From: Spartobacteria bacterium
GTDB lineage: Bacteria; Verrucomicrobiota; Verrucomicrobiia; Chthoniobacterales; UBA10450
Reading direction: 5' to 3'
Length of the DNA: 56,954 nt
Assembly: GCA_003134785.1 (NCBI GenBank)
Contig: PLCN01000005.1
Location: 96,692-153,645, forward strand
The notes under the pieces were generated by a model that was not told the DNA's origin, ran no database searches, and worked only from the letters and a program-made list of their open reading frames with translations. This document shows positions 1 to 56,954 of the stretch, in pieces. The stretch's first letter is position 1; each line of letters opens with the position of its first letter. A program made the position numbers and the translations under genes.

Positions 1-377
1 TGCTTCGGTTGCCAATGAAGACCAGCGTCTTCCGGTCTGACTTGCATGAGGATGAGATCGTCTTCACGACCGAAGTGCCGCGCCATTTCCGAAAGCGTTT
101 CCCAATATATGCCTTTGTCGTCGATGCAGAGCCCACCCCAGGTCGGCTCGTTGCGGAAGATTTGAAACAGGAGAGGCGTGATACCTGATCGTGTTTTGCC
201 TGAACCTGTGTCGCCCGTGATGAGCCAGCCGCGGCAAAAGTCTGCGCGCGTCCACTTGAATCCAGCGAGCCGGATAACTGCTCGATGCTCGCGCCCGCGA
301 GAGAGATGCGCGATCAGAACCACGATCGCCGCCAACCAAAAAATGCCAACTGCGACGAACCCGAGAATCGCACTCAT
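1..377 (-). CDS. Type IV coupling protein (VirD4/TraG/TraD-like), N-terminal part, runs off window
   Basis: Conjugative coupling proteins are membrane-anchored hexameric ATPases that deliver the relaxase-DNA complex to the secretion channel. The ATG at 377-375 opens a frame that stays open to the window edge, giving about 125 residues. Visible in order are a hydrophobic N-terminal membrane segment (residues about 3-22), a basic stretch, and a Walker A motif GDTGSGKT within a WLITGDTGSGKTRSGITP context. A conserved-looking GGLCIDDKGIYW segment typical of TraG/VirD4 proteins follows. The start overlaps the stop of the upstream gene by 4 nt (ATGA), so translation is probably coupled. Context (ParA-like ATPase, relaxase, integrase) supports a mobilization role. 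Only one N-terminal membrane segment is visible. The C-terminal all-alpha domain and Walker B lie outside the window, so the subfamily cannot be fixed. Confidence 0.8.
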   Translation of the reverse strand, partial: MSAILGFVAVGIFWLAAIVVLIAHLSRGREHRAVIRLAGFKWTRADFCRGWLITGDTGSGKTRSGITPLLFQIFRNEPTWGGLCIDDKGIYWETLSEMARHFGREDDLILMQVRPEDAGLHWQPK

Positions 378-730
378 ATACAACGGCCGATGAGCACGCC
401 GGCAATTGCCGCCAATGCGATCATTACAAGAAGCGTCGCCAAACGGACACGATTCAGTCGTTCGACGTTCTGCCCAAAGCGGCGCAGCTCGCCGACGAGA
501 TCAGATGCTTGGTTGATGAACGATTTTGATCGTCGGTCGAGCAGTTCGATCGTGCCGCGAAAATCCTCGAAGCTCGGAATGGCGGAGTCCTGGCTGTCGT
601 CAGTATGACGCGCGTTCTGGAGATACACGCGAACCAACCCCAGCGCGGCGATCATCGGATCGCCATCGGCGATGTTATGCTTGCGCTGCCACTCGCCGAT
701 CGCGCGCTCTAGTGGATCATCGGCGTTCAC
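374..730 (-). CDS. Small C-terminally membrane-anchored protein of the mobilization operon
   Basis: This is a 118-residue protein of unknown function. It has a soluble, charged N-terminal part (about 1-90) and a single strongly hydrophobic C-terminal segment (about 96-115, LATLLVMIALAAIAGVLIG). That suggests a tail-anchored inner-membrane protein with its bulk in the cytoplasm. It starts with GTG and shares a 4-nt GTGA overlap with the stop of the ParA-like gene. It ends with a 4-nt ATGA overlap with the coupling-protein gene, so all three are translationally coupled. Such small membrane proteins beside coupling-protein genes may link the coupling protein to its ATPase partner; that is inference from position only. 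I do not recognise a named family. Confidence 0.75.
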   Translation of the reverse strand: MNADDPLERAIGEWQRKHNIADGDPMIAALGLVRVYLQNARHTDDSQDSAIPSFEDFRGTIELLDRRSKSFINQASDLVGELRRFGQNVERLNRVRLATLLVMIALAAIAGVLIGRCI

Positions 731-1446
731 GCGGCGAATCTCTCGGCCGCCTGCGGATCGGAAAGGAGCAGATCAGCGGCGCGATATAGTTGCCGGTAGA
801 AACGGGTCTGCCACGTCTTTAGCCGTTGCCGGTCGAGCAGGTTGAACGCGGGATGGGCCAACGCCGGAGTGACTGGTGTGTTGTGCTCGTTTAGAGCGGT
901 GACGAGCCAGTCGTACATGCGCGGCATCGAGATTTCGCGCGCGTGCAAGTCATCAACAACGTGCCTCCGCGTTTTGCTGCCGTCGTAAATCTTGAACATG
1001 TCGCTGTGCGCTTCGTTCTTTACCACGACCCAGCCGCAGCCATCATGTAGCGCGTCCGACAGAGTGCGGAGTTGCTCCACGCTGTCAGCCTCGTGATTGA
1101 CCGGACAGATGACGGTGAGCCGTGCGTCCAGCGAACGCAGTACCTCGGCCAAACCAACCTCATCGAAGAAGTCGATGAACAGATCAGTTGAAGCCGCGCG
1201 GCAGTCGATCACGAGAAGATCGGAAGTTTCCGCGGTCGTGAAGACGCGGTCGATTTCTCGGCGATGTTCGAGGTTAATGAATTCCGCTTCTGAGTGGAAA
1301 CGCTTCAGCGTCGAGTTCTCGTGATCGCTGTCGATCGCACAATGAGCGATCCCGCAATCTTTCAGATACTGCACGAAGTTTGTGGCGAAGAAGCTCTTTC
1401 CGACTCCGCCTTTGCCATTGATGACGAGGTTGATTTGCTTGTTCAT
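727..1446 (-). CDS. ParA/MobD-like deviant Walker A ATPase
   Basis: This is a 239-residue ParA/MinD-superfamily ATPase. The N-terminus carries a deviant Walker A box KGGVGKS at residues 12-18, directly after MNKQINLVING. A DLLVIDCRAAS segment fits the Walker B region. The frame is open for 65 further codons upstream, but that extension is Arg/Pro/His-rich and overlaps the preceding gene. The ATG at 1446, just before the P-loop strand, is therefore the sensible start. ParA-like proteins inside mobilization operons (MobD or VirC1-like) are thought to position the relaxosome or coupling protein at the cell pole, or to act in partition. The operon position, with coupled overlap into a membrane protein and then the coupling protein, favours the transfer role. 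No ParB-like partner is visible. Confidence 0.85.
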   Translation of the reverse strand: MNKQINLVINGKGGVGKSFFATNFVQYLKDCGIAHCAIDSDHENSTLKRFHSEAEFINLEHRREIDRVFTTAETSDLLVIDCRAASTDLFIDFFDEVGLAEVLRSLDARLTVICPVNHEADSVEQLRTLSDALHDGCGWVVVKNEAHSDMFKIYDGSKTRRHVVDDLHAREISMPRMYDWLVTALNEHNTPVTPALAHPAFNLLDRQRLKTWQTRFYRQLYRAADLLLSDPQAAERFAA

Positions 1447-1462
1447 GTTAAGGTTAGTTGGA

Positions 1463-1867
1463 TCAGAGGTTGCGAGGATCGGCGACGCGCGGTCCGCGCG
1501 CGCGTGGACGCTCCGCTGACGGTTCGGTGCGCGGTGTCGAAGTTGGTGCGTGTGCGGGCGGCGAGGTTTGCGTGCCTTTTGCTGAAACCGCGCGACGATA
1601 ACTAATTCGTCTACGCGATCGTGGCGGCGATGTTTCGCCATTCACCTCGGCGAGAAAGCGGGCGATCGTGTCGATGCCGACGAAGACACCGACGGTGGCG
1701 AGAAGTTCGCGGATGAGCCGAAGCGATGCGCCCTTTTGCCGCAGCTCGACGATGCCTTCTTTCATCGGCATCAATTTTGCGTGTCGTGTCGGTGACGGCG
1801 GCGTGAAGGTTCGGACAGCGTCGTTGAAGCGCTGCGCGCGCGTTGCGATGTCATCGACTTCGCTCAT
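1463..1867 (-). CDS. Small basic protein heading the mobilization operon (possible relaxosome accessory or DNA-binding protein)
   Basis: This is a 134-residue protein and the first gene of the leftward operon. It begins with ATG at 1867, 16 nt upstream of the ParA-like gene. Residues about 33-72 (KEGIVELRQKGASLRLIREL then GVFVGIDTIARFLAEV) look like two helices separated by a turn, compatible with a helix-turn-helix or ribbon-helix-helix-like DNA-binding fold. The remaining 60 residues are a disordered, Arg/Ser/Pro-rich tail. Proteins of this shape often precede ParA-like and coupling-protein genes in mobilizable elements and may bind oriT or autoregulate the divergent promoter. The direct neighbour is the candidate oriT region. 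Function is inferred from position and charge; no named family is claimed. Confidence 0.65.
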   Translation of the reverse strand: MSEVDDIATRAQRFNDAVRTFTPPSPTRHAKLMPMKEGIVELRQKGASLRLIRELLATVGVFVGIDTIARFLAEVNGETSPPRSRRRISYRRAVSAKGTQTSPPAHAPTSTPRTEPSAERPRARGPRVADPRNL

Positions 1868-1902
1868 GCGTTCGGCAGCGATTCAGCGGCGCGATGAACT
1901 TT

Positions 1903-1964
1903 CCTTAGCTGTGCTAAGGGGTAGGGCGTCCCATCTATCTAAGCCCACGGTTCCTTCCGTGGGC
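1903..1964. other. Candidate origin of transfer: two perfect hairpins between divergent mobilization genes
   Basis: The gap between the leftward mobilization operon and the rightward relaxase contains two perfect inverted repeats. The first is CCTTAGC-TGT-GCTAAGG (1903-1919, 7-bp stem). The second is GCCCACGG-TTCCTT-CCGTGGGC (1943-1964, 8-bp stem). Between and beside them lie G-rich (GGGGTAGGG) and GGGCGTCCC segments. oriT loci of MOBF systems usually lie beside the relaxase gene and contain inverted repeats next to the nic site. Position and structure fit, but no nic sequence is recognised. The same DNA must also hold both divergent promoters, so one hairpin could instead be an operator. Confidence 0.5.
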
Positions 1965-2074
1965 AGAACCGGTTGAAGCGGCTTTGTCATGCGCTCAGGA
2001 TGCAAGCATTGAGCGACACACCGGCTCTCGCACTGGAGCAACGTCGGTCCGGTTACGCGCTATTCCTCCTGCGC

Positions 2075-4858
2075 ATGTTGTCGACCAAGGCGCAGACGAA
2101 TCTCAAGAACGCGAAATCCTATTTCGAGGAGCATCTCGCGACCGGAGACTACTACACGGAATCAGAACGCGTATCTGGCGAATGGATTGGTACGGGCGCA
2201 GAGATCCTAGGGCTGAGCGGCCCCGTTGAGCAAAAAAACTTCGTAGCGCTTTGCGATAATACTCATCCGCTAACCGGTCAACGTCTGACGCAGCGGCTGA
2301 ACCAAACGAGGACGGAGAATGCTGGAACCGATGACGAACGCACGGCTGCCAACCGTCGCGTCTTCTTCGACTTTACGTTCTCACCACCAAAATCCGTTTC
2401 CATCATCGCGCTCGTCGGTGGTGATCAGCGCGTCATGCAAGCGCATCGCGAAGCAGTGAAAATAGCGGTGAGAGAACTGGAACACTTTGCCTCAACGCGT
2501 ATTCGGCAGGCCGGGAATAATTCGGATCGCACAACAGGCAACATCGTTGCGGCACTTTTCGAACACGACACGTCACGCGCGCTCGATCCGCATCTGCACA
2601 CGCACTGCATCGTCTTCAATGCAACACACGATGCCAAGGAAAACCGGTGGAAAGCATTGCAGAACTACCAAATGCTTGTGGCGCAGAAGTACGTCGAGAA
2701 CGTCTATTATCACGAGCTCGCGCGTGCGCTTCGGGGTTGCGGCTACACACTGGAAAACGCAGCGCGCGGCGACTTCCGCGTGACGGAGATCAGCCCTGAA
2801 CTCTGTGAACGCTTCTCGAAGCGTCATCGAGAAATCGACGAGCAAACGCGGGAGTTCCTCGTCGGCAATCCCGACAAGATTACGGGCAACGTCGATGACA
2901 TTCGCGAGCACCTGGCGCACAAGCTCCGGTCGCGCAAGATTCATAGTCTCGCGCCCAATCGTCTGCATGCGCTGTGGAAGAGCCAGCTTTTAAATGAGGA
3001 CGAGACCGCGCTGCACTCGCCGCCGACTACTGCTTCCAACGCGGAGCCGGTCAGCAGCGCTGGTGCGATTTCCTGGGCAGAAGAGCATCTCTTCAATCGG
3101 CGGTCCATTGTAAATGAGCATGAGCTTTGGCGACACGCACTTGAGTTTGCACGCGGCTCGGCGGTGACGCTCGAGGAGCTGAAACGCGGGACCGCATCAC
3201 GCGACTACCTCCGCGAGGCGGACGGTAAACTGACACGCAAAGATGTGCTCGCGCGCGAGTGGCGAATCGTACAAATGGCCAGCCGGGGCCTTGGCCAGTT
3301 TTCAGCTTTGGGCGCGCACGCGTCGAACAAACCGAACAACCTGGCTGAAGATCAAGAGAAGGCATTCGAGCAGATCGTCGGCTCACGCGATTTCGTGACA
3401 CTGTTCCGCGGGGGTGCCGGAACGGGTAAGAGTTACGTCCTGCGCAGTGTGCAGGAAGCGTTGATAAGCGGCGGCAGGCCGACCGTCGCGCTGGCACCGC
3501 AACGGCAGCAGGTCCTTGATCTACAGCGAGACGGGCTCGCGCACGCAAAGACAGTGGCGGAGTTTCTGCAGAACAGGTCGATGGCCGCCGGAGCGATTGT
3601 GATTGTTGATGAAGCGGGCCAAATCGGGGCGCGCCAGATGCTGGCGCTGCTGGAACTCGCACAAGCGCACGGCGGCCGCGTGATCCTCTCAGGAGACACT
3701 CGCCAGCACGGTCCCGTCGAAGCTTCCGACGCGCTGCGAGCGATCGAGCGCTACGCGGACTTGCGACCTGCGGAGTTGAACATCATCCGCCGGCAAGATC
3801 CCGACCGCGCCAAAGCCAAGCACGAGAGGGAGAAGATTCAGACCTATCGAAAAGCTGTTAAAGCGGCGGCCAACGGCGACGGCGAAGCCTCGTTTTCTGC
3901 TCTTGAGAAGATGGATGCGGTCGTCGAAGCGAGTCCCGAAGAGATGCACGACAGCCTTGTTCGTGCGTATCTCGCTCTTGCCGCCGCGAACCAGTCTGCG
4001 CTGGTGGTTTCGCAAACCCGCGCAGAGGTGCGCGCGTTAAATGAGTCCATCCGCGCCGGCTTGCGAGCGACACGCGGCATTAAGGATGATGAGCAGCTCG
4101 TCGTCGCCTTGGAATCCGCGGATTTGACTCCCGCCCAGAGACTCGATCCCCGCTTTTACCCAAAGGATCACGTACTCGTCTTCAACCGCCGTGTCGCCGG
4201 ATGGGATCGTGGCACGCGTGGTCGAATGCTGGCCGCGAGTCAGGCAGGGATCATTGTCGAGGCAGGCGAGAAGATTCGCCTGATCAAACCCAAACACGCC
4301 GATCACCTGACGGTCTGCACTCCGCGGCCGCTTCAGCTCAGCCCAAAAGATCGGCTGCAACTGAGAGCAAACGCGAAGGCTATGTGCGGCGAATCGCTCG
4401 CGAATGGTGAAGTGGTGACTGTTCGCAAAATTCGTGCTTCGGGAGAAATCGCTCTTGAGGACGGCCGAATCTTGCCGGCGAGCTATCAGCAGTTTACTCG
4501 CGGCCATGCGGTCACGTCCTACGGTTCACAAGGCAAGACAGTCGATCATGTCCTGCTCAGCGACTCGGCCGTTCGCGCCGCGACAAATTCGCAGCAGTGG
4601 TATGTGAGCATTTCGCGTGGCAGGCGAAGCGTGTGCATCTTCACGCCCGACAAACAGGAGCTAAGAAGACACATTGCCCGCAGCGGCGATCGCCCGCTCG
4701 CACTCAGCCTTGATAGGAAACGGATGGAGCGAGTCGCCATCAAGCGTGGCCTCCTCCACCGACTGAAACGAGGCCGTTCATTGGCAACCGCACTCTGTCT
4801 GATGGCCGCCCGGAGACGGCGCATTGTTCCCTCCCCTCAAGAAAACGTCACTATATGA
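2075..4858 (+). CDS. MOBF conjugative relaxase-helicase (TrwC/TraA-type)
   Basis: This is a 927-residue bifunctional relaxase. The N-terminal TrwC-type relaxase domain (about 1-290) begins MLSTKAQTNLKNAKSYFEE, has a DYYTE segment supplying the candidate catalytic tyrosines, and carries the metal-binding triad at H173, H175 and H177 (DPHLHTH). A superfamily 1 helicase follows: Walker A GGAGTGKS at about 446-453, Walker B IVDEAGQ, and a C-terminal HAVTSYGSQGKT motif as in UvrD/RecD-type helicases. It nicks oriT, stays covalently attached to the transferred strand and unwinds the duplex. The frame is open for 34 more codons upstream (from 1973), but family proteins start at the MLS motif, so the ATG at 2075 is preferred. 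The stop overlaps the next start by 4 nt (ATGA). Confidence 0.92.
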   Translation: MLSTKAQTNLKNAKSYFEEHLATGDYYTESERVSGEWIGTGAEILGLSGPVEQKNFVALCDNTHPLTGQRLTQRLNQTRTENAGTDDERTAANRRVFFDFTFSPPKSVSIIALVGGDQRVMQAHREAVKIAVRELEHFASTRIRQAGNNSDRTTGNIVAALFEHDTSRALDPHLHTHCIVFNATHDAKENRWKALQNYQMLVAQKYVENVYYHELARALRGCGYTLENAARGDFRVTEISPELCERFSKRHREIDEQTREFLVGNPDKITGNVDDIREHLAHKLRSRKIHSLAPNRLHALWKSQLLNEDETALHSPPTTASNAEPVSSAGAISWAEEHLFNRRSIVNEHELWRHALEFARGSAVTLEELKRGTASRDYLREADGKLTRKDVLAREWRIVQMASRGLGQFSALGAHASNKPNNLAEDQEKAFEQIVGSRDFVTLFRGGAGTGKSYVLRSVQEALISGGRPTVALAPQRQQVLDLQRDGLAHAKTVAEFLQNRSMAAGAIVIVDEAGQIGARQMLALLELAQAHGGRVILSGDTRQHGPVEASDALRAIERYADLRPAELNIIRRQDPDRAKAKHEREKIQTYRKAVKAAANGDGEASFSALEKMDAVVEASPEEMHDSLVRAYLALAAANQSALVVSQTRAEVRALNESIRAGLRATRGIKDDEQLVVALESADLTPAQRLDPRFYPKDHVLVFNRRVAGWDRGTRGRMLAASQAGIIVEAGEKIRLIKPKHADHLTVCTPRPLQLSPKDRLQLRANAKAMCGESLANGEVVTVRKIRASGEIALEDGRILPASYQQFTRGHAVTSYGSQGKTVDHVLLSDSAVRAATNSQQWYVSISRGRRSVCIFTPDKQELRRHIARSGDRPLALSLDRKRMERVAIKRGLLHRLKRGRSLATALCLMAARRRRIVPSPQENVTI

Positions 4859-5223
4859 GTCTAAAGCAGTCACCAACTAACGCCGCGACTTCACCGCCGG
4901 CTAAGGAACATGTGACGGATTGCTGGCGTCGCGAACACAACCGGCCTTGTCTGCGGATCGAGACAAATTCGGGCGAAGCATTCCTGTTTCCATACCATCA
5001 ATTCCACGGCGCTCACCACCTGCGATCCATGGATCTCGAGACGTTGAAAATCTCCTTCTCCACGCACGACATAGTCTTATCGGGCAGGAGCCTTTCCGAG
5101 ATCGCGCTGGCACTCGAGGACTTGGCTATCCGCTGGATAAAACCCGTCCAAAGCCGCTATGGAAGAGTAGCCGAAGTGGAAGGGGCCTTGATCACTGACA
5201 TCGAGGTTAAGCCTGCCGACTAA
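4855..5223 (+). CDS. Hypothetical protein translationally coupled to the relaxase
   Basis: This is a 122-residue soluble protein, not recognised. Its ATG lies inside the relaxase stop (ATGA overlap), so the two are almost certainly co-translated. The first 20 residues are Ser/Pro/Thr-rich. The body (about 25-120) has alternating strands and a helix (LSGRSLSEIALALEDLAIRW). A segment reading CLRIETNSGEAFLFPYHQFHGAHH suggests a small beta-sandwich-like fold. There is no signal peptide or membrane segment. Coupling to a MOBF relaxase suggests a relaxosome accessory role or control of the relaxase, but this is inference from neighbourhood alone. Confidence 0.75.
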   Translation: MSLKQSPTNAATSPPAKEHVTDCWRREHNRPCLRIETNSGEAFLFPYHQFHGAHHLRSMDLETLKISFSTHDIVLSGRSLSEIALALEDLAIRWIKPVQSRYGRVAEVEGALITDIEVKPAD

Positions 5224-5391
5224 CAAAGCGTGAGCAACCGTTTGCGAACTGTGTCGCGCCTTCCCCACTACGACGCCTTGCCCTCACCATGAGGGTCGGC
5301 GGGCGGAGCTGCCTGCTTTCGCTGAACGAGTTGCTCTCGACGCGGTGCAGGGAGTCCCTCGCAGTCTGACAGCTTTCTTGTGTATCGAGTT

Positions 5392-5733
5392 ATGAACTGC
5401 GCCCGCCTTCGCTTGCACGCCGACACAACAACGATTTTCGTTCGTGATGGCTGGCTGATTATCGAAGCGACGGACAGCGCCGCTCTTCAGGATCAATTAC
5501 GAAGCGCGGCGGGGAGCCGGCTTCTGACGGTGGCAGAAGTAAGCCAACGCACCGGCTTCACCGCCGGCGCGGTGCGAGATTGGATCAAGCGTTCCTTGCT
5601 CGTAGCTGTGCGAGTCGGGAAAGAATATCGAATTCGTGAAGTTGAACTGGAAAAGCTGATCGAGGGAAAGGCCACTGCCGCCGTATCAGTCTCCAAGCGG
5701 ATCGGCCGCAGGCGAAAACCCGTGATGTCTTGA
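5392..5733 (+). CDS. Excisionase-like helix-turn-helix protein (MerR/HTH_17 type)
   Basis: This is a 113-residue protein. Residues about 43-92 (LLTVAEVSQRTGFTAGAVRDW then VRVGKEYRIREVELEKLIE) form a winged-helix DNA-binding domain of the MerR/excisionase (HTH_17) kind. A short beta-rich N-terminal region precedes it, and the C-terminus is basic (KRIGRRRKP). A GTG at 5380 is an alternative start four codons upstream. The gene converges on the integrase, with 23 nt between the two stops. Recombination directionality factors typically sit beside tyrosine recombinases and direct excision of the element. A plain regulator of the transfer genes is the alternative. Confidence 0.75.
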   Translation: MNCARLRLHADTTTIFVRDGWLIIEATDSAALQDQLRSAAGSRLLTVAEVSQRTGFTAGAVRDWIKRSLLVAVRVGKEYRIREVELEKLIEGKATAAVSVSKRIGRRRKPVMS

Positions 5734-5756
5734 ACACGCAACCGAGGCGCTCGAAA

Positions 5757-6989
5757 TTACGTTCCCGCAGCCACCCACCGGAGGAAAGGATCGCTCGCGC
5801 GCTTCTTCCCTGCCATCGGCCAAGAAATTTGAAACCAACGCAAACCTTCCTCGAAAGTCTTCGCTTCGAGATAGTGGCGTTTGACCATGCCAACTGAGTT
5901 GCCCATCTCCAAAGCGACTTGCGGAACGTTCTGGGTCAGAGCGGTCCGGTAACTTCCATAAGCATGTCGAAGCGCATTGTGTTTCCAGCGGAAATCGGGA
6001 CGAACAGTTTTCATTTTCGCAAGAATTTGTTCGATCTCACGTTGTGGAACCTTGTCTTCGCATACCGGCCCGCGAGCTTCGCGCCATGGGGCCAGTTTCT
6101 GAATCAACGCATCGCATATCGGAATAATTCGCCGCTCGTTCACCTTCGTGACCTCGGGCGGCAGATCGATCAGTTTCTGCTCCCACCGAACGCTGGCCCA
6201 ATCCATACGCAAAACTTCGAAGGTCCGAACGCCGGCGAACGCGCTGATGAGAACCCAGGGGAGCCAAACCCTGCGTGTGCTCTCGATGATCAACTGCAGT
6301 TCATCGGGAGTGAACATCGCGACTGTTTTTCGCGCTACTTTCAGCTTCGTCACATCTTCTGCTTCAGTCGTGCGGTCCTTCGGAAGATAACGCTCCGAGC
6401 GCGCGAAACGGAAAAGCGTGACGACCTGGTCCCGCAGATTGTTCCAGCGGCGCGGGCCGACTTCGCACCCGTTTAGGAATTCTTTGATGTGCGGCGCATG
6501 AACTTTCTCGATCTCGTCCGGAACTGTCGCAGCAAACGACTTCAAATCGTCCTCCAGACGGTTGACGTAGGGAACCGAGAGTTGCTCACGGCGCTTGGCC
6601 GCGATCAACTCGGCAATCACGTCGGCAGTTCTCTTCCCCTTGTACGGCGCCTTTGTCCGCTCCCACTCTCGTACGGCCTTGAGCACGGTGTAACCGAGCG
6701 GCTCCACGAGTTCGCGAGCGAGGTTGTACGCTTGGCGATCGTCGAGTGTCATCGCGCCGTTCACCTTCTCTTTGAGCGCCTCAGAGACATCCCGAGTCAG
6801 CTGGTCAGCCTCCTTCAAAGTCGCGCGAGACCGTCGTTGACGTGTGCCGTCGGAGTCATACCAAACCGTCATGTATCTGCCCGAAGAAAGTCGGTACGTG
6901 GAAATCTCATGTCCCTTAACCGCGGTGACGCGAAGAGGCTCCTTCATAGAGTCCACTTTGTCACAAACTGTCACAAAGGCGCAAGACAA
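5757..6989 (-). CDS. int: Tyrosine recombinase/integrase of the tmRNA-integrated element
   Basis: This is a 410-residue tyrosine-family site-specific recombinase. An N-terminal arm-binding-like domain (SGRYMTVWYDSDGTRQRRSR) is followed by a core-binding SAM-like domain (about 120-210) and the catalytic domain. Catalytic features are Arg255 in FAGVRTFEV, the HNALRHAYGSYR box (R341, H342), a probable beta-hairpin lysine in KVNERRIIP, and the nucleophile Tyr373 in VKRHYLEAK. ATG at 6989 is used; an internal ATG at 6947 (MKEPLRV) is an alternative. The gene lies 22 nt from the 3' end of the tmRNA gene and is transcribed away from it, the standard arrangement for an island integrated in ssrA. It converges with the excisionase-like gene. 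Confidence 0.93.
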   Translation of the reverse strand: MSCAFVTVCDKVDSMKEPLRVTAVKGHEISTYRLSSGRYMTVWYDSDGTRQRRSRATLKEADQLTRDVSEALKEKVNGAMTLDDRQAYNLARELVEPLGYTVLKAVREWERTKAPYKGKRTADVIAELIAAKRREQLSVPYVNRLEDDLKSFAATVPDEIEKVHAPHIKEFLNGCEVGPRRWNNLRDQVVTLFRFARSERYLPKDRTTEAEDVTKLKVARKTVAMFTPDELQLIIESTRRVWLPWVLISAFAGVRTFEVLRMDWASVRWEQKLIDLPPEVTKVNERRIIPICDALIQKLAPWREARGPVCEDKVPQREIEQILAKMKTVRPDFRWKHNALRHAYGSYRTALTQNVPQVALEMGNSVGMVKRHYLEAKTFEEGLRWFQISWPMAGKKRASDPFLRWVAAGT

Positions 6990-7011
6990 TTCGATTTACT
7001 ATCGTAAAATA

Positions 7012-7040
7012 GGTGGAGGCGAGGGGAGTTGAACCCCTGT
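7012..7040. other. Probable attachment-site core at the tmRNA 3' end
   Basis: The last about 29 nt of the tmRNA gene (T-arm and acceptor 3' strand) directly abut the integrase gene region. Integrases of this family commonly target the 3' end of tRNA or tmRNA genes and duplicate that end at the far junction of the island. The reciprocal att copy was not found within 1-7011, so the far end must lie left of this window. Confidence 0.55.
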
Positions 7041-7369
7041 CCTCGAAGCTGTCTACGCAAGCTTCTACATGTGTATCCGGTGGTAAGTTTTAAGGGGCCG
7101 AACGTTGCACCGGCACACTGCCGGCCCCCGAGCGTCCACGAAATTCCTTCACCGCCCGGCGCGGTCACTCCGCCGGACGATTAGCCTGCTGTCCATGTTT
7201 CCGGCCGTAGCAGGCGTCCAACCGGAAACATCGCGGTCAATTAAGCCGCGAGAGCGAGATCTTGGTGATCTGCGTTTATTTTTTTTGGTCCGGATTTTAA
7301 CGAGGCCAACGAACCATCCTCGACATGCCGCCTGCGCTTCAAACTACGAGTCGAAGCCAGTACGCCCCC
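7012..7369 (-). ncRNA. ssrA: Transfer-messenger RNA (tmRNA)
   Basis: On the minus strand the RNA begins GGGGGCGUACUGGCUUCGAC and ends with the T-arm GGGGUUCAACUCCCC followed by CGCCUCC-ACC. The seven acceptor-stem positions pair (GGGGGCG with CGCCUCC, one G-U). Length is about 358 nt, normal for bacterial tmRNA. A tag reading frame ending GCU CUC GCG GCU UAA would encode ALAA-type residues. Reading from a GCA resume codon gives ADHQDLALAA, and the stop is followed by pseudoknot-like GC-rich stems. The A-rich stretch upstream of the tag is typical. The genome carries CCT after the discriminator A, so the terminal A of CCA would be added enzymatically. tmRNA rescues stalled ribosomes with SmpB. 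Confidence 0.95.
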
Positions 7370-7386
7370 ATTTTTTGGAGAACAAA

Positions 7387-7415
7387 ACTATAACGTCGCG
7401 CGGGCAGCTATGCAA
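7387..7415 (-). promoter_or_regulatory. Sigma-70-type promoter of the tmRNA gene
   Basis: On the minus strand, TTGCAT (7415-7410) and TATAGT (7392-7387) are separated by exactly 17 nt. The -10 box lies 17 nt before the mature tmRNA 5' end. That leaves a short 5' leader for RNase P to remove, as expected for tmRNA. Confidence 0.7.
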
Positions 7416-7492
7416 CCTCGCGGAACCGCCTCCACTCGGCCCGCCCAAAAAATCGCTTGCGGAGAGCAATCGCCTGCCGCACGACTTCCTCC

Positions 7493-8299
7493 ATGCCGGA
7501 GCTGAAAGATTTCGCCAGCTCCGTCGCCGTCATCGTCTCGAGCTGCGACGCGTTTTTCGATGCGTGGCGGCCGTTCTTTTTTTTCTTCCGCAAACACTGG
7601 AGCGATTGCCCTTTCCCGACATTTCTCATCGTCAATCGTCTGCGCGTCCGTTCGAACTTCATCCGGCCGATCAAGGTTGGGCCGGACCTCGACTGGGCCG
7701 CCAACATGCAGGTCGCGCTCAACCAGATCGCGCAGCCTTATGTTCTCTACCTGCAGGAAGATTATTTCTTGAACGGCCCCGTGAACCGCGAGCAGTTGGC
7801 CGCCGATTTCGCCTACGCCTTCGAGCGCGACGCGGCCTCCTTCTGCTTCTACGGCCGGTCGCAGTTGGAACCCGATTTCGTGCCGCTCAACGATCGGTTC
7901 GGCATTGTGCCCAGGGAATCCGATGGCCGGACTCGCCTCCAGGCGACCTTGTGGAAAAAAAGCGTGCTCCAATCCGCGTTGCGACCCGGTGAATCCGCCT
8001 GGAACATGGAAGCGCGCGCGAGCGAACGGACTCGCGACCTTCTCGCGCTCTCTTATTCGCGGCGCGATAGCGTTCCGATCTCCTACTTGATGTCGGCGAT
8101 TTCCCGCCGGCTCTGGACGCCGGAAGCGATTTCGCTTTGCGAGAAAGAGGGCGTTCGCATCCGCCCGCGTTTCAGGCTGGAACATAGTGAAGTCGCCTGG
8201 CGCCGCCGCTTCAAACGCGGTCTCGGGCGCGTTCGTCTGGCTATGGCGTTGGCCCGCCAAGGTGACCGCGAGATTAATCTCGATGGTCCGTATGACTGA
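7493..8299 (+). CDS. Glycosyltransferase-like protein (GT-A-type fold likely)
   Basis: This is a 268-residue protein. The N-terminal strand SVAVIVSSCDAFFDAW followed by FPTFLIVNRLRV resembles the nucleotide-sugar-binding start of GT-A transferases. A YVLYLQEDYFLNGPV segment resembles the acidic motif region (here QED), and RLQATLWKKSVLQSALRPGESAWNMEARASERT resembles the acceptor-side region of family proteins that modify surface glycans. No signal peptide or membrane segment is visible. The frame is open 12 codons further upstream, but that part overlaps the tmRNA promoter region, so the ATG at 7493 was chosen. It stands alone, between the tmRNA promoter and a convergent gene. The exact family and sugar are unknown. 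Confidence 0.65.
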   Translation: MPELKDFASSVAVIVSSCDAFFDAWRPFFFFFRKHWSDCPFPTFLIVNRLRVRSNFIRPIKVGPDLDWAANMQVALNQIAQPYVLYLQEDYFLNGPVNREQLAADFAYAFERDAASFCFYGRSQLEPDFVPLNDRFGIVPRESDGRTRLQATLWKKSVLQSALRPGESAWNMEARASERTRDLLALSYSRRDSVPISYLMSAISRRLWTPEAISLCEKEGVRIRPRFRLEHSEVAWRRRFKRGLGRVRLAMALARQGDREINLDGPYD

Positions 8300-8309
8300 C
8301 CCCGGCCAA

Positions 8310-8324
8310 TCCGGGTGACCCGGA
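8310..8324. terminator. Short GC hairpin between convergent genes
   Basis: TCCGGGT-G-ACCCGGA is a perfect 7-bp palindrome between the convergent stops at 8299 and 8341. There is no T-run, so it is a weak terminator candidate. It may instead belong to the GTGAACCCGG repeat family seen near 10510 and 12950. Confidence 0.35.
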
Positions 8325-8340
8325 ACGCAAGCCGCGAGCT

Positions 8341-9228
8341 TCAACGCAGCGGGCGCGCCACCAGGATTCCTGAGTCAGTCCTGTATCGGCTGAGATAACC
8401 CGACAGGGTCGAGTCCACCACCACGCGTCCATAATTGCGCGGCGACGACGCATGCATGAAATGCAGCGAACCGTCTGCCGCCCGAACCGCCAGCCCCACG
8501 TGCGACGTGGAATATCGATTCGGGCCGTCCCGCGAAATGATGCCGATGATATCGCCGCTGCGCAGCCTTCCTTCGATGCCGGCGACGCGATTCTTCGAAA
8601 TCTGATAGAGCGGCCGGCTCGAGACTCGCGCTTCCATTTGCTGCAGAGGTCCGAGGAGCGAACGATTGTGCGCCAAATACCGGTAGTGCCGCCACCCCAC
8701 CGTCATCTCGCGCGCCGAATGCGGCACGCTTGTGCCGCCCAGACTGCGCGTCAGATCTTCGACCAAACCGCGCCGATCGTTATCCGCCAGCCAGTCTTCG
8801 AGATAATGCAGCCGCGACAAATATTCCCCTGTGCACTGCCCGCCACGATAGCGATCCAGTTCGATGTAATGCAGCATCCGCTCCGGCGTCCAGTTTTCCG
8901 CCGGTTCATCGAGCATCCGGGCAAAGGCGAGTGAGACCTCGTAAAACGTCCAGCAATCCAATCCCGTGAAATTAACGGAGGGCGCTTCGATCCGGTTGTC
9001 GATTTCCAGCGTGAATGATTTGTAGCGCGTGCCGACCAGGGCACGCCCCACCGTCGCGGTCCGCTCGCCAATCGGGAGCGACTTCCAATTTCCGTCTCGA
9101 GCGGCGCTGACGAGCCGGTCGAATCGATCGCGCCCGTTAAAAACCGTCCCAAACGGCAGCCGCGACTCCGCGGCCGCGAGTTCGAGCGTGAGAAACAAGA
9201 GGAAGAGAACTGAAATAGCTTGGCGCAT
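8341..9228 (-). CDS. Exported DUF1460 family protein (NlpC/P60-like amidase fold)
   Basis: This is a 295-residue protein with a clear signal peptide (MRQAISVLFLLFLTLELAAA, cleavage near residue 20). The body matches the DUF1460 family, of which some members are N-acetylmuramoyl-L-alanine amidase-like papain-fold enzymes. FTGLDCWTFYE holds the likely catalytic cysteine, STSHVGLAVR the likely histidine, and LHFMHASSPRNYGRVVVDSTLSGYL is typical of the family's C-terminal core. It probably acts on peptidoglycan or related amide bonds in the periplasm. The frame stays open for more than 130 codons upstream, but this would run antisense through rarA. The ATG that creates the signal peptide, divergent from rarA with 49 nt between, is preferred. 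Confidence 0.85.
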   Translation of the reverse strand: MRQAISVLFLLFLTLELAAAESRLPFGTVFNGRDRFDRLVSAARDGNWKSLPIGERTATVGRALVGTRYKSFTLEIDNRIEAPSVNFTGLDCWTFYEVSLAFARMLDEPAENWTPERMLHYIELDRYRGGQCTGEYLSRLHYLEDWLADNDRRGLVEDLTRSLGGTSVPHSAREMTVGWRHYRYLAHNRSLLGPLQQMEARVSSRPLYQISKNRVAGIEGRLRSGDIIGIISRDGPNRYSTSHVGLAVRAADGSLHFMHASSPRNYGRVVVDSTLSGYLSRYRTDSGILVARPLR

Positions 9229-9277
9229 GCGCGCGAATATAATGTGCAGTCCCATTTGCGCTCCGTATTTTTTGTTC

Positions 9278-10525
9278 GTGCAGGATCTGTTCGAGAGCGA
9301 CGAGAAATCCAACGTGACGGCCGCGAGCGCCTCCGCGCCTCTCGCCGCCCGCATGCGGCCGCGAACGCTGGAAGAATTTGTCGGGCAAAAGCACATCCTC
9401 GCGCCGGGAAAACTTTTGCGGCGCGCCATCGAGGCCGACCGGCTCCCGTCCGTAATCCTCTCTGGCCCACCCGGCACCGGCAAGACCACGCTCGCCCAAA
9501 TCATCGCGGACATGACCCGCGCCAAATTCGAGCGCCTCAGCGGCGTGGAAAGCAACGTCGCCGAGATGAGGAAGGTCGTAGCCGGCGCCGCCAACCGCCT
9601 TCGCACCTCCGGGCAAAAAACCATCCTGTTCGTCGACGAAATCCATCACTTCAACAAAGCGCAGCAGGACATCCTCCTTCCCGACGTCGAGAGCGGAAAC
9701 CTTCGCCTCATCGGCGCCACCACCTACAACCCGTTCTTCTACGTGAACAGCGCGCTGGTCTCACGTTCCCAGGTTTTTCAACTCGAGCCGTTGCGCGTCG
9801 AAGAGCTGGAAGAACTGATCGACCGCGCCCTGGCCGACACCGAGCGCGGCCTCGGCAAATATCGGGTAAAAATGGACGCCGCCGCCAAACTGCACCTGGC
9901 CAAGATCAGCGACGGCGACGCGCGAAAATGCCTGAACGCGCTCGAGATCGGCGTGTTAACCACTGCCCCTTCTTCTGTAGCGACGGTCCATGACCGCCGA
10001 ACGAAAGTCCGCCAAACCAAGGCGGACGCTGACACAGCGCCGCAACAGGTCGACCCCGTCATCCATTTCACCGTCGAAGTCGCCGAGCAAAGCATCCAGC
10101 AAAAAGCGATCGTCTACGACAAGAAGGGCGACGCCCACTACGACACCATCAGCGCCTTCATCAAAAGCATGCGCGCGTCCGACGAGAAGGGCGCCATCTA
10201 TTGGCTCGCGAAAATGCTCCACGCCGGCGAAGACTTCCGTTTCATCGCGCGGCGCATCGTCATCTTCGCCAGCGAAGACGTCGGCCTGGCTGACCCCGAG
10301 GCGCTCCCACTGGCCATCGCCACGCAGCAAGCCGTCGAATTCGTCGGCCTGCCCGAAGCGCGGATTCCCCTCGCCCACGCCGTCGCCTACATGTGCCGCG
10401 CGAAAAAGAGTCGCGAAGCCTACGAAGCCCTCGGCGCCGCCACCGAGGAGATCGAGTCCGAACAAACCGAGCGCGTCCCTGAACATTTGAAGAACAAACA
10501 CTTCCCTGTGAACCCGGAAGGGTGA
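9278..10525 (+). CDS. rarA: Replication-associated recombination protein A (AAA+ ATPase), with inserted and altered segments
   Basis: RarA/MgsA acts at stalled replication forks. With the GTG at 9278 the protein is 415 residues. It starts MQDLFESDEK and then LAARMRPRTLEEFVGQ, as in the family. Walker A GPPGTGKT is at 63-70, Walker B FVDEIHHF at 118-125, and the C-terminal clamp-loader-like part includes HYDTISAFIKSMR and FASEDVGLADP. Two oddities stand out. Residues about 233-258 (between LEIGVLTT and DPVIHFTVEVAEQSIQ) are encoded by a palindromic element bounded by CTGTAG at 9975. The protein also stops at HFPVNPEG, where family members continue for several tens of residues, and these last codons are a dispersed repeat. 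An ATG at 9242 is an alternative start. Activity may be altered, although the AAA core is intact. Confidence 0.88.
   Translation: MQDLFESDEKSNVTAASASAPLAARMRPRTLEEFVGQKHILAPGKLLRRAIEADRLPSVILSGPPGTGKTTLAQIIADMTRAKFERLSGVESNVAEMRKVVAGAANRLRTSGQKTILFVDEIHHFNKAQQDILLPDVESGNLRLIGATTYNPFFYVNSALVSRSQVFQLEPLRVEELEELIDRALADTERGLGKYRVKMDAAAKLHLAKISDGDARKCLNALEIGVLTTAPSSVATVHDRRTKVRQTKADADTAPQQVDPVIHFTVEVAEQSIQQKAIVYDKKGDAHYDTISAFIKSMRASDEKGAIYWLAKMLHAGEDFRFIARRIVIFASEDVGLADPEALPLAIATQQAVEFVGLPEARIPLAHAVAYMCRAKKSREAYEALGAATEEIESEQTERVPEHLKNKHFPVNPEG
9975..10048. repeat. TGTAG-type palindromic element inserted in rarA
   Basis: It begins CTGTAGCGACGGTCCATGACC, with internal stems CGGTC-CAT-GACCG and GTCCGCC-rich arms. 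It ends in CAACAG, a one-base variant of CTACAG. The segment lies exactly where RarA homologues have only a short linker and is read through in frame. Confidence 0.6.
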
Positions 10526-10559
10526 TCGACCTGCTGGGGAGCGCAGGCTGCCAGCCTGC
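10499..10559. repeat. CTTCCC-GTGAACCCGG module and GCAGGCTG palindrome at the end of rarA
   Basis: CACTTCCCTGTGAACCCGGA (10499-10518) matches copies at 11471-11487 and 12935-12953. It supplies the last codons of rarA. A second palindrome, GCAGGCTG-C-CAGCCTGC (10543-10559), lies 17 nt after the stop and may also act as a terminator. It resembles palindromes at 24495 and 27959. Confidence 0.6.
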
Positions 10560-10691
10560 TGGTCTCGACAGCTTGCCGAGACGCACTTAATTGCCGCAAT
10601 CTTCGTCAGCCTCTTCGCTTGAGAAATAGTCTGCGGCAGTTTTGCCCTGAGTGCTTGCGATTGGTCCTCCTGTTGTTACGCTTCTTCTTCT

Positions 10692-10895
10692 ATGAGTCTG
10701 GCCGAGATTGAAAAGGCGGTGAAAAATCTAACCCCCGCAGAACTGACCAAACTCGCTGGTTACATCGCGCGTCAGGATAAGCTCGCCTGGGATAAGCAGC
10801 TCGAAGAGGATTTTTCTCCGGACGGGAAACACGCCGAGGCGCTGCGAAAAATCGATGCCGAGATTGACGCCGGGAAGTTCACGCCGATGCCGTGA
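10692..10895 (+). CDS. Antitoxin component of a RelE/ParE-type toxin-antitoxin pair
   Basis: This is a 67-residue acidic protein. The first half (SLAEIEKAVKNLTPAELTKL) is helical and resembles short addiction-module antitoxins. The second half is a charged, probably disordered toxin-wrapping segment (LEEDFSPDGKHAEALRKIDAEIDAGKF). Its stop overlaps the GTG start of the toxin-like gene by 4 nt (GTGA), the usual antitoxin-first coupled arrangement. It would neutralise the downstream RNase-like toxin and probably autoregulate the operon, though no DNA-binding motif is obvious. The family is not named with certainty. Confidence 0.75.
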   Translation: MSLAEIEKAVKNLTPAELTKLAGYIARQDKLAWDKQLEEDFSPDGKHAEALRKIDAEIDAGKFTPMP

Positions 10896-11146
10896 GGTCC
10901 CACGCCCTCGCTTCCTTTTGGAAGTGTTATGAAGAGTTGCCCCGGCACATCCAAAAACTTGCCGACAAGAATTTCACCCTCTTCAAAGCCAACCCGCGAC
11001 ATCCATCGTTGGGGTTCAAGAAAAAAGGCGTGGTCCACACCGTCGAGATCGGTCGCAGCTACCGCGCCCTCGCCCGAGAGCGCGGCGGCGAACTCTACTG
11101 GTTCTGGATCGGCACGCACGAGACGTACAACAACTTCCGATTTTAG
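10892..11146 (+). CDS. RelE/ParE-superfamily toxin
   Basis: This is an 84-residue basic protein. The fold-typical order is visible: two N-terminal helices (SFWKCYEELPRHIQKLADKN), FTLFKANPRHPSLGFKK, then beta strands with HTVEIGRSYRALARER and LYWFWIGTHETYNNF. The PRHPSLGFK...VEIGRSYRAL pattern is typical of RelE/HigB-like mRNA-interferase toxins, whose Arg residues contact mRNA on the ribosome. GTG start, coupled to the antitoxin stop. It is immediately followed by a DUF2442 gene, so the module could have two potential antitoxins. Confidence 0.8.
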   Translation: MRSHALASFWKCYEELPRHIQKLADKNFTLFKANPRHPSLGFKKKGVVHTVEIGRSYRALARERGGELYWFWIGTHETYNNFRF

Positions 11147-11156
11147 CTCCTGCCCT

Positions 11157-11393
11157 ATGATTGACACGCCTCGTTCAGCGGGCTTCCGGGACGGCTTTAT
11201 TTTCGTGGTCCTGCAAAGTGGCGCCGAGCTTCGTTTTCCGGCGTCAGCGAATCCACGTCTTGCGGCGGCCACTCCGGCGCAGTTAGGTAACATTGAGCTT
11301 TCTCCCTTTGGCCTTCATTGGCCCGACCTCGACGAAGATCTTTCGATCCGCGGCATCGCTCAAGGGGACTACGGACAGGGGCGTAAGAAATAG
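11157..11393 (+). CDS. DUF2442 domain protein
   Basis: This is a 78-residue protein that fits the DUF2442 pattern throughout: an N-terminal hairpin (FRDGFIFVVLQSGAELRFPA), then NPRLAAATPAQLGNIELSP and the hallmark GLHWPDLDEDLSIRGIAQG. DUF2442 proteins are frequent partners of DUF4160 or RelE-like genes and are presumed antitoxin-like or small regulatory proteins. The ATG is 10 nt after the toxin stop, so it is likely the third gene of the same operon. No catalytic role is known. Confidence 0.8.
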   Translation: MIDTPRSAGFRDGFIFVVLQSGAELRFPASANPRLAAATPAQLGNIELSPFGLHWPDLDEDLSIRGIAQGDYGQGRKK

Positions 11394-11430
11394 CCGCGCG
11401 ATCGCGTTCACTCCCCCGCTGATTGTCTCT

Positions 11431-11495
11431 CGTTTCCTACTTCCTCCTTCAGACTTCCTACTTTCATGCGCACTTCCCAGTAAACCCGCACTAGC
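11431..11495. repeat. 35-nt heptamer array plus CTTCCC-GTAAACCCG module
   Basis: Five degenerate heptamers (CGTTTCC TACTTCC TCCTTCA then GACTTCC TACTTTC, 11431-11465) are followed by CACTTCCCAGTAAACCCGCA. The same two-part composite occurs at 12895-12957 with the same array length and spacing, so it is a dispersed repeat. It fills most of the gap upstream of the M28 peptidase. Confidence 0.7.
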
Positions 11496-11505
11496 ATGAA
11501 CTCAT

Positions 11506-12876
11506 ATGTCTAAGAAACTAACCGTCCTTTTCGCTTTGGTGCCTTGGGCGTTCGGCGTTGCTGCCGTAGCGCCCGAAACCGAACCACAGATAAAAGAGAA
11601 CCCGCAGATCACCGCCGTTCTCTCCGAGATTTCGGCGAAGAATATCGAAGCCACAATCCGCAAGCTCGTGAGCTTTGGGACGCGGCACACGCTTTCCGAT
11701 GCTCAGAGCGAGACCAGGGGCATCGGCGCGGCGCGCCGCTGGATTCAGTCGGAACTCGAGCGTTACAGCAAGGAGAACGGCAGGCGCCTCGAAGTGACCC
11801 TGGACGATTTCACCCAGCCACCCGGCGAACGCAATCCGCAGCCGGTCCAGGTGGTCAACGTCGTGGCGACCTTGCCCGGGACTCAGCCCGAATCCCGCGA
11901 TCGCATTTATGTCGTGAGCGGTCATTACGACTCGCGCGTCACGGACGTCATGAATGCCACCGCCGATGCGCCCGGCGCGGATGACGATGCCTCCGGCGTG
12001 GCTGCGGTCATGGAGATGGCTCGCGTCATGTCGAAAAAGAACTGGGATGCGACTCTCGTTTTCATGGCGGTCGCAGGCGAGGAACAGGGACTGTTCGGTT
12101 CGACCCACTGGGCCAAAATGGCGAAGGAGAAAAACTGGAATATCGCCGGCATGATTACGAACGACATCATCGGCAGCTCGCATGCGGATGACGGCCGCGT
12201 CGTGAAAGATCACGTCCGGCTTTTCGCGGAAGGCGTCCCACCGTTAAAGGAAATGCCAGATCCGTTGCGGACCCTGGTGCGCACCGGCGGCGAGAACGAC
12301 AGCACCGCGCGCGAACTGGCGCGGTTCATAAAACCGGAAGCCGAAAAGCACGTGCGCGGGATGACCGTGGACATTATCTACCGGCGCGACCGCTATCTCC
12401 GGGGCGGCGATCACAGCCCGTTTCTCGACGCCGGCTTTCCCGCCGTTCGGATGACCGAACCGAACGAAGATTTCCGGCACCAGCATCAGGACCTGCGGAA
12501 AGAGAACGGCGTGCAGCTCGGCGATCTGCCTGAGTTCTGCGATTTCGATTACATCGCGCAGGTCACGCGGGTCAATGCGACCGCGCTCGGCGCTCTCGCC
12601 CTCGCGCCCGGAGTGCCCGCCAACGTCGAAGTCGAAACGAAGGAACTTACGAACAGCACCACGTTGCAATGGAAACCGAACCCCGAGCCAGACCTCGCCG
12701 GCTACGAAATTGTCTGGCGCGATACCACCGCCCCGCTTTGGCAGCACACCATCGCGGTTGGGAACGTCACGCGATTTACCGTCCCGGTTTCAAAAGATAA
12801 TGTCCTCTTCGGCGTCCGCGCGATCGACAAGGAGGGCAACAAAAGTCCGGCATCTTATCCGATTCCACACCGGTGA
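11506..12876 (+). CDS. Secreted M28 family metallopeptidase with C-terminal fibronectin-like domain
   Basis: This is a 456-residue exported zinc aminopeptidase-type protein. It has a signal peptide (residues 1-21) and the M28 core at about 45-365. Metal ligands are in SGHYDSR (H140), GADDDASG (about 159-161), AGEEQGLFGS (E192/E193), TNDIIGS and FRHQHQD (the last His). The C-terminal 90 residues (about 365-455) include WKPNPEPDLAGYEIVWRDT and FGVRAIDKEGNKSP, an FN3-type domain. It probably degrades peptides outside the cytoplasm. The N-terminus MSKKLTVLFALVPWAFGVAA sets the start. The gene stands alone, flanked on both sides by the same heptamer-array repeat. Confidence 0.92.
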   Translation: MSKKLTVLFALVPWAFGVAAVAPETEPQIKENPQITAVLSEISAKNIEATIRKLVSFGTRHTLSDAQSETRGIGAARRWIQSELERYSKENGRRLEVTLDDFTQPPGERNPQPVQVVNVVATLPGTQPESRDRIYVVSGHYDSRVTDVMNATADAPGADDDASGVAAVMEMARVMSKKNWDATLVFMAVAGEEQGLFGSTHWAKMAKEKNWNIAGMITNDIIGSSHADDGRVVKDHVRLFAEGVPPLKEMPDPLRTLVRTGGENDSTARELARFIKPEAEKHVRGMTVDIIYRRDRYLRGGDHSPFLDAGFPAVRMTEPNEDFRHQHQDLRKENGVQLGDLPEFCDFDYIAQVTRVNATALGALALAPGVPANVEVETKELTNSTTLQWKPNPEPDLAGYEIVWRDTTAPLWQHTIAVGNVTRFTVPVSKDNVLFGVRAIDKEGNKSPASYPIPHR

Positions 12877-12894
12877 CCCGGCTTTCCGCTTCAG

Positions 12895-12957
12895 CGTTTT
12901 CTACTTTCCCATTCAGACTTCCTACTTTCTTAACCGCTTCCCGGTGAACCCGGAATA
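12895..12957. repeat. 35-nt heptamer array plus CTTCCCGGTGAACCCGGAA module (second copy)
   Basis: Heptamers CGTTTTC TACTTTC then CCATTCA GACTTCC TACTTTC occupy 12895-12929. They are followed by CGCTTCCCGGTGAACCCGGA. This aligns unit by unit with 11431-11495, including an 18-nt identical stretch (12912-12929 versus 11448-11465). The repeat follows the peptidase stop and may serve as its 3' boundary. Confidence 0.7.
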
Positions 12958-13154
12958 GGTCTTTCGTTTCCACCTGTGCCTTTCCGCTTTTGACCTCCTC
13001 GTTCGCAAGTTGCACTAGGGAACACCCTCTGCCCACGAAGTTAAACCTCGTCTTCCAGATGCTCAGACCGAGGTTGACCCAAGCCATCGCTTCGAGCCAG
13101 TTCGCCCCGCGACGGGGTCCGGCCAAAGGCACGGCATTTACGGATAGGCGAAAA
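12958..13154. other. Intergenic stretch, nothing recognised
   Basis: A minus-strand frame is open here (containing WLEAMAWVNLGLSIWKTRF) but runs into repeat sequence at its C-terminal side and matches nothing I recognise. It may be a gene remnant. Confidence 0.4.
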
Positions 13155-13988
13155 TTAGATCGGCGTGGGCACAACTTTGACGCCGGAGAAACGCTGATTC
13201 GCCTCTAATATTGTTCGAACAATTACTCCTCGAAGTGAAGCAAGACGTGCTGCGGGCGGTTCGCGCTGGTCCGCCCCGGAATGTCCATGTAACGCGCCGG
13301 GAATCGCCGCTAGCTCCATCGAAACAAAGTCTTCGATTTGGTGCGATACCTCTTTCAAAGTATCAAACTCGTGACTGACCCAACAGAGTGGGTCTACAAC
13401 ACGTCGCTTAAACCGGTAGTAGTCGGTTTTGAATTCGCGAACAGCCCGCTTCGCCTCAGCAATTAATTCGTCCGCGGGAGCTGACGCGGTGGCTGACGTG
13501 CTTTCAGAAACGCGCCGCAATTCGCCTTCGTACTTATCGAAGAAATCCTCGATGAGTTGTCGATTGGGCTCAAGAATAAGTCTCTGTATCCAAAAATTGC
13601 CGACATCGATTCGGAACTGCTCCAAACGTTCGGTTTTTGTTTCTGCTCTTTCTTCTTTTCGGTATTGCCGGTCTTCGTTCCGCTCGAATAGCTGCTGGTT
13701 GCGCGTTCGCGTAAAGATCAACCAAACGAGTAGCAGATTTACGATGGTTAGACCGTTGCGAGTCCATTCCCATACCGGCGAGGATGCCACTGAGGTCATC
13801 TCACGATTGCTAACCGCATCATTCGGCGAAAACGTTGGAGAAGGTGAGGATGTGCCTGATACCAACACAGGCGACGAGATAGGTGTCGACGGCGCTATTT
13901 GCTGGGCCGCGGCTAAGTTAACCAAACAGACCTGTCCGACGCCTACCGCCGCCAGGCAGAACAATGCAGGAAGGATCGACGTGCGCAC
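13155..13988 (-). CDS. Exported or membrane-anchored coiled-coil protein, third gene of the STAS-GHKL operon
   Basis: This is a 277-residue protein of unknown function starting with GTG at 13988. It has a hydrophobic signal-like N-terminus (LPALFCLAAVGVGQVCLVNLAAA), a Ser/Thr/Pro linker (about 30-70), and a transmembrane segment (about 78-94, GLTIVNLLLVWLIFT). A long charged helix follows (NQQLFERNEDRQYRKEERAE), then a mostly helical cytoplasmic part with FRIDVGNFWIQRLILEPNRQ. Topology suggests a small periplasmic loop with cytoplasmic helices. It lies 11 nt after the STAS-like gene and so belongs to the same operon. It may anchor or sense for the ATPase pair. No homologous family is recognised. 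Confidence 0.75.
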   Translation of the reverse strand: MRTSILPALFCLAAVGVGQVCLVNLAAAQQIAPSTPISSPVLVSGTSSPSPTFSPNDAVSNREMTSVASSPVWEWTRNGLTIVNLLLVWLIFTRTRNQQLFERNEDRQYRKEERAETKTERLEQFRIDVGNFWIQRLILEPNRQLIEDFFDKYEGELRRVSESTSATASAPADELIAEAKRAVREFKTDYYRFKRRVVDPLCWVSHEFDTLKEVSHQIEDFVSMELAAIPGALHGHSGADQREPPAARLASLRGVIVRTILEANQRFSGVKVVPTPI

Positions 13989-13999
13989 AAGCGTCGTCG

Positions 14000-14341
14000 T
14001 TAGCCTCGGGCAGCAGGGAGGGGATTGGATTCTTCAAGTGCCTCCCGCTTGCCTTCCTCAATATCTTCCCAGATTTCTGGAATCGCCCGAAACACGTACT
14101 TTTCGTCGAAGCCTTCTGGCCCGAGGCTTTGCACGCTTTGCGCGAACAAGCCTAGAAAGAAAGAACTGTTCAACGAGATAATGTGAGTAGGCACAATAAT
14201 TTCGACCTGACCAGGTCGCTTATCTTCGGAATCCAAATCGAGTTTACTGCGAAGTTCCTCGCCTTTGGGGCGACCGGAAATAACCAAGGATCCCGTATCG
14301 CAGTATGCGGATAGGTCGACTATTCGTGGCTGATTATTCAT
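14000..14341 (-). CDS. STAS-like DUF4325 protein
   Basis: This is a 113-residue protein. The core KLDLDSEDKRPGQVEIIVPT then HIISLNSSFFLGLFAQSVQSLGPEGF fits the STAS-like DUF4325 domain. It shows a strand, a Ser-containing turn (SLNSSF) where anti-anti-sigma factors carry the phosphorylatable Ser, and the following amphipathic helix. Such proteins are usually encoded beside GHKL ATPases and are presumed to be phosphorylated or bound by them. The ATG overlaps the stop of the upstream ATPase gene by 4 nt (ATGA), strongly implying a functional pair. The C-terminal 30 residues are acidic (IPEIWEDIEEGKREALEE). Confidence 0.75.
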   Translation of the reverse strand: MNNQPRIVDLSAYCDTGSLVISGRPKGEELRSKLDLDSEDKRPGQVEIIVPTHIISLNSSFFLGLFAQSVQSLGPEGFDEKYVFRAIPEIWEDIEEGKREALEESNPLPAARG

Positions 14342-15711
14342 AAAACGACATTTGCGGGCTCCGTGCTGAGTTTTTCGAGAAAACCTTTATCGACAAAAAA
14401 CTTGAAGCTCAAGAGGGTGCCCGGAAATGTACCGCTGACGGTGTGAACATTCGCCGAATCAGGCTTGTCTTCAAGGTCGTTGTTTTCGTTGAACGCTATC
14501 ACACTACGGGTTCCACCGGGAACCGCGACCGGGACGAGGGAGTATTTCGAATTGAAGAGGATTCGCGTCCTCCCAGACAACAATGTCATATTTGGCTCTG
14601 GCTCGGCCGCGCTGCTGCCGAGTTTCTGGAAAGCCTGGATCATTTGGACCGTCCCCTTGCCCCGGCTAATTGCACCCGGCCGCTGGCTGAATCGGCTCAC
14701 CCCATCCTGAAGTGCATACAAAGTGCAGAGGTCCGCTTGTGTGAAATTCTCTGCGAAAAAGAATTTCTTCCTCGAATGCGTTGCGGCCAGTCGTGATATT
14801 TCGTCGCGGGTTCCAGCCGGCGTATTGGGATCGATAATTGATTGAAAGATGCTTTTTCCGAAATTGAAAATCACTAGCTGGCACTCTCCGACCAGATTGC
14901 TTGGCGCGACGTTCTTGGGGTCTGGTGGTACCATGTATCCGATCGCGAACCACTCATTCTGCCCGGAGTGCTCCTCGGCATTGGTAATGACCTCGCCCGC
15001 CCACTTCACGACATGACGCTGCCCCTTTATTCCCAGTCGGAAGCCTGCTTTCTCGAAACACAGATTTAAATAGCGCACGAGCTTTGATGCGGCGAGCTCT
15101 TGGTGCGATCCACCGCGAAGATGACTTCCAGATGTGCGCTTTCCAGCAAAGAGTTCGAACGGCACAACGTTTTGCTCGAATTCGACAGGAGCTTCAGCCC
15201 CTTTCACTTTCAGATGCTTGGTCATCCCCATGCACTGGAACAAGTTCTTAACCCGCTCGTTCTCTGGAAATACTCCGCCTAGGCCAAATGGGCCTCCGCG
15301 CGCTCGCCACTCACGCAGAAGTCGGAGAACTACAACATCGAGAACGGTGCTCGCGCCGAGATCCATCCGTGTGCATTTGCTGTGATCGAATCGCAGACTC
15401 CTCGCATCCCGCCGCCTGCAAATCTCGATCACCGAGCGGATCACGTTGAAAGTTGGACCAGGGTTGTAGGTAAAGGAAAAAACCTCAGGGATTTTGACGA
15501 CGTATGCGTGATCGGCGCCGTCCCGCTCGCCCTTATACTCGCCCTTGAAGTGTTCACGAAGAAACGTCACTAGCAAATCTAGCTGGCCTCGCCCCAAGGC
15601 TCTCGGCGAAGCTGTATAACGCCGTGAGCGCTGTTTACGCCGCAGCCGCTTTTTGTACTTTTCAAAGCGCTTCTTCCGGAGCGTCTCGAGATATATGTTG
15701 TCGCGTTTCAC
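14338..15711 (-). CDS. STAS-like/GHKL ATPase fusion protein
   Basis: This is a 457-residue protein with a very basic N-terminus (RKKRFEKYKKRLRRKQRSRR), suggesting nucleic-acid or membrane-surface contact. A STAS-like segment at about 85-170 (ARSLRFDHSKCTRMDLGAST and LDVVVLRLLREW) precedes a GHKL (histidine-kinase/HSP90/RsbW-type) ATPase at about 205-440. The N box is WAGEVITNAEEH (E240, N244), a G1-like turn is LVIFNFGKSIF, with Asn where Asp is usual, and the G2 box is SRGKGTVQMI. There is no His dimerisation domain, so an anti-sigma-like kinase or a conformational ATPase is more likely than a sensor kinase. It starts with GTG at 15711, heads the operon and is coupled to the DUF4325 gene. 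Confidence 0.75.
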   Translation of the reverse strand: MKRDNIYLETLRKKRFEKYKKRLRRKQRSRRYTASPRALGRGQLDLLVTFLREHFKGEYKGERDGADHAYVVKIPEVFSFTYNPGPTFNVIRSVIEICRRRDARSLRFDHSKCTRMDLGASTVLDVVVLRLLREWRARGGPFGLGGVFPENERVKNLFQCMGMTKHLKVKGAEAPVEFEQNVVPFELFAGKRTSGSHLRGGSHQELAASKLVRYLNLCFEKAGFRLGIKGQRHVVKWAGEVITNAEEHSGQNEWFAIGYMVPPDPKNVAPSNLVGECQLVIFNFGKSIFQSIIDPNTPAGTRDEISRLAATHSRKKFFFAENFTQADLCTLYALQDGVSRFSQRPGAISRGKGTVQMIQAFQKLGSSAAEPEPNMTLLSGRTRILFNSKYSLVPVAVPGGTRSVIAFNENNDLEDKPDSANVHTVSGTFPGTLLSFKFFVDKGFLEKLSTEPANVVL

Positions 15712-15904
15712 AAGTGGCCCTTCGCGGCGATTGAACGTCGTCTCACCAATACTGCTACAACAACAGCCTTCTCAGACGCAAAACCGCGACGTGAAAAGAA
15801 GCAAACCACGGCAACCATCACGTGTTGGCAAAGACCCGACTTAACAGATCAAATCGCAACATTTGCAGGCGATGGGGGAGCGCTAGCATTTTCCGCTGCT
15901 CGTC

Positions 15905-16185
15905 TTATATGCCGGTGATTCGCACCATTTTGGACGTTGGTCCACGGAGGTTCAGGTGCTTCCTAAGATCTCTCACATCAACCCCAGCTGCTCCAAGCGC
16001 ATCGACAAATACTTTCGCTTCCTCACCTCGCAATCGTCCGGCCAAACATTGCGGTAACGAGGCGCCGTCCGCCAACGCGGTCAGGTGCACGCAATTGTCG
16101 GGGGATCTCCGGATTCAAGGCCAATGTATGCGATCGCATCAAGATTAAGTAGCGTTCCGTCGGGAAGGGAAACAAAGGTTGCCAT
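15905..16185 (-). pseudogene. Small conserved-looking protein gene with a frameshift at a C-run
   Basis: From ATG at 16185 the minus strand reads MATFVSLPDGTLLNLDAIAY then IGLESGDPP and hits a stop soon after. From the GATCCCCCGAC tract the next frame continues convincingly (HLTALADGASLPQCLAGRLR, GEEAKVFVDALGAAGVDVRD) to a stop at 15905. Adding one C to the five-C run joins both halves into a protein of about 93 residues. This is a single-base deletion, a sequencing or assembly error, or less likely a programmed slip. It precedes the STAS-GHKL operon on the same strand by 193 nt. The family is not recognised. Confidence 0.5.
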
Positions 16186-16284
16186 GCCGTACGGTGACAT
16201 AACGACTGTTTTTGTCGAGCACGTCGGAAGATGTGGCAAGCGTTCGGCGCTACCTCACCCACCCACAGTAATACTCGCCGATTT

Positions 16285-16386
16285 ACTCCATTGACTCGCA
16301 TCCTCCCGACTGCTCGCCCTCACGGGTTTCCCATCCATGTCGCGGCGTCCTCGCTCGCTCCACTGACTCGCATTCTCCCAACTGCT
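16285..16386 (+). repeat. Two-copy 30-nt direct repeat
   Basis: CTCCATTGACTCGCATCCTC... (16285-16314) and CTCCACTGACTCGCATTCTC... (16357-16386) differ at only a few positions and are 72 nt apart. The surrounding 300 nt (16200-16500) contains no gene I recognise. Confidence 0.6.
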
Positions 16387-16515
16387 CCCGCCTTCGCCGA
16401 GGCTTCCGTCTTCGTCGAGACTACGCCGGGACGAGCCGGCGAGGCGGGCGACGGATGAGATCGGATTCGGCGCTGGTCGGATGAGCGTGAACGCGGTAAA
16501 CTGTTCCGAGTTCCA

Positions 16516-16716
16516 ATGAAAGCTGCGACCGCCGCCGTTGATTATGTGGTGAAGAATGGAAAGCGCACCGCCGTGATTTTGCCGATCGACGAGTATGAGG
16601 AACTTTTGCAGGACTTGGACGATCTCGCGGTCATTGCGCGCCGGAAAAATGAGCCGACGATCCCCCTGGCGGAAGTGAAGCGCCGCTTGAAGAAGAATGG
16701 CGCGCTACGCCGTTGA
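16516..16716 (+). CDS. Phd/YefM-family antitoxin, apparently orphaned
   Basis: This is a 66-residue protein beginning MKAATAAVDYVVKNGKRTAV then ILPIDEYEELLQDLDDLAVI, the standard Phd/YefM DNA-binding fold start. A charged C-terminal toxin-binding tail follows (KNEPTIPLAEVKRRLKKNG). In intact pairs a RelE toxin follows with overlap. Here an overlapping ATG at 16697 does start MARYAVEF, like RelE toxins, but the frame then degenerates into repeat sequence. The antitoxin may still bind its promoter or serve as an anti-addiction gene. Confidence 0.8.
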   Translation: MKAATAAVDYVVKNGKRTAVILPIDEYEELLQDLDDLAVIARRKNEPTIPLAEVKRRLKKNGALRR

Positions 16717-16749
16717 GTTTCGCCGGCGACGAAAGCATCCTGCCCTCAA
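16697..16749 (+). pseudogene. Remnant of a RelE-type toxin gene
   Basis: The ATG overlaps the antitoxin end by 20 nt and encodes MARYAVEFRRR, matching the usual first residues of RelE/ParE toxins. Within about 18 codons the frame enters a 35-nt heptamer array (16750-16784) and then unrelated sequence. Only the 5' end of the toxin survives. Confidence 0.55.
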
Positions 16750-16784
16750 TTCCATTCAGACCTCAGACCTCCGTCTTCCGACCT
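16750..16784. repeat. 35-nt heptamer array
   Basis: TTCCATTCAGACCTCAGACC followed by TCCGTCTTCCGACCT is five 7-nt units. It belongs to the same family as 11431, 12895 and 18666, and marks the break point of the toxin gene. Confidence 0.65.
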
Positions 16785-16887
16785 ATGATTGCAGGCGACG
16801 GACGCGGCGTTGGGGTCGACCGAATCGCAGGCGGGGTCTGGGAATCACGTAGAACTTAGCGGCTCCTCTCACCGCGAGATTTTGGAA

Positions 16888-17181
16888 CGCCTCAAGCGCG
16901 GGTTGGGATCATTCCGGCACGCGCTGGGTTGCTGCCAACGCGCGAGTGAAATGGTTCCAGCGCGCGTTGGAAGGCTTCGAACGCGGGGTCGGAATGTTTC
17001 CAGCGTGCGTTGGGACGCTTCCACCGCACGGTGGAAAGAGAACGTTCCGAATTTTGGAGCGCCGCAGCGTGCGCTGGGAGGAGTCCTCCGCGTGCTGGAA
17101 GCAATGCAACGCGTGTTGCAAGAGACCCGGCACGTGCTGGAGGGAGTGCAAAACGCGCAGAAGGGATCCCAATTTCTGCAA
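16888..17181. repeat. Degenerate 21-bp minisatellite, 14 units
   Basis: Phasing at 21 nt from 16888 gives 14 consecutive units sharing a core like TTCCAGCGCGCGTTGG, for example ATGGTTCCAGCGCGCGTTGG (16951), AATGTTTCCAGCGTGCGTTG (16993) and GAAGCAATGCAACGCGTGTT (17098). The unit is a multiple of 3 and has few stop triplets, so all six frames are open across most of the array. Any of them would encode heptads such as LRVLEAMQRVLQETRHVLEG. No start signal or conserved domain supports a real gene, so I annotate it as a repeat. Confidence 0.8.
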
Positions 17182-17223
17182 AGCGGCGGCGTCCATTCGG
17201 CCAAGGCCAGAGATGCGCTGGAA

Positions 17224-17257
17224 GGACGGGCGCTGTCCCGTCCCAAATTTCTTGGGA
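17224..17257. repeat. Two adjacent short palindromes
   Basis: GGACGGG-CGCTGT-CCCGTCC (17224-17243) overlaps TCCCAA-ATTTC-TTGGGA (17241-17257). They lie just beyond the minisatellite, with a CTACAG end of the TGTAG family at about 17323-17328. Mobile-repeat debris or a weak terminator is likely. Confidence 0.45.
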
Positions 17258-17503
17258 CGACACGGCGGTCATCCCTCCATGAAGAGGCGTTCCCCGGAGA
17301 CACGGCGACGCAGCGCCGTGGCTACAGTTCGTGAGGCACGGAGTTCACTGACCGCAAGAATTGCTATTGACGGGTCAGCGCCCGTTTCTTAAACCCGGGG
17401 CGAAGTCGATAACCCCTCCACAGCCACGCCGCCCCTTTCAATCTCCAGGAAATAGCAACGTTATGGCCGTTTAAACACAACGTCCCCAGCCTCCCGAAAT
17501 ATC

Positions 17504-18190
17504 ATGAGCACTACGATCGCAACTATCTCGGATAGCACCACAGGCACGAACATCGATGTCATCCAGGAAGACGACGGCAGCGTCACCTTTGTCGCTGGGG
17601 CGACCCTGGACGGCGACGGCGCGAATGGACAATTCCAGGGACCGCCCTGTTATGCGCCTCGTATTTACCCGGGACCAACCCTGGATGTGATCGGTAACGC
17701 CGGTCACCCGGGGAATTGGTGGGGAGTCGTCACGGATAACGGCAAGGCCAGCGGCACGCCCATCGTTCAAACCGGAAACGATCCCAAGCCCGGCGCTTTT
17801 ATCTCGGCGACCGCGCTGAATTTGCCCGGCGCGAATGGACAGGGCCTGCCGGACCGTTCTCCGTTCAAGTATGTGGATTCGGCGACTGTTCCCTACATCT
17901 CCCTGCCGCACCTCGTGATTCAACGTGCGCAGGGCGTGGTGCTCGGCTGCCGTTGCGTCATCACGGACTCGCGGACGAACGCGAGCGTGGAAGGAGTGGT
18001 CGCCGATAGCGGGAACAACGATCATATCGGCGAAATCAGCGTCGCCTGCGCCAAGGCGATCGGGTTGGAAGTAGGCGATCCGAATGAAGCAAACGGTGGC
18101 GGCACCGAAAAGGCTGTGATTCGTTATCAGTTCTTCCCGGATACCGCGGCGATAGTGAACGGGGTTACTTACCCTTTACAGTCCAGTTAA
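17504..18190 (+). CDS. GH75-like chitosanase-fold protein
   Basis: This is a 228-residue protein. The segments ATLDGDGANG, PFKYVDSATVPYISLP, GCRCVITDSRT and VVADSGNNDHIGEISVACAK follow the order seen in glycoside hydrolase family 75 chitosanases. The Asp of VADSG and the Glu of IGE, nine residues apart, are the likely catalytic pair. GH75 enzymes hydrolyse chitosan. No signal peptide is present at the N-terminus (MSTTIATISDSTTGTNIDVI), unusual for this activity. The protein may be exported by another route or have a different substrate. Flanking repeats on the left and lone gene status hint at transfer. Confidence 0.7.
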   Translation: MSTTIATISDSTTGTNIDVIQEDDGSVTFVAGATLDGDGANGQFQGPPCYAPRIYPGPTLDVIGNAGHPGNWWGVVTDNGKASGTPIVQTGNDPKPGAFISATALNLPGANGQGLPDRSPFKYVDSATVPYISLPHLVIQRAQGVVLGCRCVITDSRTNASVEGVVADSGNNDHIGEISVACAKAIGLEVGDPNEANGGGTEKAVIRYQFFPDTAAIVNGVTYPLQSS

Positions 18191-18251
18191 AGAAAGGGCG
18201 CGCCGGCGCGAATAGAAAAGGCGGCAGTTAGCGCCGCACCTGGGAATCAGC

Positions 18252-18593
18252 CTACTTCTTTTTCTCCCATTTTACTTCGCCGGCTCCGTTGCTGTTAGCG
18301 AACAGGGTGGTGCCTTCCTTGCGCACCACGGCCTTCATGTCCATTCCTTTCATGTAGCGATTCGCGGTTTTCAACTCCAGCTCATAGGTGTTCTCGCCAG
18401 TCTTTTTCGCCGTGTAGGTGTAATCCATCTTCATGGTGCCCCCGATGGTCCAGTGATCGGCCGTGACGGTAAGGGTGGAGTCCGCCACTCCGCTCTCGAC
18501 ATATTCGCCCTCCAGGCCCGAGCCTGCGGCGAACGCGCCCGAGGGAGCGCAGAAAAGTGCGATGGTGAATAAGCTGACAATGAGTTTCTTCAT
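18252..18593 (-). CDS. Small exported protein, paralogue 1
   Basis: This is a 113-residue precursor with a signal peptide (MKKLIVSLFTIALFCAPSGAFA). The mature part of about 90 residues forms an antiparallel-beta-looking domain (GLEGEYVESG, ADHWTIGGTMKMDYTYTAKK, GENTYELELKTANRYMKGMD). It reads like a lipocalin-like or DUF-type ligand-binding beta barrel in which a wild-card additive score (membrane or lipid binding) cannot be judged. A strong Shine-Dalgarno GGAGG lies 4 nt before the ATG, unusual in this window and deciding the start; it implies good expression. A near-identical paralogue is at 24009-24350. Function is unknown; periplasmic location is inferred. Confidence 0.85.
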   Translation of the reverse strand: MKKLIVSLFTIALFCAPSGAFAAGSGLEGEYVESGVADSTLTVTADHWTIGGTMKMDYTYTAKKTGENTYELELKTANRYMKGMDMKAVVRKEGTTLFANSNGAGEVKWEKKK

Positions 18594-18665
18594 GTTTCCT
18601 CCGGTTTGATGCGCGCATTCATAATTTATTCGGGGGCGTCGCGTCAAGAACGCGCTCCGGCTCCA

Positions 18666-18700
18666 CAGAGGTCAGAGGTCAGAGGTCGGAGGTCGGGTCG
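18666..18700. repeat. 35-nt heptamer array (AGAGGTC units)
   Basis: CAGAGGTCAGAGGTCAGAGG then TCGGAGGTCGGGTCG: AGAGGTC repeats with 7-nt periodicity. It overlaps the 3' end of the small gene at 18679-18894, whose last codons and stop it supplies. Confidence 0.7.
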
Positions 18701-18894
18701 CGGGCAAATTCGGTTTCGTAACGGTTTAGAAGTTCGGTCAAAGCAGGACGCGGCCGTTCGTCGAGCGCGATGCGTTCCCATTCTGAATCGCCCGCAAACT
18801 CGGGGAAGATCTGGGGAATATGCCGGAGCAGTTTGTCGCGTTCCGAAGCTGGGAGAGCGCGAATGGCATTTTCGATTTCCTGGGCGGTGCTCAC
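18679..18894 (-). CDS. Small antitoxin-like protein, no adjacent toxin
   Basis: This protein of about 71 residues begins (GTG at 18894) MSTAQEIENAIRALPASERD then KLLRHIPQIFPEF, a pattern seen in short addiction-module antitoxins and addiction-like proteins whose N-terminal helices precede an acidic tail. TTG at 18900 is an alternative start. No RelE-like gene lies next to it. The last residues (RDPTSDL) are encoded by a heptamer-array repeat, so the original C-terminus, and any downstream toxin, may have been lost there. Function as an antitoxin is inferred from sequence style only. Confidence 0.5.
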   Translation of the reverse strand: MSTAQEIENAIRALPASERDKLLRHIPQIFPEFAGDSEWERIALDERPRPALTELLNRYETEFARDPTSDL

Positions 18895-18997
18895 GGACAA
18901 ATGCTAGCCGCTTATGAATTAGCCGGCAAGGCTGCCGCACGGCGCGCTCGAGCAGGTGATCGCCTGTCGCGGTTTGATTAGGCCGGACCAATCCGCC

Positions 18998-19627
18998 CTA
19001 CTTCGCAGAGTAATCGGGCGGCAGGACGAAGGAGAAGCGATAGGCGGTCTTCACATTCCGGCCGACTGTAAAAACTGCCTGCCGGATCTGGGGCAATCCA
19101 TGGCTGGAGGTGTCCACGGTCGTTTCGCCCGCAATGATGACGCGGTCTTTTTCCCGCCAACCCTGGGCGGTACCGGAGAGTGGCTGTTTTACTCCGTTGA
19201 GGGTGAGAGTGCCGTGCACCTCAAATTTTGCCGGCTGCGAAGGACTCGCGGTCTTGTAGTCACCTGCGAGCACTTTGACGCTCTCGAGTTGGAAGGTGGC
19301 GTCGGGATGCACCTTGATATTCAGCCAATCGCGCATGTTCTGATCGCGCTGCGGGGAAAAGGTGGTTAACGCGGCGGTCTTGAAATGCAGAGTCGCTTTT
19401 TGAATGGGCGGGACGGCGTCTCTCTCAAATTCGGCGGAGCCGGTGAAATCTTTTGCTTCGCCGTGGAAATTGTGGAGGAACGCTTCGCCGACGAAGGTCA
19501 GCGAGCTGCCCTTGGGGTCGAGGGCCAACGTCTCGGCTGACGCGATTGCCCCGGCAAGACAAGCCAGCACGGTCGCAGCGGCGGCAAGGGGGCGAATGAG
19601 ATTTCCGAATCGCAAAGGAAGCCACAT
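18998..19627 (-). CDS. YceI family periplasmic protein
   Basis: This is a 209-residue protein with an N-terminal signal sequence (about 1-31, ending AGAIASA). The YceI lipocalin-like barrel follows. LALDPKGSSLTFVGEAFLHN is the typical first strand, then FTGSAEFERD, MRDWLNIKVHPDATFQLESV (the HPDATF box), FEVHGTLTLNGVKQPLSGTA and the C-terminal GRNVKTAYRFSFVL. YceI proteins bind isoprenoid or amphipathic ligands in the periplasm. The terminal strand fits the family. The gene is 35 nt from the MBL hydrolase gene upstream on the same strand, so the two may share a transcript. Confidence 0.9.
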   Translation of the reverse strand: MWLPLRFGNLIRPLAAAATVLACLAGAIASAETLALDPKGSSLTFVGEAFLHNFHGEAKDFTGSAEFERDAVPPIQKATLHFKTAALTTFSPQRDQNMRDWLNIKVHPDATFQLESVKVLAGDYKTASPSQPAKFEVHGTLTLNGVKQPLSGTAQGWREKDRVIIAGETTVDTSSHGLPQIRQAVFTVGRNVKTAYRFSFVLPPDYSAK

Positions 19628-19662
19628 TAGGGCCGGACTGAAACTGAAGCAACGCGAGGTTG

Positions 19663-20586
19663 CTACGAGGTCGGCATGACGAACGTCTGGCCGATCTCGC
19701 GAAGCGCGATGCGTTCGGGCGTTTTCTGCAACGCCAATTCAAAACGCTCGATCGGCTCCCGGAACGGCTCGAAGCTCAGGCGAAAGGTCTGGTGATGCAC
19801 CGGCATGACGAACCGCGCACCGGCGGCGTCGGCCATTTGCACCGCTTCTTCCGGATTGCAATGAGTCCGGATCCAGGGGTTGTAACAGCCGATCGACATG
19901 ATCGCCAAATCGAGGCGGCCGCGGCTGCGCAATTCCGCGAAGCTGTCGGTCCTGGCGGTGTCCCCGCTGAAAATAATGCGGTGGCCATTTTTCTCGAAGA
20001 GGTAGCCGTTGTAGCCACGGTAATCATCGTGTTGCATGCGGGCACCCCAGTGGAGCACGCGAAATGCGGTCACGTCGATGCTTCCGGCGCGCGTGCTGAA
20101 GGACGCGCTTTCACCCCATCGGAGTTCGGTCACTTCGCGCAATCGCGTCAAGCGGAGCAGATCCCGGGTGCGGGGCGCGGTGACGACTTTGGTTGAAGAA
20201 TCAAACTGGTGCAGCGTGCGCAAATCAAAGTGATCGAAGTGGGCGTGAGAGAGCAGGACGAGATCGATCCGGGGCAATTCATGGACGGTCAGGGCGGGCG
20301 CAGTGAGACGCTTCGGTCCGATATTGAATCCAGGCAGACGAACCCCGACGCGGGCGAAAAGCGCCGGGTCGGTCAGAATCCAGACGCCGAAAAAATTGAT
20401 GAGAACAGTGGCGTGGCCGAGCCACGCTGCCGTTAGCCGCTCGTCGCTCCAGTGCGCCGGATTCGGCTTGGTGAAGGCGGGGGCAATGGCTCGTCCGCTG
20501 TCGAATATCGCTTCGCGCCAAAGATAGGAGGCCCAACGGAGGACGCGCGAGTTGAGGTAGCTTGGCTGTCGAGAGGTCTCGTTCAT
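19663..20586 (-). CDS. MBL-fold metal-dependent hydrolase (UlaG/NAPE-PLD-like)
   Basis: This is a 307-residue metallo-beta-lactamase-fold hydrolase. The zinc motif SHAHFDHFD (HxHxDH) follows ITWLGHATVLI-type strands (AAWLGHATVLINFFGVWILT). Further ligands are in HWGARMQHDDYRGYNGYLFE, IIFSGDTARTDSF (Asp bridging the metals) and VMPVHHQTF (last His). The WLGHAT...DP start and GWNG-like YNGYLF element place it with the UlaG/RomA/NAPE-phospholipase-D group, often acting on phosphodiesters or lactones. Its cytoplasmic location is inferred because there is no signal peptide. It is followed by the YceI gene on the same strand. Confidence 0.9.
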   Translation of the reverse strand: MNETSRQPSYLNSRVLRWASYLWREAIFDSGRAIAPAFTKPNPAHWSDERLTAAWLGHATVLINFFGVWILTDPALFARVGVRLPGFNIGPKRLTAPALTVHELPRIDLVLLSHAHFDHFDLRTLHQFDSSTKVVTAPRTRDLLRLTRLREVTELRWGESASFSTRAGSIDVTAFRVLHWGARMQHDDYRGYNGYLFEKNGHRIIFSGDTARTDSFAELRSRGRLDLAIMSIGCYNPWIRTHCNPEEAVQMADAAGARFVMPVHHQTFRLSFEPFREPIERFELALQKTPERIALREIGQTFVMPTS

Positions 20587-20975
20587 CGTAATGGAGGAAC
20601 CTCAACCCCGTTCGATTGCCGCACGAGAACCAATGCAATCTTTCCCCGGATCCGCCAGGCAAATCTCGCTCGGCGCGAGGAAGGCATCACCCGGAAATCC
20701 TGTAGCGCTCCAGCGCACACTCGTGCCCTGAGCCCGGCTCGGCCCTGCACATCGGCGCGCCGTTTCCAAAAAGGCGGGTTTTGAACAGAAGTGGCTTCTC
20801 CTTGTCCAATTGCTGCGGCCGCCCCGGGTCTGACGCTCAAGAAAATTTTGAACTCCAATAGCGAGCAGGACACCGCGGCATTGCGCATGGGTACTCTCAA
20901 CCGGGCGCGCTGCCATCCGGCGAATCACCGCTCTGATTTTCGCGTTCCTGGCACCCGCCTCCCCAGCAGATAGAC
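20587..20975. other. 389-nt intergenic region, no gene recognised
   Basis: This gap between divergent genes contains only a lone CTGTAGCGCTCCAGCGC palindrome (about 20699), similar to the TGTAG family but without a clear other end. It must hold the promoter of the flavin monooxygenase operon. Confidence 0.5.
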
Positions 20976-22115
20976 GTGCGCACCAAGAGCATCGGAATTG
21001 TGGGAGGTGGCATCGGCGGGATCGCCACTGCCGTTGCTCTCCATCAAGCTGGCTTCAACGCGGTAGTTTACGAAAAGGCTGAGCGGCTGCGCGAAGTAGG
21101 CGTGGGGATGATGTTGTGGCCCAACGCCACCCGCGTGCTGCGCGAACTGGGCTTGCTCCAAAAGGTGCTGGCTTGCAGCGGCCCTAACACTCATTTCCTG
21201 GTGCGTTCGAGCTCCGGCAAGGTTCTGATGAACATTGCGCTTGGACAGTTTGACGTCCCCGCGGTCTGCGCGCGCCGGGCTGACCTGCTCAGCGTTCTCC
21301 TGACGGCGCTGCCGCGGGAACACATCTGCCTCGGCCACGACCTGCAGTGCCTAACGCAGTCCAAAGATAGAGTAAGACTTCATTTTAGTGGCGGTCTCGT
21401 CAAGGAACACAACGCGGTGGTTGGCGCAGATGGCATTCGTTCGCGCGTGCGATCGGAGTTATTCGGGGAGGCCGAGCCTATTTACCGGGGTTACACGGTG
21501 TGGCGTGGGGTGGCGCGATACGATGGCGACGCCCAGCCGCCTAACTCAAACAGCGAAACCTGGGGAGTAGGCAAGCGGTTTGGAATTCTCAATACCGGCC
21601 ACAAGAGGTTCACTTGGTACGCCACATCCAACGTCCCTTCGAATCATCTGGACGCGCCCGATGGACGAAAGCGAGAGCTTCAAGACATGTTCGCCGGATG
21701 GCACGAACCAGTCGCGGATCTTATCGATGCGAGCCAGGAGGAGGAGATCCTCAAAAATGGCGCCCGCGACTTCGCGCCGCTGCGACGATGGGGAGATGGG
21801 CTGGTCACGTTGTTGGGAGACGCGGCCCATCCCTGCACACCCAATCTGGGACAGGGCGGATGCATGGCACTGGAAGATGCGCTGGTGCTAGCCAAGTGCT
21901 TTGATAGGGAAGCCTCCCTGCATGACGCGCTCCGTAGCTATGAATCGCTGCGGTTTCACCGAACCCGAGGCATCCAGCAACGTTCTCTCTTCATGGGACG
22001 CATCGGGCAATGGCAGAATCCATTGCTGGTGACGGGACGGCGGGTGGTGACACGACTGCTCTCGCCCAGGCTAATCGAACACAACTTAAGGCGTGTCTAC
22101 TCATACAAGACCTAG
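20976..22115 (+). CDS. FAD-dependent monooxygenase (PHBH/zeaxanthin-epoxidase-like)
   Basis: This is a 379-residue class A flavoprotein hydroxylase. It starts with GTG and opens with the Rossmann motif IGIVGGGIGGIATAVALHQA (GxGxxG). It then has YEKAERLREVGVGMMLWPNA, the DG motif VVGADGIRSRVRSELFG, and the GD/FAD-phosphate motif LLGDAAHPCTPNLGQGGCMA. This order is typical of aromatic-ring hydroxylases and epoxidases using NAD(P)H and oxygen. No membrane segment is visible. It leads a three-gene set with an exported helical protein (3-nt gap) and a methyltransferase. This suggests oxidation followed by methylation of a quinone, terpenoid or polyketide, though the substrate cannot be inferred. 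Confidence 0.9.
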   Translation: MRTKSIGIVGGGIGGIATAVALHQAGFNAVVYEKAERLREVGVGMMLWPNATRVLRELGLLQKVLACSGPNTHFLVRSSSGKVLMNIALGQFDVPAVCARRADLLSVLLTALPREHICLGHDLQCLTQSKDRVRLHFSGGLVKEHNAVVGADGIRSRVRSELFGEAEPIYRGYTVWRGVARYDGDAQPPNSNSETWGVGKRFGILNTGHKRFTWYATSNVPSNHLDAPDGRKRELQDMFAGWHEPVADLIDASQEEEILKNGARDFAPLRRWGDGLVTLLGDAAHPCTPNLGQGGCMALEDALVLAKCFDREASLHDALRSYESLRFHRTRGIQQRSLFMGRIGQWQNPLLVTGRRVVTRLLSPRLIEHNLRRVYSYKT

Positions 22116-22118
22116 CTT

Positions 22119-22964
22119 GTGACACGCCTTGTTGCTCTCGTCCTCCTAGGTCTCATCCCGTGGATCTCTTCCGTGCGCGGGGCGGACTCAACTCTTCCTC
22201 ACTCCGAGGAGGTGTATCAAGGCTGGCTCAAGATGTATGACTTGGAATTCGATGAGGCTCACCGGATCTTCGGGCAGTGGACACAGAACCATCCCGCCGA
22301 TCCGTTGGGACCTGCATCTGATGCCGCCGCCTACCTTTTCTCCGAGCTAGCCCGTTTAGGAGCGCTCGAATCGGAGTTATTTGTCGACGATGCGCGATTC
22401 GCCGACCGGAAGAAGCTGCAGCCGAATCCACAAGTAAGGTTGCATTTCACCCAACAAATCAACCAGGCCGACCATCTAGCCGATGCCGCGCTTCAGAAAT
22501 CACCCAATGACGCGAATGCTCTGTTTGCAAAATCTCTCACCTGCGGCTTGCGCGCCGATTATGCCGCGCTCGTGGACAAGCAGAATCTCACCGCGCTGAG
22601 CTTGACGAAAGAAGGTCGGCCTTATGGCGACAAGCTCCTGGTGGTGGATCCGGGCGCATTCGACGCCTACCTCGGTTCTGGCGTCGAGAATTATCTGTTA
22701 AGTCTAAAGGCGGCTCCGTTGCGCATCTTGCTTCGCCTTACGGGATCGAGAATCGATCATGACAAAGGACTGGAGCAGCTTCGGATGACAGCCCTCCACG
22801 GGTACTACCTTGAGCCCTTCGCAAAGCTCCTGCTGGCTGTAGCTGCGCTGCGCGACAAGAAGCCGGAAGGGGCCGCTGAACTTTTGCGAGGACTGCACGA
22901 TCGTTTTCCCAATAACGGACTGTATTCCGTGGAGCTGGACCGAATCAGCTCAAAACCCAAATAA
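22119..22964 (+). CDS. Exported helical (TPR-like) protein between monooxygenase and methyltransferase
   Basis: This is a 281-residue precursor with a signal peptide (TRLVALVLLGLIPWISSVRG). The mature protein is all-helical. SEEVYQGWLKMYDLEFDEAH and QINQADHLADAALQKSPNDA then NALFAKSLTCGL look like TPR-type helix pairs, and a C-terminal block (LAVAALRDKKPEGAAELLRG then LHDRFPNN) resembles a TPR end. The GTG start is 3 nt after the monooxygenase stop, so it is an operon member. Role unknown; perhaps a periplasmic binding or scaffold protein for the pathway product. Confidence 0.75.
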   Translation: MTRLVALVLLGLIPWISSVRGADSTLPHSEEVYQGWLKMYDLEFDEAHRIFGQWTQNHPADPLGPASDAAAYLFSELARLGALESELFVDDARFADRKKLQPNPQVRLHFTQQINQADHLADAALQKSPNDANALFAKSLTCGLRADYAALVDKQNLTALSLTKEGRPYGDKLLVVDPGAFDAYLGSGVENYLLSLKAAPLRILLRLTGSRIDHDKGLEQLRMTALHGYYLEPFAKLLLAVAALRDKKPEGAAELLRGLHDRFPNNGLYSVELDRISSKPK

Positions 22965-22998
22965 GTTGTTAGGCTGCTTCTCGCCAGGAAATGCCAGG

Positions 22999-23847
22999 AT
23001 GAGCGAACCACCAAAGTTCAAGGTTGATCTCGATCACATCCGGAAACATTACGACCGGTTGTCATTCTTATACCGGTTCCTGTGGGGAGAACACCTTCAT
23101 CACGGGTATTGGGACAATAATCAGTCTGCCCCGGAAGCTCAGGTAAGACTGATGGAGGTCCTGGCAGAACGGGCCGGCGTGGTTCGTGGCTCACATGTGT
23201 TAGATATTGGGTGCGGCGTCGGGGGCTCTGCCTTCTGGCTGGCAAAGCAATTCGATTGCAAGGTGACTGGCCTAACGATCAGTCCCGTTCAGGCAAGAAT
23301 GGCTGCCCGGAGGGCCAAGGCGCAAGGACTAAGCGATCAGGTTCAATTTCAAGTCGCGGATGCAAATCAATGGCAGCCTGAACCCGAAAGCGTGGACATG
23401 ATCTGGATCATGGAAAGCAGTGAGCATTTCCAGGATAAGGATTCGTTCTTCAAACGTTGCGCCTCCGCTTTAAAACCCGGCGGTGTCCTGGCCGTTTGCG
23501 CCTGGCTTCGAAGAGACGGATCGATGCGGGACGACGAGCAGGAATTGGTGGCTACCATCGCAGAGGCGATGCTCAGTGCCAGCCTTGGCAATCTCACCGA
23601 TTACCAAAGGTGGATGCGGGAAAGCGGTCTTGTGGTGGTGACCGCCGAGGACATTACCCGCCGCATCGAACCGACATGGACCCACTGCTCCCGCATCGCG
23701 GAGCGTTTGGCGGTGAGATGTTTCGTGCGTTTTGCAGATCCTTCGACGCGCCGCTTTGTGAAATCCTTTCCTCTAATGACGAAAGCGTACGCTCAGGGAG
23801 CGATGGCTTTCGGGCTCTTTGTCGCGAAGAAATGCGAGCTGAATTAG
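22999..23847 (+). CDS. SAM-dependent methyltransferase (tocopherol/UbiE-like small-molecule type)
   Basis: This is a 282-residue class I methyltransferase. The N-terminal HYDRLSFLYRFLWGEHLHHG then YWD is typical of gamma-tocopherol and sterol-type C-methyltransferases. The SAM motif VLDIGCGVGGSAFWLA is followed by VTGLTISPVQARMAA (the GLTISP signature), DANQWQPEPESVDMIWIMES and LKPGGVLAVCAW. The ATG at 22999 follows the upstream stop by 34 nt, with CCAGG just before it as a weak ribosome site. It is the last gene of the monooxygenase operon. It probably methylates a hydroxylated ring or isoprenoid product. Confidence 0.88.
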   Translation: MSEPPKFKVDLDHIRKHYDRLSFLYRFLWGEHLHHGYWDNNQSAPEAQVRLMEVLAERAGVVRGSHVLDIGCGVGGSAFWLAKQFDCKVTGLTISPVQARMAARRAKAQGLSDQVQFQVADANQWQPEPESVDMIWIMESSEHFQDKDSFFKRCASALKPGGVLAVCAWLRRDGSMRDDEQELVATIAEAMLSASLGNLTDYQRWMRESGLVVVTAEDITRRIEPTWTHCSRIAERLAVRCFVRFADPSTRRFVKSFPLMTKAYAQGAMAFGLFVAKKCELN

Positions 23848-23905
23848 GCGCGATCCAACTCGCGAGAATTTGAAACGGGTAGCGGCGGTCAGCCGTAGGC
23901 GGAGC

Positions 23906-23937
23906 CAGAGGACGGAAGTCGGAGGTCGAAAGCCAAC
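23906..23937. repeat. Degenerate heptamer array
   Basis: CAGAGGACGGAAGTCGGAGG then TCGAAAGC keeps the 7-nt AGAGGAC/GGAAGTC/GGAGGTC periodicity. It is preceded by GGGTAGCGGCGGTCAGCCGT, which recurs at about 27870, so several repeat families meet here. Confidence 0.5.
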
Positions 23938-24008
23938 CTCAGTCGCTGGGAGCTAAACTGGGATCGGCGGCTGGCAGCTATTCCAAGTGCTGAGCTCGGG
24001 GAATTAGC

Positions 24009-24350
24009 TTACTTCTTTTTTTCGTATTTGGTTTCGCCTGTTCCGTTGTTGTTAACGAATAGGACGTTGCCTTCTTTGCGCACCACAGCCTTCATGTCCA
24101 TTCCTTTCATGTAGCGATTGGCCGTTTTCAATTCCAACTCATAGGTGTTCTCGCCGGTCTTCTTCGCCGTGTAGGTGTAATCCATCTTCATAGTGCCGCC
24201 TATGGTCCAATGGTCGGCCGTGATGGTAAGGAAGGAGTTCTCCACCCCGCTCTCGACATATTCGCCCTCCAGCCCTGAGCCCGCGGCAAACGCGCCCGCG
24301 GCGCCCGAGAGAAGTGCGATGGTGAAAAAGCTGACGATTAATTTCTTCAT
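24009..24350 (-). CDS. Small exported protein, paralogue 2
   Basis: This is a 113-residue precursor nearly identical over its whole length to the product at 18252-18593. It has the same signal-peptide style (MKKLIVSFFTIALLSGAAGA), the same GLEGEYVESG start of the mature domain and the identical block ADHWTIGGTMKMDYTYTAKK, with only a few substitutions (for example EKKK after WE/YE). The downstream intergenic debris differs, so the duplicate was not simply copied with its surroundings. A shortened Shine-Dalgarno (GGAG) precedes the ATG. Function unknown. Confidence 0.85.
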   Translation of the reverse strand: MKKLIVSFFTIALLSGAAGAFAAGSGLEGEYVESGVENSFLTITADHWTIGGTMKMDYTYTAKKTGENTYELELKTANRYMKGMDMKAVVRKEGNVLFVNNNGTGETKYEKKK

Positions 24351-24487
24351 GTTTTCTCCGGTTTTTTGCGGGGCATTCTTAGCTGGTTCGGCAGCGTCGC
24401 GTCAAGAGAGCAATTTGAACTGCCCCTTTGCCGCAGGAGATCAGATGACTAGAACTATTTCGGACGGAATCAGACCGGGCCGCAGGT

Positions 24488-24534
24488 TTGTGCACGCAGG
24501 CTGCCTGCGCCCTTTCCTGATGCGATCGCGAGCT
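24488..24534 (+). repeat. GCAGGCTGCCTGC palindromic direct repeat, copy A
   Basis: TTGTGCACGCAGGCTGCCTG (24488 on) with a CGCAGGC-T-GCCTGCG palindrome at 24495-24509. A similar 49-nt copy lies at 27952-28000 in the same orientation, bracketing the delta-60 gene. It overlaps the last codon region of that gene and may act as its terminator. Confidence 0.6.
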
Positions 24535-27500
24535 AGGGCAGGTTGTAGACTTCTACCAAACCTACACCGGTGCTGTCGTTCGCCCCGCGGACGATGGCGG
24601 TGTAGTTGCCCGGTCCAAGCGTTGCGACTAGAGCCGATTCCAAATCATTCGGCGGCGGAATCGTGGTCGCTTCGATCTCGGATTGCTGGCTGCTGCCGTT
24701 GGACGATGTTTTCCAGTTATCGTTCGTCGCGATGGTGCTTCCGTTTCCATCGTGCAACTCCAGAGTAGGATCAGCCAGCGCGCCGCCGATACCAGAATTG
24801 CTGAGGGAAGGTCCGAGAGCGCGCACTATAACTTTGGCGACGCCTCCAACGTTTGCGCTTCCGCTGCCGACAATAAACCCGCCGATCATCACGTTGTCAC
24901 CGGTCTGAATAAAACTTCGCGTGCTGATGTTCGCCAATTGCGCATTCGCTCCCTGCGCCAGGTCATAGACCTCGACGAGCCCCACGCCCGTCGTTCCATT
25001 CTTTCCGGCAAGAATGGCGGTGTAAGCGCCGGGATTGAGAGTTGTGAGGATAGCTGATTCCAAATCGTTGTTCGGCGGAATGGTGGTGGCTCGGATGGCG
25101 GCTTCCTGGGGTTGGCCGGTGGAATCGTCGATCTTCCAGTTATCGTTCGTGGCGAGGGTGGCGGCGCCCTGATGCAATTCCAGAGTCGGATCACCCAGTG
25201 TGCCGCCCACGCCGGGAAGCGAAGGCCCAATCCCGCGGATCAATACCGTTTTCGGGTCGGTGCCCGTGATAATGAAACCGCCGATGAGCACATTCTCGCC
25301 GGTGCCGACCGCAAGCCGGGTCGAAATGTTCAGCAACCTGCTGCCGCTATCGCCCTGGAGACGCACCAGCGCGGTGTGCGTGGCGCCGCTTACCATGTCG
25401 AAGGTGCCTCCGACCACGATCTTGCCATCCGCCTGCAATCCGAAAGCGAAGACGAAATTCGGGACGATCGTATAGCGCGAGCGGTCGGTGATCGTGACCG
25501 TAAAACTCGGATCGACGCTGCCATCAGAGTTCACTCTCGCCAAGCCGCTGTCGGCTACGCCGTTAACCTGCGCAAAGTTCCCGCCGACGAGAATCTTGCC
25601 GTCCGCCTGAGGCAGGATCCTCTGAACTCCGCGGAGGCCGTTGAAAGAATTATCGAGACTGCCGTCGGAATTGAGGCGCACGAAATCGCCGCCCTGTTGT
25701 TCGGTCGTCAGACTGAATTCGCCCGCGACGAGAATCTTGCCATCCGACTGTAAGGCGATAGTCAGAACCTCGGGTGTGAAGCTCATGTCTTCATTCAGAG
25801 GCAAGGCAGAGTTAAAGGTCCCGTCGATGCTGCCATCGGAATTGAGCCGAACCACATCGACCGGTTTCGTGGTGTCGGTGAGCGAGAAGACGCCACTGAG
25901 CAGGATTTTCCCATCAGGTTGGACCAGTATCTTGAAGATTTCCGCGATTGCCGGCGTGCCTGTGGGACCAACACCCAGAAAAGCCGGCGGTGTGAAGCTC
26001 GCATCCAAACTGCCGTCCGAGTTGATTCGGGCGAGGCCATCGCGGGCAACGCCGTCCACCTGGCTGAAACTGCCCGCAATGAGAATCCTGCCGTCGGGCT
26101 GCGGCACAAAAATCGAGATGGTTCCCGACGGGTCGAGGGTAACGCTGAAGGTCGAGTCCATGCTTCCATCCGCATTGAGCCGGCCGAAGGGAAAGGACAC
26201 GACCGGATCCGTATTAGGGCTGGTTCTAACTAGTTTGAATGCTGAGTAGAGAACCTTGCCGTCGTTCTGCACCACGAGATGCTGGAGTTCCAAGAAAACC
26301 GTCACGTCCACATTCGCGGCGGGCCCGAGCTGGAAATCGGGAGTGAACGTTGAATCGAGCGTGCCATCGGCGTTGAGCCGGGCCAGGCAATAGATCGACG
26401 TCCCGTTCACCGTATGGAACCCGCCCCCAATCACGATCTTGTCATCGTCTTGCACCGCCAGATCAAAGACAGAACTCCGCGATTGAAACTGCGTCTGGAA
26501 CCCCGAGTCGAGGCTGCCGTCCGCGTTCAACCGCGCAAAACTCGCTTCCTTCACCCCATCCACCAGCGAGAAATCGCCGCAGATGATTATTTTTCCGTTG
26601 GGCAGAATGGCCGCCGCGCTGACCTGGATCGGATCGCCGAAATCACCGTCGGAGATTCCTCGCGAAGTGGTGCCGACAAAGGTGTTGTCGAGACTGCCGT
26701 TGCTGTTCACGCGGATAATGCTGTTCTGTTGGAACCGGCCTTCGGGTTTGGTGCTGAAGCCGCCGCTGATAATGATCTTCCCGTCGCTCTGAACGACCAC
26801 GTCGTTCGCTCCCCAAACATCGTAGGTGAATGCGGCGCTGGCATTGAACGCGGGATCGAGGCTACCGTCGGTATTAAATCTCGCCACGCTCTTGCGCGCG
26901 GTGCCGTGCGCGCTCCCGAAAGCCCCAACGACGACAATCTTGCCATCGCCCTGAAGCGCGATCGAGGTCACGTTCGCGTAATTGATGCTACCGAGGCTGT
27001 CCGGCCCTTGCGAAACAAACGCGGGATCAAGAGTGCCGTCAGAATTTAAGCGCGCGAGATTCGTGAACGCTGAGCCATTTACCGTCTCGAAACCGCCGCC
27101 GAAAACGATTTTGCCGTTCGGTTGAATAACGACCGCGCGAACCGTTACTTGATTATCCTGCACCTCATTTTCCGTGACCACGGACGCGAAACTGCTGTCC
27201 AGGCTTCCGTCGGAATTCAGTCGCGCGAGACCGCTGTGCGTGACGCCGTTGAATTGATCGAACGTGCCACCGATGACGATTTTTCCATCGCCCTGCACGC
27301 CGATCGCTTTCACCGCAATGAGCGCCGCGAGAAAGGCGTTGCTGGTCCCCGCGCCGCTGCCGGGATCGAAGGTGGTGTCGAGAGTGCCGTCGGCGTTCAG
27401 GCGCGCGATGCCCGCGCGCGCCGTGCCATTCACTTTCCCGAAATATCCGCCGAGCAGGATCTTGCCATCGCTCTGCAGCGCGAGCGCAGAAACCTCCGCA

Positions 27501-27820
27501 TCCGCCTGCGCATTGAACGAAGCATCCGTGCTGCCATCCGCGTTGAGCCGGACGATGCACGAATGCTCTACGCCGCCCACGAAAGGAAAAACACCGCCCA
27601 CGATAATCTTGCCATCCTGCTGCACCACGATGGCATTCGGCACCGCGCCCGGATCCGTCACCGTGGGATTGAAACTCGCGTCCACGCTGCCGGGATCCAC
27701 CGCCATCGCGGCCGGGATGAGCGCGCCCGTCAGGAGAAGACAGGAGGCGGAGAGAAGAAATGTATTCTTTAACCGAACGATTGGGAGTGATGGAAAGCTC
27801 ATGGCAGATGAAACATCCAT
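24533..27820 (-). CDS. Exported delta-60 repeat beta-propeller-like protein
   Basis: This is a protein of about 1095 residues with a signal peptide. ATG at 27820 gives MDVSSAMSFPSLPIVRLKNT then a hydrophobic segment ending PAAMA; ATG at 27802 is an alternative. The body is about 15 imperfect repeats of 50-60 residues on the pattern LNADGSLDASFN...VQPDGKIIVGG.F...NG (delta-60 family), expected to form beta-propellers. Two C-terminal domains of about 130 residues each carry the same plan (LLNISTRLAVGTGENVLIGG, PTLELH, NDNWK, LESA, GLVEVY). Such proteins are common in Verrucomicrobia and are presumed to be secreted or surface-attached adhesins. It is the longest gene in the window and appears monocistronic. 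Confidence 0.92.
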   Translation of the reverse strand: MDVSSAMSFPSLPIVRLKNTFLLSASCLLLTGALIPAAMAVDPGSVDASFNPTVTDPGAVPNAIVVQQDGKIIVGGVFPFVGGVEHSCIVRLNADGSTDASFNAQADAEVSALALQSDGKILLGGYFGKVNGTARAGIARLNADGTLDTTFDPGSGAGTSNAFLAALIAVKAIGVQGDGKIVIGGTFDQFNGVTHSGLARLNSDGSLDSSFASVVTENEVQDNQVTVRAVVIQPNGKIVFGGGFETVNGSAFTNLARLNSDGTLDPAFVSQGPDSLGSINYANVTSIALQGDGKIVVVGAFGSAHGTARKSVARFNTDGSLDPAFNASAAFTYDVWGANDVVVQSDGKIIISGGFSTKPEGRFQQNSIIRVNSNGSLDNTFVGTTSRGISDGDFGDPIQVSAAAILPNGKIIICGDFSLVDGVKEASFARLNADGSLDSGFQTQFQSRSSVFDLAVQDDDKIVIGGGFHTVNGTSIYCLARLNADGTLDSTFTPDFQLGPAANVDVTVFLELQHLVVQNDGKVLYSAFKLVRTSPNTDPVVSFPFGRLNADGSMDSTFSVTLDPSGTISIFVPQPDGRILIAGSFSQVDGVARDGLARINSDGSLDASFTPPAFLGVGPTGTPAIAEIFKILVQPDGKILLSGVFSLTDTTKPVDVVRLNSDGSIDGTFNSALPLNEDMSFTPEVLTIALQSDGKILVAGEFSLTTEQQGGDFVRLNSDGSLDNSFNGLRGVQRILPQADGKILVGGNFAQVNGVADSGLARVNSDGSVDPSFTVTITDRSRYTIVPNFVFAFGLQADGKIVVGGTFDMVSGATHTALVRLQGDSGSRLLNISTRLAVGTGENVLIGGFIITGTDPKTVLIRGIGPSLPGVGGTLGDPTLELHQGAATLATNDNWKIDDSTGQPQEAAIRATTIPPNNDLESAILTTLNPGAYTAILAGKNGTTGVGLVEVYDLAQGANAQLANISTRSFIQTGDNVMIGGFIVGSGSANVGGVAKVIVRALGPSLSNSGIGGALADPTLELHDGNGSTIATNDNWKTSSNGSSQQSEIEATTIPPPNDLESALVATLGPGNYTAIVRGANDSTGVGLVEVYNLP

Positions 27821-27951
27821 CTTTCTAATGTGTTGCCCGAAAAAATCACGAAGTTTAGCGGATCGTCGGGTAGCGGCGGTCACCCGTAAGCGCGAGTAGG
27901 CAGGGCGGTCGTCACTGCGAGCGAAATTGGGATCGCCGGCGGGCAGCCGGC

Positions 27952-28000
27952 TTGTGCAGGCAGGCTGCCTGCGCTCCCCTTCCCTGATGCAATCGCAGCT
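27952..28000 (+). repeat. GCAGGCTGCCTGC palindromic direct repeat, copy B
   Basis: TTGTGCAGGCAGGCTGCCTG (27952 on) followed by CGCTCCCCTTCCCTGATGCA matches copy A at 24488. It forms the leader of the Lhr helicase, and its end provides the start codon context. Only the sequence from the ATG at 27987 should be read as helicase. Confidence 0.6.
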
Positions 28001-30686
28001 CGCCGCTACTTCACGCGCGCTGGAAAGGCGTTTGCATCCGCGGCTCGCAAAGTGGTTCCGAGAAAATTTTCGGAGCTTCACGCATGCGCAGTTGCTCTGC
28101 GTCCCGGCAATCCTGGATCGCAAATCCATTCTGCTTACCTCGCCGACCGGCAGTGGGAAAACGCTCGCGGGATTTCTCGGCGTTTTCGATTTCCTGTTGC
28201 GGAAACTCGAGGAAGGCACGCTGCCGCGCTCGGTGCAGTGCATTTACGTTTCGCCGCTGCGCGCGCTCGCTTACGACATTGGGAAAAATCTTCGCGCGCC
28301 CATTATTGGAATGGGACTCGAGAAAGAGCTGCGTTTGCATTTGCGCACGGGTGACACGCCGACGGCGGAGCGCGTGAAGTTCCGGGACCGGCCCACGCAC
28401 TTTCTGATCACGACGCCCGAGAGTCTCGCGGTGATGCTGGCGCAGGAAAGCTACGCGGCTCACCTGGGCGATTGTCAGTTCGTTATTGTGGATGAGCTGC
28501 ATTCCTTCGCGGGGAATAAACGCGGAGCGGACCTGACGCTTTCGCTCGAACGCCTGGAGCGGCTCTGTAGTCGTCGCCCTGTGCGCGACGCGGGCGAATC
28601 GGCCACGTCAGAACGGCGCTTCCCACAGGGAAGCGGCTACAGAAGAGCAAGCGGCAACAGAAAGCGACGCATCGATGACGGTGCCATCTGCCGCGTGGGA
28701 CTTTCCGCGACCGCGGCGCCGCTCGATCTGCTCGCCCGCTTTCTGGTGGGCGAAGGTCGCGAATGCCGCATCGCGGAGGCGCAAGTGGAGAAAAAATCGC
28801 TGGTGGAAGTATTCTCGCCGATCCGCCGAAAGCCTTACCCGCCGGCGGGCTACACCGGCGTGCGGCTTTACGCGGAATTGGCGGAGCTTATTCGCACGCG
28901 GCGATCGGTCCTGGTTTTTACCAATGTTCGCTCAGCCGCGGAACAGGTGGGTTTGCGGCTCAAGGAATTGCTGCCCGATCTCGCGGCGCAGATTGAAATT
29001 CATCATGCGTCACTCGATCGCAGCGTCCGGCTCGAAGTAGAGGATCGACTGAAGAACGGCGAGCTGCGCGCCGTGGTTTGCTCGACGAGCCTGGAGATGG
29101 GAATCGACATTGGCGCGGTCGATCTGGTCGTGATGGTGGCCACGCCGAAAGGCGTTTCGCGCGCGATTCAACGCATTGGGCGGTCGGGGCATTCCCTTAA
29201 TCGCAGCAGCCACGGCGTTCTCGTCGCGACGAATATCAACGATCTCGTCGAAGCAACGGTCACCGCGAAACTCGTTCGCGAGCGCGCGTTGGATCCGATC
29301 CGGATCCAGGAAAAGCCTTACGATGTGGTGGCTCAACACATCGTCGGGTTGGCGGCAGTCGCGCCCATTGCGGCTGATGAAACTTTCGCGCTCGTTCGCC
29401 GGGCGTATCCTTTTCGAGAACTAAGCCGCGAGGAATTCGATCGGATTCTCCAATACCTCGAAGGCGGCGGCGCTTCGCTCCAGAAACAATACGTCGGAGT
29501 TTTCGGAAAGATTCGCGTGGAGGATGGAATCATTTCGCTCGCTCATCCGCGGATCGCCCGCGAGTTCCTCGTCAACATTGGGACCATTCACTCGGAAGGT
29601 TATATCGATGTGCTACTGCGCCACCGGCGGCTGGGCTCGGTGGAAGAAAACTTTATCAAGCAGCTCAAGATCGGCGATTTGTTTGTGTTGGGCGGCCGGA
29701 TCGTGCGGCTGATCGATACCGGCGTGCAGGAAGCGTATGTCGAACGCGCGGATGGCCAGTTGCCGACCGTGCCACGCTGGAACGCGGCGAAAATGCCGCT
29801 CACCTCGGGCCTCGCCCGCGCAGTCCGAAAGCTTCGGACGGAAGTCGCGGAGCGTGTGCGAAGAAACGCCGACGACGGAGTGACGGCCGATTGGCTGGTG
29901 GAGAATTACCAGATCTCGATCGCGAATGCCCAAGCGATCGTGGAGCTGTTTCGGGCGCAGCTCAGCATCTCGGAAATTCCCGTTGGTCGAAAGATGCTGA
30001 TCGAGCTCTACCGCGAAGGCGATCACGCGCATTACTTCTTCCACTCGCTCATCGGACGCAGCGCGAACGACGCGTTGTCGCGGATCGTGGCGCTGCGGGT
30101 CAAGCATCGGATCGGCGGCAATGCGCTGGCCACGATCGATGATTACGGATTCCTGCTCACGCTGCGGCGGTATCAGGAACTCCCGCTAGCCGAGTTACGG
30201 GAATGTTTTGGACGCGCAAGCGCCGAGAACGACCTGGCCATCGCGTTGCGCGGATCTGAATTGGTAAAGTGGCAATTTCGCGGCGTGGCGCAGACTGGTT
30301 TGATGGTGCCGCGAAATCTCCCCGGCAAGCAGAGAAAGCAGAAGCAGTTGAGCTGGAGTGCCGAAGTTCTGTTTCGCGTTCTCGAGCAGCATCAGCCCGA
30401 CCATCCGCTTTTGGTGGAAGCGTACCGCCAGGCAACCCACACCTTTCTCGACGCGGAGAGCGCCTATCATTTCCTCGACGAGGTGCAGACGTTCGAATGG
30501 AAACTTCGCGAGTTGCCGGTTGTATCGCCATTCTCGTTCGCAATCTACGCCAGCGTGATCAAGGAGAACATGATGCTGGAGGATCCGGCTAGCGCGATCG
30601 AGCGAATCTATCGTGAGATGTACGCCAAGGTGGAAAGCGTCGCATCGCTCGCGGCTCCGGCGTCGCAAGGAAACGTGTCACCGTGA
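27987..30686 (+). CDS. Lhr-type superfamily 2 DNA helicase, with inserted segment
   Basis: This is an 899-residue large helicase. Walker A is LTSPTGSGKT (about 50-59), then YVSPLRALA, motif II VDELHSF (DELH, about 169-172), motif III GLSAT (238-242), LVFTNVRS, VCSTSLEMGIDIG and QRIGRSGHS (motif VI). A long C-terminal half with winged-helix-like and Lhr-core segments follows, as in Lhr helicases involved in DNA repair. Residues about 193-219 (SSRRPVRDAGESATSERRF style, basic and low-complexity) are encoded by a 78-bp CTGTAG...CTACAG element between conserved segments and keep the frame. ATG 27987 is preferred over an upstream TTG because the upstream codons are repeat DNA. Confidence 0.88.
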   Translation: MQSQLAATSRALERRLHPRLAKWFRENFRSFTHAQLLCVPAILDRKSILLTSPTGSGKTLAGFLGVFDFLLRKLEEGTLPRSVQCIYVSPLRALAYDIGKNLRAPIIGMGLEKELRLHLRTGDTPTAERVKFRDRPTHFLITTPESLAVMLAQESYAAHLGDCQFVIVDELHSFAGNKRGADLTLSLERLERLCSRRPVRDAGESATSERRFPQGSGYRRASGNRKRRIDDGAICRVGLSATAAPLDLLARFLVGEGRECRIAEAQVEKKSLVEVFSPIRRKPYPPAGYTGVRLYAELAELIRTRRSVLVFTNVRSAAEQVGLRLKELLPDLAAQIEIHHASLDRSVRLEVEDRLKNGELRAVVCSTSLEMGIDIGAVDLVVMVATPKGVSRAIQRIGRSGHSLNRSSHGVLVATNINDLVEATVTAKLVRERALDPIRIQEKPYDVVAQHIVGLAAVAPIAADETFALVRRAYPFRELSREEFDRILQYLEGGGASLQKQYVGVFGKIRVEDGIISLAHPRIAREFLVNIGTIHSEGYIDVLLRHRRLGSVEENFIKQLKIGDLFVLGGRIVRLIDTGVQEAYVERADGQLPTVPRWNAAKMPLTSGLARAVRKLRTEVAERVRRNADDGVTADWLVENYQISIANAQAIVELFRAQLSISEIPVGRKMLIELYREGDHAHYFFHSLIGRSANDALSRIVALRVKHRIGGNALATIDDYGFLLTLRRYQELPLAELRECFGRASAENDLAIALRGSELVKWQFRGVAQTGLMVPRNLPGKQRKQKQLSWSAEVLFRVLEQHQPDHPLLVEAYRQATHTFLDAESAYHFLDEVQTFEWKLRELPVVSPFSFAIYASVIKENMMLEDPASAIERIYREMYAKVESVASLAAPASQGNVSP
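28565..28642. repeat. 78-bp CTGTAG...CTACAG element inside the helicase gene
   Basis: The ends CTGTAGTCGTCGCCCTGTGC (28565 on) and, reversed, CTGTAGCCGCTTCCCTGTGG form an imperfect inverted repeat of about 20 nt. Length 78 is a multiple of three, so the reading frame is kept. Similar ends occur at 9975, 43985 and 52722. Confidence 0.7.
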
Positions 30687-30776
30687 GGAAAACTCGTGCT
30701 CGTGCGGAATCGAAGTCGAAGCAGTCGAGCAGGAGCACTCGTAGGAGCACGATTACGAATCCTGACAGAAATGGAA

Positions 30777-30804
30777 AAGGAGTGGACCTTGCGATCCACT
30801 CCTT
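30777..30804. terminator. Bidirectional hairpin terminator
   Basis: AAGGAGTGGA-CCTTGCGA-TCCACTCCTT has a perfect 10-bp stem and lies between the convergent helicase and pilC genes. On the minus strand it is followed by TTTCCATTTCTG, a short T-rich run. Confidence 0.7.
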
Positions 30805-30828
30805 CCCATACACGAGCGAGGCTTCTCC

Positions 30829-32052
30829 TTAGCTTTTGCTCTGCGAAACTACTTCGTTCAGTTTGAAGATCGGCAGGAACATCGCGATCACGATGCCGCC
30901 AACGATCACCCCGAGGAATACAATCAGGAGCGGTTCGATCAACGAGGTCAGCGCGTCCAGCATGGCCTCGATTTCTTCGTCCCAGAAATCCGCCATCTTT
31001 TCCAGCATGGTGTCGATCTTGCCGGTGGCTTCACCCGCCGCGACCATCCGAAGCATCATCGGCGGGAAGATCGGCTTCTTGGACAGCGCGACGGAAAGAT
31101 TGTCGCCTTTTTCCACGTCCTGGCCCACACCCAGGATGCTGGTTTCCACGACGTGATTGCCAGAGGCGCCGCCGACGATCTCGAGCACTTCGAGAATCGG
31201 AACACCGCTGCGAATGAGCTGCGCGAACGTGCGCGAAAAGCGTGACATGCAGATCTTATGAATGAGCGGCCCGAAGATCGGCAGCTTCAACTTCCATTTG
31301 TCGGCGAATTTCTTGCCGCCCGACGAGCGCAGGAAAGTGCGCACACCGAAGATTAATGCGAACAGACCGCCGATGAGGACGTACCATTCGCCGCGCATGA
31401 AATCACTCACGTCGATCAGGAACTGAGTCGGGGCTGGCAATTTCGATCCGAAGTCTTTGAAGATCTCGCCGAAGATCGGAACGACCTTGACGATGAGGAA
31501 GGTGGTGATCGCAAATGCGATGCAAATCACGATGACGGGGTAGGTCATGGCCGACTTCACCTTTTTGCGCAAACGCGCGCTGGCTTCCAGGAAACCGGCC
31601 AGGCGATCGAGAATCTCCGCGAGCAGACCGCCATGTTCACCGGCTTTCACCATGCTGACGAAAAGCCGATCAAAAACGCGCGGATGTTTCGCGATCGATT
31701 CATGAAACGTCTCGCCGCCTTGCACGCGGGTCGTGACGTCACTGATGATCTGACGCAAACTCTTCTGGCGTTTGGGGTCGCACTGGTCGTAGAGCGCGGT
31801 CAACGCCTGGATCAGCGAGATACCGGCTTCGATCATGGTCGAAAGCTGGCGCGTAAAGAGAACCAGATCGGTTTCCTTGACGGTCCAGACTTTTTTGCGG
31901 GATTTGTTGGCTGCGGCTTTCTTTTGCAGGGAAAGCACCATGAGCCCGCGGCTCATCAGACTGGTGACAGCGTTATCTTCGTTTAGAGCGTCCTGAATGC
32001 CGGAAACTATCTTTCCGGAGGCGTCTCGTGCTTGGTAGGAGAAGGTTATCAT
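30829..32052 (-). CDS. pilC: Type IV pilus / type II secretion inner-membrane protein PilC (GspF family)
   Basis: This is a 407-residue GspF/PilC protein, the inner-membrane platform that connects the pilus assembly ATPase to the pilin chain. Start MITFSYQARDASGKIVSGI and then TDLVLFTRQLSTMIEAGISL are family hallmarks. There are two GspF domains (about 60-185 and 265-390), each with an LxxxGxPL-like helix bundle, and three membrane segments (about 165-190, 215-235, 375-400). RLAGFLEASARLRKKVKSAM and SRFSRTFAQLIRSGVPILEV mark the domain ends. ATG at 32052 is preferred over earlier triplets because of the family start. Neighbouring pil genes are absent, so it is a stand-alone copy with its own promoter. 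Confidence 0.92.
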   Translation of the reverse strand: MITFSYQARDASGKIVSGIQDALNEDNAVTSLMSRGLMVLSLQKKAAANKSRKKVWTVKETDLVLFTRQLSTMIEAGISLIQALTALYDQCDPKRQKSLRQIISDVTTRVQGGETFHESIAKHPRVFDRLFVSMVKAGEHGGLLAEILDRLAGFLEASARLRKKVKSAMTYPVIVICIAFAITTFLIVKVVPIFGEIFKDFGSKLPAPTQFLIDVSDFMRGEWYVLIGGLFALIFGVRTFLRSSGGKKFADKWKLKLPIFGPLIHKICMSRFSRTFAQLIRSGVPILEVLEIVGGASGNHVVETSILGVGQDVEKGDNLSVALSKKPIFPPMMLRMVAAGEATGKIDTMLEKMADFWDEEIEAMLDALTSLIEPLLIVFLGVIVGGIVIAMFLPIFKLNEVVSQSKS

Positions 32053-32062
32053 AGTTATGGTA

Positions 32063-32093
32063 ATTATACTCAAACTAGCAGCTATAATGCCAA
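32063..32093 (-). promoter_or_regulatory. Candidate promoter of pilC (possible sigma-54)
   Basis: On the minus strand TTGGCATTATAGCTGC (32093-32078) has GG and GC exactly 10 nt apart, the -24/-12 layout of sigma-54 promoters. TATAAT (32068-32063) is a perfect sigma-70 -10 but leaves almost no leader before the ATG at 32052. Confidence 0.4.
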
Positions 32094-32162
32094 GCCTCGA
32101 TGAGCTCCGGCTAAAACCGGTGCTTGAGGATGGTTTGCCCCAGCCCCATGTTGGTTATTCCA

Positions 32163-32774
32163 ATGGCTTTTGCCCAGGAAATCGACCAAATCGCCCACGG
32201 GGTTTTTTCCTGGCAGACATATGACAAAACGGTGAAGGCGGATTTGTTTTCGACGGGATTGGAAACCCCGGCAGGGACCTGGCTGGTCGATCCAATTGCG
32301 CTCGCGCCGGAAGCGTTGCCCAGCCTTCTAACGCGACGTCCAGTGTCAGGAATCTTTGTCACGAATGTGAATCACTCCCGAGCAGCCAGCCAATTTGCTC
32401 AAATGTTTGCCGTGTCAATTTTCAGTCACGCGGCAATAACCAACACCGATTTCCCGGTCGCCACCGGCGTGCAAGATGGAAAAATGTTTTCCGAGGGACT
32501 CACCGCGATCTCAATCAATGGCGGCCCGGCGGGCGAAATGGCGCTGCATTACGAGGAGGGCGAAGGCACAATGGTTCTCGGCGATGCGCTGATTAACTTT
32601 GAACCCCACGGGTTCGGACTGCTGCCGGCAAAGTATTGTTTGGACCCGAGGCTGATGCGCCGGTCGTTAAGGAAGCTTCTCGATTATTCTTTCGAGCGGA
32701 TGTTGTTTGCCCACGGGACACCGATCCTCCGCGGCGCCCGCGCGCGCGTGGAGCAACTTCTGGGAGAGGATTAA
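32163..32774 (+). CDS. MBL-fold protein lacking the zinc-binding motif
   Basis: This is a 203-residue protein with the shape of a metallo-beta-lactamase fold: AFAQEIDQIAHGVFSWQTYD, GLETPAGTWLVDPI, MVLGDALINF and a C-terminal FAHGTPIL. Where an HxHxDH motif should be, it reads VTNVNHSRAAS, so it can hardly bind two zinc ions the normal way. It may be a degenerate or repurposed member. An ATG at 32148 is an alternative start. It is followed 15 nt later by the UbiA gene, so it may share its transcript. Function unknown. Confidence 0.65.
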   Translation: MAFAQEIDQIAHGVFSWQTYDKTVKADLFSTGLETPAGTWLVDPIALAPEALPSLLTRRPVSGIFVTNVNHSRAASQFAQMFAVSIFSHAAITNTDFPVATGVQDGKMFSEGLTAISINGGPAGEMALHYEEGEGTMVLGDALINFEPHGFGLLPAKYCLDPRLMRRSLRKLLDYSFERMLFAHGTPILRGARARVEQLLGED

Positions 32775-32789
32775 CTGCAGCTCCGCGTA

Positions 32790-33659
32790 ATGGCCTCTGA
32801 GATCGAACCCCCTGCACCATCGAATGCGATTGCCCGTTTTCTCAGGCTGATTCGTTTCTCGCACACCATCTTCGCTCTTCCTTTTGCCCTCGGGGCGCTC
32901 CTGGTGGCAGCGAACGGACGTCCGTCCGTGAGGACGTTATTGCTCGTGCTCGCATGCATGATCCTGGCGCGCACCGCTGCAATGCTCTTCAACCGCCTGA
33001 GCGACTGGTCGCTCGATCAAAAAAATCCACGGACTGCGAATCGGCATCGGCTCCTGGATCAACCGGCTGGCTGGGCGTTGCTGGCCATCAGCGCTATCGG
33101 GTTCCTTATCGTGAGCGCCGCGATCAACGAGACGACCGGACTTCTCGCGCCCGTCGCGCTGGTCATTATTTTTTTCTACTCGCTGACGAAACGGTTCACG
33201 AGCGCGACTCATTTTTTCCTCGGTTTTGCGCTGGCGGTCGCGCCAGCCGGCGCCTGGATTGCCCAAACCGGTCGGCTCGATTTGCCCCCTCTGATTTTAG
33301 GCGCGGGAGTTGTCTGCTGGGTTGCAGGGTTCGACCTTATTTATGCGACGCAGGATGTGGATTTTGATCGGCGCGAGGGGGTGCGCTCGTTGGTAGTAAG
33401 ACTCGGCGTCGCGCAGAGTTTGCGGCTGGCGCAGTGGCTCCATTTTTTCATGTTCCTGGCGCTGATCGCGTTCGGTTTCATCGCGAGACTGGGAACGATT
33501 TACTATGCCGCCATGCCGTTGGTCGCAGCGGCACTCTTTTATGAGCATCGCAGCGCACGCAAATTGGATCTTGCCGGGATCAACCGGGCGTTCTTTCAAA
33601 GCAACGCATTCGTCAGCGCGATCTTCATCGCCGCTGTGGCCGTCGATCGCTGGCGTTGA
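32790..33659 (+). CDS. UbiA-family prenyltransferase (4-hydroxybenzoate/MqnP-type)
   Basis: This is a 289-residue integral membrane protein with about eight or nine hydrophobic helices. The two Mg/diphosphate motifs of the UbiA family are NRLSDWSLDQKNPRTANR (NxxxDxxxD type) and YATQDVDFDRREGVRSL (DxxxDxxEG type). RFSHTIFALPFALGAL at the N-terminus is characteristic of 4-hydroxybenzoate octaprenyltransferase-like enzymes, and in bacteria using the futalosine route this group includes MqnP. It attaches a polyprenyl chain to an aromatic acid in menaquinone or ubiquinone synthesis. The stop touches the rpiB stop (convergent, no gap). Confidence 0.9.
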   Translation: MASEIEPPAPSNAIARFLRLIRFSHTIFALPFALGALLVAANGRPSVRTLLLVLACMILARTAAMLFNRLSDWSLDQKNPRTANRHRLLDQPAGWALLAISAIGFLIVSAAINETTGLLAPVALVIIFFYSLTKRFTSATHFFLGFALAVAPAGAWIAQTGRLDLPPLILGAGVVCWVAGFDLIYATQDVDFDRREGVRSLVVRLGVAQSLRLAQWLHFFMFLALIAFGFIARLGTIYYAAMPLVAAALFYEHRSARKLDLAGINRAFFQSNAFVSAIFIAAVAVDRWR

Positions 33660-34088
33660 TTACGGTTCCAACTGAGCGATGCGCTCCGCGTGGCGGCCGC
33701 CCTCAAAAGCAGTCGTCAACCAGACGCGCACGATGGCGAGCGCAGTCTCTTCCGTAATCACACGTTCTCCCATCGAGAGCACGTTCGCGTCATTATGTTG
33801 CCGCGAGAGCTTTGCGGTCTCTTCATTCCAGCAAAGAGCGCAACGGACCCCGCGCACCTTGTTCGCCGCAATCGCCTCCCCGTTTCCTGAGCCGCCGAAC
33901 ACGATCCCACGCTCGCATTCGCCTTTCGCCACTGCCTCGGCCGCCGGTCGAATGAAGACCGGATAATCGACCGGTTCCTCGTTCCAGGTGCCAAAGTCTT
34001 TTACCTCATGACCCAACTGTCCGAGCAATTCCTTCACTTTTTCTTTGTAACGAAAGCCGGCGTGATCCGTCCCGAGCGAGATTTTCAT
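33660..34088 (-). CDS. rpiB: Ribose-5-phosphate isomerase B
   Basis: This is a 142-residue RpiB/LacAB-type sugar isomerase. MKISLGTDHAGFRYKEKVKE opens the Rossmann-like fold, followed by VKDFGTWNEEPVDYPVFIRP, the phosphate loop VFGGSGNGEAIAANKVRGVR and RQHNDANVLSMGERV, all conserved in RpiB. It interconverts ribose-5-phosphate and ribulose-5-phosphate in the pentose phosphate pathway. ATG at 34088 is set by the family start; the frame is open further upstream but that stretch overlaps the end of the broken MocR gene. Confidence 0.95.
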   Translation of the reverse strand: MKISLGTDHAGFRYKEKVKELLGQLGHEVKDFGTWNEEPVDYPVFIRPAAEAVAKGECERGIVFGGSGNGEAIAANKVRGVRCALCWNEETAKLSRQHNDANVLSMGERVITEETALAIVRVWLTTAFEGGRHAERIAQLEP

Positions 34089-34158
34089 CGAGAGCGTTTG
34101 TAATCCCCGTCGGGCCGGTGTGTCGAGCGAAAGCATTTCTGTGTTCGGGCGCGAACAC

Positions 34159-35248
34159 CTATTCGGCACTTGATCCCCTGGCTTCGTGCTTGAGGGCGAA
34201 CGCGAGTTTAATCAGGCCTTCCCGTATTTGGGCGCGCGACCAGGCAGCAAAACCAAATACGAACGCGGGTTTGAGCTTTGCTGAAATGCAATAACGCGAT
34301 AGCGGCACCGGCTTGACAAGGATCTCGTCGCCAACGCGCGCTATCACCTGCAGGTCCGCTTCCCTCCGCAGCCAGGCGACGAAATGCAACCCGGCTTCGC
34401 TATCCTGAAGAATGAAACGATCGCCCAGCAACCGATTGAACTGTTGGACAAAGAACTCCCTTCGATCAGCATAGAGTTTCCGGCGCCCCGCTGAAAGCAA
34501 GGACCTTCCGAGCTTGGGGAAAGCCAGGATCTTCGATCCACGCTGCCTCACCGGGATTGATCAACGCCATTGCGCTGATCAGCATCGCTTGCTGCATTCC
34601 CGCCACGATGACGATCTGATCTGGGTGACAGCGCGCACCCCGGAAGTCGCACAGGTAGGCCGCAATTGCTTTGCGCAGGTCCGCGTCTCCGCGATTCGAC
34701 GCGTAGCGCAACAGGTTGGCTCCCTTTCGGGCGAGCACCTGTGCTCTCAATCGCTCCCACGCTTCCAGGGGGAATTCATCGACCGCGGGGAGGCCGGGGA
34801 GGAAAACGGCGCCGACCTCTGCAGCGGGCGCTCCAAGATCAAATTGTTCTCCGACACGCTCATCCAGAAGGTTCGTCACACGATCGGAAATACGAGGCGA
34901 CCGCGCCAATTGCCCCACCGCTTTCGGCTTTTGCGCGCTCAAGAATGTTTCGGGTAGCGGATCTGCCACGAAGGTCCCCGATCCCGGCTTCGACCAAAGA
35001 TAGCCTTCTGCGTGAAGCCTCGAGAAAGCGAGGTTTACGGTGAGCCTTGAAACTCCGACCTCGATCGCAAGCTCGCGAGACGAAGGGAGGCGAGAAGAGC
35101 TGTCGCTAAAGGTTCCGGACACCAACTCATCGCGGATTTGGCGGTAGAGTTGCTGATGAAGCGGTTCGGCGGCAGCTCGATCGAGCCGAATCATTTCGAA
35201 CGCGATGATTGAGTGCCGACGCCGCTTTTTGCCAGGCGATTTGTTCAT
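34159..35248 (-). pseudogene. MocR/PdxR-type regulator broken by an internal deletion
   Basis: The 5' part (from 35248) encodes a GntR winged helix (EPLHQQLYRQIRDELVSGTF, LPSSRELAIEVGVSRLTVNL) and the start of an aminotransferase-like domain (IVIVAGMQQAMLISAMALIN). It ends in a stop just after VLAFSGAPETLC. In another frame the sequence continues with the C-terminus of the same family (KLYADRREFFVQQFNRLLGD, SEAGLHFVAWLRREADLQVI) to the stop at 34159. About 140 residues, including the PLP-lysine region, are missing and the frame is shifted. MocR proteins sense PLP and regulate nearby genes. The intact relative would be about 470 residues. The start ATG may be one of several internal MET codons. 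Confidence 0.75.
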
Positions 35249-35289
35249 TCGTCGTGAACATCCAAACTGGAATGCTCCTCCCGCTCCAA

Positions 35290-35311
35290 GGGGATATTGC
35301 CATATCTCCCC
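35290..35311. promoter_or_regulatory. Palindromic candidate operator
   Basis: GGGGATATTGCCATATCTCC followed by CC (22 nt) is an imperfect palindrome in the shared promoter region between the MocR remnant and the DnaJ-type gene. It could be the binding site of a GntR/MocR-type regulator. Confidence 0.35.
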
Positions 35312-35388
35312 GTTGTCCCCAAGGGTTAGGTCATGGTGCGAATGGAATCCGTGACGCGAAACGGCAAATCAAAGAGTGAGCTCGTCCG

Positions 35389-36357
35389 CTAGCTCTTCGC
35401 GCCACGAATCTCAGCCAGTTGCTGCCAGATTTCCCGTTCGCGCTCGGTCAGTTTCTTCGGGACCTGAATCTGCGGCACCACAAATAAATCGCCGCGCGTC
35501 CCCGTAACGTTGGGAAGTCCGTGCCCGCGCAATCGAAAGCGCTGTCCCGGCTGAGTGCCCGCGGGCAACTTCAAACGGGCGCTTCCCTCCAGCGTCGGAA
35601 CCTGCAGGTCGCCGCCCAACACGGCCTGCGACGGCTCGATCTTCACTTCGTGAATCAAGTCGCTGCCTTCGACCGTAAAGTCCGGATGCCGCGCCAAACG
35701 CACCCGCAAAAATAAATCGCCGCTTTTTCCCCCACCAGCTCCGGCTTCGCCCTGGCCGGCCAGACGAATGCGTTGTCCTTCGTGAACGCCTTTCGGAATT
35801 TTTACCTGGTACGACTCAACTTTGTCCGAATTGCTCCTGCGCAGTGAAACGGTCCGCTTCGATCCGTGGAACGCCTCTTCGAGCGTGACCATGATGTCGG
35901 CTTCGACATCGCTGCCGCGTTCCGCTCCCCTTGGCCGTTGACCGAAACTGCCGCCGCCGAAACCACTCTGCCCGCGCCCGCCTCCGAAAAATTGCTCGAA
36001 GAAATCGCTAAACCCTGTCCCACCAAATTCGAATTCGACGCCCCCGCCATCTCCGCCGCCGTGTCGCCGGAATCCTCCGCCCGGCTGTTGCGCATCCCAT
36101 CCCGGTGGTGGCTGAAATCCGCCCGGCTGGTTCCAATTAGCGCCAAGCTCGTCGTACTTCTTCCGCTTCTCCGGATCGCCCAGGACTTCGTAAGCCTCAT
36201 TGAGCTGCTTAAATTTTTCTTCCGCTGTCGCCTTGTCCTTATTGACGTCGGGATGGTATTTGCGCGCCAGCTTGCGAAACGCTTTACGAATTTCGTCGTC
36301 GGTCGCGGTCTTGGGAACGCCAAGCGTCTCGTAATAATCTCGGAACTGGACAGCCAT
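35389..36357 (-). CDS. DnaJ-type co-chaperone without zinc finger (CbpA-like)
   Basis: This is a 322-residue Hsp40. The J domain (about 5-70) has the HPD motif in [10 protein letters not shown] and the family start [21 protein letters not shown] Gly-rich region (about 75-145: [28 protein letters not shown]) precedes a C-terminal two-barrel substrate domain (about 150-300: [56 protein letters not shown]). The zinc-binding CxxCxGxG repeats are absent, as in CbpA. It stimulates DnaK ATPase and delivers misfolded clients. Confidence 0.93.
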
Positions 36358-36470
36358 TGGTTCCCGCTAGGTTCTGCGCAGCGGGGCCGCTGTGCAACCG
36401 GCGTCGGGCGCTCCGCCAAAGAAATGTAACCGGCGATGATCTTGTTTCGTCTTCTCCTTTGAAAAAAACC

Positions 36471-36947
36471 ATGAACAAATTGAAAATCTTATCTTGTGCC
36501 GGGGCCGTCGCGCTCACCGGCTTCGTTGGAATCACCTGGGCGGTCGGAGCGAACGATCCCGCCCGGCCACCTCCTTTTCGCCAACTTCTCCTCGGGAAAA
36601 TTGCCGAGCTGGGCGTGAGCGAATCCCAGAAGCAACAGATTCACGCCATCCTGCGCGAAGCTCGGCCGGCCGTGCAGCCACTCGTCGTGCAGTACGTTTA
36701 GGAACGTCGAAGCTTGCGCAAAGCGATCCACACTGCGCCGGTCAACAAACAAGCGATTCGCGCGCAGGCCGCGCGCGTCGCGCAAATCGGGGCGGATCTC
36801 GATGTGAAACGGGCGCAGGTTTCCGAGGGGATCCGAGCTGTGCTCACCCCGGAGCAAGTGGAAAAACTGAAACAACTTGCTGAGAAAGTGGACGCGAACG
36901 TGGATCTGATGCTCGAACGGATTAACGAGAGAATCGCCGGTCCGTAA
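36471..36947 (+). pseudogene. Spy/CpxP-like periplasmic protein with an in-frame amber codon
   Basis: The ATG at 36471 starts a signal peptide (LKILSCAGAVALTGFVGITW then AV). The first half (LLLGKIAELGVSESQKQQIH, ILREARPAVQPLVVQYV) ends at TAG (36699-36701). The same frame continues without another stop as ERRSLRKAIHTAPVNKQAIR, VRAQ-type helices and SEGIRAVLTPEQVEKLKQLA to 36947. Both halves together give a protein of about 158 residues of the Spy/LTXXQ kind, periplasmic helical chaperones induced by envelope stress. The second half has no good start of its own. A nonsense mutation, a sequence error, or readthrough of one codon is possible. Confidence 0.65.
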
Positions 36948-37033
36948 CGGCGGTTTCCTTTTTCCAAGGAGCAAATGTTCCTCGGTGAGTAACACGCGCT
37001 CGCCACGACGAGCGCGTGCATCTACCTTCCGGC

Positions 37034-37246
37034 ATGCGCGAAGTTGGCAAATTGCTCGCCGTCTTTGGCGGTGTGATCACGATCGTTGGTCTCGCGTTAT
37101 GGATGGGAATCGGCGCGGGCGGGCTGGGACGATTACCGGGGGACATCCGCATCGAACGCGGAAATTCAGCCTTTTATTTTCCCATCGTCACCTGCCTCAT
37201 TATTAGCATCGTGCTCAGTCTGCTCTTGTCCTTCTTCCGGCGGTGA
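37034..37246 (+). CDS. DUF2905 family small membrane protein
   Basis: This is a 70-residue protein with two membrane helices, about 3-24 (VGKLLAVFGGVITIVGLALW) and about 45-68 (FPIVTCLIISIVLSLLLSFF). The loop GGLGRLPGDIRIERGNSAFY is the DUF2905 signature. It is found widely in bacteria and its function is unknown. The ATG at 37034 is preferred over an ATG at 37016. Its stop is 13 nt before the uracil-DNA glycosylase start, so the two may be co-transcribed. Confidence 0.85.
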   Translation: MREVGKLLAVFGGVITIVGLALWMGIGAGGLGRLPGDIRIERGNSAFYFPIVTCLIISIVLSLLLSFFRR

Positions 37247-37259
37247 TCCGACTGCCGCC

Positions 37260-37883
37260 ATGATCTCGTCGTCGCGCCGGCAGCAGCTGCTGAATCAACA
37301 TGTCGCACAGCTGGTCCAATGCCGGCGTTGTCCGCGCATGTTGCCGCCGCCTGTTTCGGGCGGTCCGGTTCTGAGCAAGGTCATGCTCATCGGTCAGGCC
37401 CCCGGAGTAAAAGAGCCAGTGTTGGGCAAGCCCTTTGCCTGGACGGCGGGCCGCACTCTCTTCGGTTGGTTCGAAGAGTTTTGTCATCTGAATGAAATGC
37501 AGGTGCGCTCTCAAATTTATTTCGCCGCGGTTTGCCGCTGCTTCCCCGGCAAAACCTCCGTAGGCGGGGACCGCGTTCCGGCTCCGGACGAAATCCGGAA
37601 TTGTTCGACCTGGATGAACGATGAAATCGATTTGCTGCAACCGCGGCTCATCATTCCGGTCGGCAAACTTGCCATCGCGCAATTTCTTGCCTTCGAAAAA
37701 TTGGATGAAGTCGTCGGACGATCATTCCCGCTGAGTCGTAACCGCCGCGCGTTCGACCTGATTCCATTGCCGCATCCATCTGGCGCGTCGCCCTGGCATC
37801 GCATCCCGCCGGGAATTGGATTGCTGCGCAAGGCGATGCGGTTAATCGCCCGGCATTCCGCGATGGAGAATCTCGGGGCTTAA
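37260..37883 (+). CDS. Uracil-DNA glycosylase family protein (Fe-S type, family 4/5-like)
   Basis: This is a 207-residue UDG-fold protein. An N-terminal CRRC (in LVQCRRCPRMLPPP), with further cysteines in CRCFPGKTS and IRNCSTWM, matches the four Fe-S cysteine pattern. The active-site elements are VMLIGQAPGVKEPVLGKPF and WTAGRTLFGWF (water-activating loop) and the C-terminal IPLPHPSGASPWHR (HPSG). It excises uracil from DNA as the first step of base excision repair. The ATG at 37260 begins the family start, although the frame is open upstream into the DUF2905 gene. Confidence 0.9.
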   Translation: MISSSRRQQLLNQHVAQLVQCRRCPRMLPPPVSGGPVLSKVMLIGQAPGVKEPVLGKPFAWTAGRTLFGWFEEFCHLNEMQVRSQIYFAAVCRCFPGKTSVGGDRVPAPDEIRNCSTWMNDEIDLLQPRLIIPVGKLAIAQFLAFEKLDEVVGRSFPLSRNRRAFDLIPLPHPSGASPWHRIPPGIGLLRKAMRLIARHSAMENLGA

Positions 37884-37961
37884 GAAATCGACGTTGAACA
37901 GCCTGCCCGCCGTAGCCTTGCGGAGGAGGGTTGGACGTTGGACGTTTTCCCTTCTTTGCCA

Positions 37962-39767
37962 ATGACCACTCCGAAAGTCCTCACCCGCGCCGATCTCCCC
38001 GACTCCGATAAATGGGACCTGACCCATCTTTTCAGCAGCACTGATAAATGGACCGAGGACTTCGCCTGGATTCAACAGGCCTATCCGAAACTCACGGAGT
38101 GGAAAGGCCACGTGGGCGAATCAGCCGCGACGCTCGCCGCTTGTTTGGAATTCGAGAAGTCGCTCGATCAAAAAATCGAGCGCGTTTACCACTACGCCTC
38201 ACTTCAGCTCGCGGAGGACAGCGCGAATCCCGAATACCTCGCGCGCATGGGGCAGTTGCAGAATCTGCTCACGAAAATCAGCGAAACCGCTTCGTTTCTC
38301 GGCCCTGAAATCCAGGCGATTCCCGACGAACAGTTCGCGCGGTTCCTGGAGGATCCCGCGCTGGCCGCCTGGAAAATCGCGCTGAAGAAAATCCGCCGAA
38401 TGAAACCGCATGTCTTATCGGAGCGGGAAGAACGCCTGCTCGCGCTGGGGAGTTCGGCGCTCGATGGCTATGACGACACCTTTTCGCAATTGACGGACGT
38501 CGACATGAAATTCGGCGTGGTCACCGACGAGAAAGGGGAAGAGAAACCGCTTACCCAAAGTTCCTACAGCTCATTCCTGGTGAAACGGGATCATCCTTTG
38601 CGCAAACGGGCGTTTCACCAATTCTACGAGGAATTTCAAGATCACCAGTTTACCCTCGCTTCCTCGCTGGCCTATTCGGTGAAGGCCGATGTTTTCCGGG
38701 CGCGAGCCAGGAATTATCCATCGGCACTCGAAGCCTCTTTGTTTCGCGACGACGTTCCCGCGGCGGTTTACGAGGGGCTCATTTCCGCGGTGCGGAACAA
38801 TCTCGCGCCGCTCTTTCGTTACTACGAACTGCGCCGGCGCGTCCTCGGTTTAGACGAACTCCATCATTACGACACTTATGTTCCGCTCGTGCCCGAGATC
38901 AATTCACGCGTCACTTTCGACGAGGCAATCGAGCAGATTCTCGCCGCCTTCGAGCCGCTGGGCCCGGAATACACGGCGTGGTTAAGCGAAGGTTTGCGCG
39001 GACGCTGGTGCGACCGTTACGAAACAAAAGGGAAACGCAGCGGCGCGTTCTCGTCCGGCAGTTTCGGCGCGCCGCCTTACATCCTGATGAATTACAAGAC
39101 CGACGTCTTCTCCGACGTTTACACTCTTGCGCACGAAGCCGGGCATTCGATGCACACCTGGTTCGCGCAAAGATCGCAAAGCTTTCAGGATTACAATTAC
39201 CCGATTTTCCTCGCCGAAGTCGCCTCCACTTTCAACGAAGAGCTGCTGACGCACCATCTCCTCGAGAAGACCGAAGACAAAAAGATGCGCGCCTACATCA
39301 TCAACCGGCAGGTCGACGACATCCGCGGCACACTTTTCCGTCAAACGATGTTCGCTGAGTTCGAGAAGATCATTCACGCGATCGAAGAACGCGGCGACGC
39401 TTTGACACTCGATGTCTTCAAATCCGAATATCGCGAACTGCTCCGGGCTTATTTCGGAGAGGGCGTCGTCCTCGACCCGCAGCTCGACCTGGAATGTTTG
39501 CGCATCCCACACTTTTATAATGCGTTTTACGTCTACAAATATGCCACCGGGATCTCCGCCGCGGTTGCCCTTTCCGAACGCGTTCTCGCGAAGGGAGCGG
39601 GCAGCGTGGAGAGTTACCTCGCCTTCCTGAAATCGGGCGGCTCCAAATTTCCGTTGGAAACCTTGCAGGCCGCCGGCGTCGATATGACAACGTCGGCGCC
39701 AATCGAAAGCACCCTTCGCCTTTTCGAGCGCCGGCTGACGGAGCTCGAAAATCTCTTGGTGAAATAA
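37962..39767 (+). CDS. pepF: Oligoendopeptidase F (M3 family metallopeptidase)
   Basis: This is a 601-residue cytoplasmic zinc peptidase. The catalytic motif is in LAHEAGHSMHTWF (H391, E392, H395). Family segments include WDLTHLFSSTDKWTEDFAWI, KRDHPLRKRAFHQFYEEFQD, RGRWCDRYETKGKRSGAF, SSGSFGAPPYILMNYK and the C-terminal PHFYNAFYVYKYATGISAA. PepF degrades oligopeptides of about 7-17 residues. The ATG at 37962 is preceded by tandem GTTGGAC heptamers (about 37931-37947), so the upstream open codons are repeat sequence. The gene appears monocistronic. Confidence 0.93.
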   Translation: MTTPKVLTRADLPDSDKWDLTHLFSSTDKWTEDFAWIQQAYPKLTEWKGHVGESAATLAACLEFEKSLDQKIERVYHYASLQLAEDSANPEYLARMGQLQNLLTKISETASFLGPEIQAIPDEQFARFLEDPALAAWKIALKKIRRMKPHVLSEREERLLALGSSALDGYDDTFSQLTDVDMKFGVVTDEKGEEKPLTQSSYSSFLVKRDHPLRKRAFHQFYEEFQDHQFTLASSLAYSVKADVFRARARNYPSALEASLFRDDVPAAVYEGLISAVRNNLAPLFRYYELRRRVLGLDELHHYDTYVPLVPEINSRVTFDEAIEQILAAFEPLGPEYTAWLSEGLRGRWCDRYETKGKRSGAFSSGSFGAPPYILMNYKTDVFSDVYTLAHEAGHSMHTWFAQRSQSFQDYNYPIFLAEVASTFNEELLTHHLLEKTEDKKMRAYIINRQVDDIRGTLFRQTMFAEFEKIIHAIEERGDALTLDVFKSEYRELLRAYFGEGVVLDPQLDLECLRIPHFYNAFYVYKYATGISAAVALSERVLAKGAGSVESYLAFLKSGGSKFPLETLQAAGVDMTTSAPIESTLRLFERRLTELENLLVK

Positions 39768-39827
39768 GAGCGCCCTTAGCACGCCAGGAAATCCGCACTG
39801 GGCGCGGTATTTGCTAAATAGAGAAGC

Positions 39828-40295
39828 GTGCAGTTCGAATGGCAGTTGCAGGCCGCCTGCGGCTACGCAGAGCTGGGCATGACGCGAGAATCGCTCACGG
39901 AGCTCGACGCGATTCCTGCGCGCTTTCAAAATCGCCCGGAGGTGCTTCATCTTCGTCTTCATCATCTCATGCGAAAGAAGCAGTGGATCCTCGCGCTTCG
40001 CGTCAGCCAGAAACTTTGCCGCGCCGCTCCCGATGCCGGGGCGGGATTTCTCCATGCCGGGTTTTGCTTGCATCAACTCGGCAAGACGGCGGAGGCCAAG
40101 AACCTCTTGGTCACCGGTCCGGTCGCGCTGCTAAAAGAGCCCATCTATTATTACAACATGGGTTGCTACGAAGCGCTGCTGGGTAATGTCCACGATGCGC
40201 GGGCGAATCTGCAAATCAGTTTCAAGATGGACAGCTCCTTCCGCGACCTGGCGAAAAAAGATCCGGACCTCAAGGTTCTTCACGCGGTGATCTGA
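39828..40295 (+). CDS. TPR repeat protein
   Basis: This is a 155-residue soluble protein starting with GTG. It contains three to four TPR-like helix pairs: WQLQAACGYAELGMTRESLT, VLHLRLHHLMRKKQWILALR, GFLHAGFCLHQLGKTAEAKN and YYYNMGCYEALLGNVHDARA. TPR domains mediate protein-protein contact. No signal peptide or membrane segment is visible. It is 60 nt downstream of pepF and could share its transcript. Its partner is unknown. Confidence 0.85.
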   Translation: MQFEWQLQAACGYAELGMTRESLTELDAIPARFQNRPEVLHLRLHHLMRKKQWILALRVSQKLCRAAPDAGAGFLHAGFCLHQLGKTAEAKNLLVTGPVALLKEPIYYYNMGCYEALLGNVHDARANLQISFKMDSSFRDLAKKDPDLKVLHAVI

Positions 40296-40361
40296 GCGAA
40301 AGCTCCTCTGCCGACTTCAACGTTCGGAATCTCGAATGGCCCGCGCGCGGTCATGAAGCAT

Positions 40362-40461
40362 CAAGGAGCGGCGGTTTACAAACCGCCGTCTGGGAAGAGT
40401 GCGCGGCTCCGAAACCGCATTTAAAGACGGGCGGTTTGGAAAGCGCCCCTCGTTCTCCTTC
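40362..40461. repeat. REP palindromes beside the RAYT remnant
   Basis: CAAGGAGCGGCGGTTTACAA (40362 on) contains the perfect palindrome CGGCGGTTT-AC-AAACCGCCG (40369-40388). A second unit GGGCGGTTTGGAAAGCGCCC follows at about 40430. These are REP-type units in the same orientation as the copy at 40664. Confidence 0.7.
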
Positions 40462-40605
40462 CCATTGAATGCGCAGGCGTGACGGGACGGCATCAGCCAG
40501 CCGGAAAGTGATGAAATAAACCGCGCCCTCTTGCTGCCAGTGGGGCAGACGGTTTTCCGTGTGACGGATATCGCCATATGGATTGAAGAAGCGAAGTTCG
40601 CGCAT
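40450..40605 (-). pseudogene. N-terminal remnant of a REP-associated tyrosine transposase (RAYT)
   Basis: From ATG 40605 the minus strand reads MRELRFFNPYGDIRHTENRL, PHWQQEGAVYFITFRLADAV and PSRLRIQWEGER, matching the N-terminus of Y1/IS200-like REP-associated transposases (RLPHW...GAVYFVTFRLADSLP). It then dissolves into REP palindromes. The catalytic His-hydrophobic-His and Tyr are gone, so it cannot be active. It shows that the nearby REPs were once mobilised by such an enzyme. Confidence 0.75.
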
Positions 40606-40663
40606 TCCGGGGAGGACTTGAATTGCGGAATCCTACTCATAACGGCGCGCGTTTGAAAGCACA

Positions 40664-40697
40664 CAAGGAGCGGCGGTTTGGAAAGCGCCCCTCCTTG
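40664..40697. repeat. REP palindrome upstream of the serine hydrolase
   Basis: CAAGGAGCGGCGGTTTGGAA then AGCGCCCCTCCTTG is an imperfect 34-nt palindrome with outer arms CAAGGAG/CTCCTTG. It lies 21 nt before the serine hydrolase ATG, so it could fold in its mRNA leader. Confidence 0.65.
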
Positions 40698-40718
40698 GTC
40701 TACGCTCCGCGCTTGGCA

Positions 40719-41861
40719 ATGGAACCTTCCGTGGAGCAACTTCGTGAACGCATCAGCCTTCTTTTCCAGGAGAACTTCGCGAGTTTGGAAGAGCTTGGCG
40801 CGGCGGTGTCCGTTTGGCAGAATGGAAAGTCGGTCCTCGAACTGCACGGCGGATTTCGCGACGCCAAACGTGAAATGCCTTGGACGGCCGAGACGATTGT
40901 ATTGTTCTGGTCGGCGACGAAAGGGCTGGGCAGCGCATGCGTGCTGCATCTTTTGCACGAGCGCGGGATCGAACTAACGCGCCGCGTGGCGAAATTCTGG
41001 CCCGAATTTGCGCAAAACGGGAAGAGTGAAATCACCATCGCGCAATTGCTCTCGCACCAAGCCGGCTTGTGCGCGCTCGATGAAATCGTAGACGTGACGG
41101 ACCATCACGCCGTCATCGCCGCGCTGGAAAACCAGGCGCCGCTTTGGCCACCGGGAACGTCGCACGGTTATCACGCGCGCACCTTCGGATTCCTTCTCGA
41201 TGAACTGGTGCGCCGCATCGCGGGCATCACCTTGAGTGAATATTGGAGGAAAAGATTCGCCGATCCGCTTGAACTCGATATCTGGATCGGCTTGCCTGAC
41301 TCGGAGCAAGAACGCGTCGCGACGATCTACCCGGCGAAGGGCGGCGGTGCGGCAACCCCCGCGACATTTTATCGGGACCTCGCCACCCCGGGAACGCTGG
41401 CGCGAAAAGTTTTCACCTCTCCGCGTGGACTGCATGCCGTGAGCGATATGAACACCAAAGAAAACCGCGCGAGACCGATTGTTTCCTTCGGCGGAATCGG
41501 CAGCGCGACATCGCTGGCTAAGTTTTACGCGATGTTAGCGAATGGAGGACAACTCGACGGCCGTCGTTTTTTCGCAGCGGAGACGATCGCGCAAATGACG
41601 ACGACGCTCGTATCCGGCCTCGATCGCGTTTTCCAAATCCCGACTGCCTTTTCCGCCGGCTTTATGAAAGACCCACCGGACGCAACGCTACGAATCTTCG
41701 GTCCTTCTTCACTCGCTTTCGGACATCCGGGCGCGGGTGGCAGTCACGCGTTTGCCGATCCCGGGAACGGAATCTCGTTCGCCTATGTCATGAACCAAAT
41801 GGAGCAATCGCTTTTGCCTAACGAGAAGTCGCTTCGGTTGGTGGAAGCGATCTATCGGTAA
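40719..41861 (+). CDS. Class C beta-lactamase-family serine hydrolase (EstB-like)
   Basis: This is a 380-residue protein of the serine beta-lactamase/DD-peptidase fold. The active-site SxxK is LFWSATKGLGSACV, and the second motif is HGYHARTFGFL (Tyr-x-Asn replaced by Tyr-x-Ala). The third is FGHPGAGGSHAFAD (HxG type, as in esterase-like members). Segments LSHQAGLCALDE and IGSATSLAKFYAMLANGG are family markers. Such enzymes are usually esterases or peptidases. There is no signal peptide, so it may act in the cytoplasm. ATG 40719 was chosen because the preceding codons are REP DNA. Its 3' end overlaps the antisense methyltransferase by 44 nt. Confidence 0.88.
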   Translation: MEPSVEQLRERISLLFQENFASLEELGAAVSVWQNGKSVLELHGGFRDAKREMPWTAETIVLFWSATKGLGSACVLHLLHERGIELTRRVAKFWPEFAQNGKSEITIAQLLSHQAGLCALDEIVDVTDHHAVIAALENQAPLWPPGTSHGYHARTFGFLLDELVRRIAGITLSEYWRKRFADPLELDIWIGLPDSEQERVATIYPAKGGGAATPATFYRDLATPGTLARKVFTSPRGLHAVSDMNTKENRARPIVSFGGIGSATSLAKFYAMLANGGQLDGRRFFAAETIAQMTTTLVSGLDRVFQIPTAFSAGFMKDPPDATLRIFGPSSLAFGHPGAGGSHAFADPGNGISFAYVMNQMEQSLLPNEKSLRLVEAIYR

Positions 41862-42795
41862 GTCTCTGGATCAGAAAAACCGCAACGACATGATCGCGGG
41901 TGCAGGTGTAGGGAGGCGCGGAAGTCCAGCTTTGTGCATTGCGGATTTTCGGCAGCAGGCTTAGCAACGTTCGCGCGAGAAATGTCCGTCGCCGAAACTG
42001 CCAGTAGGCGAAATCAAGCAGCCATAGAACCGCCCTTTCGCGTGCGGATAAATCGTAATGGCACACTTTCGTCAGACTTTTGAGAGAGAGACCAAGAGCC
42101 ACGGAGAGCTGGCGCGCGTAACGCTCCGTGAACATGCAAAGATGTTCCAGCGTGCGAAAATACCAGAACTGAGCCGGATCACGCCGGCACGCGGCGGCAT
42201 CTCCGTTACCCGTCGCGATCACTAACAACGCGCCGTCCGCCGCGCGCTGCATCAGTTGCCGCAAGAGTGGGAGTGGCTTCCGCACGTGTTCGAAGACATC
42301 GACCAGAACGATGGCGTCGAACTTAACCGCCAAAGGCCCAGCCAGGTCGCGCGGTTCGAGCATTTTCAATCCGCGCGCCGACGCTTCTTTTGCGGCGACT
42401 GAATTCACCTCTGAACCGTAGCATTCGTAATCGCGGCAGAGAGCGCTGAGGAGCCGGCCTGAACTGCATCCGTAATCTAAAATGCGGCTACCAGGCGGAA
42501 GCAATTTGAGAACCGCCAAAACGGCGCGTTCGATCGGGTGGTACTGCGTGGCTTCCCATTTTTGAAATGAAACGTGAGCGTAGTAATCGGAGAGAGTTTC
42601 GTCGGAAAGCGTTGGCGTCCGGTAAAGCAGTCCGCAATTCAGACATTCCCGAACGACGTAATCTGATTGTCGAAACTTGCGGCCTGGGATCTCGACCAAG
42701 AAACCGGGCGCTTCGGGTCCAGTCGCTTTGAACTCCGGTGAATCGCACCCCGGACAGCTCCTGATGGCGACGTTGTCCGCTAGGCCGGCTGACAT
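41818..42795 (-). CDS. SAM-dependent methyltransferase with N-terminal zinc-ribbon-like domain
   Basis: This is a 325-residue protein. A Cys-rich N-terminal region (RSCPGCDSPEFKATG and RECLNCGLLYRTP, CxxC...CxxC) resembles a zinc ribbon. A class I SAM fold follows: ILDYGCSSGRLLSALCR, CYGSEVNSVAAKEASARGLK, FDAIVLVDVFEHVRKPLPLL (the post-I acidic loop). The C-terminal half holds FTERYARQLSVALGLSL and a hydrophobic tail. Such proteins often modify sugars or lipids in surface-glycan clusters, as the neighbouring FkbM-like gene suggests. ATG 42795 overlaps the upstream stop by 16 nt; earlier TTG and GTG codons are possible. The 3' end overlaps the opposite serine hydrolase by 44 nt. Confidence 0.82.
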   Translation of the reverse strand: MSAGLADNVAIRSCPGCDSPEFKATGPEAPGFLVEIPGRKFRQSDYVVRECLNCGLLYRTPTLSDETLSDYYAHVSFQKWEATQYHPIERAVLAVLKLLPPGSRILDYGCSSGRLLSALCRDYECYGSEVNSVAAKEASARGLKMLEPRDLAGPLAVKFDAIVLVDVFEHVRKPLPLLRQLMQRAADGALLVIATGNGDAAACRRDPAQFWYFRTLEHLCMFTERYARQLSVALGLSLKSLTKVCHYDLSARERAVLWLLDFAYWQFRRRTFLARTLLSLLPKIRNAQSWTSAPPYTCTRDHVVAVFLIQRLTDRSLPPTEATSR

Positions 42796-43505
42796 CGGAA
42801 CAAGGCGTCGCACCAAAGAATGTCTCCCGCCGGTGAGCGATGAATCGCATACAAACCTACCAATTGGTAGCCGAAGCCAGTGAGGAAACCATAGGTCTCA
42901 TCAAAATACGCCTGACCGCGGTAGAGCGGTGCAAAAAGCATCTCCACGACGATGAAAGAGATACAGCGTTCGGCCAGATGTTTGCGTGCGCCCTGAAGAA
43001 TGCGGAGATCGTAGCCCTGACTGTCGATCTTCAAGAAATCGAGGTGAGAGATGGATCGCTCGCCGCAAAAGTCATCGAGCGTAGTGATCGGGACAGTGGA
43101 TTCGCCCGTCGGAATTGCGAATGACTCCGGCTGGGACGCGTGCGCTTCGGGAGCATTGGGCAGAAGCGAGTTCGTCACGCTCTCGGCATTTTCGTAAAGG
43201 GTCGCTTCGCCTTTGTGATCACCGAACGCGATGCGTTCGAGGGACAGGTTTGGGTCGTCGCCCAGGTTCTGCTGAAGCGCGCGAAAGGCGGCTTCGGACG
43301 GTTCGAAACAATAAAGTTTCGCTTCGGGAAAAAGTCGTCGCAGTTCCAGGGCGGACTGACCTTCATTCGCGCCGACGTCGAAGCCCAGACGCGGAACAGC
43401 CGTCGCCAGCTTGCTGATATCGACGAATGGATGCTTGCCGAACGCGGTCGTTCGAGAAACATCCCAGCCCAGCGATCTGACAAATCGGCGCAGGAGAGCT
43501 TTCAT
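42780..43505 (-). CDS. FkbM family methyltransferase
   Basis: This is a 241-residue SAM methyltransferase of the FkbM type. GFDVGANEGQSALELRRLFP is the glycine-rich SAM loop, then YCFEPSEAAFRALQQNLGDD, ESFAIPTGESTVPITTLDDF (the DDF segment typical of FkbM) and SHLDFLKIDSQGYDLRILQG. FkbM proteins O-methylate sugars or polyketides. ATG at 43505 is preferred over a TTG at 43514 and is 5 nt past the yjbQ stop. It overlaps the next methyltransferase gene, so the three minus-strand genes form one operon. Confidence 0.88.
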   Translation of the reverse strand: MKALLRRFVRSLGWDVSRTTAFGKHPFVDISKLATAVPRLGFDVGANEGQSALELRRLFPEAKLYCFEPSEAAFRALQQNLGDDPNLSLERIAFGDHKGEATLYENAESVTNSLLPNAPEAHASQPESFAIPTGESTVPITTLDDFCGERSISHLDFLKIDSQGYDLRILQGARKHLAERCISFIVVEMLFAPLYRGQAYFDETYGFLTGFGYQLVGLYAIHRSPAGDILWCDALFRCQPA

Positions 43506-43510
43506 GCCGT

Positions 43511-43939
43511 TCAAGAACCGATGATGGTGACCGCAATCTTACGCCGATGCGCGGCGTTCCGATGTTCGAACAAAAAAATTCCCTGCCACGTTCCGAGCTG
43601 CATCCGCGAGTCCGCGATCGGGATCACTTCGCTCGAGCGGGTCAAGACCATGCGGATATGTGAAGGCATGTCGTCCGGTCCCTCATCGTTGTGCTCGAAG
43701 TAAGGTGCGTTCTCGGGCACGAGCCGGTCGAAGAATTTCTCGAGATCGCGGCGCGCGGTAGGGTCTGCGTTCTCCATGATGATGAGGCTGCAACTGGTGT
43801 GCTGAACGAAAGCGGTCAAGGTGCCGGCGGTGATGCCGCTTCGAGTCAGGACTTCGGAGACTTGCTCGGTGATTTCATAGGTCCCTTTGCCGGCAGTGCG
43901 AACAGTGATCGGCTCGGTGTGGACGCGCACGGAAGACAT
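43511..43939 (-). CDS. yjbQ: YjbQ family protein (UPF0047, secondary thiamine-phosphate synthase-like)
   Basis: This is a 142-residue protein with the UPF0047/YjbQ layout. GTYEITEQVSEVLTRSGITA, LTAFVQHTSCSLIIMENADP (TSxxL/N signature), FEHNDEGPDDMPSHIRMVL (metal ligands) and MQLGTWQGIFLFEHRNAAHR (GTWQ motif) are all present. Reported to complement thiamine-phosphate synthase weakly; its native function is unclear. ATG at 43939. It heads the operon with the FkbM gene. Confidence 0.9.
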   Translation of the reverse strand: MSSVRVHTEPITVRTAGKGTYEITEQVSEVLTRSGITAGTLTAFVQHTSCSLIIMENADPTARRDLEKFFDRLVPENAPYFEHNDEGPDDMPSHIRMVLTRSSEVIPIADSRMQLGTWQGIFLFEHRNAAHRRKIAVTIIGS

Positions 43940-43984
43940 CTGCCTTGCATGCTAACGCCTCCGATTCGCTGCGCAATCAGCGGA

Positions 43985-44055
43985 ATGTAGTCGCGCTCGC
44001 TGCGGCGAGCGCCGAAACCGAAAACGACAGGCGCTTGGCACAAGCGCCTCTACAT
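43985..44055. repeat. 71-bp ATGTAG...CTACAT palindromic element
   Basis: It begins ATGTAGTCGCGCTCGCTGCG and ends AAGCGCCTCTACAT, with internal hairpins GCTCGC-TGCG-GCGAGC and GGCGCTT-GGCAC-AAGCGCC. It is the same family as 28565 and 52722 and lies in the intergenic region between yjbQ and hpt. Confidence 0.65.
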
Positions 44056-44106
44056 TTGATGATTTCGCTTCGCTCACAAAGATGATCGCTGATAGTCGAG
44101 TAAACG

Positions 44107-44652
44107 ATGCAGGCGGATCTCGATCGAATTCTTTTTGATGAAGCAACGATCCACCGCCGCCTCGATGAGCTGGCCGCGAGGATTTCACACGATTATCGAG
44201 ACCGCGAGCTGACGGTCATCGCGATCCTGAACGGCAGCGTGATTCTGATGGCCGATCTTCTCCGGCGCATTCCGCTACCGCTGAAATTGGATTGCCTGAG
44301 TGTGGCCAGTTATCACGGCGGCACCAAATCCGGCGGCGAACTAATCTTCCGCCAAGTCTCGCTCCCGGACGTGGCCGGCCGCCACGTGCTCATCCTGGAT
44401 GACATTCTCGATAGCGGCGTCACGCTGGCGAGCATTCGCGAAAAGCTCGAGGCGGCGGGGCCGCTCAGCGTGCGCATTTGCGTGTTGCTCGAAAAAAAGA
44501 AGACCCGCCTGCGGGCAGTCGATCCCGATTACGTTGGTTTCCAAATCGCCGATGAATTCGTGGTCGGATATGGACTCGACTACATGGAGCGGTATCGCAA
44601 TCTCCCGTGTATCGGGGTCCTGCGAAGAGATTTGATTGCGCCCGCGGCGTGA
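44107..44652 (+). CDS. hpt: Hypoxanthine phosphoribosyltransferase
   Basis: This is a 181-residue PRTase. The start MQADLDRILFDEATIHRRLD, the flexible-loop region LSVASYHGGTKSGGELIFRQ, the PRPP loop HVLILDDILDSGVTLASIRE (DDxxDSGxT) and the C-terminal YVGFQIADEFVVGYGLDYME are all hallmark hypoxanthine-guanine phosphoribosyltransferase motifs. It salvages hypoxanthine and guanine to IMP and GMP. ATG at 44107, 167 nt from the divergent yjbQ gene. It is followed 7 nt later by moaD. Confidence 0.95.
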   Translation: MQADLDRILFDEATIHRRLDELAARISHDYRDRELTVIAILNGSVILMADLLRRIPLPLKLDCLSVASYHGGTKSGGELIFRQVSLPDVAGRHVLILDDILDSGVTLASIREKLEAAGPLSVRICVLLEKKKTRLRAVDPDYVGFQIADEFVVGYGLDYMERYRNLPCIGVLRRDLIAPAA

Positions 44653-44659
44653 GTTCCGG

Positions 44660-44905
44660 ATGAAAGTGCACGTACAGTTTTTCTCGCGCCTCCGTGAACT
44701 CGCGGGAGTTGCGGAAATCGATCTGGAAATTCCGGAAGCCACCAAAGTCGCGGAATTGCTCGCGATTCTTTATTCACGCGCACCGGCATTGCGCGATTGG
44801 GACAAGAGCATTCTGGTCGCGGTCGGAGTCGAGTTCGTTGGCCGGGATTACCTCCTAAAAGAAGGCGACGAGATTTCCATCATGCCGCCGGTGCAGGGCG
44901 GGTGA
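44660..44905 (+). CDS. moaD: Molybdopterin synthase sulfur carrier subunit
   Basis: This is an 81-residue ubiquitin-like protein. MKVHVQFFSRLRELAGVAEI, VAELLAILYSRAPALRDWD and the last residues ISIMPPVQGG follow MoaD, with the terminal Gly-Gly required for thiocarboxylation. It donates sulfur to cyclic pyranopterin in molybdenum cofactor synthesis. ATG 44660 gives the family start. No other moa genes are visible in the window, so its partner MoaE must be elsewhere. Confidence 0.9.
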   Translation: MKVHVQFFSRLRELAGVAEIDLEIPEATKVAELLAILYSRAPALRDWDKSILVAVGVEFVGRDYLLKEGDEISIMPPVQGG

Positions 44906-44924
44906 ACTCGGGAGGCGCCATGCG

Positions 44925-45050
44925 CGTGTCATCCCGAGTCGCGTCAGACGGCGAGGGACCTCACACAGGCTAACGAACGCTCCCTTCCGCATGTGTGATC
45001 GAACAACAGGTGTGAGGTCCCTCACCGTCTGCGCGGCTCGGGATGACACG
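44925..45050. repeat. 126-bp long inverted repeat / MITE-like hairpin between moaD and yajQ
   Basis: The left arm CGTGTCATCCCGAGTCGCGT continues to GAGGGACCTCACAC (44925-44966). The right arm is its reverse complement (45010-45050), with only two mismatches and one 1-nt indel over about 41 nt. The loop is 43 nt. It lies between convergent genes and could terminate both transcripts or be a mobile palindromic element. Confidence 0.85.
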
Positions 45051-45086
45051 TTCTTGCGGCGCCGAGGCCATTCGATTTTCCCAACG

Positions 45087-45572
45087 TCAGTCGCGGAAAT
45101 TTTTGAAGGTCGTGGCGACGCCGAAATCTCGGCTGCGCACAAAAGCAATGACGGCTTGCAAATCGTCGCGCTTCTTTCCCGTGACCCGGATTTGCCGGTC
45201 CTGCTGTTGGCTTTGAACCTTGAAGCTCTGACTCTTGATGGCGTGGATGATTTCCTTTGCCTTGTCGCCTTCGAGACCTTGCTGGATTTTCAATTCCTGC
45301 CGCGCATGTCCGAGCGGCGAAATCGCGGGATCGACTTGCTCCACGTTTCGCAAATCCACGCCCCGCTTGCTTAATTTCCCGATAACGATTTCGCGCAACC
45401 CACGCAACCGGGAGGCATCCTCAGCCGTAAGCGTGATTTTATCCTTCTCAGCGACAATTTCCGCGACGCTTCCCTTGAAATCAAAACGCGTCGCCAATTC
45501 CTTGCGCGCTTGATTGATCGCGTTATCAATTTCCTGCGCGTCCACTTCTGAGACGATATCGAACGAAGGCAT
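45087..45572 (-). CDS. yajQ: YajQ family cyclic-di-GMP/nucleotide-binding protein
   Basis: This is a 161-residue protein with the YajQ signature throughout: MPSFDIVSEVDAQEIDNAIN, ARKELATRFDFKGSVAEIVA, KDKITLTAEDASRLRGLREI, RGVDLRNVEQVDPAISPLGH and VTGKKRDDLQAVIAFVRSRD. YajQ proteins bind nucleotides, some bind cyclic-di-GMP and act with transcription factors. ATG at 45572 is the family start; the open stretch upstream overlaps another gene and is not coding. Its stop is 37 nt from the big hairpin. Confidence 0.95.
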   Translation of the reverse strand: MPSFDIVSEVDAQEIDNAINQARKELATRFDFKGSVAEIVAEKDKITLTAEDASRLRGLREIVIGKLSKRGVDLRNVEQVDPAISPLGHARQELKIQQGLEGDKAKEIIHAIKSQSFKVQSQQQDRQIRVTGKKRDDLQAVIAFVRSRDFGVATTFKNFRD

Positions 45573-45650
45573 GGTGTTTGGTTTGCGATTGTTGATCAGC
45601 GGCGCAAAGGCGACGCCTTCAGGATTATCCGTTATCGTTTCCACCGGCCA

Positions 45651-47039
45651 ATGAATTTTTCGACTCACCGCATTCTGCCTTGGCTTCTGTTCCTTGGTTG
45701 CACCTTCACGGTGACGTTGAGCGGATGCGACCGCGCGGCTTCGAAGGAAAAAAAAACGCTTCGGGCCGAACTGCGCGCGGCGTTGCATGAGCGTTCGTAC
45801 GACAAGGCCGCGGAACTTGCGCGGCGTCTTCTAAAATTGAATACGCAGGATAACGGAAGCTGGGATCGTCTCGTCCAGGCGCAATTCGGCTTGCGCGATC
45901 TCGCCGGAGTGAAACAGGCCTTGGAGGAATGGCGACACACGGTGAGCAAACCGTCGTCGAATCTCGACGAATACACCGGCGATCTTGCCTTTGAGCAACA
46001 TGATCTGCCCGGCGCGGTGGAGAGTTGGAAAAAAGTGCTAGGCGTCGATCCGAAAAGCATTCGTGTTCTCGAAAAAATGGCGCGGGCGGAAAAGACCCAA
46101 CAACACTGGACGGAAGAGAACACGGCGTGGACGACTTATCTCGACGTGCAGGAAAGTGCGATGGCGCGGATCAACCGCGCGTTGTGCCGGCGGCGCCTTC
46201 ATCGCTGGCACGACGCATTCGAAGATCTAAAACGGGCCCAGGAATTGGCGCCGGATGACCCGGAGGTCCAGCGCGTCGGCAAGCTCTTCGAACAGATGGG
46301 GAAATTCCTCGCCGACATTCGCGAGGTGGATGCGGCGTTGGCCATGTCGCCGAACGATCCCGGATTGCTGACGGACCGCGCCTTGATCTTCTTGCGAAGC
46401 GCAGATTACGAGCTGGCGCTCGAGGACAGCGAGGCCGCCACAAAATTAGGTCCCTGGGGGGTGCGGCCAAAATTGTTTCAGGCAATTGCCCTGATCGATC
46501 TCGGACGGTCGGACGAATGCGAACAACTGGCGGTGCAGAAATTCATCCGGCTCGAGACGCTCACGACGGAATTTCTCGAAACGATCAGCCGGCTTGATTC
46601 CGAGATTTCCGTGGAGCGAAGCAATGCAGAACTTTACGTCACCCGCGCGTGGCAGCTCAACGAGATCGGACAGCCGGCGCTGGCGTTGCAAGACGCGGAG
46701 AACGCCGTGCGCCTCGATCAGAAATCGGCGGGCGCATGCGCGGAGTGCAGTTACGCGCTCAGAAAACTGGGACGCGTTCCCGAGGCGCTGCAACAGATCA
46801 AGCGCGCCACCGAACTCGACCCGAATTTCGGCACGGCCTGGCAGTACCGCGGTGAATTGGAAATGGAGCGCGGCGAGACGCTCTCGGCCATCGAATCGCT
46901 GAGCCATGCGCTCGATACGAGCCAGACCGTGATCGCATTGCAGAAGCGAGAACAATGTTATCGCCGGCTCGGTCTCCTGGTGAAAGCCGAGCAGGACCAT
47001 CGCGCGCTGGAAGAGCTAAACGCGCGCACGCCGAAATGA
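45651..47039 (+). CDS. TPR-repeat lipoprotein
   Basis: This is a 462-residue precursor. The lipobox LSGC (in FLGCTFTVTLSGCDRA, Cys about residue 26) indicates a lipoprotein. The body is a series of TPR helix pairs: LHERSYDKAAELARRLLKLN, TQDNGSWDRLVQAQFGLRDL, EYTGDLAFEQHDLPGAVESW, LTDRALIFLRSADYELALED and WQYRGELEMERGETLSAIES. Such lipoproteins scaffold envelope assemblies. The ATG at 45651 begins MNFSTHRILPWLLFLGC. It stands alone, divergent from yajQ. No partner is evident. Confidence 0.85.
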   Translation: MNFSTHRILPWLLFLGCTFTVTLSGCDRAASKEKKTLRAELRAALHERSYDKAAELARRLLKLNTQDNGSWDRLVQAQFGLRDLAGVKQALEEWRHTVSKPSSNLDEYTGDLAFEQHDLPGAVESWKKVLGVDPKSIRVLEKMARAEKTQQHWTEENTAWTTYLDVQESAMARINRALCRRRLHRWHDAFEDLKRAQELAPDDPEVQRVGKLFEQMGKFLADIREVDAALAMSPNDPGLLTDRALIFLRSADYELALEDSEAATKLGPWGVRPKLFQAIALIDLGRSDECEQLAVQKFIRLETLTTEFLETISRLDSEISVERSNAELYVTRAWQLNEIGQPALALQDAENAVRLDQKSAGACAECSYALRKLGRVPEALQQIKRATELDPNFGTAWQYRGELEMERGETLSAIESLSHALDTSQTVIALQKREQCYRRLGLLVKAEQDHRALEELNARTPK

Positions 47040-47050
47040 GGCGCTGTAGC

Positions 47051-47830
47051 TCAATAGGTCTTGTCGATCCTGATGTTTCCGGCGGTCGACTTTATGTCGA
47101 AGATGGTTTCAGGCGTCGGTTCGGTCGCGAAATCCAGGGATTGAATCAGCTCAGCGGGTGTCTCCTTCGCATCGAAAGCGTTCGCGATGCGGCCCGTGGC
47201 GGTCCGGGCGACGATCCCGGCGGATGCGTCACTTGGGATCACGGCCCGGATATTTCCGCGCTCGCTCGATAGTCTCACGGAGAACTTCGTGTTCTCCCAC
47301 CAATCGTAGGCGACATCCAGACGGCCATTCTCGATCCTAAGATTCAGGTCGCTGAAACAATTATGAGCGGCCAGCCAGCCATTGGTGATATGCGCGGTCG
47401 CGCTCCCTTCGCGCAAACTCTCCACTAACACTTCGCCGTTCACTAAATCGAGATTGGTGATCTTCGTCGTGTGTGGCACGATGAGGTTGTACTCCACCGT
47501 TCCGGAGCGATCGCTCAAGCTGAAACTATTCTCTTTCGGGGGAAAATTTGTTTCGATCACGACGCTCTTCGAGGTCGCCTGGACGGAGACCACGATTTTT
47601 TTGAGCCGGTCTGAGGTGTAAGCTCTCTTGATCGCTTCGATGGAAATTTCCCGGACGTCTCCGGCGTAGACGCGAATCGATCCGTCGATGTTGTGCACGC
47701 TTAGAGTGACATCAGGATCGACAGCGTACTTTTGCTGGATGATTTCTTCGACCGCCTCGACTGCGAACGCGCTTTGCGAGAAAAGGAGCAGGGCGAATGG
47801 CGCTGTCGCCGTCAGCAAGAGGTCATTCAT
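47051..47830 (-). CDS. Exported DUF4097-type beta-helix protein, last gene of the ABC cluster
   Basis: This is a 259-residue precursor with a signal peptide (LLTATAPFALLLFSQSAFAV). The mature part (about 25-255) is a right-handed parallel-beta-like series of strands: VTLSVHNIDGSIRVYAGDVR, VSVQATSKSVVIETNFPP, YNLIVPHTTKITNLDLVN, VSLREGSATAHITNGWLAAH-type turns and IENGRLDVAYDWWENTKFSV. DUF4097-type proteins are often found beside anti-sigma or adhesion genes. The ATG overlaps the ADOP stop by 8 nt, so it is co-translated in the leftward operon. Its job in the ABC cluster is unknown. Confidence 0.78.
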   Translation of the reverse strand: MNDLLLTATAPFALLLFSQSAFAVEAVEEIIQQKYAVDPDVTLSVHNIDGSIRVYAGDVREISIEAIKRAYTSDRLKKIVVSVQATSKSVVIETNFPPKENSFSLSDRSGTVEYNLIVPHTTKITNLDLVNGEVLVESLREGSATAHITNGWLAAHNCFSDLNLRIENGRLDVAYDWWENTKFSVRLSSERGNIRAVIPSDASAGIVARTATGRIANAFDAKETPAELIQSLDFATEPTPETIFDIKSTAGNIRIDKTY

Positions 47831-50279
47831 ATCGGAGCGCCACCATCGGGTCGACCTTCATCGCTCTTCGCGCGGGAAGATAGCTCGCCAGGGATGCCGC
47901 TACCATAAGTAGTCCGATAACGCCCGCGTAGGTCAACACGTCAGTCGTTTGCACGCCATATAGCAATGTCCCGAGCAAACGCGTCAGACCGACTGAAGCG
48001 AGAATTCCAAGCGCGACGCCGACCGCGACCAGAGTGAAACTCTGCCGCAGCACCATTCGCAGCATATCGAATCGTTGAGCGCCGAGAGCCATCCGGATTC
48101 CAATCTCGTGCGTCCGCTCGGAGGTAATGTAAGCCATCACTCCGTAGAGCCCGACCATCGCCAGCGCGAGCGCCGAGCCGGCAAAGACCCCGAGCATGAC
48201 CATGCTGAAGCGTCGGTTATCGAGTGAAGCGGAAAGGATTTCTCTTAACGTTTGAAACTTGGTCGGCATCTCCGGATTCAAGGCCCGCGCTTCGCGGCGC
48301 ATCGCCCCAGTCAGCGTGGCCGCATCACCGTGACCACGCAGCACGATCGAAAACTGCGCCGCCGCTGCTGGCCGTTGGAAATAATTCGTGTAAACGGTCG
48401 GCCGCGCCTCCGCATCCAATCCATCGTCCCGGACGTCACCCACGACGCCGATCACATGGAGCAACCGGACATCGCCGTCCATATTGCCAAACTGGATTTG
48501 TTTGCCGATCGCGTCCTCGTTAGGCCAATACCGGCGCGCGAAGGATTGGCTGATCAACGCCACGTGCAGCGAATCCGGCCCATCCGATTCCTGGAAAATC
48601 CGTCCACGCAGGAGTGGGATACCCATGGTGGCGAAGTAGCCGGAACTGCTTACTCGATATTCCGCGTCACCTGTTTTTCCGCTGCCGGAAAGAGCATTGA
48701 GTTGTTCAACCAGCGCGGCCATCGTCTCCGCCGGTTTCGAGCCGTCCTCCATGATGAAGGTGCCGTTGGCTCCCATGTCGGTCATCGGCAGCGAGTTGAT
48801 ACCTCCGACGGCGAGGACCCCCGGCAAAGCATTTAGACGCTCGAAAAGTTGCTGATAAAATTGGGCGAGGCGCCGTTGCGCCGCCGGCTCCTCGGGGTCC
48901 GGCATCGATACGGTCATGGCAACCACGCTTTCCGGTTGGAAACCGGGATTTACTTCCATCAAACGCTGGAAACTTCTGCCTAACAAGCCGGCGCCGATCA
49001 GTAGCATCAGGGTCAAAGCAACCTGCAAAACGATCAGGCCATTCCGAAAGCGCGAGCTAGAACGGCTCGTCGATTTTCCGCGCCCGGCGCTCTGCAGATC
49101 ATTCTGCAATTGGCGATGAGACGCATTTAGCGCGGGTACGAATCCCAGCAGCGTGCCGACCAACATCGAAATGCCGAGCGTGAAAACAAGAACTCTGGAG
49201 TTGACTCCGATCTGACCAACGCGCGGAAGATTTCCGTGGTAAGCACCGAGGATCAGATCGACGCCCCAGAAGGCGAGAAGGACGCCGAGCGCTCCGGCGG
49301 CGAGCGTGAGCAAAACCGTTTCGGTGATGAACTGCCGCGCCAGCCGCCAGCGTGAAGCCCCAAGCGCCGCGCGCACGGCGACCTCCTGCCGTCGAGCCGT
49401 TGCGCGAACCAAAAGAAGATTCGCGACATTCGAGCAGGCGATCACCAGCAAAAGACCGACCGCGCCGCAGACGAGCAAGAGCACGCCGCGGATGTCCTTC
49501 ACCAATCTTTCGCGCAACGGCATTGCACCAAAGCTGGCAGCGTCTGTCTGCGTGCCATTTTCAAGCTTCAATTGCCGGCCAATCGCGCCCACGTCCGCGC
49601 GCGCCTGTTCGAGCGAAACAGCTGGCTTCAGGCGTCCGGCCACGCGCCAATTGTGCGCGGTCCGCGAAGGAATCGGCGGAAAGATTTCGGATGGATACCA
49701 GACATCGACATTCGGAGGAAACTCCGTCTCCGCGGGCAACACGCCTATGACGGCAAAGGTGCGGTTGCCAAACCGAAGAGCAGTTCCTTCCAGATTCGTT
49801 CGGTCGCCAAGCAAACGCTTCCAGAAGCCATAACTGATCACAGCCGTTTCCTTATTCTCCGCAAGCGATTCGGAGGAAAAAAAGCGACCCAACACCGGAG
49901 TTACCCCCAGGACACGAAAGAACTCGCCGGACGCGGCGCAAGCAATCGTGCGCACAGGCTCGCTGCCGCCCGAAACTGCTTGCGGCCAGGCGCTATACTG
50001 GGTCAGGGCTTCGAAGCTGCGGCTGCGTGCGCGCAGATCGTCGAAGTTTGGCTGAGTGAATGACATTCCCCTGCCCTTCTCGTCCAATTCGCGGAGCTCG
50101 ACGATCCGCTCCTGATTTGGATAGGGCAACGGCCGCAGCAAGACCGCATCGAGCACGCTGAAAATTGCGGTCGATGCGCCGATGCCGAGCGCCAGGGTCA
50201 AGACTGCCACCACGGTGAAACCTGGGCGCTTCAATAAAGAACGCGCCGCCAACCGCATCTCATGCAGGAATGAATTCAC
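47823..50279 (-). CDS. ADOP-type MacB/FtsX fusion permease (paralogue 1)
   Basis: This is an 818-residue membrane protein with the double-permease layout. The N-terminal membrane anchor (MRLAARSLLKRPGFTVVAVL then TLALGIGAST) and periplasmic MacB_PCD domain (about 40-240) are followed by an FtsX domain (about 285-400, VLLLVCGAVGLLLVIACSNV). A second periplasmic domain (about 430-640) and a second FtsX domain (about 690-810) complete it, ending VALRYE like its paralogues. It lacks an ATP-binding domain and must rely on a separate MacB/LolD-type ATPase. GTG at 50279 is the likely start. It lies 9 nt from the next paralogue, so it is an operon member. Confidence 0.88.
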   Translation of the reverse strand: MNSFLHEMRLAARSLLKRPGFTVVAVLTLALGIGASTAIFSVLDAVLLRPLPYPNQERIVELRELDEKGRGMSFTQPNFDDLRARSRSFEALTQYSAWPQAVSGGSEPVRTIACAASGEFFRVLGVTPVLGRFFSSESLAENKETAVISYGFWKRLLGDRTNLEGTALRFGNRTFAVIGVLPAETEFPPNVDVWYPSEIFPPIPSRTAHNWRVAGRLKPAVSLEQARADVGAIGRQLKLENGTQTDAASFGAMPLRERLVKDIRGVLLLVCGAVGLLLVIACSNVANLLLVRATARRQEVAVRAALGASRWRLARQFITETVLLTLAAGALGVLLAFWGVDLILGAYHGNLPRVGQIGVNSRVLVFTLGISMLVGTLLGFVPALNASHRQLQNDLQSAGRGKSTSRSSSRFRNGLIVLQVALTLMLLIGAGLLGRSFQRLMEVNPGFQPESVVAMTVSMPDPEEPAAQRRLAQFYQQLFERLNALPGVLAVGGINSLPMTDMGANGTFIMEDGSKPAETMAALVEQLNALSGSGKTGDAEYRVSSSGYFATMGIPLLRGRIFQESDGPDSLHVALISQSFARRYWPNEDAIGKQIQFGNMDGDVRLLHVIGVVGDVRDDGLDAEARPTVYTNYFQRPAAAAQFSIVLRGHGDAATLTGAMRREARALNPEMPTKFQTLREILSASLDNRRFSMVMLGVFAGSALALAMVGLYGVMAYITSERTHEIGIRMALGAQRFDMLRMVLRQSFTLVAVGVALGILASVGLTRLLGTLLYGVQTTDVLTYAGVIGLLMVAASLASYLPARRAMKVDPMVALRYE

Positions 50280-50288
50280 ACTACCTCC

Positions 50289-52712
50289 TTATTCGTAACG
50301 CAACGCCACCATCGGATCGACGCGCATCGCCCGGCGCGCTGGAATGTAGCTGGCGAGAAACGCAGCCGCCCCCAGCAGCACAACAACGATGGCGTAAATG
50401 GAAAAGTCGTTTGCGGCCACGCCGTACAAGAGCGTGCGCAGCAGCCGGGTCGCGCCCAGTGAAGCCACGAATCCTATTCCGATCCCGATGGCGACCAGAA
50501 TGAGACCCTGGCGCAGAACCATCGTGAGCATATCGGAACGTTGCGCGCCGAGCGCCATGCGAATGCCGATCTCCTTGGTGCGTTGCGCGACGCCATAAGC
50601 GATCACGCCGTAAATTCCGATCGCCGCGAGAATCATCGCGACGCCGGCAAAAACGCCAAGAAGGATCATGTTGAACCGGGGCTGCGCCAAAGATCTCGCG
50701 AGCAGTTCATCGAGCGGCTGAAGTTTTGGGATATACAAATCCTTGCCGACTTCGTTGATGGCGTTGCGAACGGCGGCGTCGAGTCCGGTGATTTTCGGCG
50801 TCGCCGTGCGCAGGACGATATCCATCCGGCGTTCGATCTCCTGCGTGTGCGGGACGTAAAATTCCGGACCGGTCTGTTCCGCGAGCGAGTCATGATGCGA
50901 ATCCGTGACAACACCGACAACTTCACAAGCAGGCGGGTCAGGATCGTCACGGTCGATCAACACCTCTCTGCCCAGCGCCGAAGAGATGCCGCCGAGGTAC
51001 TGCCGTGCGAAAGATTCGTTTACGATCATGACTGGTCGGCCATCCTTCTTGTCGCGACTGTCGAAGGTGCGACCGGTCAGGAGAGGAATTCTCATCGCGC
51101 GAAAATAACCGCCAGTGACAGTGAGATGCGCGGCGGCCGGGTGATTGCCCGCAGCGAGCGGCGGCGCTCCGCCGATGGTGAAAGTCGAGCCGCGATCATT
51201 GCCCGAAAATGGCAACGGCATGGCGGCGCCGACGGATTCGACTCCGGGAAGCGCGACCAGCTTCGGCATCAGCGCGGCGAAAAATTGCTCGTGCTGCTCC
51301 TTGTTTGGGTATTTCGCCGAAGGCAACGCGACGGCGACCGTGAATGTCCGCGCCGGATCGAAGCCCGGCTTCGTTGCGCTCAAGTTTGCGAAGCTCTTGA
51401 TGAGCAAGCCCGCGCCCGCCAGCAAAAGAAGCGATAACGCGACCTGAGATGTGACCAGAATCGCGCGCAAGCGATGCGTTTCGCGGCCGCCAATCGCTCC
51501 TTTTCCACCTTCCTGCAGCGACTGGTTCACGTCTGGCCTCGACGCTTGAATCGCCGGAATCAGAGCGAAAATAATGGTGCTCGCAAGCGCGATGGCGAAA
51601 GTGAACCCGCAAACGGTCGAGTTCACCGCGATGTCCGCCACGCGCGGCAGATCCCGCGGGCCGAACGCCCGCAAAACGTCGATACCCCACCAGGCCAGAA
51701 GAAGTCCCGCGCCTCCGCCGACCGCCGCCAGCAGGAGTCCTTCCGCGAGTAACTGACGCACGATGCGATTCCGGCTCGCGCCCAACGCGGTGCGAATCGC
51801 TATTTCGCGCCGGCGAGCGGTGGCGCGAGCCAGAAGCAAGTTCGCTACGTTCGCACACGCGATCAGTAAAACGAGACCTACTGCGCAAAGCAGCACGGTC
51901 AGAGCAGGACGGACTTCGCCCACGGTGTCTTCGTGCAAGCCGACGACGATTTGATGACGATCGAAATTCGTATCCGGATATTGCAACGCCAGGCGATTCG
52001 CGATGGTGTTCAGTTCCGCTTCGGCGGTGCGCACCGAAATGCCCGACTTCAATCTACCGACCAAGCTATAAGAATGACTACCTCTCCGCGTCAGCTCCTT
52101 CGGAATGATCGGCTCCGGCGGCATGAGAAAATCCTTGACCGAATCTTGAACTGGAAAGCGCCAGCCGGGCGGCATCACGCCTAGTACCGTGTAAGAGCGC
52201 GCGGAAAGAACGACCTGCCGGCCCACGATCTTCGGATCGCCCGCGAAGGAGCGATGCCATCCTTCATAGGTTAAAACAACAACGCGCGCGTCGACCTTAT
52301 CCTCAGCACGCGTGTAGCGGCGACCGAGAAACGGTGAAACGCCGAGTACATCAAAAATATCGGAAGTAACAGCCACGCCTTGCAGCAACCGAGCCTCTTC
52401 ATTTCCGCTAAGAATCGCTCCCGACCGGGTAAACGCCGCAAGGTACTTCACGGTTTTGGATTGCTGTCGCAGATCGACGTAGTCCGGATATGAATCCACA
52501 TCGTGACCGCCGCCTTCGTGCGGAACAGTTCCCCAGACCATGACCAGCTCGTCCGGGTGCGGGAAAGGCATCGGCTGCAGCAGAACGGCATCGACCACAC
52601 TGAAGATCGCGCTGTTCGCGCCGATGCCTAAAGCCAGCGTAACGACCGCCACTGTCGTAAACGCCGGTGCCTTAGCTAGCATGCGGAACGCATATCTTAG
52701 GTCAGTTAACAT
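50289..52712 (-). CDS. ADOP-type MacB/FtsX fusion permease (paralogue 2)
   Basis: This is an 807-residue permease with the same layout as its neighbours: the first membrane helix (FTTVAVVTLALGIGANSAIF), MacB_PCD periplasmic domain, FtsX domain (LTVLLCAVGLVLLIACANVA), second periplasmic domain and second FtsX block near the C-terminus. ATG 52712 begins MLTDLRYAFRMLAKAPAF. The longer frame from 52829 enters a TGTAG-type repeat and is not real. It sits between paralogues 1 and 3 and ends VALRYE. Confidence 0.9.
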   Translation of the reverse strand: MLTDLRYAFRMLAKAPAFTTVAVVTLALGIGANSAIFSVVDAVLLQPMPFPHPDELVMVWGTVPHEGGGHDVDSYPDYVDLRQQSKTVKYLAAFTRSGAILSGNEEARLLQGVAVTSDIFDVLGVSPFLGRRYTRAEDKVDARVVVLTYEGWHRSFAGDPKIVGRQVVLSARSYTVLGVMPPGWRFPVQDSVKDFLMPPEPIIPKELTRRGSHSYSLVGRLKSGISVRTAEAELNTIANRLALQYPDTNFDRHQIVVGLHEDTVGEVRPALTVLLCAVGLVLLIACANVANLLLARATARRREIAIRTALGASRNRIVRQLLAEGLLLAAVGGGAGLLLAWWGIDVLRAFGPRDLPRVADIAVNSTVCGFTFAIALASTIIFALIPAIQASRPDVNQSLQEGGKGAIGGRETHRLRAILVTSQVALSLLLLAGAGLLIKSFANLSATKPGFDPARTFTVAVALPSAKYPNKEQHEQFFAALMPKLVALPGVESVGAAMPLPFSGNDRGSTFTIGGAPPLAAGNHPAAAHLTVTGGYFRAMRIPLLTGRTFDSRDKKDGRPVMIVNESFARQYLGGISSALGREVLIDRDDPDPPACEVVGVVTDSHHDSLAEQTGPEFYVPHTQEIERRMDIVLRTATPKITGLDAAVRNAINEVGKDLYIPKLQPLDELLARSLAQPRFNMILLGVFAGVAMILAAIGIYGVIAYGVAQRTKEIGIRMALGAQRSDMLTMVLRQGLILVAIGIGIGFVASLGATRLLRTLLYGVAANDFSIYAIVVVLLGAAAFLASYIPARRAMRVDPMVALRYE

Positions 52713-52721
52713 AGGTAGGCG

Positions 52722-52845
52722 CTGTAGCCGCCGCGCTGCTTGCCACGCCGAAGCGAGGCGAAGGCGGGCGGCCGGCGGAAATTCTCGATATGGGAAAGAA
52801 GTGATCCAGGTCCTCCCCACGCTTCGCACAGCGAAGCGGCTACAG
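52722..52845. repeat. 124-bp CTGTAG...CTACAG element between permease genes
   Basis: It starts CTGTAGCCGCCGCGCTGCTT and ends GCGAAGCGGCTACAG. Its ends match the family at 9975, 28565 and 43985. It fills the gap between paralogue 3's stop (52848) and paralogue 2's ATG (52712), so it lies inside the operon mRNA. Confidence 0.7.
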
Positions 52846-52847
52846 AG

Positions 52848-55280
52848 TTACTCATAACGCAGCGCTACCATCGGATCGATTTTCATGGCGCGCCGCGCTG
52901 GGAAGTAACTCGCTAACAACGCTGCGCCGCTTAGGAGGACGATTACTACGGCATAGGTCGATAGATCGTTAGCGCCAACGCCATACAGCAAAGTCGCCAT
53001 CACGCGGGTCGCGGCGAGCGCAACCAAAAACCCGATGCCGATGCCGATCACAACCAGCGTCAGACTTTGCCGCAACACCATCCCGAGCATCTGAGTTTTC
53101 TGCGCACCCAGCGCCATGCGAATTCCGATTTCTCTCGTGCGTTGCGTGACGCTATACGCGATCACGCCATAGATGCCGATGGCCGCAAGGATCATGGCGC
53201 CGCCAGCGAAGATAGCGAGCAGCATCATGTTGAAACGCGGCCGCGCGAGCTGGGTCGAGAGGAGCGTCGTCATCGGCTCGAGCTTTGGAACAAACAAATC
53301 CTTGTCGACTTCGTGGATGGCGCGTTTCACGTCGGCATTCAGTCCCACAAGATTTGGAGAAGCCACCCGCATTACCACGCCCAACGTTCGCGTTGGATCC
53401 TGCGAAAACGGGACGTACATCTCCGGCCCGGGCTGCTCGGCCAGCGAGTCGTGTCGCGAATTGCCCACGACGCCCACCACCTCGCACGGGGGCGCCTTCC
53501 CCTCACCGCGATCGATCATGACTTGTTGACCGATTGGATTGCGATCCGGAAAATATTTGCGCACGAACGCTTCATTGATCATGACGACCAGGGGCGAGTC
53601 CTTCGCGTCCGCGCGCGTAAAGGCGCGTCCTTGCAGGACAGGAGTTTTCATCGCCTGGAAGTAATCCGGTTTGACGATGACGTAACCTGCGCCCGGATGA
53701 TTGCCCCGCGGCAGTGGAGCAGCCCCGCTAACCATGAGCGACAAATTTGAGATGTTCCCGCTCAGAGGCAGCGGATTCGCTCCGCCGGCGGCTTCCACAC
53801 CAGGGATGGCGGAGAGTTTTTCCATGATTGCGTCATGGGTCCGGATCTGCTGATCCAGGTCGGGGTAGCGCACGCGCGGCAGCGTTAGTTGCATGGTCAT
53901 TAACCGCACCGGATCGAAACCGGGATTTGTCGCGCGAAGATTAAAGAAGCTTTTGATTAACAGGCCAGCGCCGGCCAGCAGGAGAAGTGAAAGGGAAACC
54001 TGGGAGACGACAAGGAAGGCGCGCAGCCGATTGGTATGCAGGCCGCCGGTCGATCCCTTCGAGCTTTGCTGCAGAGATTCGTTCACGCTCGGTCGCGAAA
54101 CCTGGAGCGCGGGAATAAGTCCGAAGAGAACGGTGCTGCCGATCGCGAGCGCAAACGTGAACGCACCGACCACGAAATTGACTTTGATCTGGCCCAGGTG
54201 CGGAAGTCCCTGCTGACCTGCCGCGCCCAGAAGATCCACACTCCACGAAGCCAGCAACAAACCAGCGATTCCTCCCATCAAGGCCAGGAGCAGACTTTCG
54301 CAGAGCAATTGTCGCACGATGCGACTGCGGCTCGCGCCCAGCGCGGTGCGGATCGCGATTTCCCGGCTGCGCGAAGCGGCGCGCACCAGAAGGAGATTAG
54401 CCACATTCGCGCAGGCGATCAGAAGTACGAGCGTCACCGCGCCGAGCAGGATAATCAGGGCCGGACGCACCTCTCCCACCGCGTCGGAATGCAGCGCCAC
54501 CACAGCCACGCCGGTGAAATTCAGATTCGTATCCGGGTATTGCTTCGAGAGCCGTCCGGCGATCGCACTTAGTTCCGCCTCCGCCTGTTTCATTTGCACA
54601 CCGGGCTTCAACCGGCCGACCACGCTGAGAAAATGCGAGCCACGATTGTTCAAGGTCGAAGCCGTCAGGTATTGCAACGGGACGACGTAATCGATGTGCT
54701 CGTCTTCGATCGGGAACTTCCAGTCTGGCGGCATCACACCTATGACTGTGTGACTGCGGCCGGAAAGCATGACTTGTTGTCCGAGAACCTTGGGATTCCC
54801 GCCAAGAGCGCTCTTCCAAAGCGGATAGGTCAGGACCACGACGCGTTCCCCTTCATTTTTCGCTTCCGCCTGCGTAAAACCGCGGCCTAACAATGGCGGC
54901 ACTCCCAGGACTTCAAAAATCTCGGGAGTGATGGCAACGCCCTCGACGTACTGTGCGTCCTCAGCCTGCGCCAACGTGCCGGCAGTACGCGTGTAGGCCG
55001 CCAGTGCGGAAAAGCTCTCTCTCTGATCGCGCAGATCGACGTAGTCAGGAAACGAGTGAACGTTGCCGTGCACCTGTCCGGGGTCATTGGCATAACGCCC
55101 CCAAACCATCACGATTTGGTCTGGATCCTTGAAGGGCAAGGGCCGAAGGAGAACCGTATCGACGACACTAAAGATGGCGCTGTTAGCCCCAATACCCAGG
55201 GCGAGAGTTAGAACAGCAATGACGGCGAACATCGGAGTCTTTATCAGCATCCGTAGCGCGTATCTGAGATCAGTTAGCAT
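52848..55280 (-). CDS. ADOP-type MacB/FtsX fusion permease (paralogue 3)
   Basis: This is an 810-residue permease. The first membrane helix is VIAVLTLALGIGANSAIFSV, the periplasmic MacB_PCD domain is at about 40-245, the first FtsX domain at about 285-400 (LIILLGAVTLVLLIACANVA), the second periplasmic domain at about 430-650, and the second FtsX domain at about 690-805. Both MacB_PCD domains contain the LRPLPF and GRPF-like loops of the family. It ends VALRYE and starts with ATG at 55280. ADOP proteins are thought to work with an MacB/LolD-type ATPase for export or membrane stress signalling. Confidence 0.9.
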   Translation of the reverse strand: MLTDLRYALRMLIKTPMFAVIAVLTLALGIGANSAIFSVVDTVLLRPLPFKDPDQIVMVWGRYANDPGQVHGNVHSFPDYVDLRDQRESFSALAAYTRTAGTLAQAEDAQYVEGVAITPEIFEVLGVPPLLGRGFTQAEAKNEGERVVVLTYPLWKSALGGNPKVLGQQVMLSGRSHTVIGVMPPDWKFPIEDEHIDYVVPLQYLTASTLNNRGSHFLSVVGRLKPGVQMKQAEAELSAIAGRLSKQYPDTNLNFTGVAVVALHSDAVGEVRPALIILLGAVTLVLLIACANVANLLLVRAASRSREIAIRTALGASRSRIVRQLLCESLLLALMGGIAGLLLASWSVDLLGAAGQQGLPHLGQIKVNFVVGAFTFALAIGSTVLFGLIPALQVSRPSVNESLQQSSKGSTGGLHTNRLRAFLVVSQVSLSLLLLAGAGLLIKSFFNLRATNPGFDPVRLMTMQLTLPRVRYPDLDQQIRTHDAIMEKLSAIPGVEAAGGANPLPLSGNISNLSLMVSGAAPLPRGNHPGAGYVIVKPDYFQAMKTPVLQGRAFTRADAKDSPLVVMINEAFVRKYFPDRNPIGQQVMIDRGEGKAPPCEVVGVVGNSRHDSLAEQPGPEMYVPFSQDPTRTLGVVMRVASPNLVGLNADVKRAIHEVDKDLFVPKLEPMTTLLSTQLARPRFNMMLLAIFAGGAMILAAIGIYGVIAYSVTQRTREIGIRMALGAQKTQMLGMVLRQSLTLVVIGIGIGFLVALAATRVMATLLYGVGANDLSTYAVVIVLLSGAALLASYFPARRAMKIDPMVALRYE

Positions 55281-55344
55281 AAAGCCTTTCCCAATTTATC
55301 TATTTGGATTCTCTGGCACGAGGAGCCCGAACCAACCGTGTGGC

Positions 55345-56013
55345 TCAAACCACGAAACCATCACGCAGCTGAACAACACGGTTTCCGTAAGCCGCATTTA
55401 CATCTGAATGGGTCACTTGAATGATCGTCGTGCCCCCAGCGTTCAAGGTCTTAAACATCTCCATGATCTCCTTGCCCTGGTCCGAGTGAAGGTTACCCGT
55501 CGGTTCGTCGGCCAGGATCAGCTTCGGGTTCGCGATCATCGCACGCGCGATGCTGACCAGCTGCTGCTGCCCGCCAGAAAGCTGGCGCGGATAGAGGTCC
55601 TTCTTCCCTACGATGTGAAAGCGATCCAGCGTATCGCACACGATCGAATCGCGACCGGCCTTGTTCACGTGTCGGTAGGACAACGGAATATCCAGGTTCT
55701 CATAAACCGTGAGATCGTCGAGCAGATGGTAGTTCTGGAAAACGAAGCCGATCTTCTCGTTCCGGAGCGTGCCCCGCTCTTTGGGCTTTAAAGTGTGGAC
55801 AGGCGCGTCCTCAAAGAAGTATTCGCCGGTCCAGGCATGGTCATGCATTCCGATCACGTGAAGGAGGGACGACTTCCCGGCTCCTGACGGACCCATGATG
55901 GAAACGAAGTCGCCTTCGTTTACCTCCAGGTTGATGTCGCGGAGGACGTAAAAGAACTTTCCTTTCGCGAGCGGGTAAAAACGCTCGAGGTGTTTGAGTG
56001 TGATCATAGACAT
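55345..56013 (-). CDS. ABC transporter ATP-binding protein (MacB/LolD type)
   Basis: This is a 222-residue ATPase. Walker A is [12 protein letters not shown], the Q-loop is in [19 protein letters not shown], the signature [15 protein letters not shown], Walker [12 protein letters not shown], and the His switch [15 protein letters not shown]. Its opening ([20 protein letters not shown]) and the [15 protein letters not shown] segment are typical of the MacB/LolD/FtsE group that drives FtsX-like permeases. ATG at 56013 (MSMITLK) with an alternative at 56007. It lies 6 nt after the partial permease and 64 nt before paralogue 3. It is the only ATPase visible in the cluster, so the four permeases appear to share it. 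Confidence 0.93.
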
Positions 56014-56019
56014 AACTGG

Positions 56020-56954
56020 TTAGCTTTGCGCGAGCGCGATGGTCGGATCGAGGCGAGCCGCGCGCCGTGCTGGTAAATAACAAGCAACCAGCGCCACGAA
56101 GAGGAGCAACAACGGAATTGCGACAAAGGTCAGCGGATCGGTCGCCGCTACTCCGAAGAGAAGGTTGGCAAGCAAGCGCGTAAGGGCGAATGCCCCCGCC
56201 AGGCCGACAACGACGCCGATCACGCTCAGCGTCATGCCTTGGCGGATCACGAGCGCGAGCACGTCCGATTTCTGGGCGCCGAGCGCCATGCGAATGCCGA
56301 TTTCCTGGGTGCGTTGCGTGACCGAGTAGGCCATCACGCCGTAAATCCCGAGCGCGGCGAGGAGCAGGGCCGCGATGGCGAAGACGGCGAAGAGCTGCAT
56401 CGAGACGCGCCGCGTGCCTAACGAGTTCGCGACGACATCGTCCATCGTCCGGACGTTGTAGATTGGCTGGTCCTTGTCGAGCGCCTGCACTTCGCGTCGC
56501 AAAGTGGTTGCGAAGGCGGCCGGATCGCCGGCCGTCCGAATCACCAGCCCCATGAAATTCCACTGCGAGTCCTGGGCGTGTGGAACGTAGATTTGCGCGC
56601 CGCCCTCGCCGGTAAGAGAACCGGTCTTCGTGTCCCCGACCACCCCGACAATTTCGCGCATGAATTTTTCATCGCGGCGATGCCCTCGAAATGCAGACCA
56701 GATGCTGAGGCGTTTGCCGATCGCGGCTGTGGGCGAACCGAAATGACGCTTCGCGGTGGTTTCGTTGATGATTACCACCTTCGATCCGTCAGCATTGTCG
56801 CGAGGTTCGAAGGTGCGTCCGGAAAGCAGCGGAATTTGGAGCGCGCGAAAATAATCGCCCGTGATGGTGGAGAACATCGCATCCCTATTTTCATCCACCG
56901 TGAGCGGCCGGCCTTCCGGAATAAACCCGCGTCCAATCGCATAACCACTCGCGT
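56020..56954 (-). CDS. ADOP/MacB-type permease, C-terminal part, runs off window
   Basis: About 311 residues of a fourth permease continue from beyond the window. The reading frame is open at 56954 (ASGYAIGRGFIPEGRPLTVD-like). Visible are the end of a MacB_PCD domain (STITGDYFRALQIPLLSGRT, EIVGVVGDTKTGSLTGEGGA) and a C-terminal FtsX domain (LFAVFAIAALLLAALGIYGV, MALGAQKSDVLALVIRQGMT). Its stop is 6 nt before the ATPase start. Whether its N-terminal half has one or two permease units cannot be seen. Confidence 0.88.
   Translation of the reverse strand, partial: ASGYAIGRGFIPEGRPLTVDENRDAMFSTITGDYFRALQIPLLSGRTFEPRDNADGSKVVIINETTAKRHFGSPTAAIGKRLSIWSAFRGHRRDEKFMREIVGVVGDTKTGSLTGEGGAQIYVPHAQDSQWNFMGLVIRTAGDPAAFATTLRREVQALDKDQPIYNVRTMDDVVANSLGTRRVSMQLFAVFAIAALLLAALGIYGVMAYSVTQRTQEIGIRMALGAQKSDVLALVIRQGMTLSVIGVVVGLAGAFALTRLLANLLFGVAATDPLTFVAIPLLLLFVALVACYLPARRAARLDPTIALAQS

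Follow-up and report, generated by a model that had tools for sequence, protein, structure and literature searches.

A mobile three-gene cassette of a STAS-GHKL protein, a STAS-like protein and a membrane protein as a probable defence-type partner-switch module

The three genes at positions 13155-15711 of the window, that is the whole stretch of 56,954 nucleotides analysed here, constitute a real, mobile, defence-type partner-switch module, termed K-S-M, whose function we infer. The description of the module is based on the computed domain folds of the kinase-like protein K, the conserved trio, the placement of Ser60 in the small STAS-like protein S, the hydrophobic segments of the membrane protein M and the mobile and defence-type genomic contexts. 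On balance, K-S-M appears to be a mobile three-gene partner switch of the abortive-infection or toxin-antitoxin type, in which a kinase would free a membrane protein from its guard. Its probable role is that of a self-destruct switch by which bacteria counter viruses.

Gene organization and protein features of the cassette

The original prediction of a three-gene operon with a 4-nt coupling of the first two genes and an 11-nt spacing to the third was borne out by the ORF list, in which the minus-strand genes K, S and M lie exactly at positions 13155-15711, with a 4-nt overlap between K and S and an 11-nt gap between S and M. The features of the cassette are as follows:

14338..15711, minus strand: K, STAS-GHKL kinase-like protein, 457 aa, GTG start (ORF list, fold model, hhalign)
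15577..15711, minus strand: basic N-terminal region of K, residues 1-45 (composition; helix 3-34 in the model)
15196..15534, minus strand: STAS domain of K, residues 60-172 (VIA-align)
14383..15171, minus strand: GHKL domain of K, residues 181-443 (VIA-align)
14968..14997, minus strand: N-box GEVITNAEEH of K (E240, N244 and H248 each in 24/24 loci)
14848..14865, minus strand: altered G1 box NFGKSI of K, residues 283-288 (Asn replacing the GHKL Asp)
14650..14664, minus strand: G2 box RGKGT of K, residues 350-354 (alignment of 24 loci)
14000..14341, minus strand: S, STAS-like small protein, 113 aa, ATG start (ORF list; model pLDDT 86)
14162..14164, minus strand: Ser60 codon, predicted phospho-acceptor (near the start of helix 59-81 in the model)
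13155..13988, minus strand: M, membrane protein, presumed effector, 277 aa, GTG start (ORF list, hydropathy)
13710..13754, minus strand: second hydrophobic segment of M, residues 79-93 (found with a 15-residue hydropathy window; short of the 19-residue threshold)
13590..13592, minus strand: W133 codon, within a loose W-x-R/K/Q motif past the M membrane segment (pattern scan)

Searches of Pfam, NCBIfam and PADLOC with the K, S and M proteins of the window yielded no significant match (best E 0.15). Since the K-S-M order is kept in all 24 distinct loci that were found through K, the trio is more than a set of chance ORFs, which are ruled out by conservation and by the recurrence of the identical gene order. 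The pairwise distances of K, S and M correlate with rho values of 0.63, 0.59 and 0.42, each of which was reached by none of 2000 permutations.

The structure model of K contains both predicted domains, a STAS segment fused to a GHKL ATPase, and the very basic N-terminus is likewise evident, as residues 1-45 include 18 K/R but only four D/E. At least 11 K/R occur within the first 45 residues of K in 21 of the 24 loci, and residues 3-34 were modelled as one helix, partly with low pLDDT. According to VIA-align, the STAS domain of the model resembles the anti-sigma-factor antagonists 4qtp and 1vc1 (Z 9.2), and the GHKL domain resembles SpoIIAB (1l0o_A; Z 11.5, rmsd 2.6, 137/141 residues), with the next-best other GHKL protein at Z 8.0. 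A Pfam scan detected no HTH at the N-terminus of K, and the sequence search against solved structures gave no match for this protein. Foldseek returned no match at E <=0.001; STAS proteins headed its list, and a SpoIIAB chain stood at rank 11. In the tree, members of the K family group together as a separate clade relative to the chosen outgroup.

The Asp of the G1 box of GHKL proteins recognises adenine. Among the features of the GHKL superfamily, the N-box Glu and Asn and the G2 glycines are present in K and the G1 Asp is absent. The position of this Asp is occupied by N in 21 loci, by S in two, by T in one and by D in none, and the next glycine of the box is replaced by S/T in 23 of the 24 loci and by P in one. 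The Asp is kept in 16/16 outgroup STAS-GHKL proteins, a count that covers the outgroup proteins of the tree as a part of the loci fetched, with L080 read by eye. Within the G2 box, G351 and G353 are found in 24/24 loci, R350 and T354 in 20/24 each.

The S proteins are 103-147 aa in length across the loci (that of L061 was read from the translation) and carry Ser60 without exception (24/24). The STAS fold of S is weakly supported, with a best structural Z of 4.8. Foldseek revealed no match at E <=0.001 and placed RsbS at rank 17 behind mixed folds; CapS and VapSC structures were absent among the matches listed, which is no test of membership. A C-terminal wHTH is absent from the window protein, which has 113 aa and no HTH match, and the other S proteins also end after the STAS part. 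The DUF4325 label originally given to the second gene did not hold except as remote homology: the Pfam model (PF14213) does not recognise S at the curated score, and the genome contains no match at E 0.001. Sequence searches against solved structures gave chance-level matches alone for S and M.

The third gene had been described as encoding a membrane protein with a long charged stretch, in agreement with two hydrophobic segments in the window M (residues 9-23 and 79-93), the latter leading into a charged region. A 15-residue hydropathy scan, run with no control set, found a hydrophobic segment in 24/24 M proteins. The M proteins are highly variable, with an aligned identity to the window M of 0.09-0.18. 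The W-x-R/K/Q pattern occurred in 14/14 M proteins of one set (with M in place of W in L009), 14-40 residues past a hydrophobic segment, whereas a differently written W pattern was absent in 4/24 M proteins and located elsewhere in some, so that no single motif is common to all. No Pfam match to a PIN domain was obtained for the three M proteins scanned (window, L014 and L009), and in PHROG two M proteins besides that of the window gave weak matches, at E 0.021 and 0.092, to families without assigned function.

Distribution and genomic context of the K-S-M loci

The carriers of K-S-M comprise plasmids, contigs of a viral collection and genome contigs of several phyla, with 17 of the 24 loci coming from the viral collection. 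The counts exclude L071, whose K, S and M sequences are the same as those of L070, as well as L056-L060, L062, L066 and L072, whose contigs are the same as L008-L014; the single count for L004 also covers two more Pantoea plasmid records that gave the same match. The cassette is present in one of the 83 genomes of the window organism's family. No match was obtained in INPHARED phages by tblastn with two K proteins or in E. coli genomes by blastn with the Pantoea cassette. A scan of the viral collection with a single K protein detected no relative, whereas profile scans did find relatives.

Three copies are located at places like known prophage defence hotspots, one between the portal and gpA-type genes of a P2-like contig (L070) and two between a repressor and an integrase (L012 and L069). 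On a Spirosoma plasmid, the cassette lies approximately 2.1 kb from the ZorE, ZorB and ZorA genes, and in L009 a type IIG restriction enzyme is encoded 1.2 kb upstream of it. A mobilizable plasmid of 6.8 kb also carries the trio; the other genes listed on it are for mobilization, replication and DNA binding, along with one small annotated tRNA modification GTPase. ParA/ParB genes adjoin the cassette in L006 and are 2.3 kb off in L004. The copies of the window and of L002 are on genome contigs without an obvious mobile element.

The G+C content of the window cassette (0.528) is lower than that of the window (0.582), which suggests a foreign origin but proves nothing alone. A same-genus relative (L051) possesses the orthologous M28 peptidase with 84% nucleotide identity, and its match to the window is confined to this peptidase, as are those of four other relatives; thus, these comparisons yield no clean empty site from which the insertion edges could be drawn. 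The genome-island setting that had been proposed for the genes is supported by the plasmids, the prophage-like contigs, the three hotspot-like copies and the rarity within the family. With the trio intact in all 24 loci, the cassette in one of 83 family genomes and three copies at hotspot-like places, the genes were found neither scattered nor in a housekeeping context, which favours the original prediction.

Proposed mechanism and alternative readings

According to the proposed mechanism, S would be bound to M in the resting state and would keep M inactive. By analogy with CapK, the signal may be single-stranded DNA from damage or phage replication, which could be held between the STAS and GHKL domains of K and perhaps also by the basic N-terminal helix. 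The SpoIIAB-like GHKL domain of signalled K would then phosphorylate S at Ser60, phospho-S would release M, and freed M would damage or depolarise the inner membrane, by which the infected cell would be stopped. Phosphorylation, the binding of S to M, the signal, membrane damage and phage protection are the parts of the model that we infer. Anti-phage activity is suggested by the genomic context and by the related VapKSC system, and the effector role of M rests on analogy because no M relative of known function was detectable with Pfam, NCBIfam, PADLOC, PHROG and the sequence search of solved structures.

The absence of the G1 Asp from all 24 K proteins makes the use of ATP by K uncertain. Together with the replacement of the next glycine and the conservation of the Asp in 16/16 related STAS-GHKL proteins, it would fit a K that acts without ATP phosphorylation of S, either as a pseudokinase or with another nucleotide, while S is switched by binding alone. 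Little likelihood is given to this reading, against which stands the invariance of E240, N244, H248, G351 and G353 in K and of Ser60 in S (24/24 each), pointing to retained phosphotransfer. Doubtful, though conceivable, is a separate class of phage defence, in which the Asp-less GHKL kinase would read another nucleotide or nucleotide depletion and the STAS guard would release a membrane-breaking effector. It is unlikely that M is instead a sensor or membrane anchor that reads membrane stress or phage entry and signals to S and K, with the output elsewhere in the cell: two hydrophobic segments in many loci, separated by a stretch of variable length that presumably faces the periplasm, and the high variability of M expected of a sensor or arms-race protein would suit such a role, whereas the gene content of the 6.8-kb plasmid gives the cassette a self-contained appearance and the toxin is the third gene of the closest system, VapKSC (PMC13373217).

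The plasmids and prophage-like contigs, with ParA/ParB genes nearby in L006 and L004, might also indicate a toxin-antitoxin-type addiction module that maintains mobile elements, phage defence not being the selected role. This is quite improbable in view of the window and L002 copies, whose genome contigs show no obvious element, and of copies at sites resembling hotspots that are known to hold anti-phage cargo, and the two roles are not mutually exclusive. The folds of K also occur in ordinary switches that govern a sigma factor, RsbW/RsbV and SpoIIAB/SpoIIAA. Such a housekeeping function is very improbable and largely refuted by the missing sigma gene (none among nine Pfam-scanned window neighbours), the weak profile match to SpoIIAB- and SpoIIAA-type proteins and the occurrence of K-S-M in only 1/83 family genomes. 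The originally predicted resemblance to partner switching of the anti-sigma/anti-anti-sigma kind, but with no sigma factor, is in line with the SpoIIAB-like fold of K and these neighbours.

Comparison with CapKS, VapKSC and other known systems

The closest known relatives of K-S-M are CapKS and VapKSC, both built on a STAS-GHKL kinase whose target is a conserved Ser in a STAS protein (EMBO J 2026, PMC13373217). VapKSC consists of the STAS-GHKL kinase VapK, the STAS antitoxin VapS and the PIN nuclease VapC (Chambers et al., PMC13373217); action on the VapS Ser frees the VapC toxin, a VapS S48E variant no longer restrains it, and the system confers approximately 2-log protection against one phage (PMC13373217). 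CapK is a kinase activated by ssDNA and CapS a STAS-wHTH repressor; the pair lies upstream of immune operons, among them those of CBASS and Bub (PMC13373217). An aromatic residue contacts ssDNA in both kinases, F54 in VapK and W68 in CapK (PMC13373217); F78 of K, a candidate for the equivalent position, is Phe in 22/24 loci of the K-family alignment. A description of K-S-M, or of any membrane-protein version of a kinase-STAS switch, was not found in the literature searched, consistent with the original view of an undescribed system, although the related CapKS and VapKSC switches are known.

The K family matched CapK-like proteins, defined by architecture and a phrog_3364 match and not by a published CapK sequence, with an hhalign value of 96.9% (E 1.6e-10, 271 columns), compared with 1.8% for SpoIIAB-type proteins. 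The respective values of S were 65.6% (E 5.8e-5) against CapS-like and 0.3% against SpoIIAA-type proteins, and hhalign placed Ser60 on the YSFADEL Ser of a CapS-like protein. The PHROG families phrog_3364 and phrog_37359, both of unknown function, match the window proteins K (8.3e-8) and S (2.9e-7), respectively, and phrog_3364 also matches CapK-like and SpoIIAB-type proteins. Matches to the CapK-like profile were present in 9/276 genomes of the phylum (E 1e-8) and matches to phrog_3364 in 17/249 genomes of the L002 phylum (1e-10); inspection of the translations around them by eye, mostly with flanks of some 1.5 kb to either side, revealed no obvious PIN-type third gene.

If the model of K-S-M as a kinase-guarded membrane effector is true, the kinase-STAS switch is a general control unit whose outputs differ: CapKS employs a transcription factor, VapKSC an RNase-type toxin and K-S-M a membrane protein. 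The 24 loci offer clear residues for mutation, the puzzling active site of K poses the directly testable question of which nucleotide is used, and the K, S and M proteins of the window are ones that Pfam, NCBIfam and PADLOC miss.

The GHKL and STAS domains of K have the same folds as SpoIIAB/SpoIIAA and RsbW/RsbV, but K fuses both domains in one chain, no sigma factor was seen and the sequence-profile similarity is weak. CapKS has in common with it the pair of a STAS-GHKL and a STAS protein, with profile similarity for K and a weaker one for S, but S of K-S-M is devoid of the wHTH and the third gene is M (24/24), not an immune operon. VapKSC displays the same layout of kinase, STAS protein and effector, with some copies of both systems near other defence genes; K is likewise a STAS-GHKL kinase without an N-terminal HTH, and S is small, with an invariant Ser60, a short C-terminal region and a weakly supported STAS fold. 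K differs in forming its own clade against the outgroup, with VapKSC sequences outside the alignment, in lacking the G1 Asp and in its basic N-terminal helix, and the third gene is VapC in one system and M in the other. Accordingly, the kind of switch is already known, and the new element of K-S-M is the membrane protein M in place of VapC.

Genetic organization and distribution of the K-S-M module

The module consists of three genes that are encoded consecutively in the window:

14338-15711, minus strand, ORF of 457 aa, STAS-GHKL kinase-like protein K
14000-14341, minus strand, ORF of 113 aa, small STAS-like protein S
13155-13988, minus strand, ORF of 277 aa, membrane protein M

The K and S genes overlap by 4 nt, and S and M are spaced by 11 nt. 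K is single-copy in the genome, and the G+C content is 0.528 for the cassette versus 0.582 for the window and 0.608 for the adjoining peptidase gene. Searches of Pfam, NCBIfam and PADLOC with the three proteins yielded nothing below E 0.15. Two PHROG families carrying no function, phrog_3364 and phrog_37359, match K and S of the window and may deserve renaming. Near the module, the second protein of a small two-gene pair (10692-11146; a possible toxin-antitoxin system) matches ParE_like (E 4e-8), a Phd/YefM-like antitoxin below the curated cut-off is encoded on the other side (16516-16716), and at 16789-17392 ORFs that overlap on the two strands and encode R/H/A-rich peptides of repetitive appearance suggest a DNA repeat array.

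A tblastn search with K detected seven plasmid records (Spirosoma, three of Pantoea, Providencia, Vibrio and Salinivibrio) and none matching among the INPHARED phages, and a scan of genome contigs added one Lachnospiraceae MAG. A viral scan with a single K sequence returned no relative; profile scans of IMG/VR resulted in 7, 6 and 13 loci, 17 of them distinct. The resulting 24 distinct loci comprise the window, the MAG, five plasmids and 17 viral-collection contigs, and the order K, S, M is kept in all of them. Since the viral collection selects for prophages and all loci were found through K, this set is silent on prophage enrichment. The distribution across genomes is very patchy: the trio occurs in one of eight genomes of the genus, in one of 83 of the family (one of the 30 more complete ones), in 1/276 and 1/288 genomes drawn from the phylum, each time the genome of the window itself, and in 1/348 genomes of the phylum of the MAG, again the MAG itself. 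Pairwise distances among the 24 loci correlated with rho values of 0.63 (K-S), 0.59 (K-M) and 0.42 (S-M), none of which was reached in 2000 permutations, the alignment of M behind these values being poor; the trio has therefore largely travelled together.

Predicted properties of the K, S and M proteins

In an AlphaFold2 model built on nine sequences (pLDDT 74), residues 181-443 of K resemble SpoIIAB (1l0o_A; VIA-align Z 11.5, rmsd 2.6, 137/141 residues), with other GHKL proteins ranking below it at Z 8.0 or less, and residues 60-172 resemble STAS anti-sigma-factor antagonists (Z 9.2). Profile-profile comparison of the K family gave 96.9% (E 1.6e-10) with seven CapK-like STAS-GHKL proteins and 1.8% with five SpoIIAB-type proteins from operons judged by eye to be spoIIA-like, where both sets were recruited via phrog_3364, a profile that matches K too, and E-values refer to single pairs. 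All 24 K proteins share E240, N244, H248, G351, G353 and the glycine of the G1 box. The G1 Asp, which serves adenine recognition in GHKL proteins, is substituted in every K (N in 21, S in two, T in one) and retained in all 16 related STAS-GHKL proteins of the outgroup; this absence is the chief reason to be cautious about the proposed mechanism, and no other feature is as unusual. A FastTree tree of the 40 proteins, built on 288 of 693 alignment columns, separated K from the outgroup with a support of 0.999. At least 11 lysine or arginine residues are present among residues 1-45 in 21 of the 24 loci, the exceptions being L007 (annotated start), L074 (5' end at the contig edge) and L067 (5' end out of frame). 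The apparent frame disruption in L067 (5590-6100) reflects either a broken copy or a sequencing error.

The S model (pLDDT 86) resembles STAS proteins weakly, as RsbV (Z 4.8) and RsbS (Z 4.6) head the list yet fall into the noise range, and Foldseek alone was uninformative. With hhalign, S gave 65.6% (E 5.8e-5) against four CapS-like proteins, three with and one without a putative wHTH, and 0.3% against SpoIIAA-type proteins. In this alignment, Ser60 of S, which is located near the start of helix 59-81 of the model and is present along with Gly27 in all 24 loci, is matched to the serine of the YSFADEL motif in L023. Of two CapS-like proteins searched against Pfam, that of L023 contains DUF4325 above the cut-off (E 5.6e-6) and that of L028 does not, the HTH matches of both falling below it; judged by these profiles, the sole tie of S to DUF4325 runs via L023.

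At least one hydrophobic segment was detected in all 24 M proteins (15-residue window, without a control set), and aligned identity with M of the window is just 0.09-0.18. The first 14 M proteins share a loosely defined motif, [W/M]-x-[R/K/Q], beyond the membrane-proximal segment; since a differently written pattern is missing in four of the 24, no single motif is common to all. Searches of Pfam, NCBIfam, PADLOC, PHROG and solved-structure sequences revealed no relative of M with a known function.

Related architectures were also noticed. By eye, a CapK-like gene directly adjoins a gene that we take to be cinA-like in L024, L027, L028 and L029, and in L028 and L029 a CapS-like STAS-wHTH gene lies on its other flank, a possible chromosomal, non-island CapKS pair. 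Single-chain STAS-GHKL-STAS proteins, identified in L021 and L026 with a C-terminal DUF4325 assigned by Pfam and in L077 and L081 by eye, unite a kinase with a possible substrate. In L078, L079 and L083, the next protein after an HTH-STAS-GHKL-like one is STAS-like, 92 aa long, and has a GSSF motif but no wHTH; the kinase of L083 is divided over two ORFs (both by eye).

Genomic contexts of the module

In L070 the trio has a portal protein gene (phrog_68) on one side and that of a gpA-type nickase (phrog_91) on the other, a position that by analogy corresponds to the P2 hotspot near cos, which holds old, tin and many anti-phage systems according to PMC9122126. In L012 and L069 its neighbours are genes for a phage repressor (phrog_4) on one side and for an integrase (phrog_1) on the other, a type of location that the same paper names for a Vibrionaceae hotspot. 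PHROG integrases were found no farther than 2 kb from the trio in L008, L011, L012, L013, L069, L073 and L074. The trio adjoins lysis genes in L010, L011 and L014 (by eye; the L014 endolysin by PHROG) and an amidase gene in L064.

Defence-related neighbours include ZorE, ZorB and ZorA about 2.1 kb downstream on the Spirosoma plasmid (L003), a type IIG restriction enzyme that precedes the trio by 1.2 kb with one gene in between (L009) and an ORF 1.9 kb downstream matching the candidate families PDC-M41B and PDC-M30B (L008). Among 20 neighbours chosen by eye, a selection that gives no rate, seven matched PADLOC at E <=0.001, two of them weakly (L006, L067), and 13 did not. On the 6.8-kb mobilizable plasmid (L005), the listed genes other than the trio serve replication, mobilization or DNA binding, apart from one that carries the annotation tRNA modification GTPase. 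In the Lachnospiraceae MAG (L002, 5791-7951) the trio lies, as judged by eye from translations, inside an exopolysaccharide cluster, flanked on the same strand by sugar aminotransferase-like and sugar transferase-like genes.

Comparison with known kinase-STAS systems

Among open-access papers, judged for the most part by title and opening of the abstract, none on a kinase-STAS-membrane trio was found; PMC13373217 was the sole close paper, and the supplementary tables of PMC9122126 may list such genes unnamed. According to PMC13373217, VapKSC is an operon for a STAS-GHKL protein, a STAS protein and the PIN nuclease toxin VapC, in which VapS inhibits VapC, the phosphomimic Ser48Glu of VapS abolishes this inhibition and the operon confers about 2-log protection against phage Bas42. 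The same paper reports that CapK is activated by ssDNA, whereas for VapK this is only a prediction, and it places the phosphorylated serine of CapS in the second STAS helix, at the position equivalent to SpoIIAA.

The layout of the module is like that of VapKSC as described there, with M in the place of VapC, and a corresponding mode of action is therefore preferred. In the best reading, S would hold M under guard, a damage or infection signal would lead K to phosphorylate Ser60 of S, and M would then act on the membrane. The K-S-M module would work like VapKSC yet falls outside that system, since a check of the third gene for the VapC feature gave a negative result, with no PIN match for the three M proteins scanned with Pfam.
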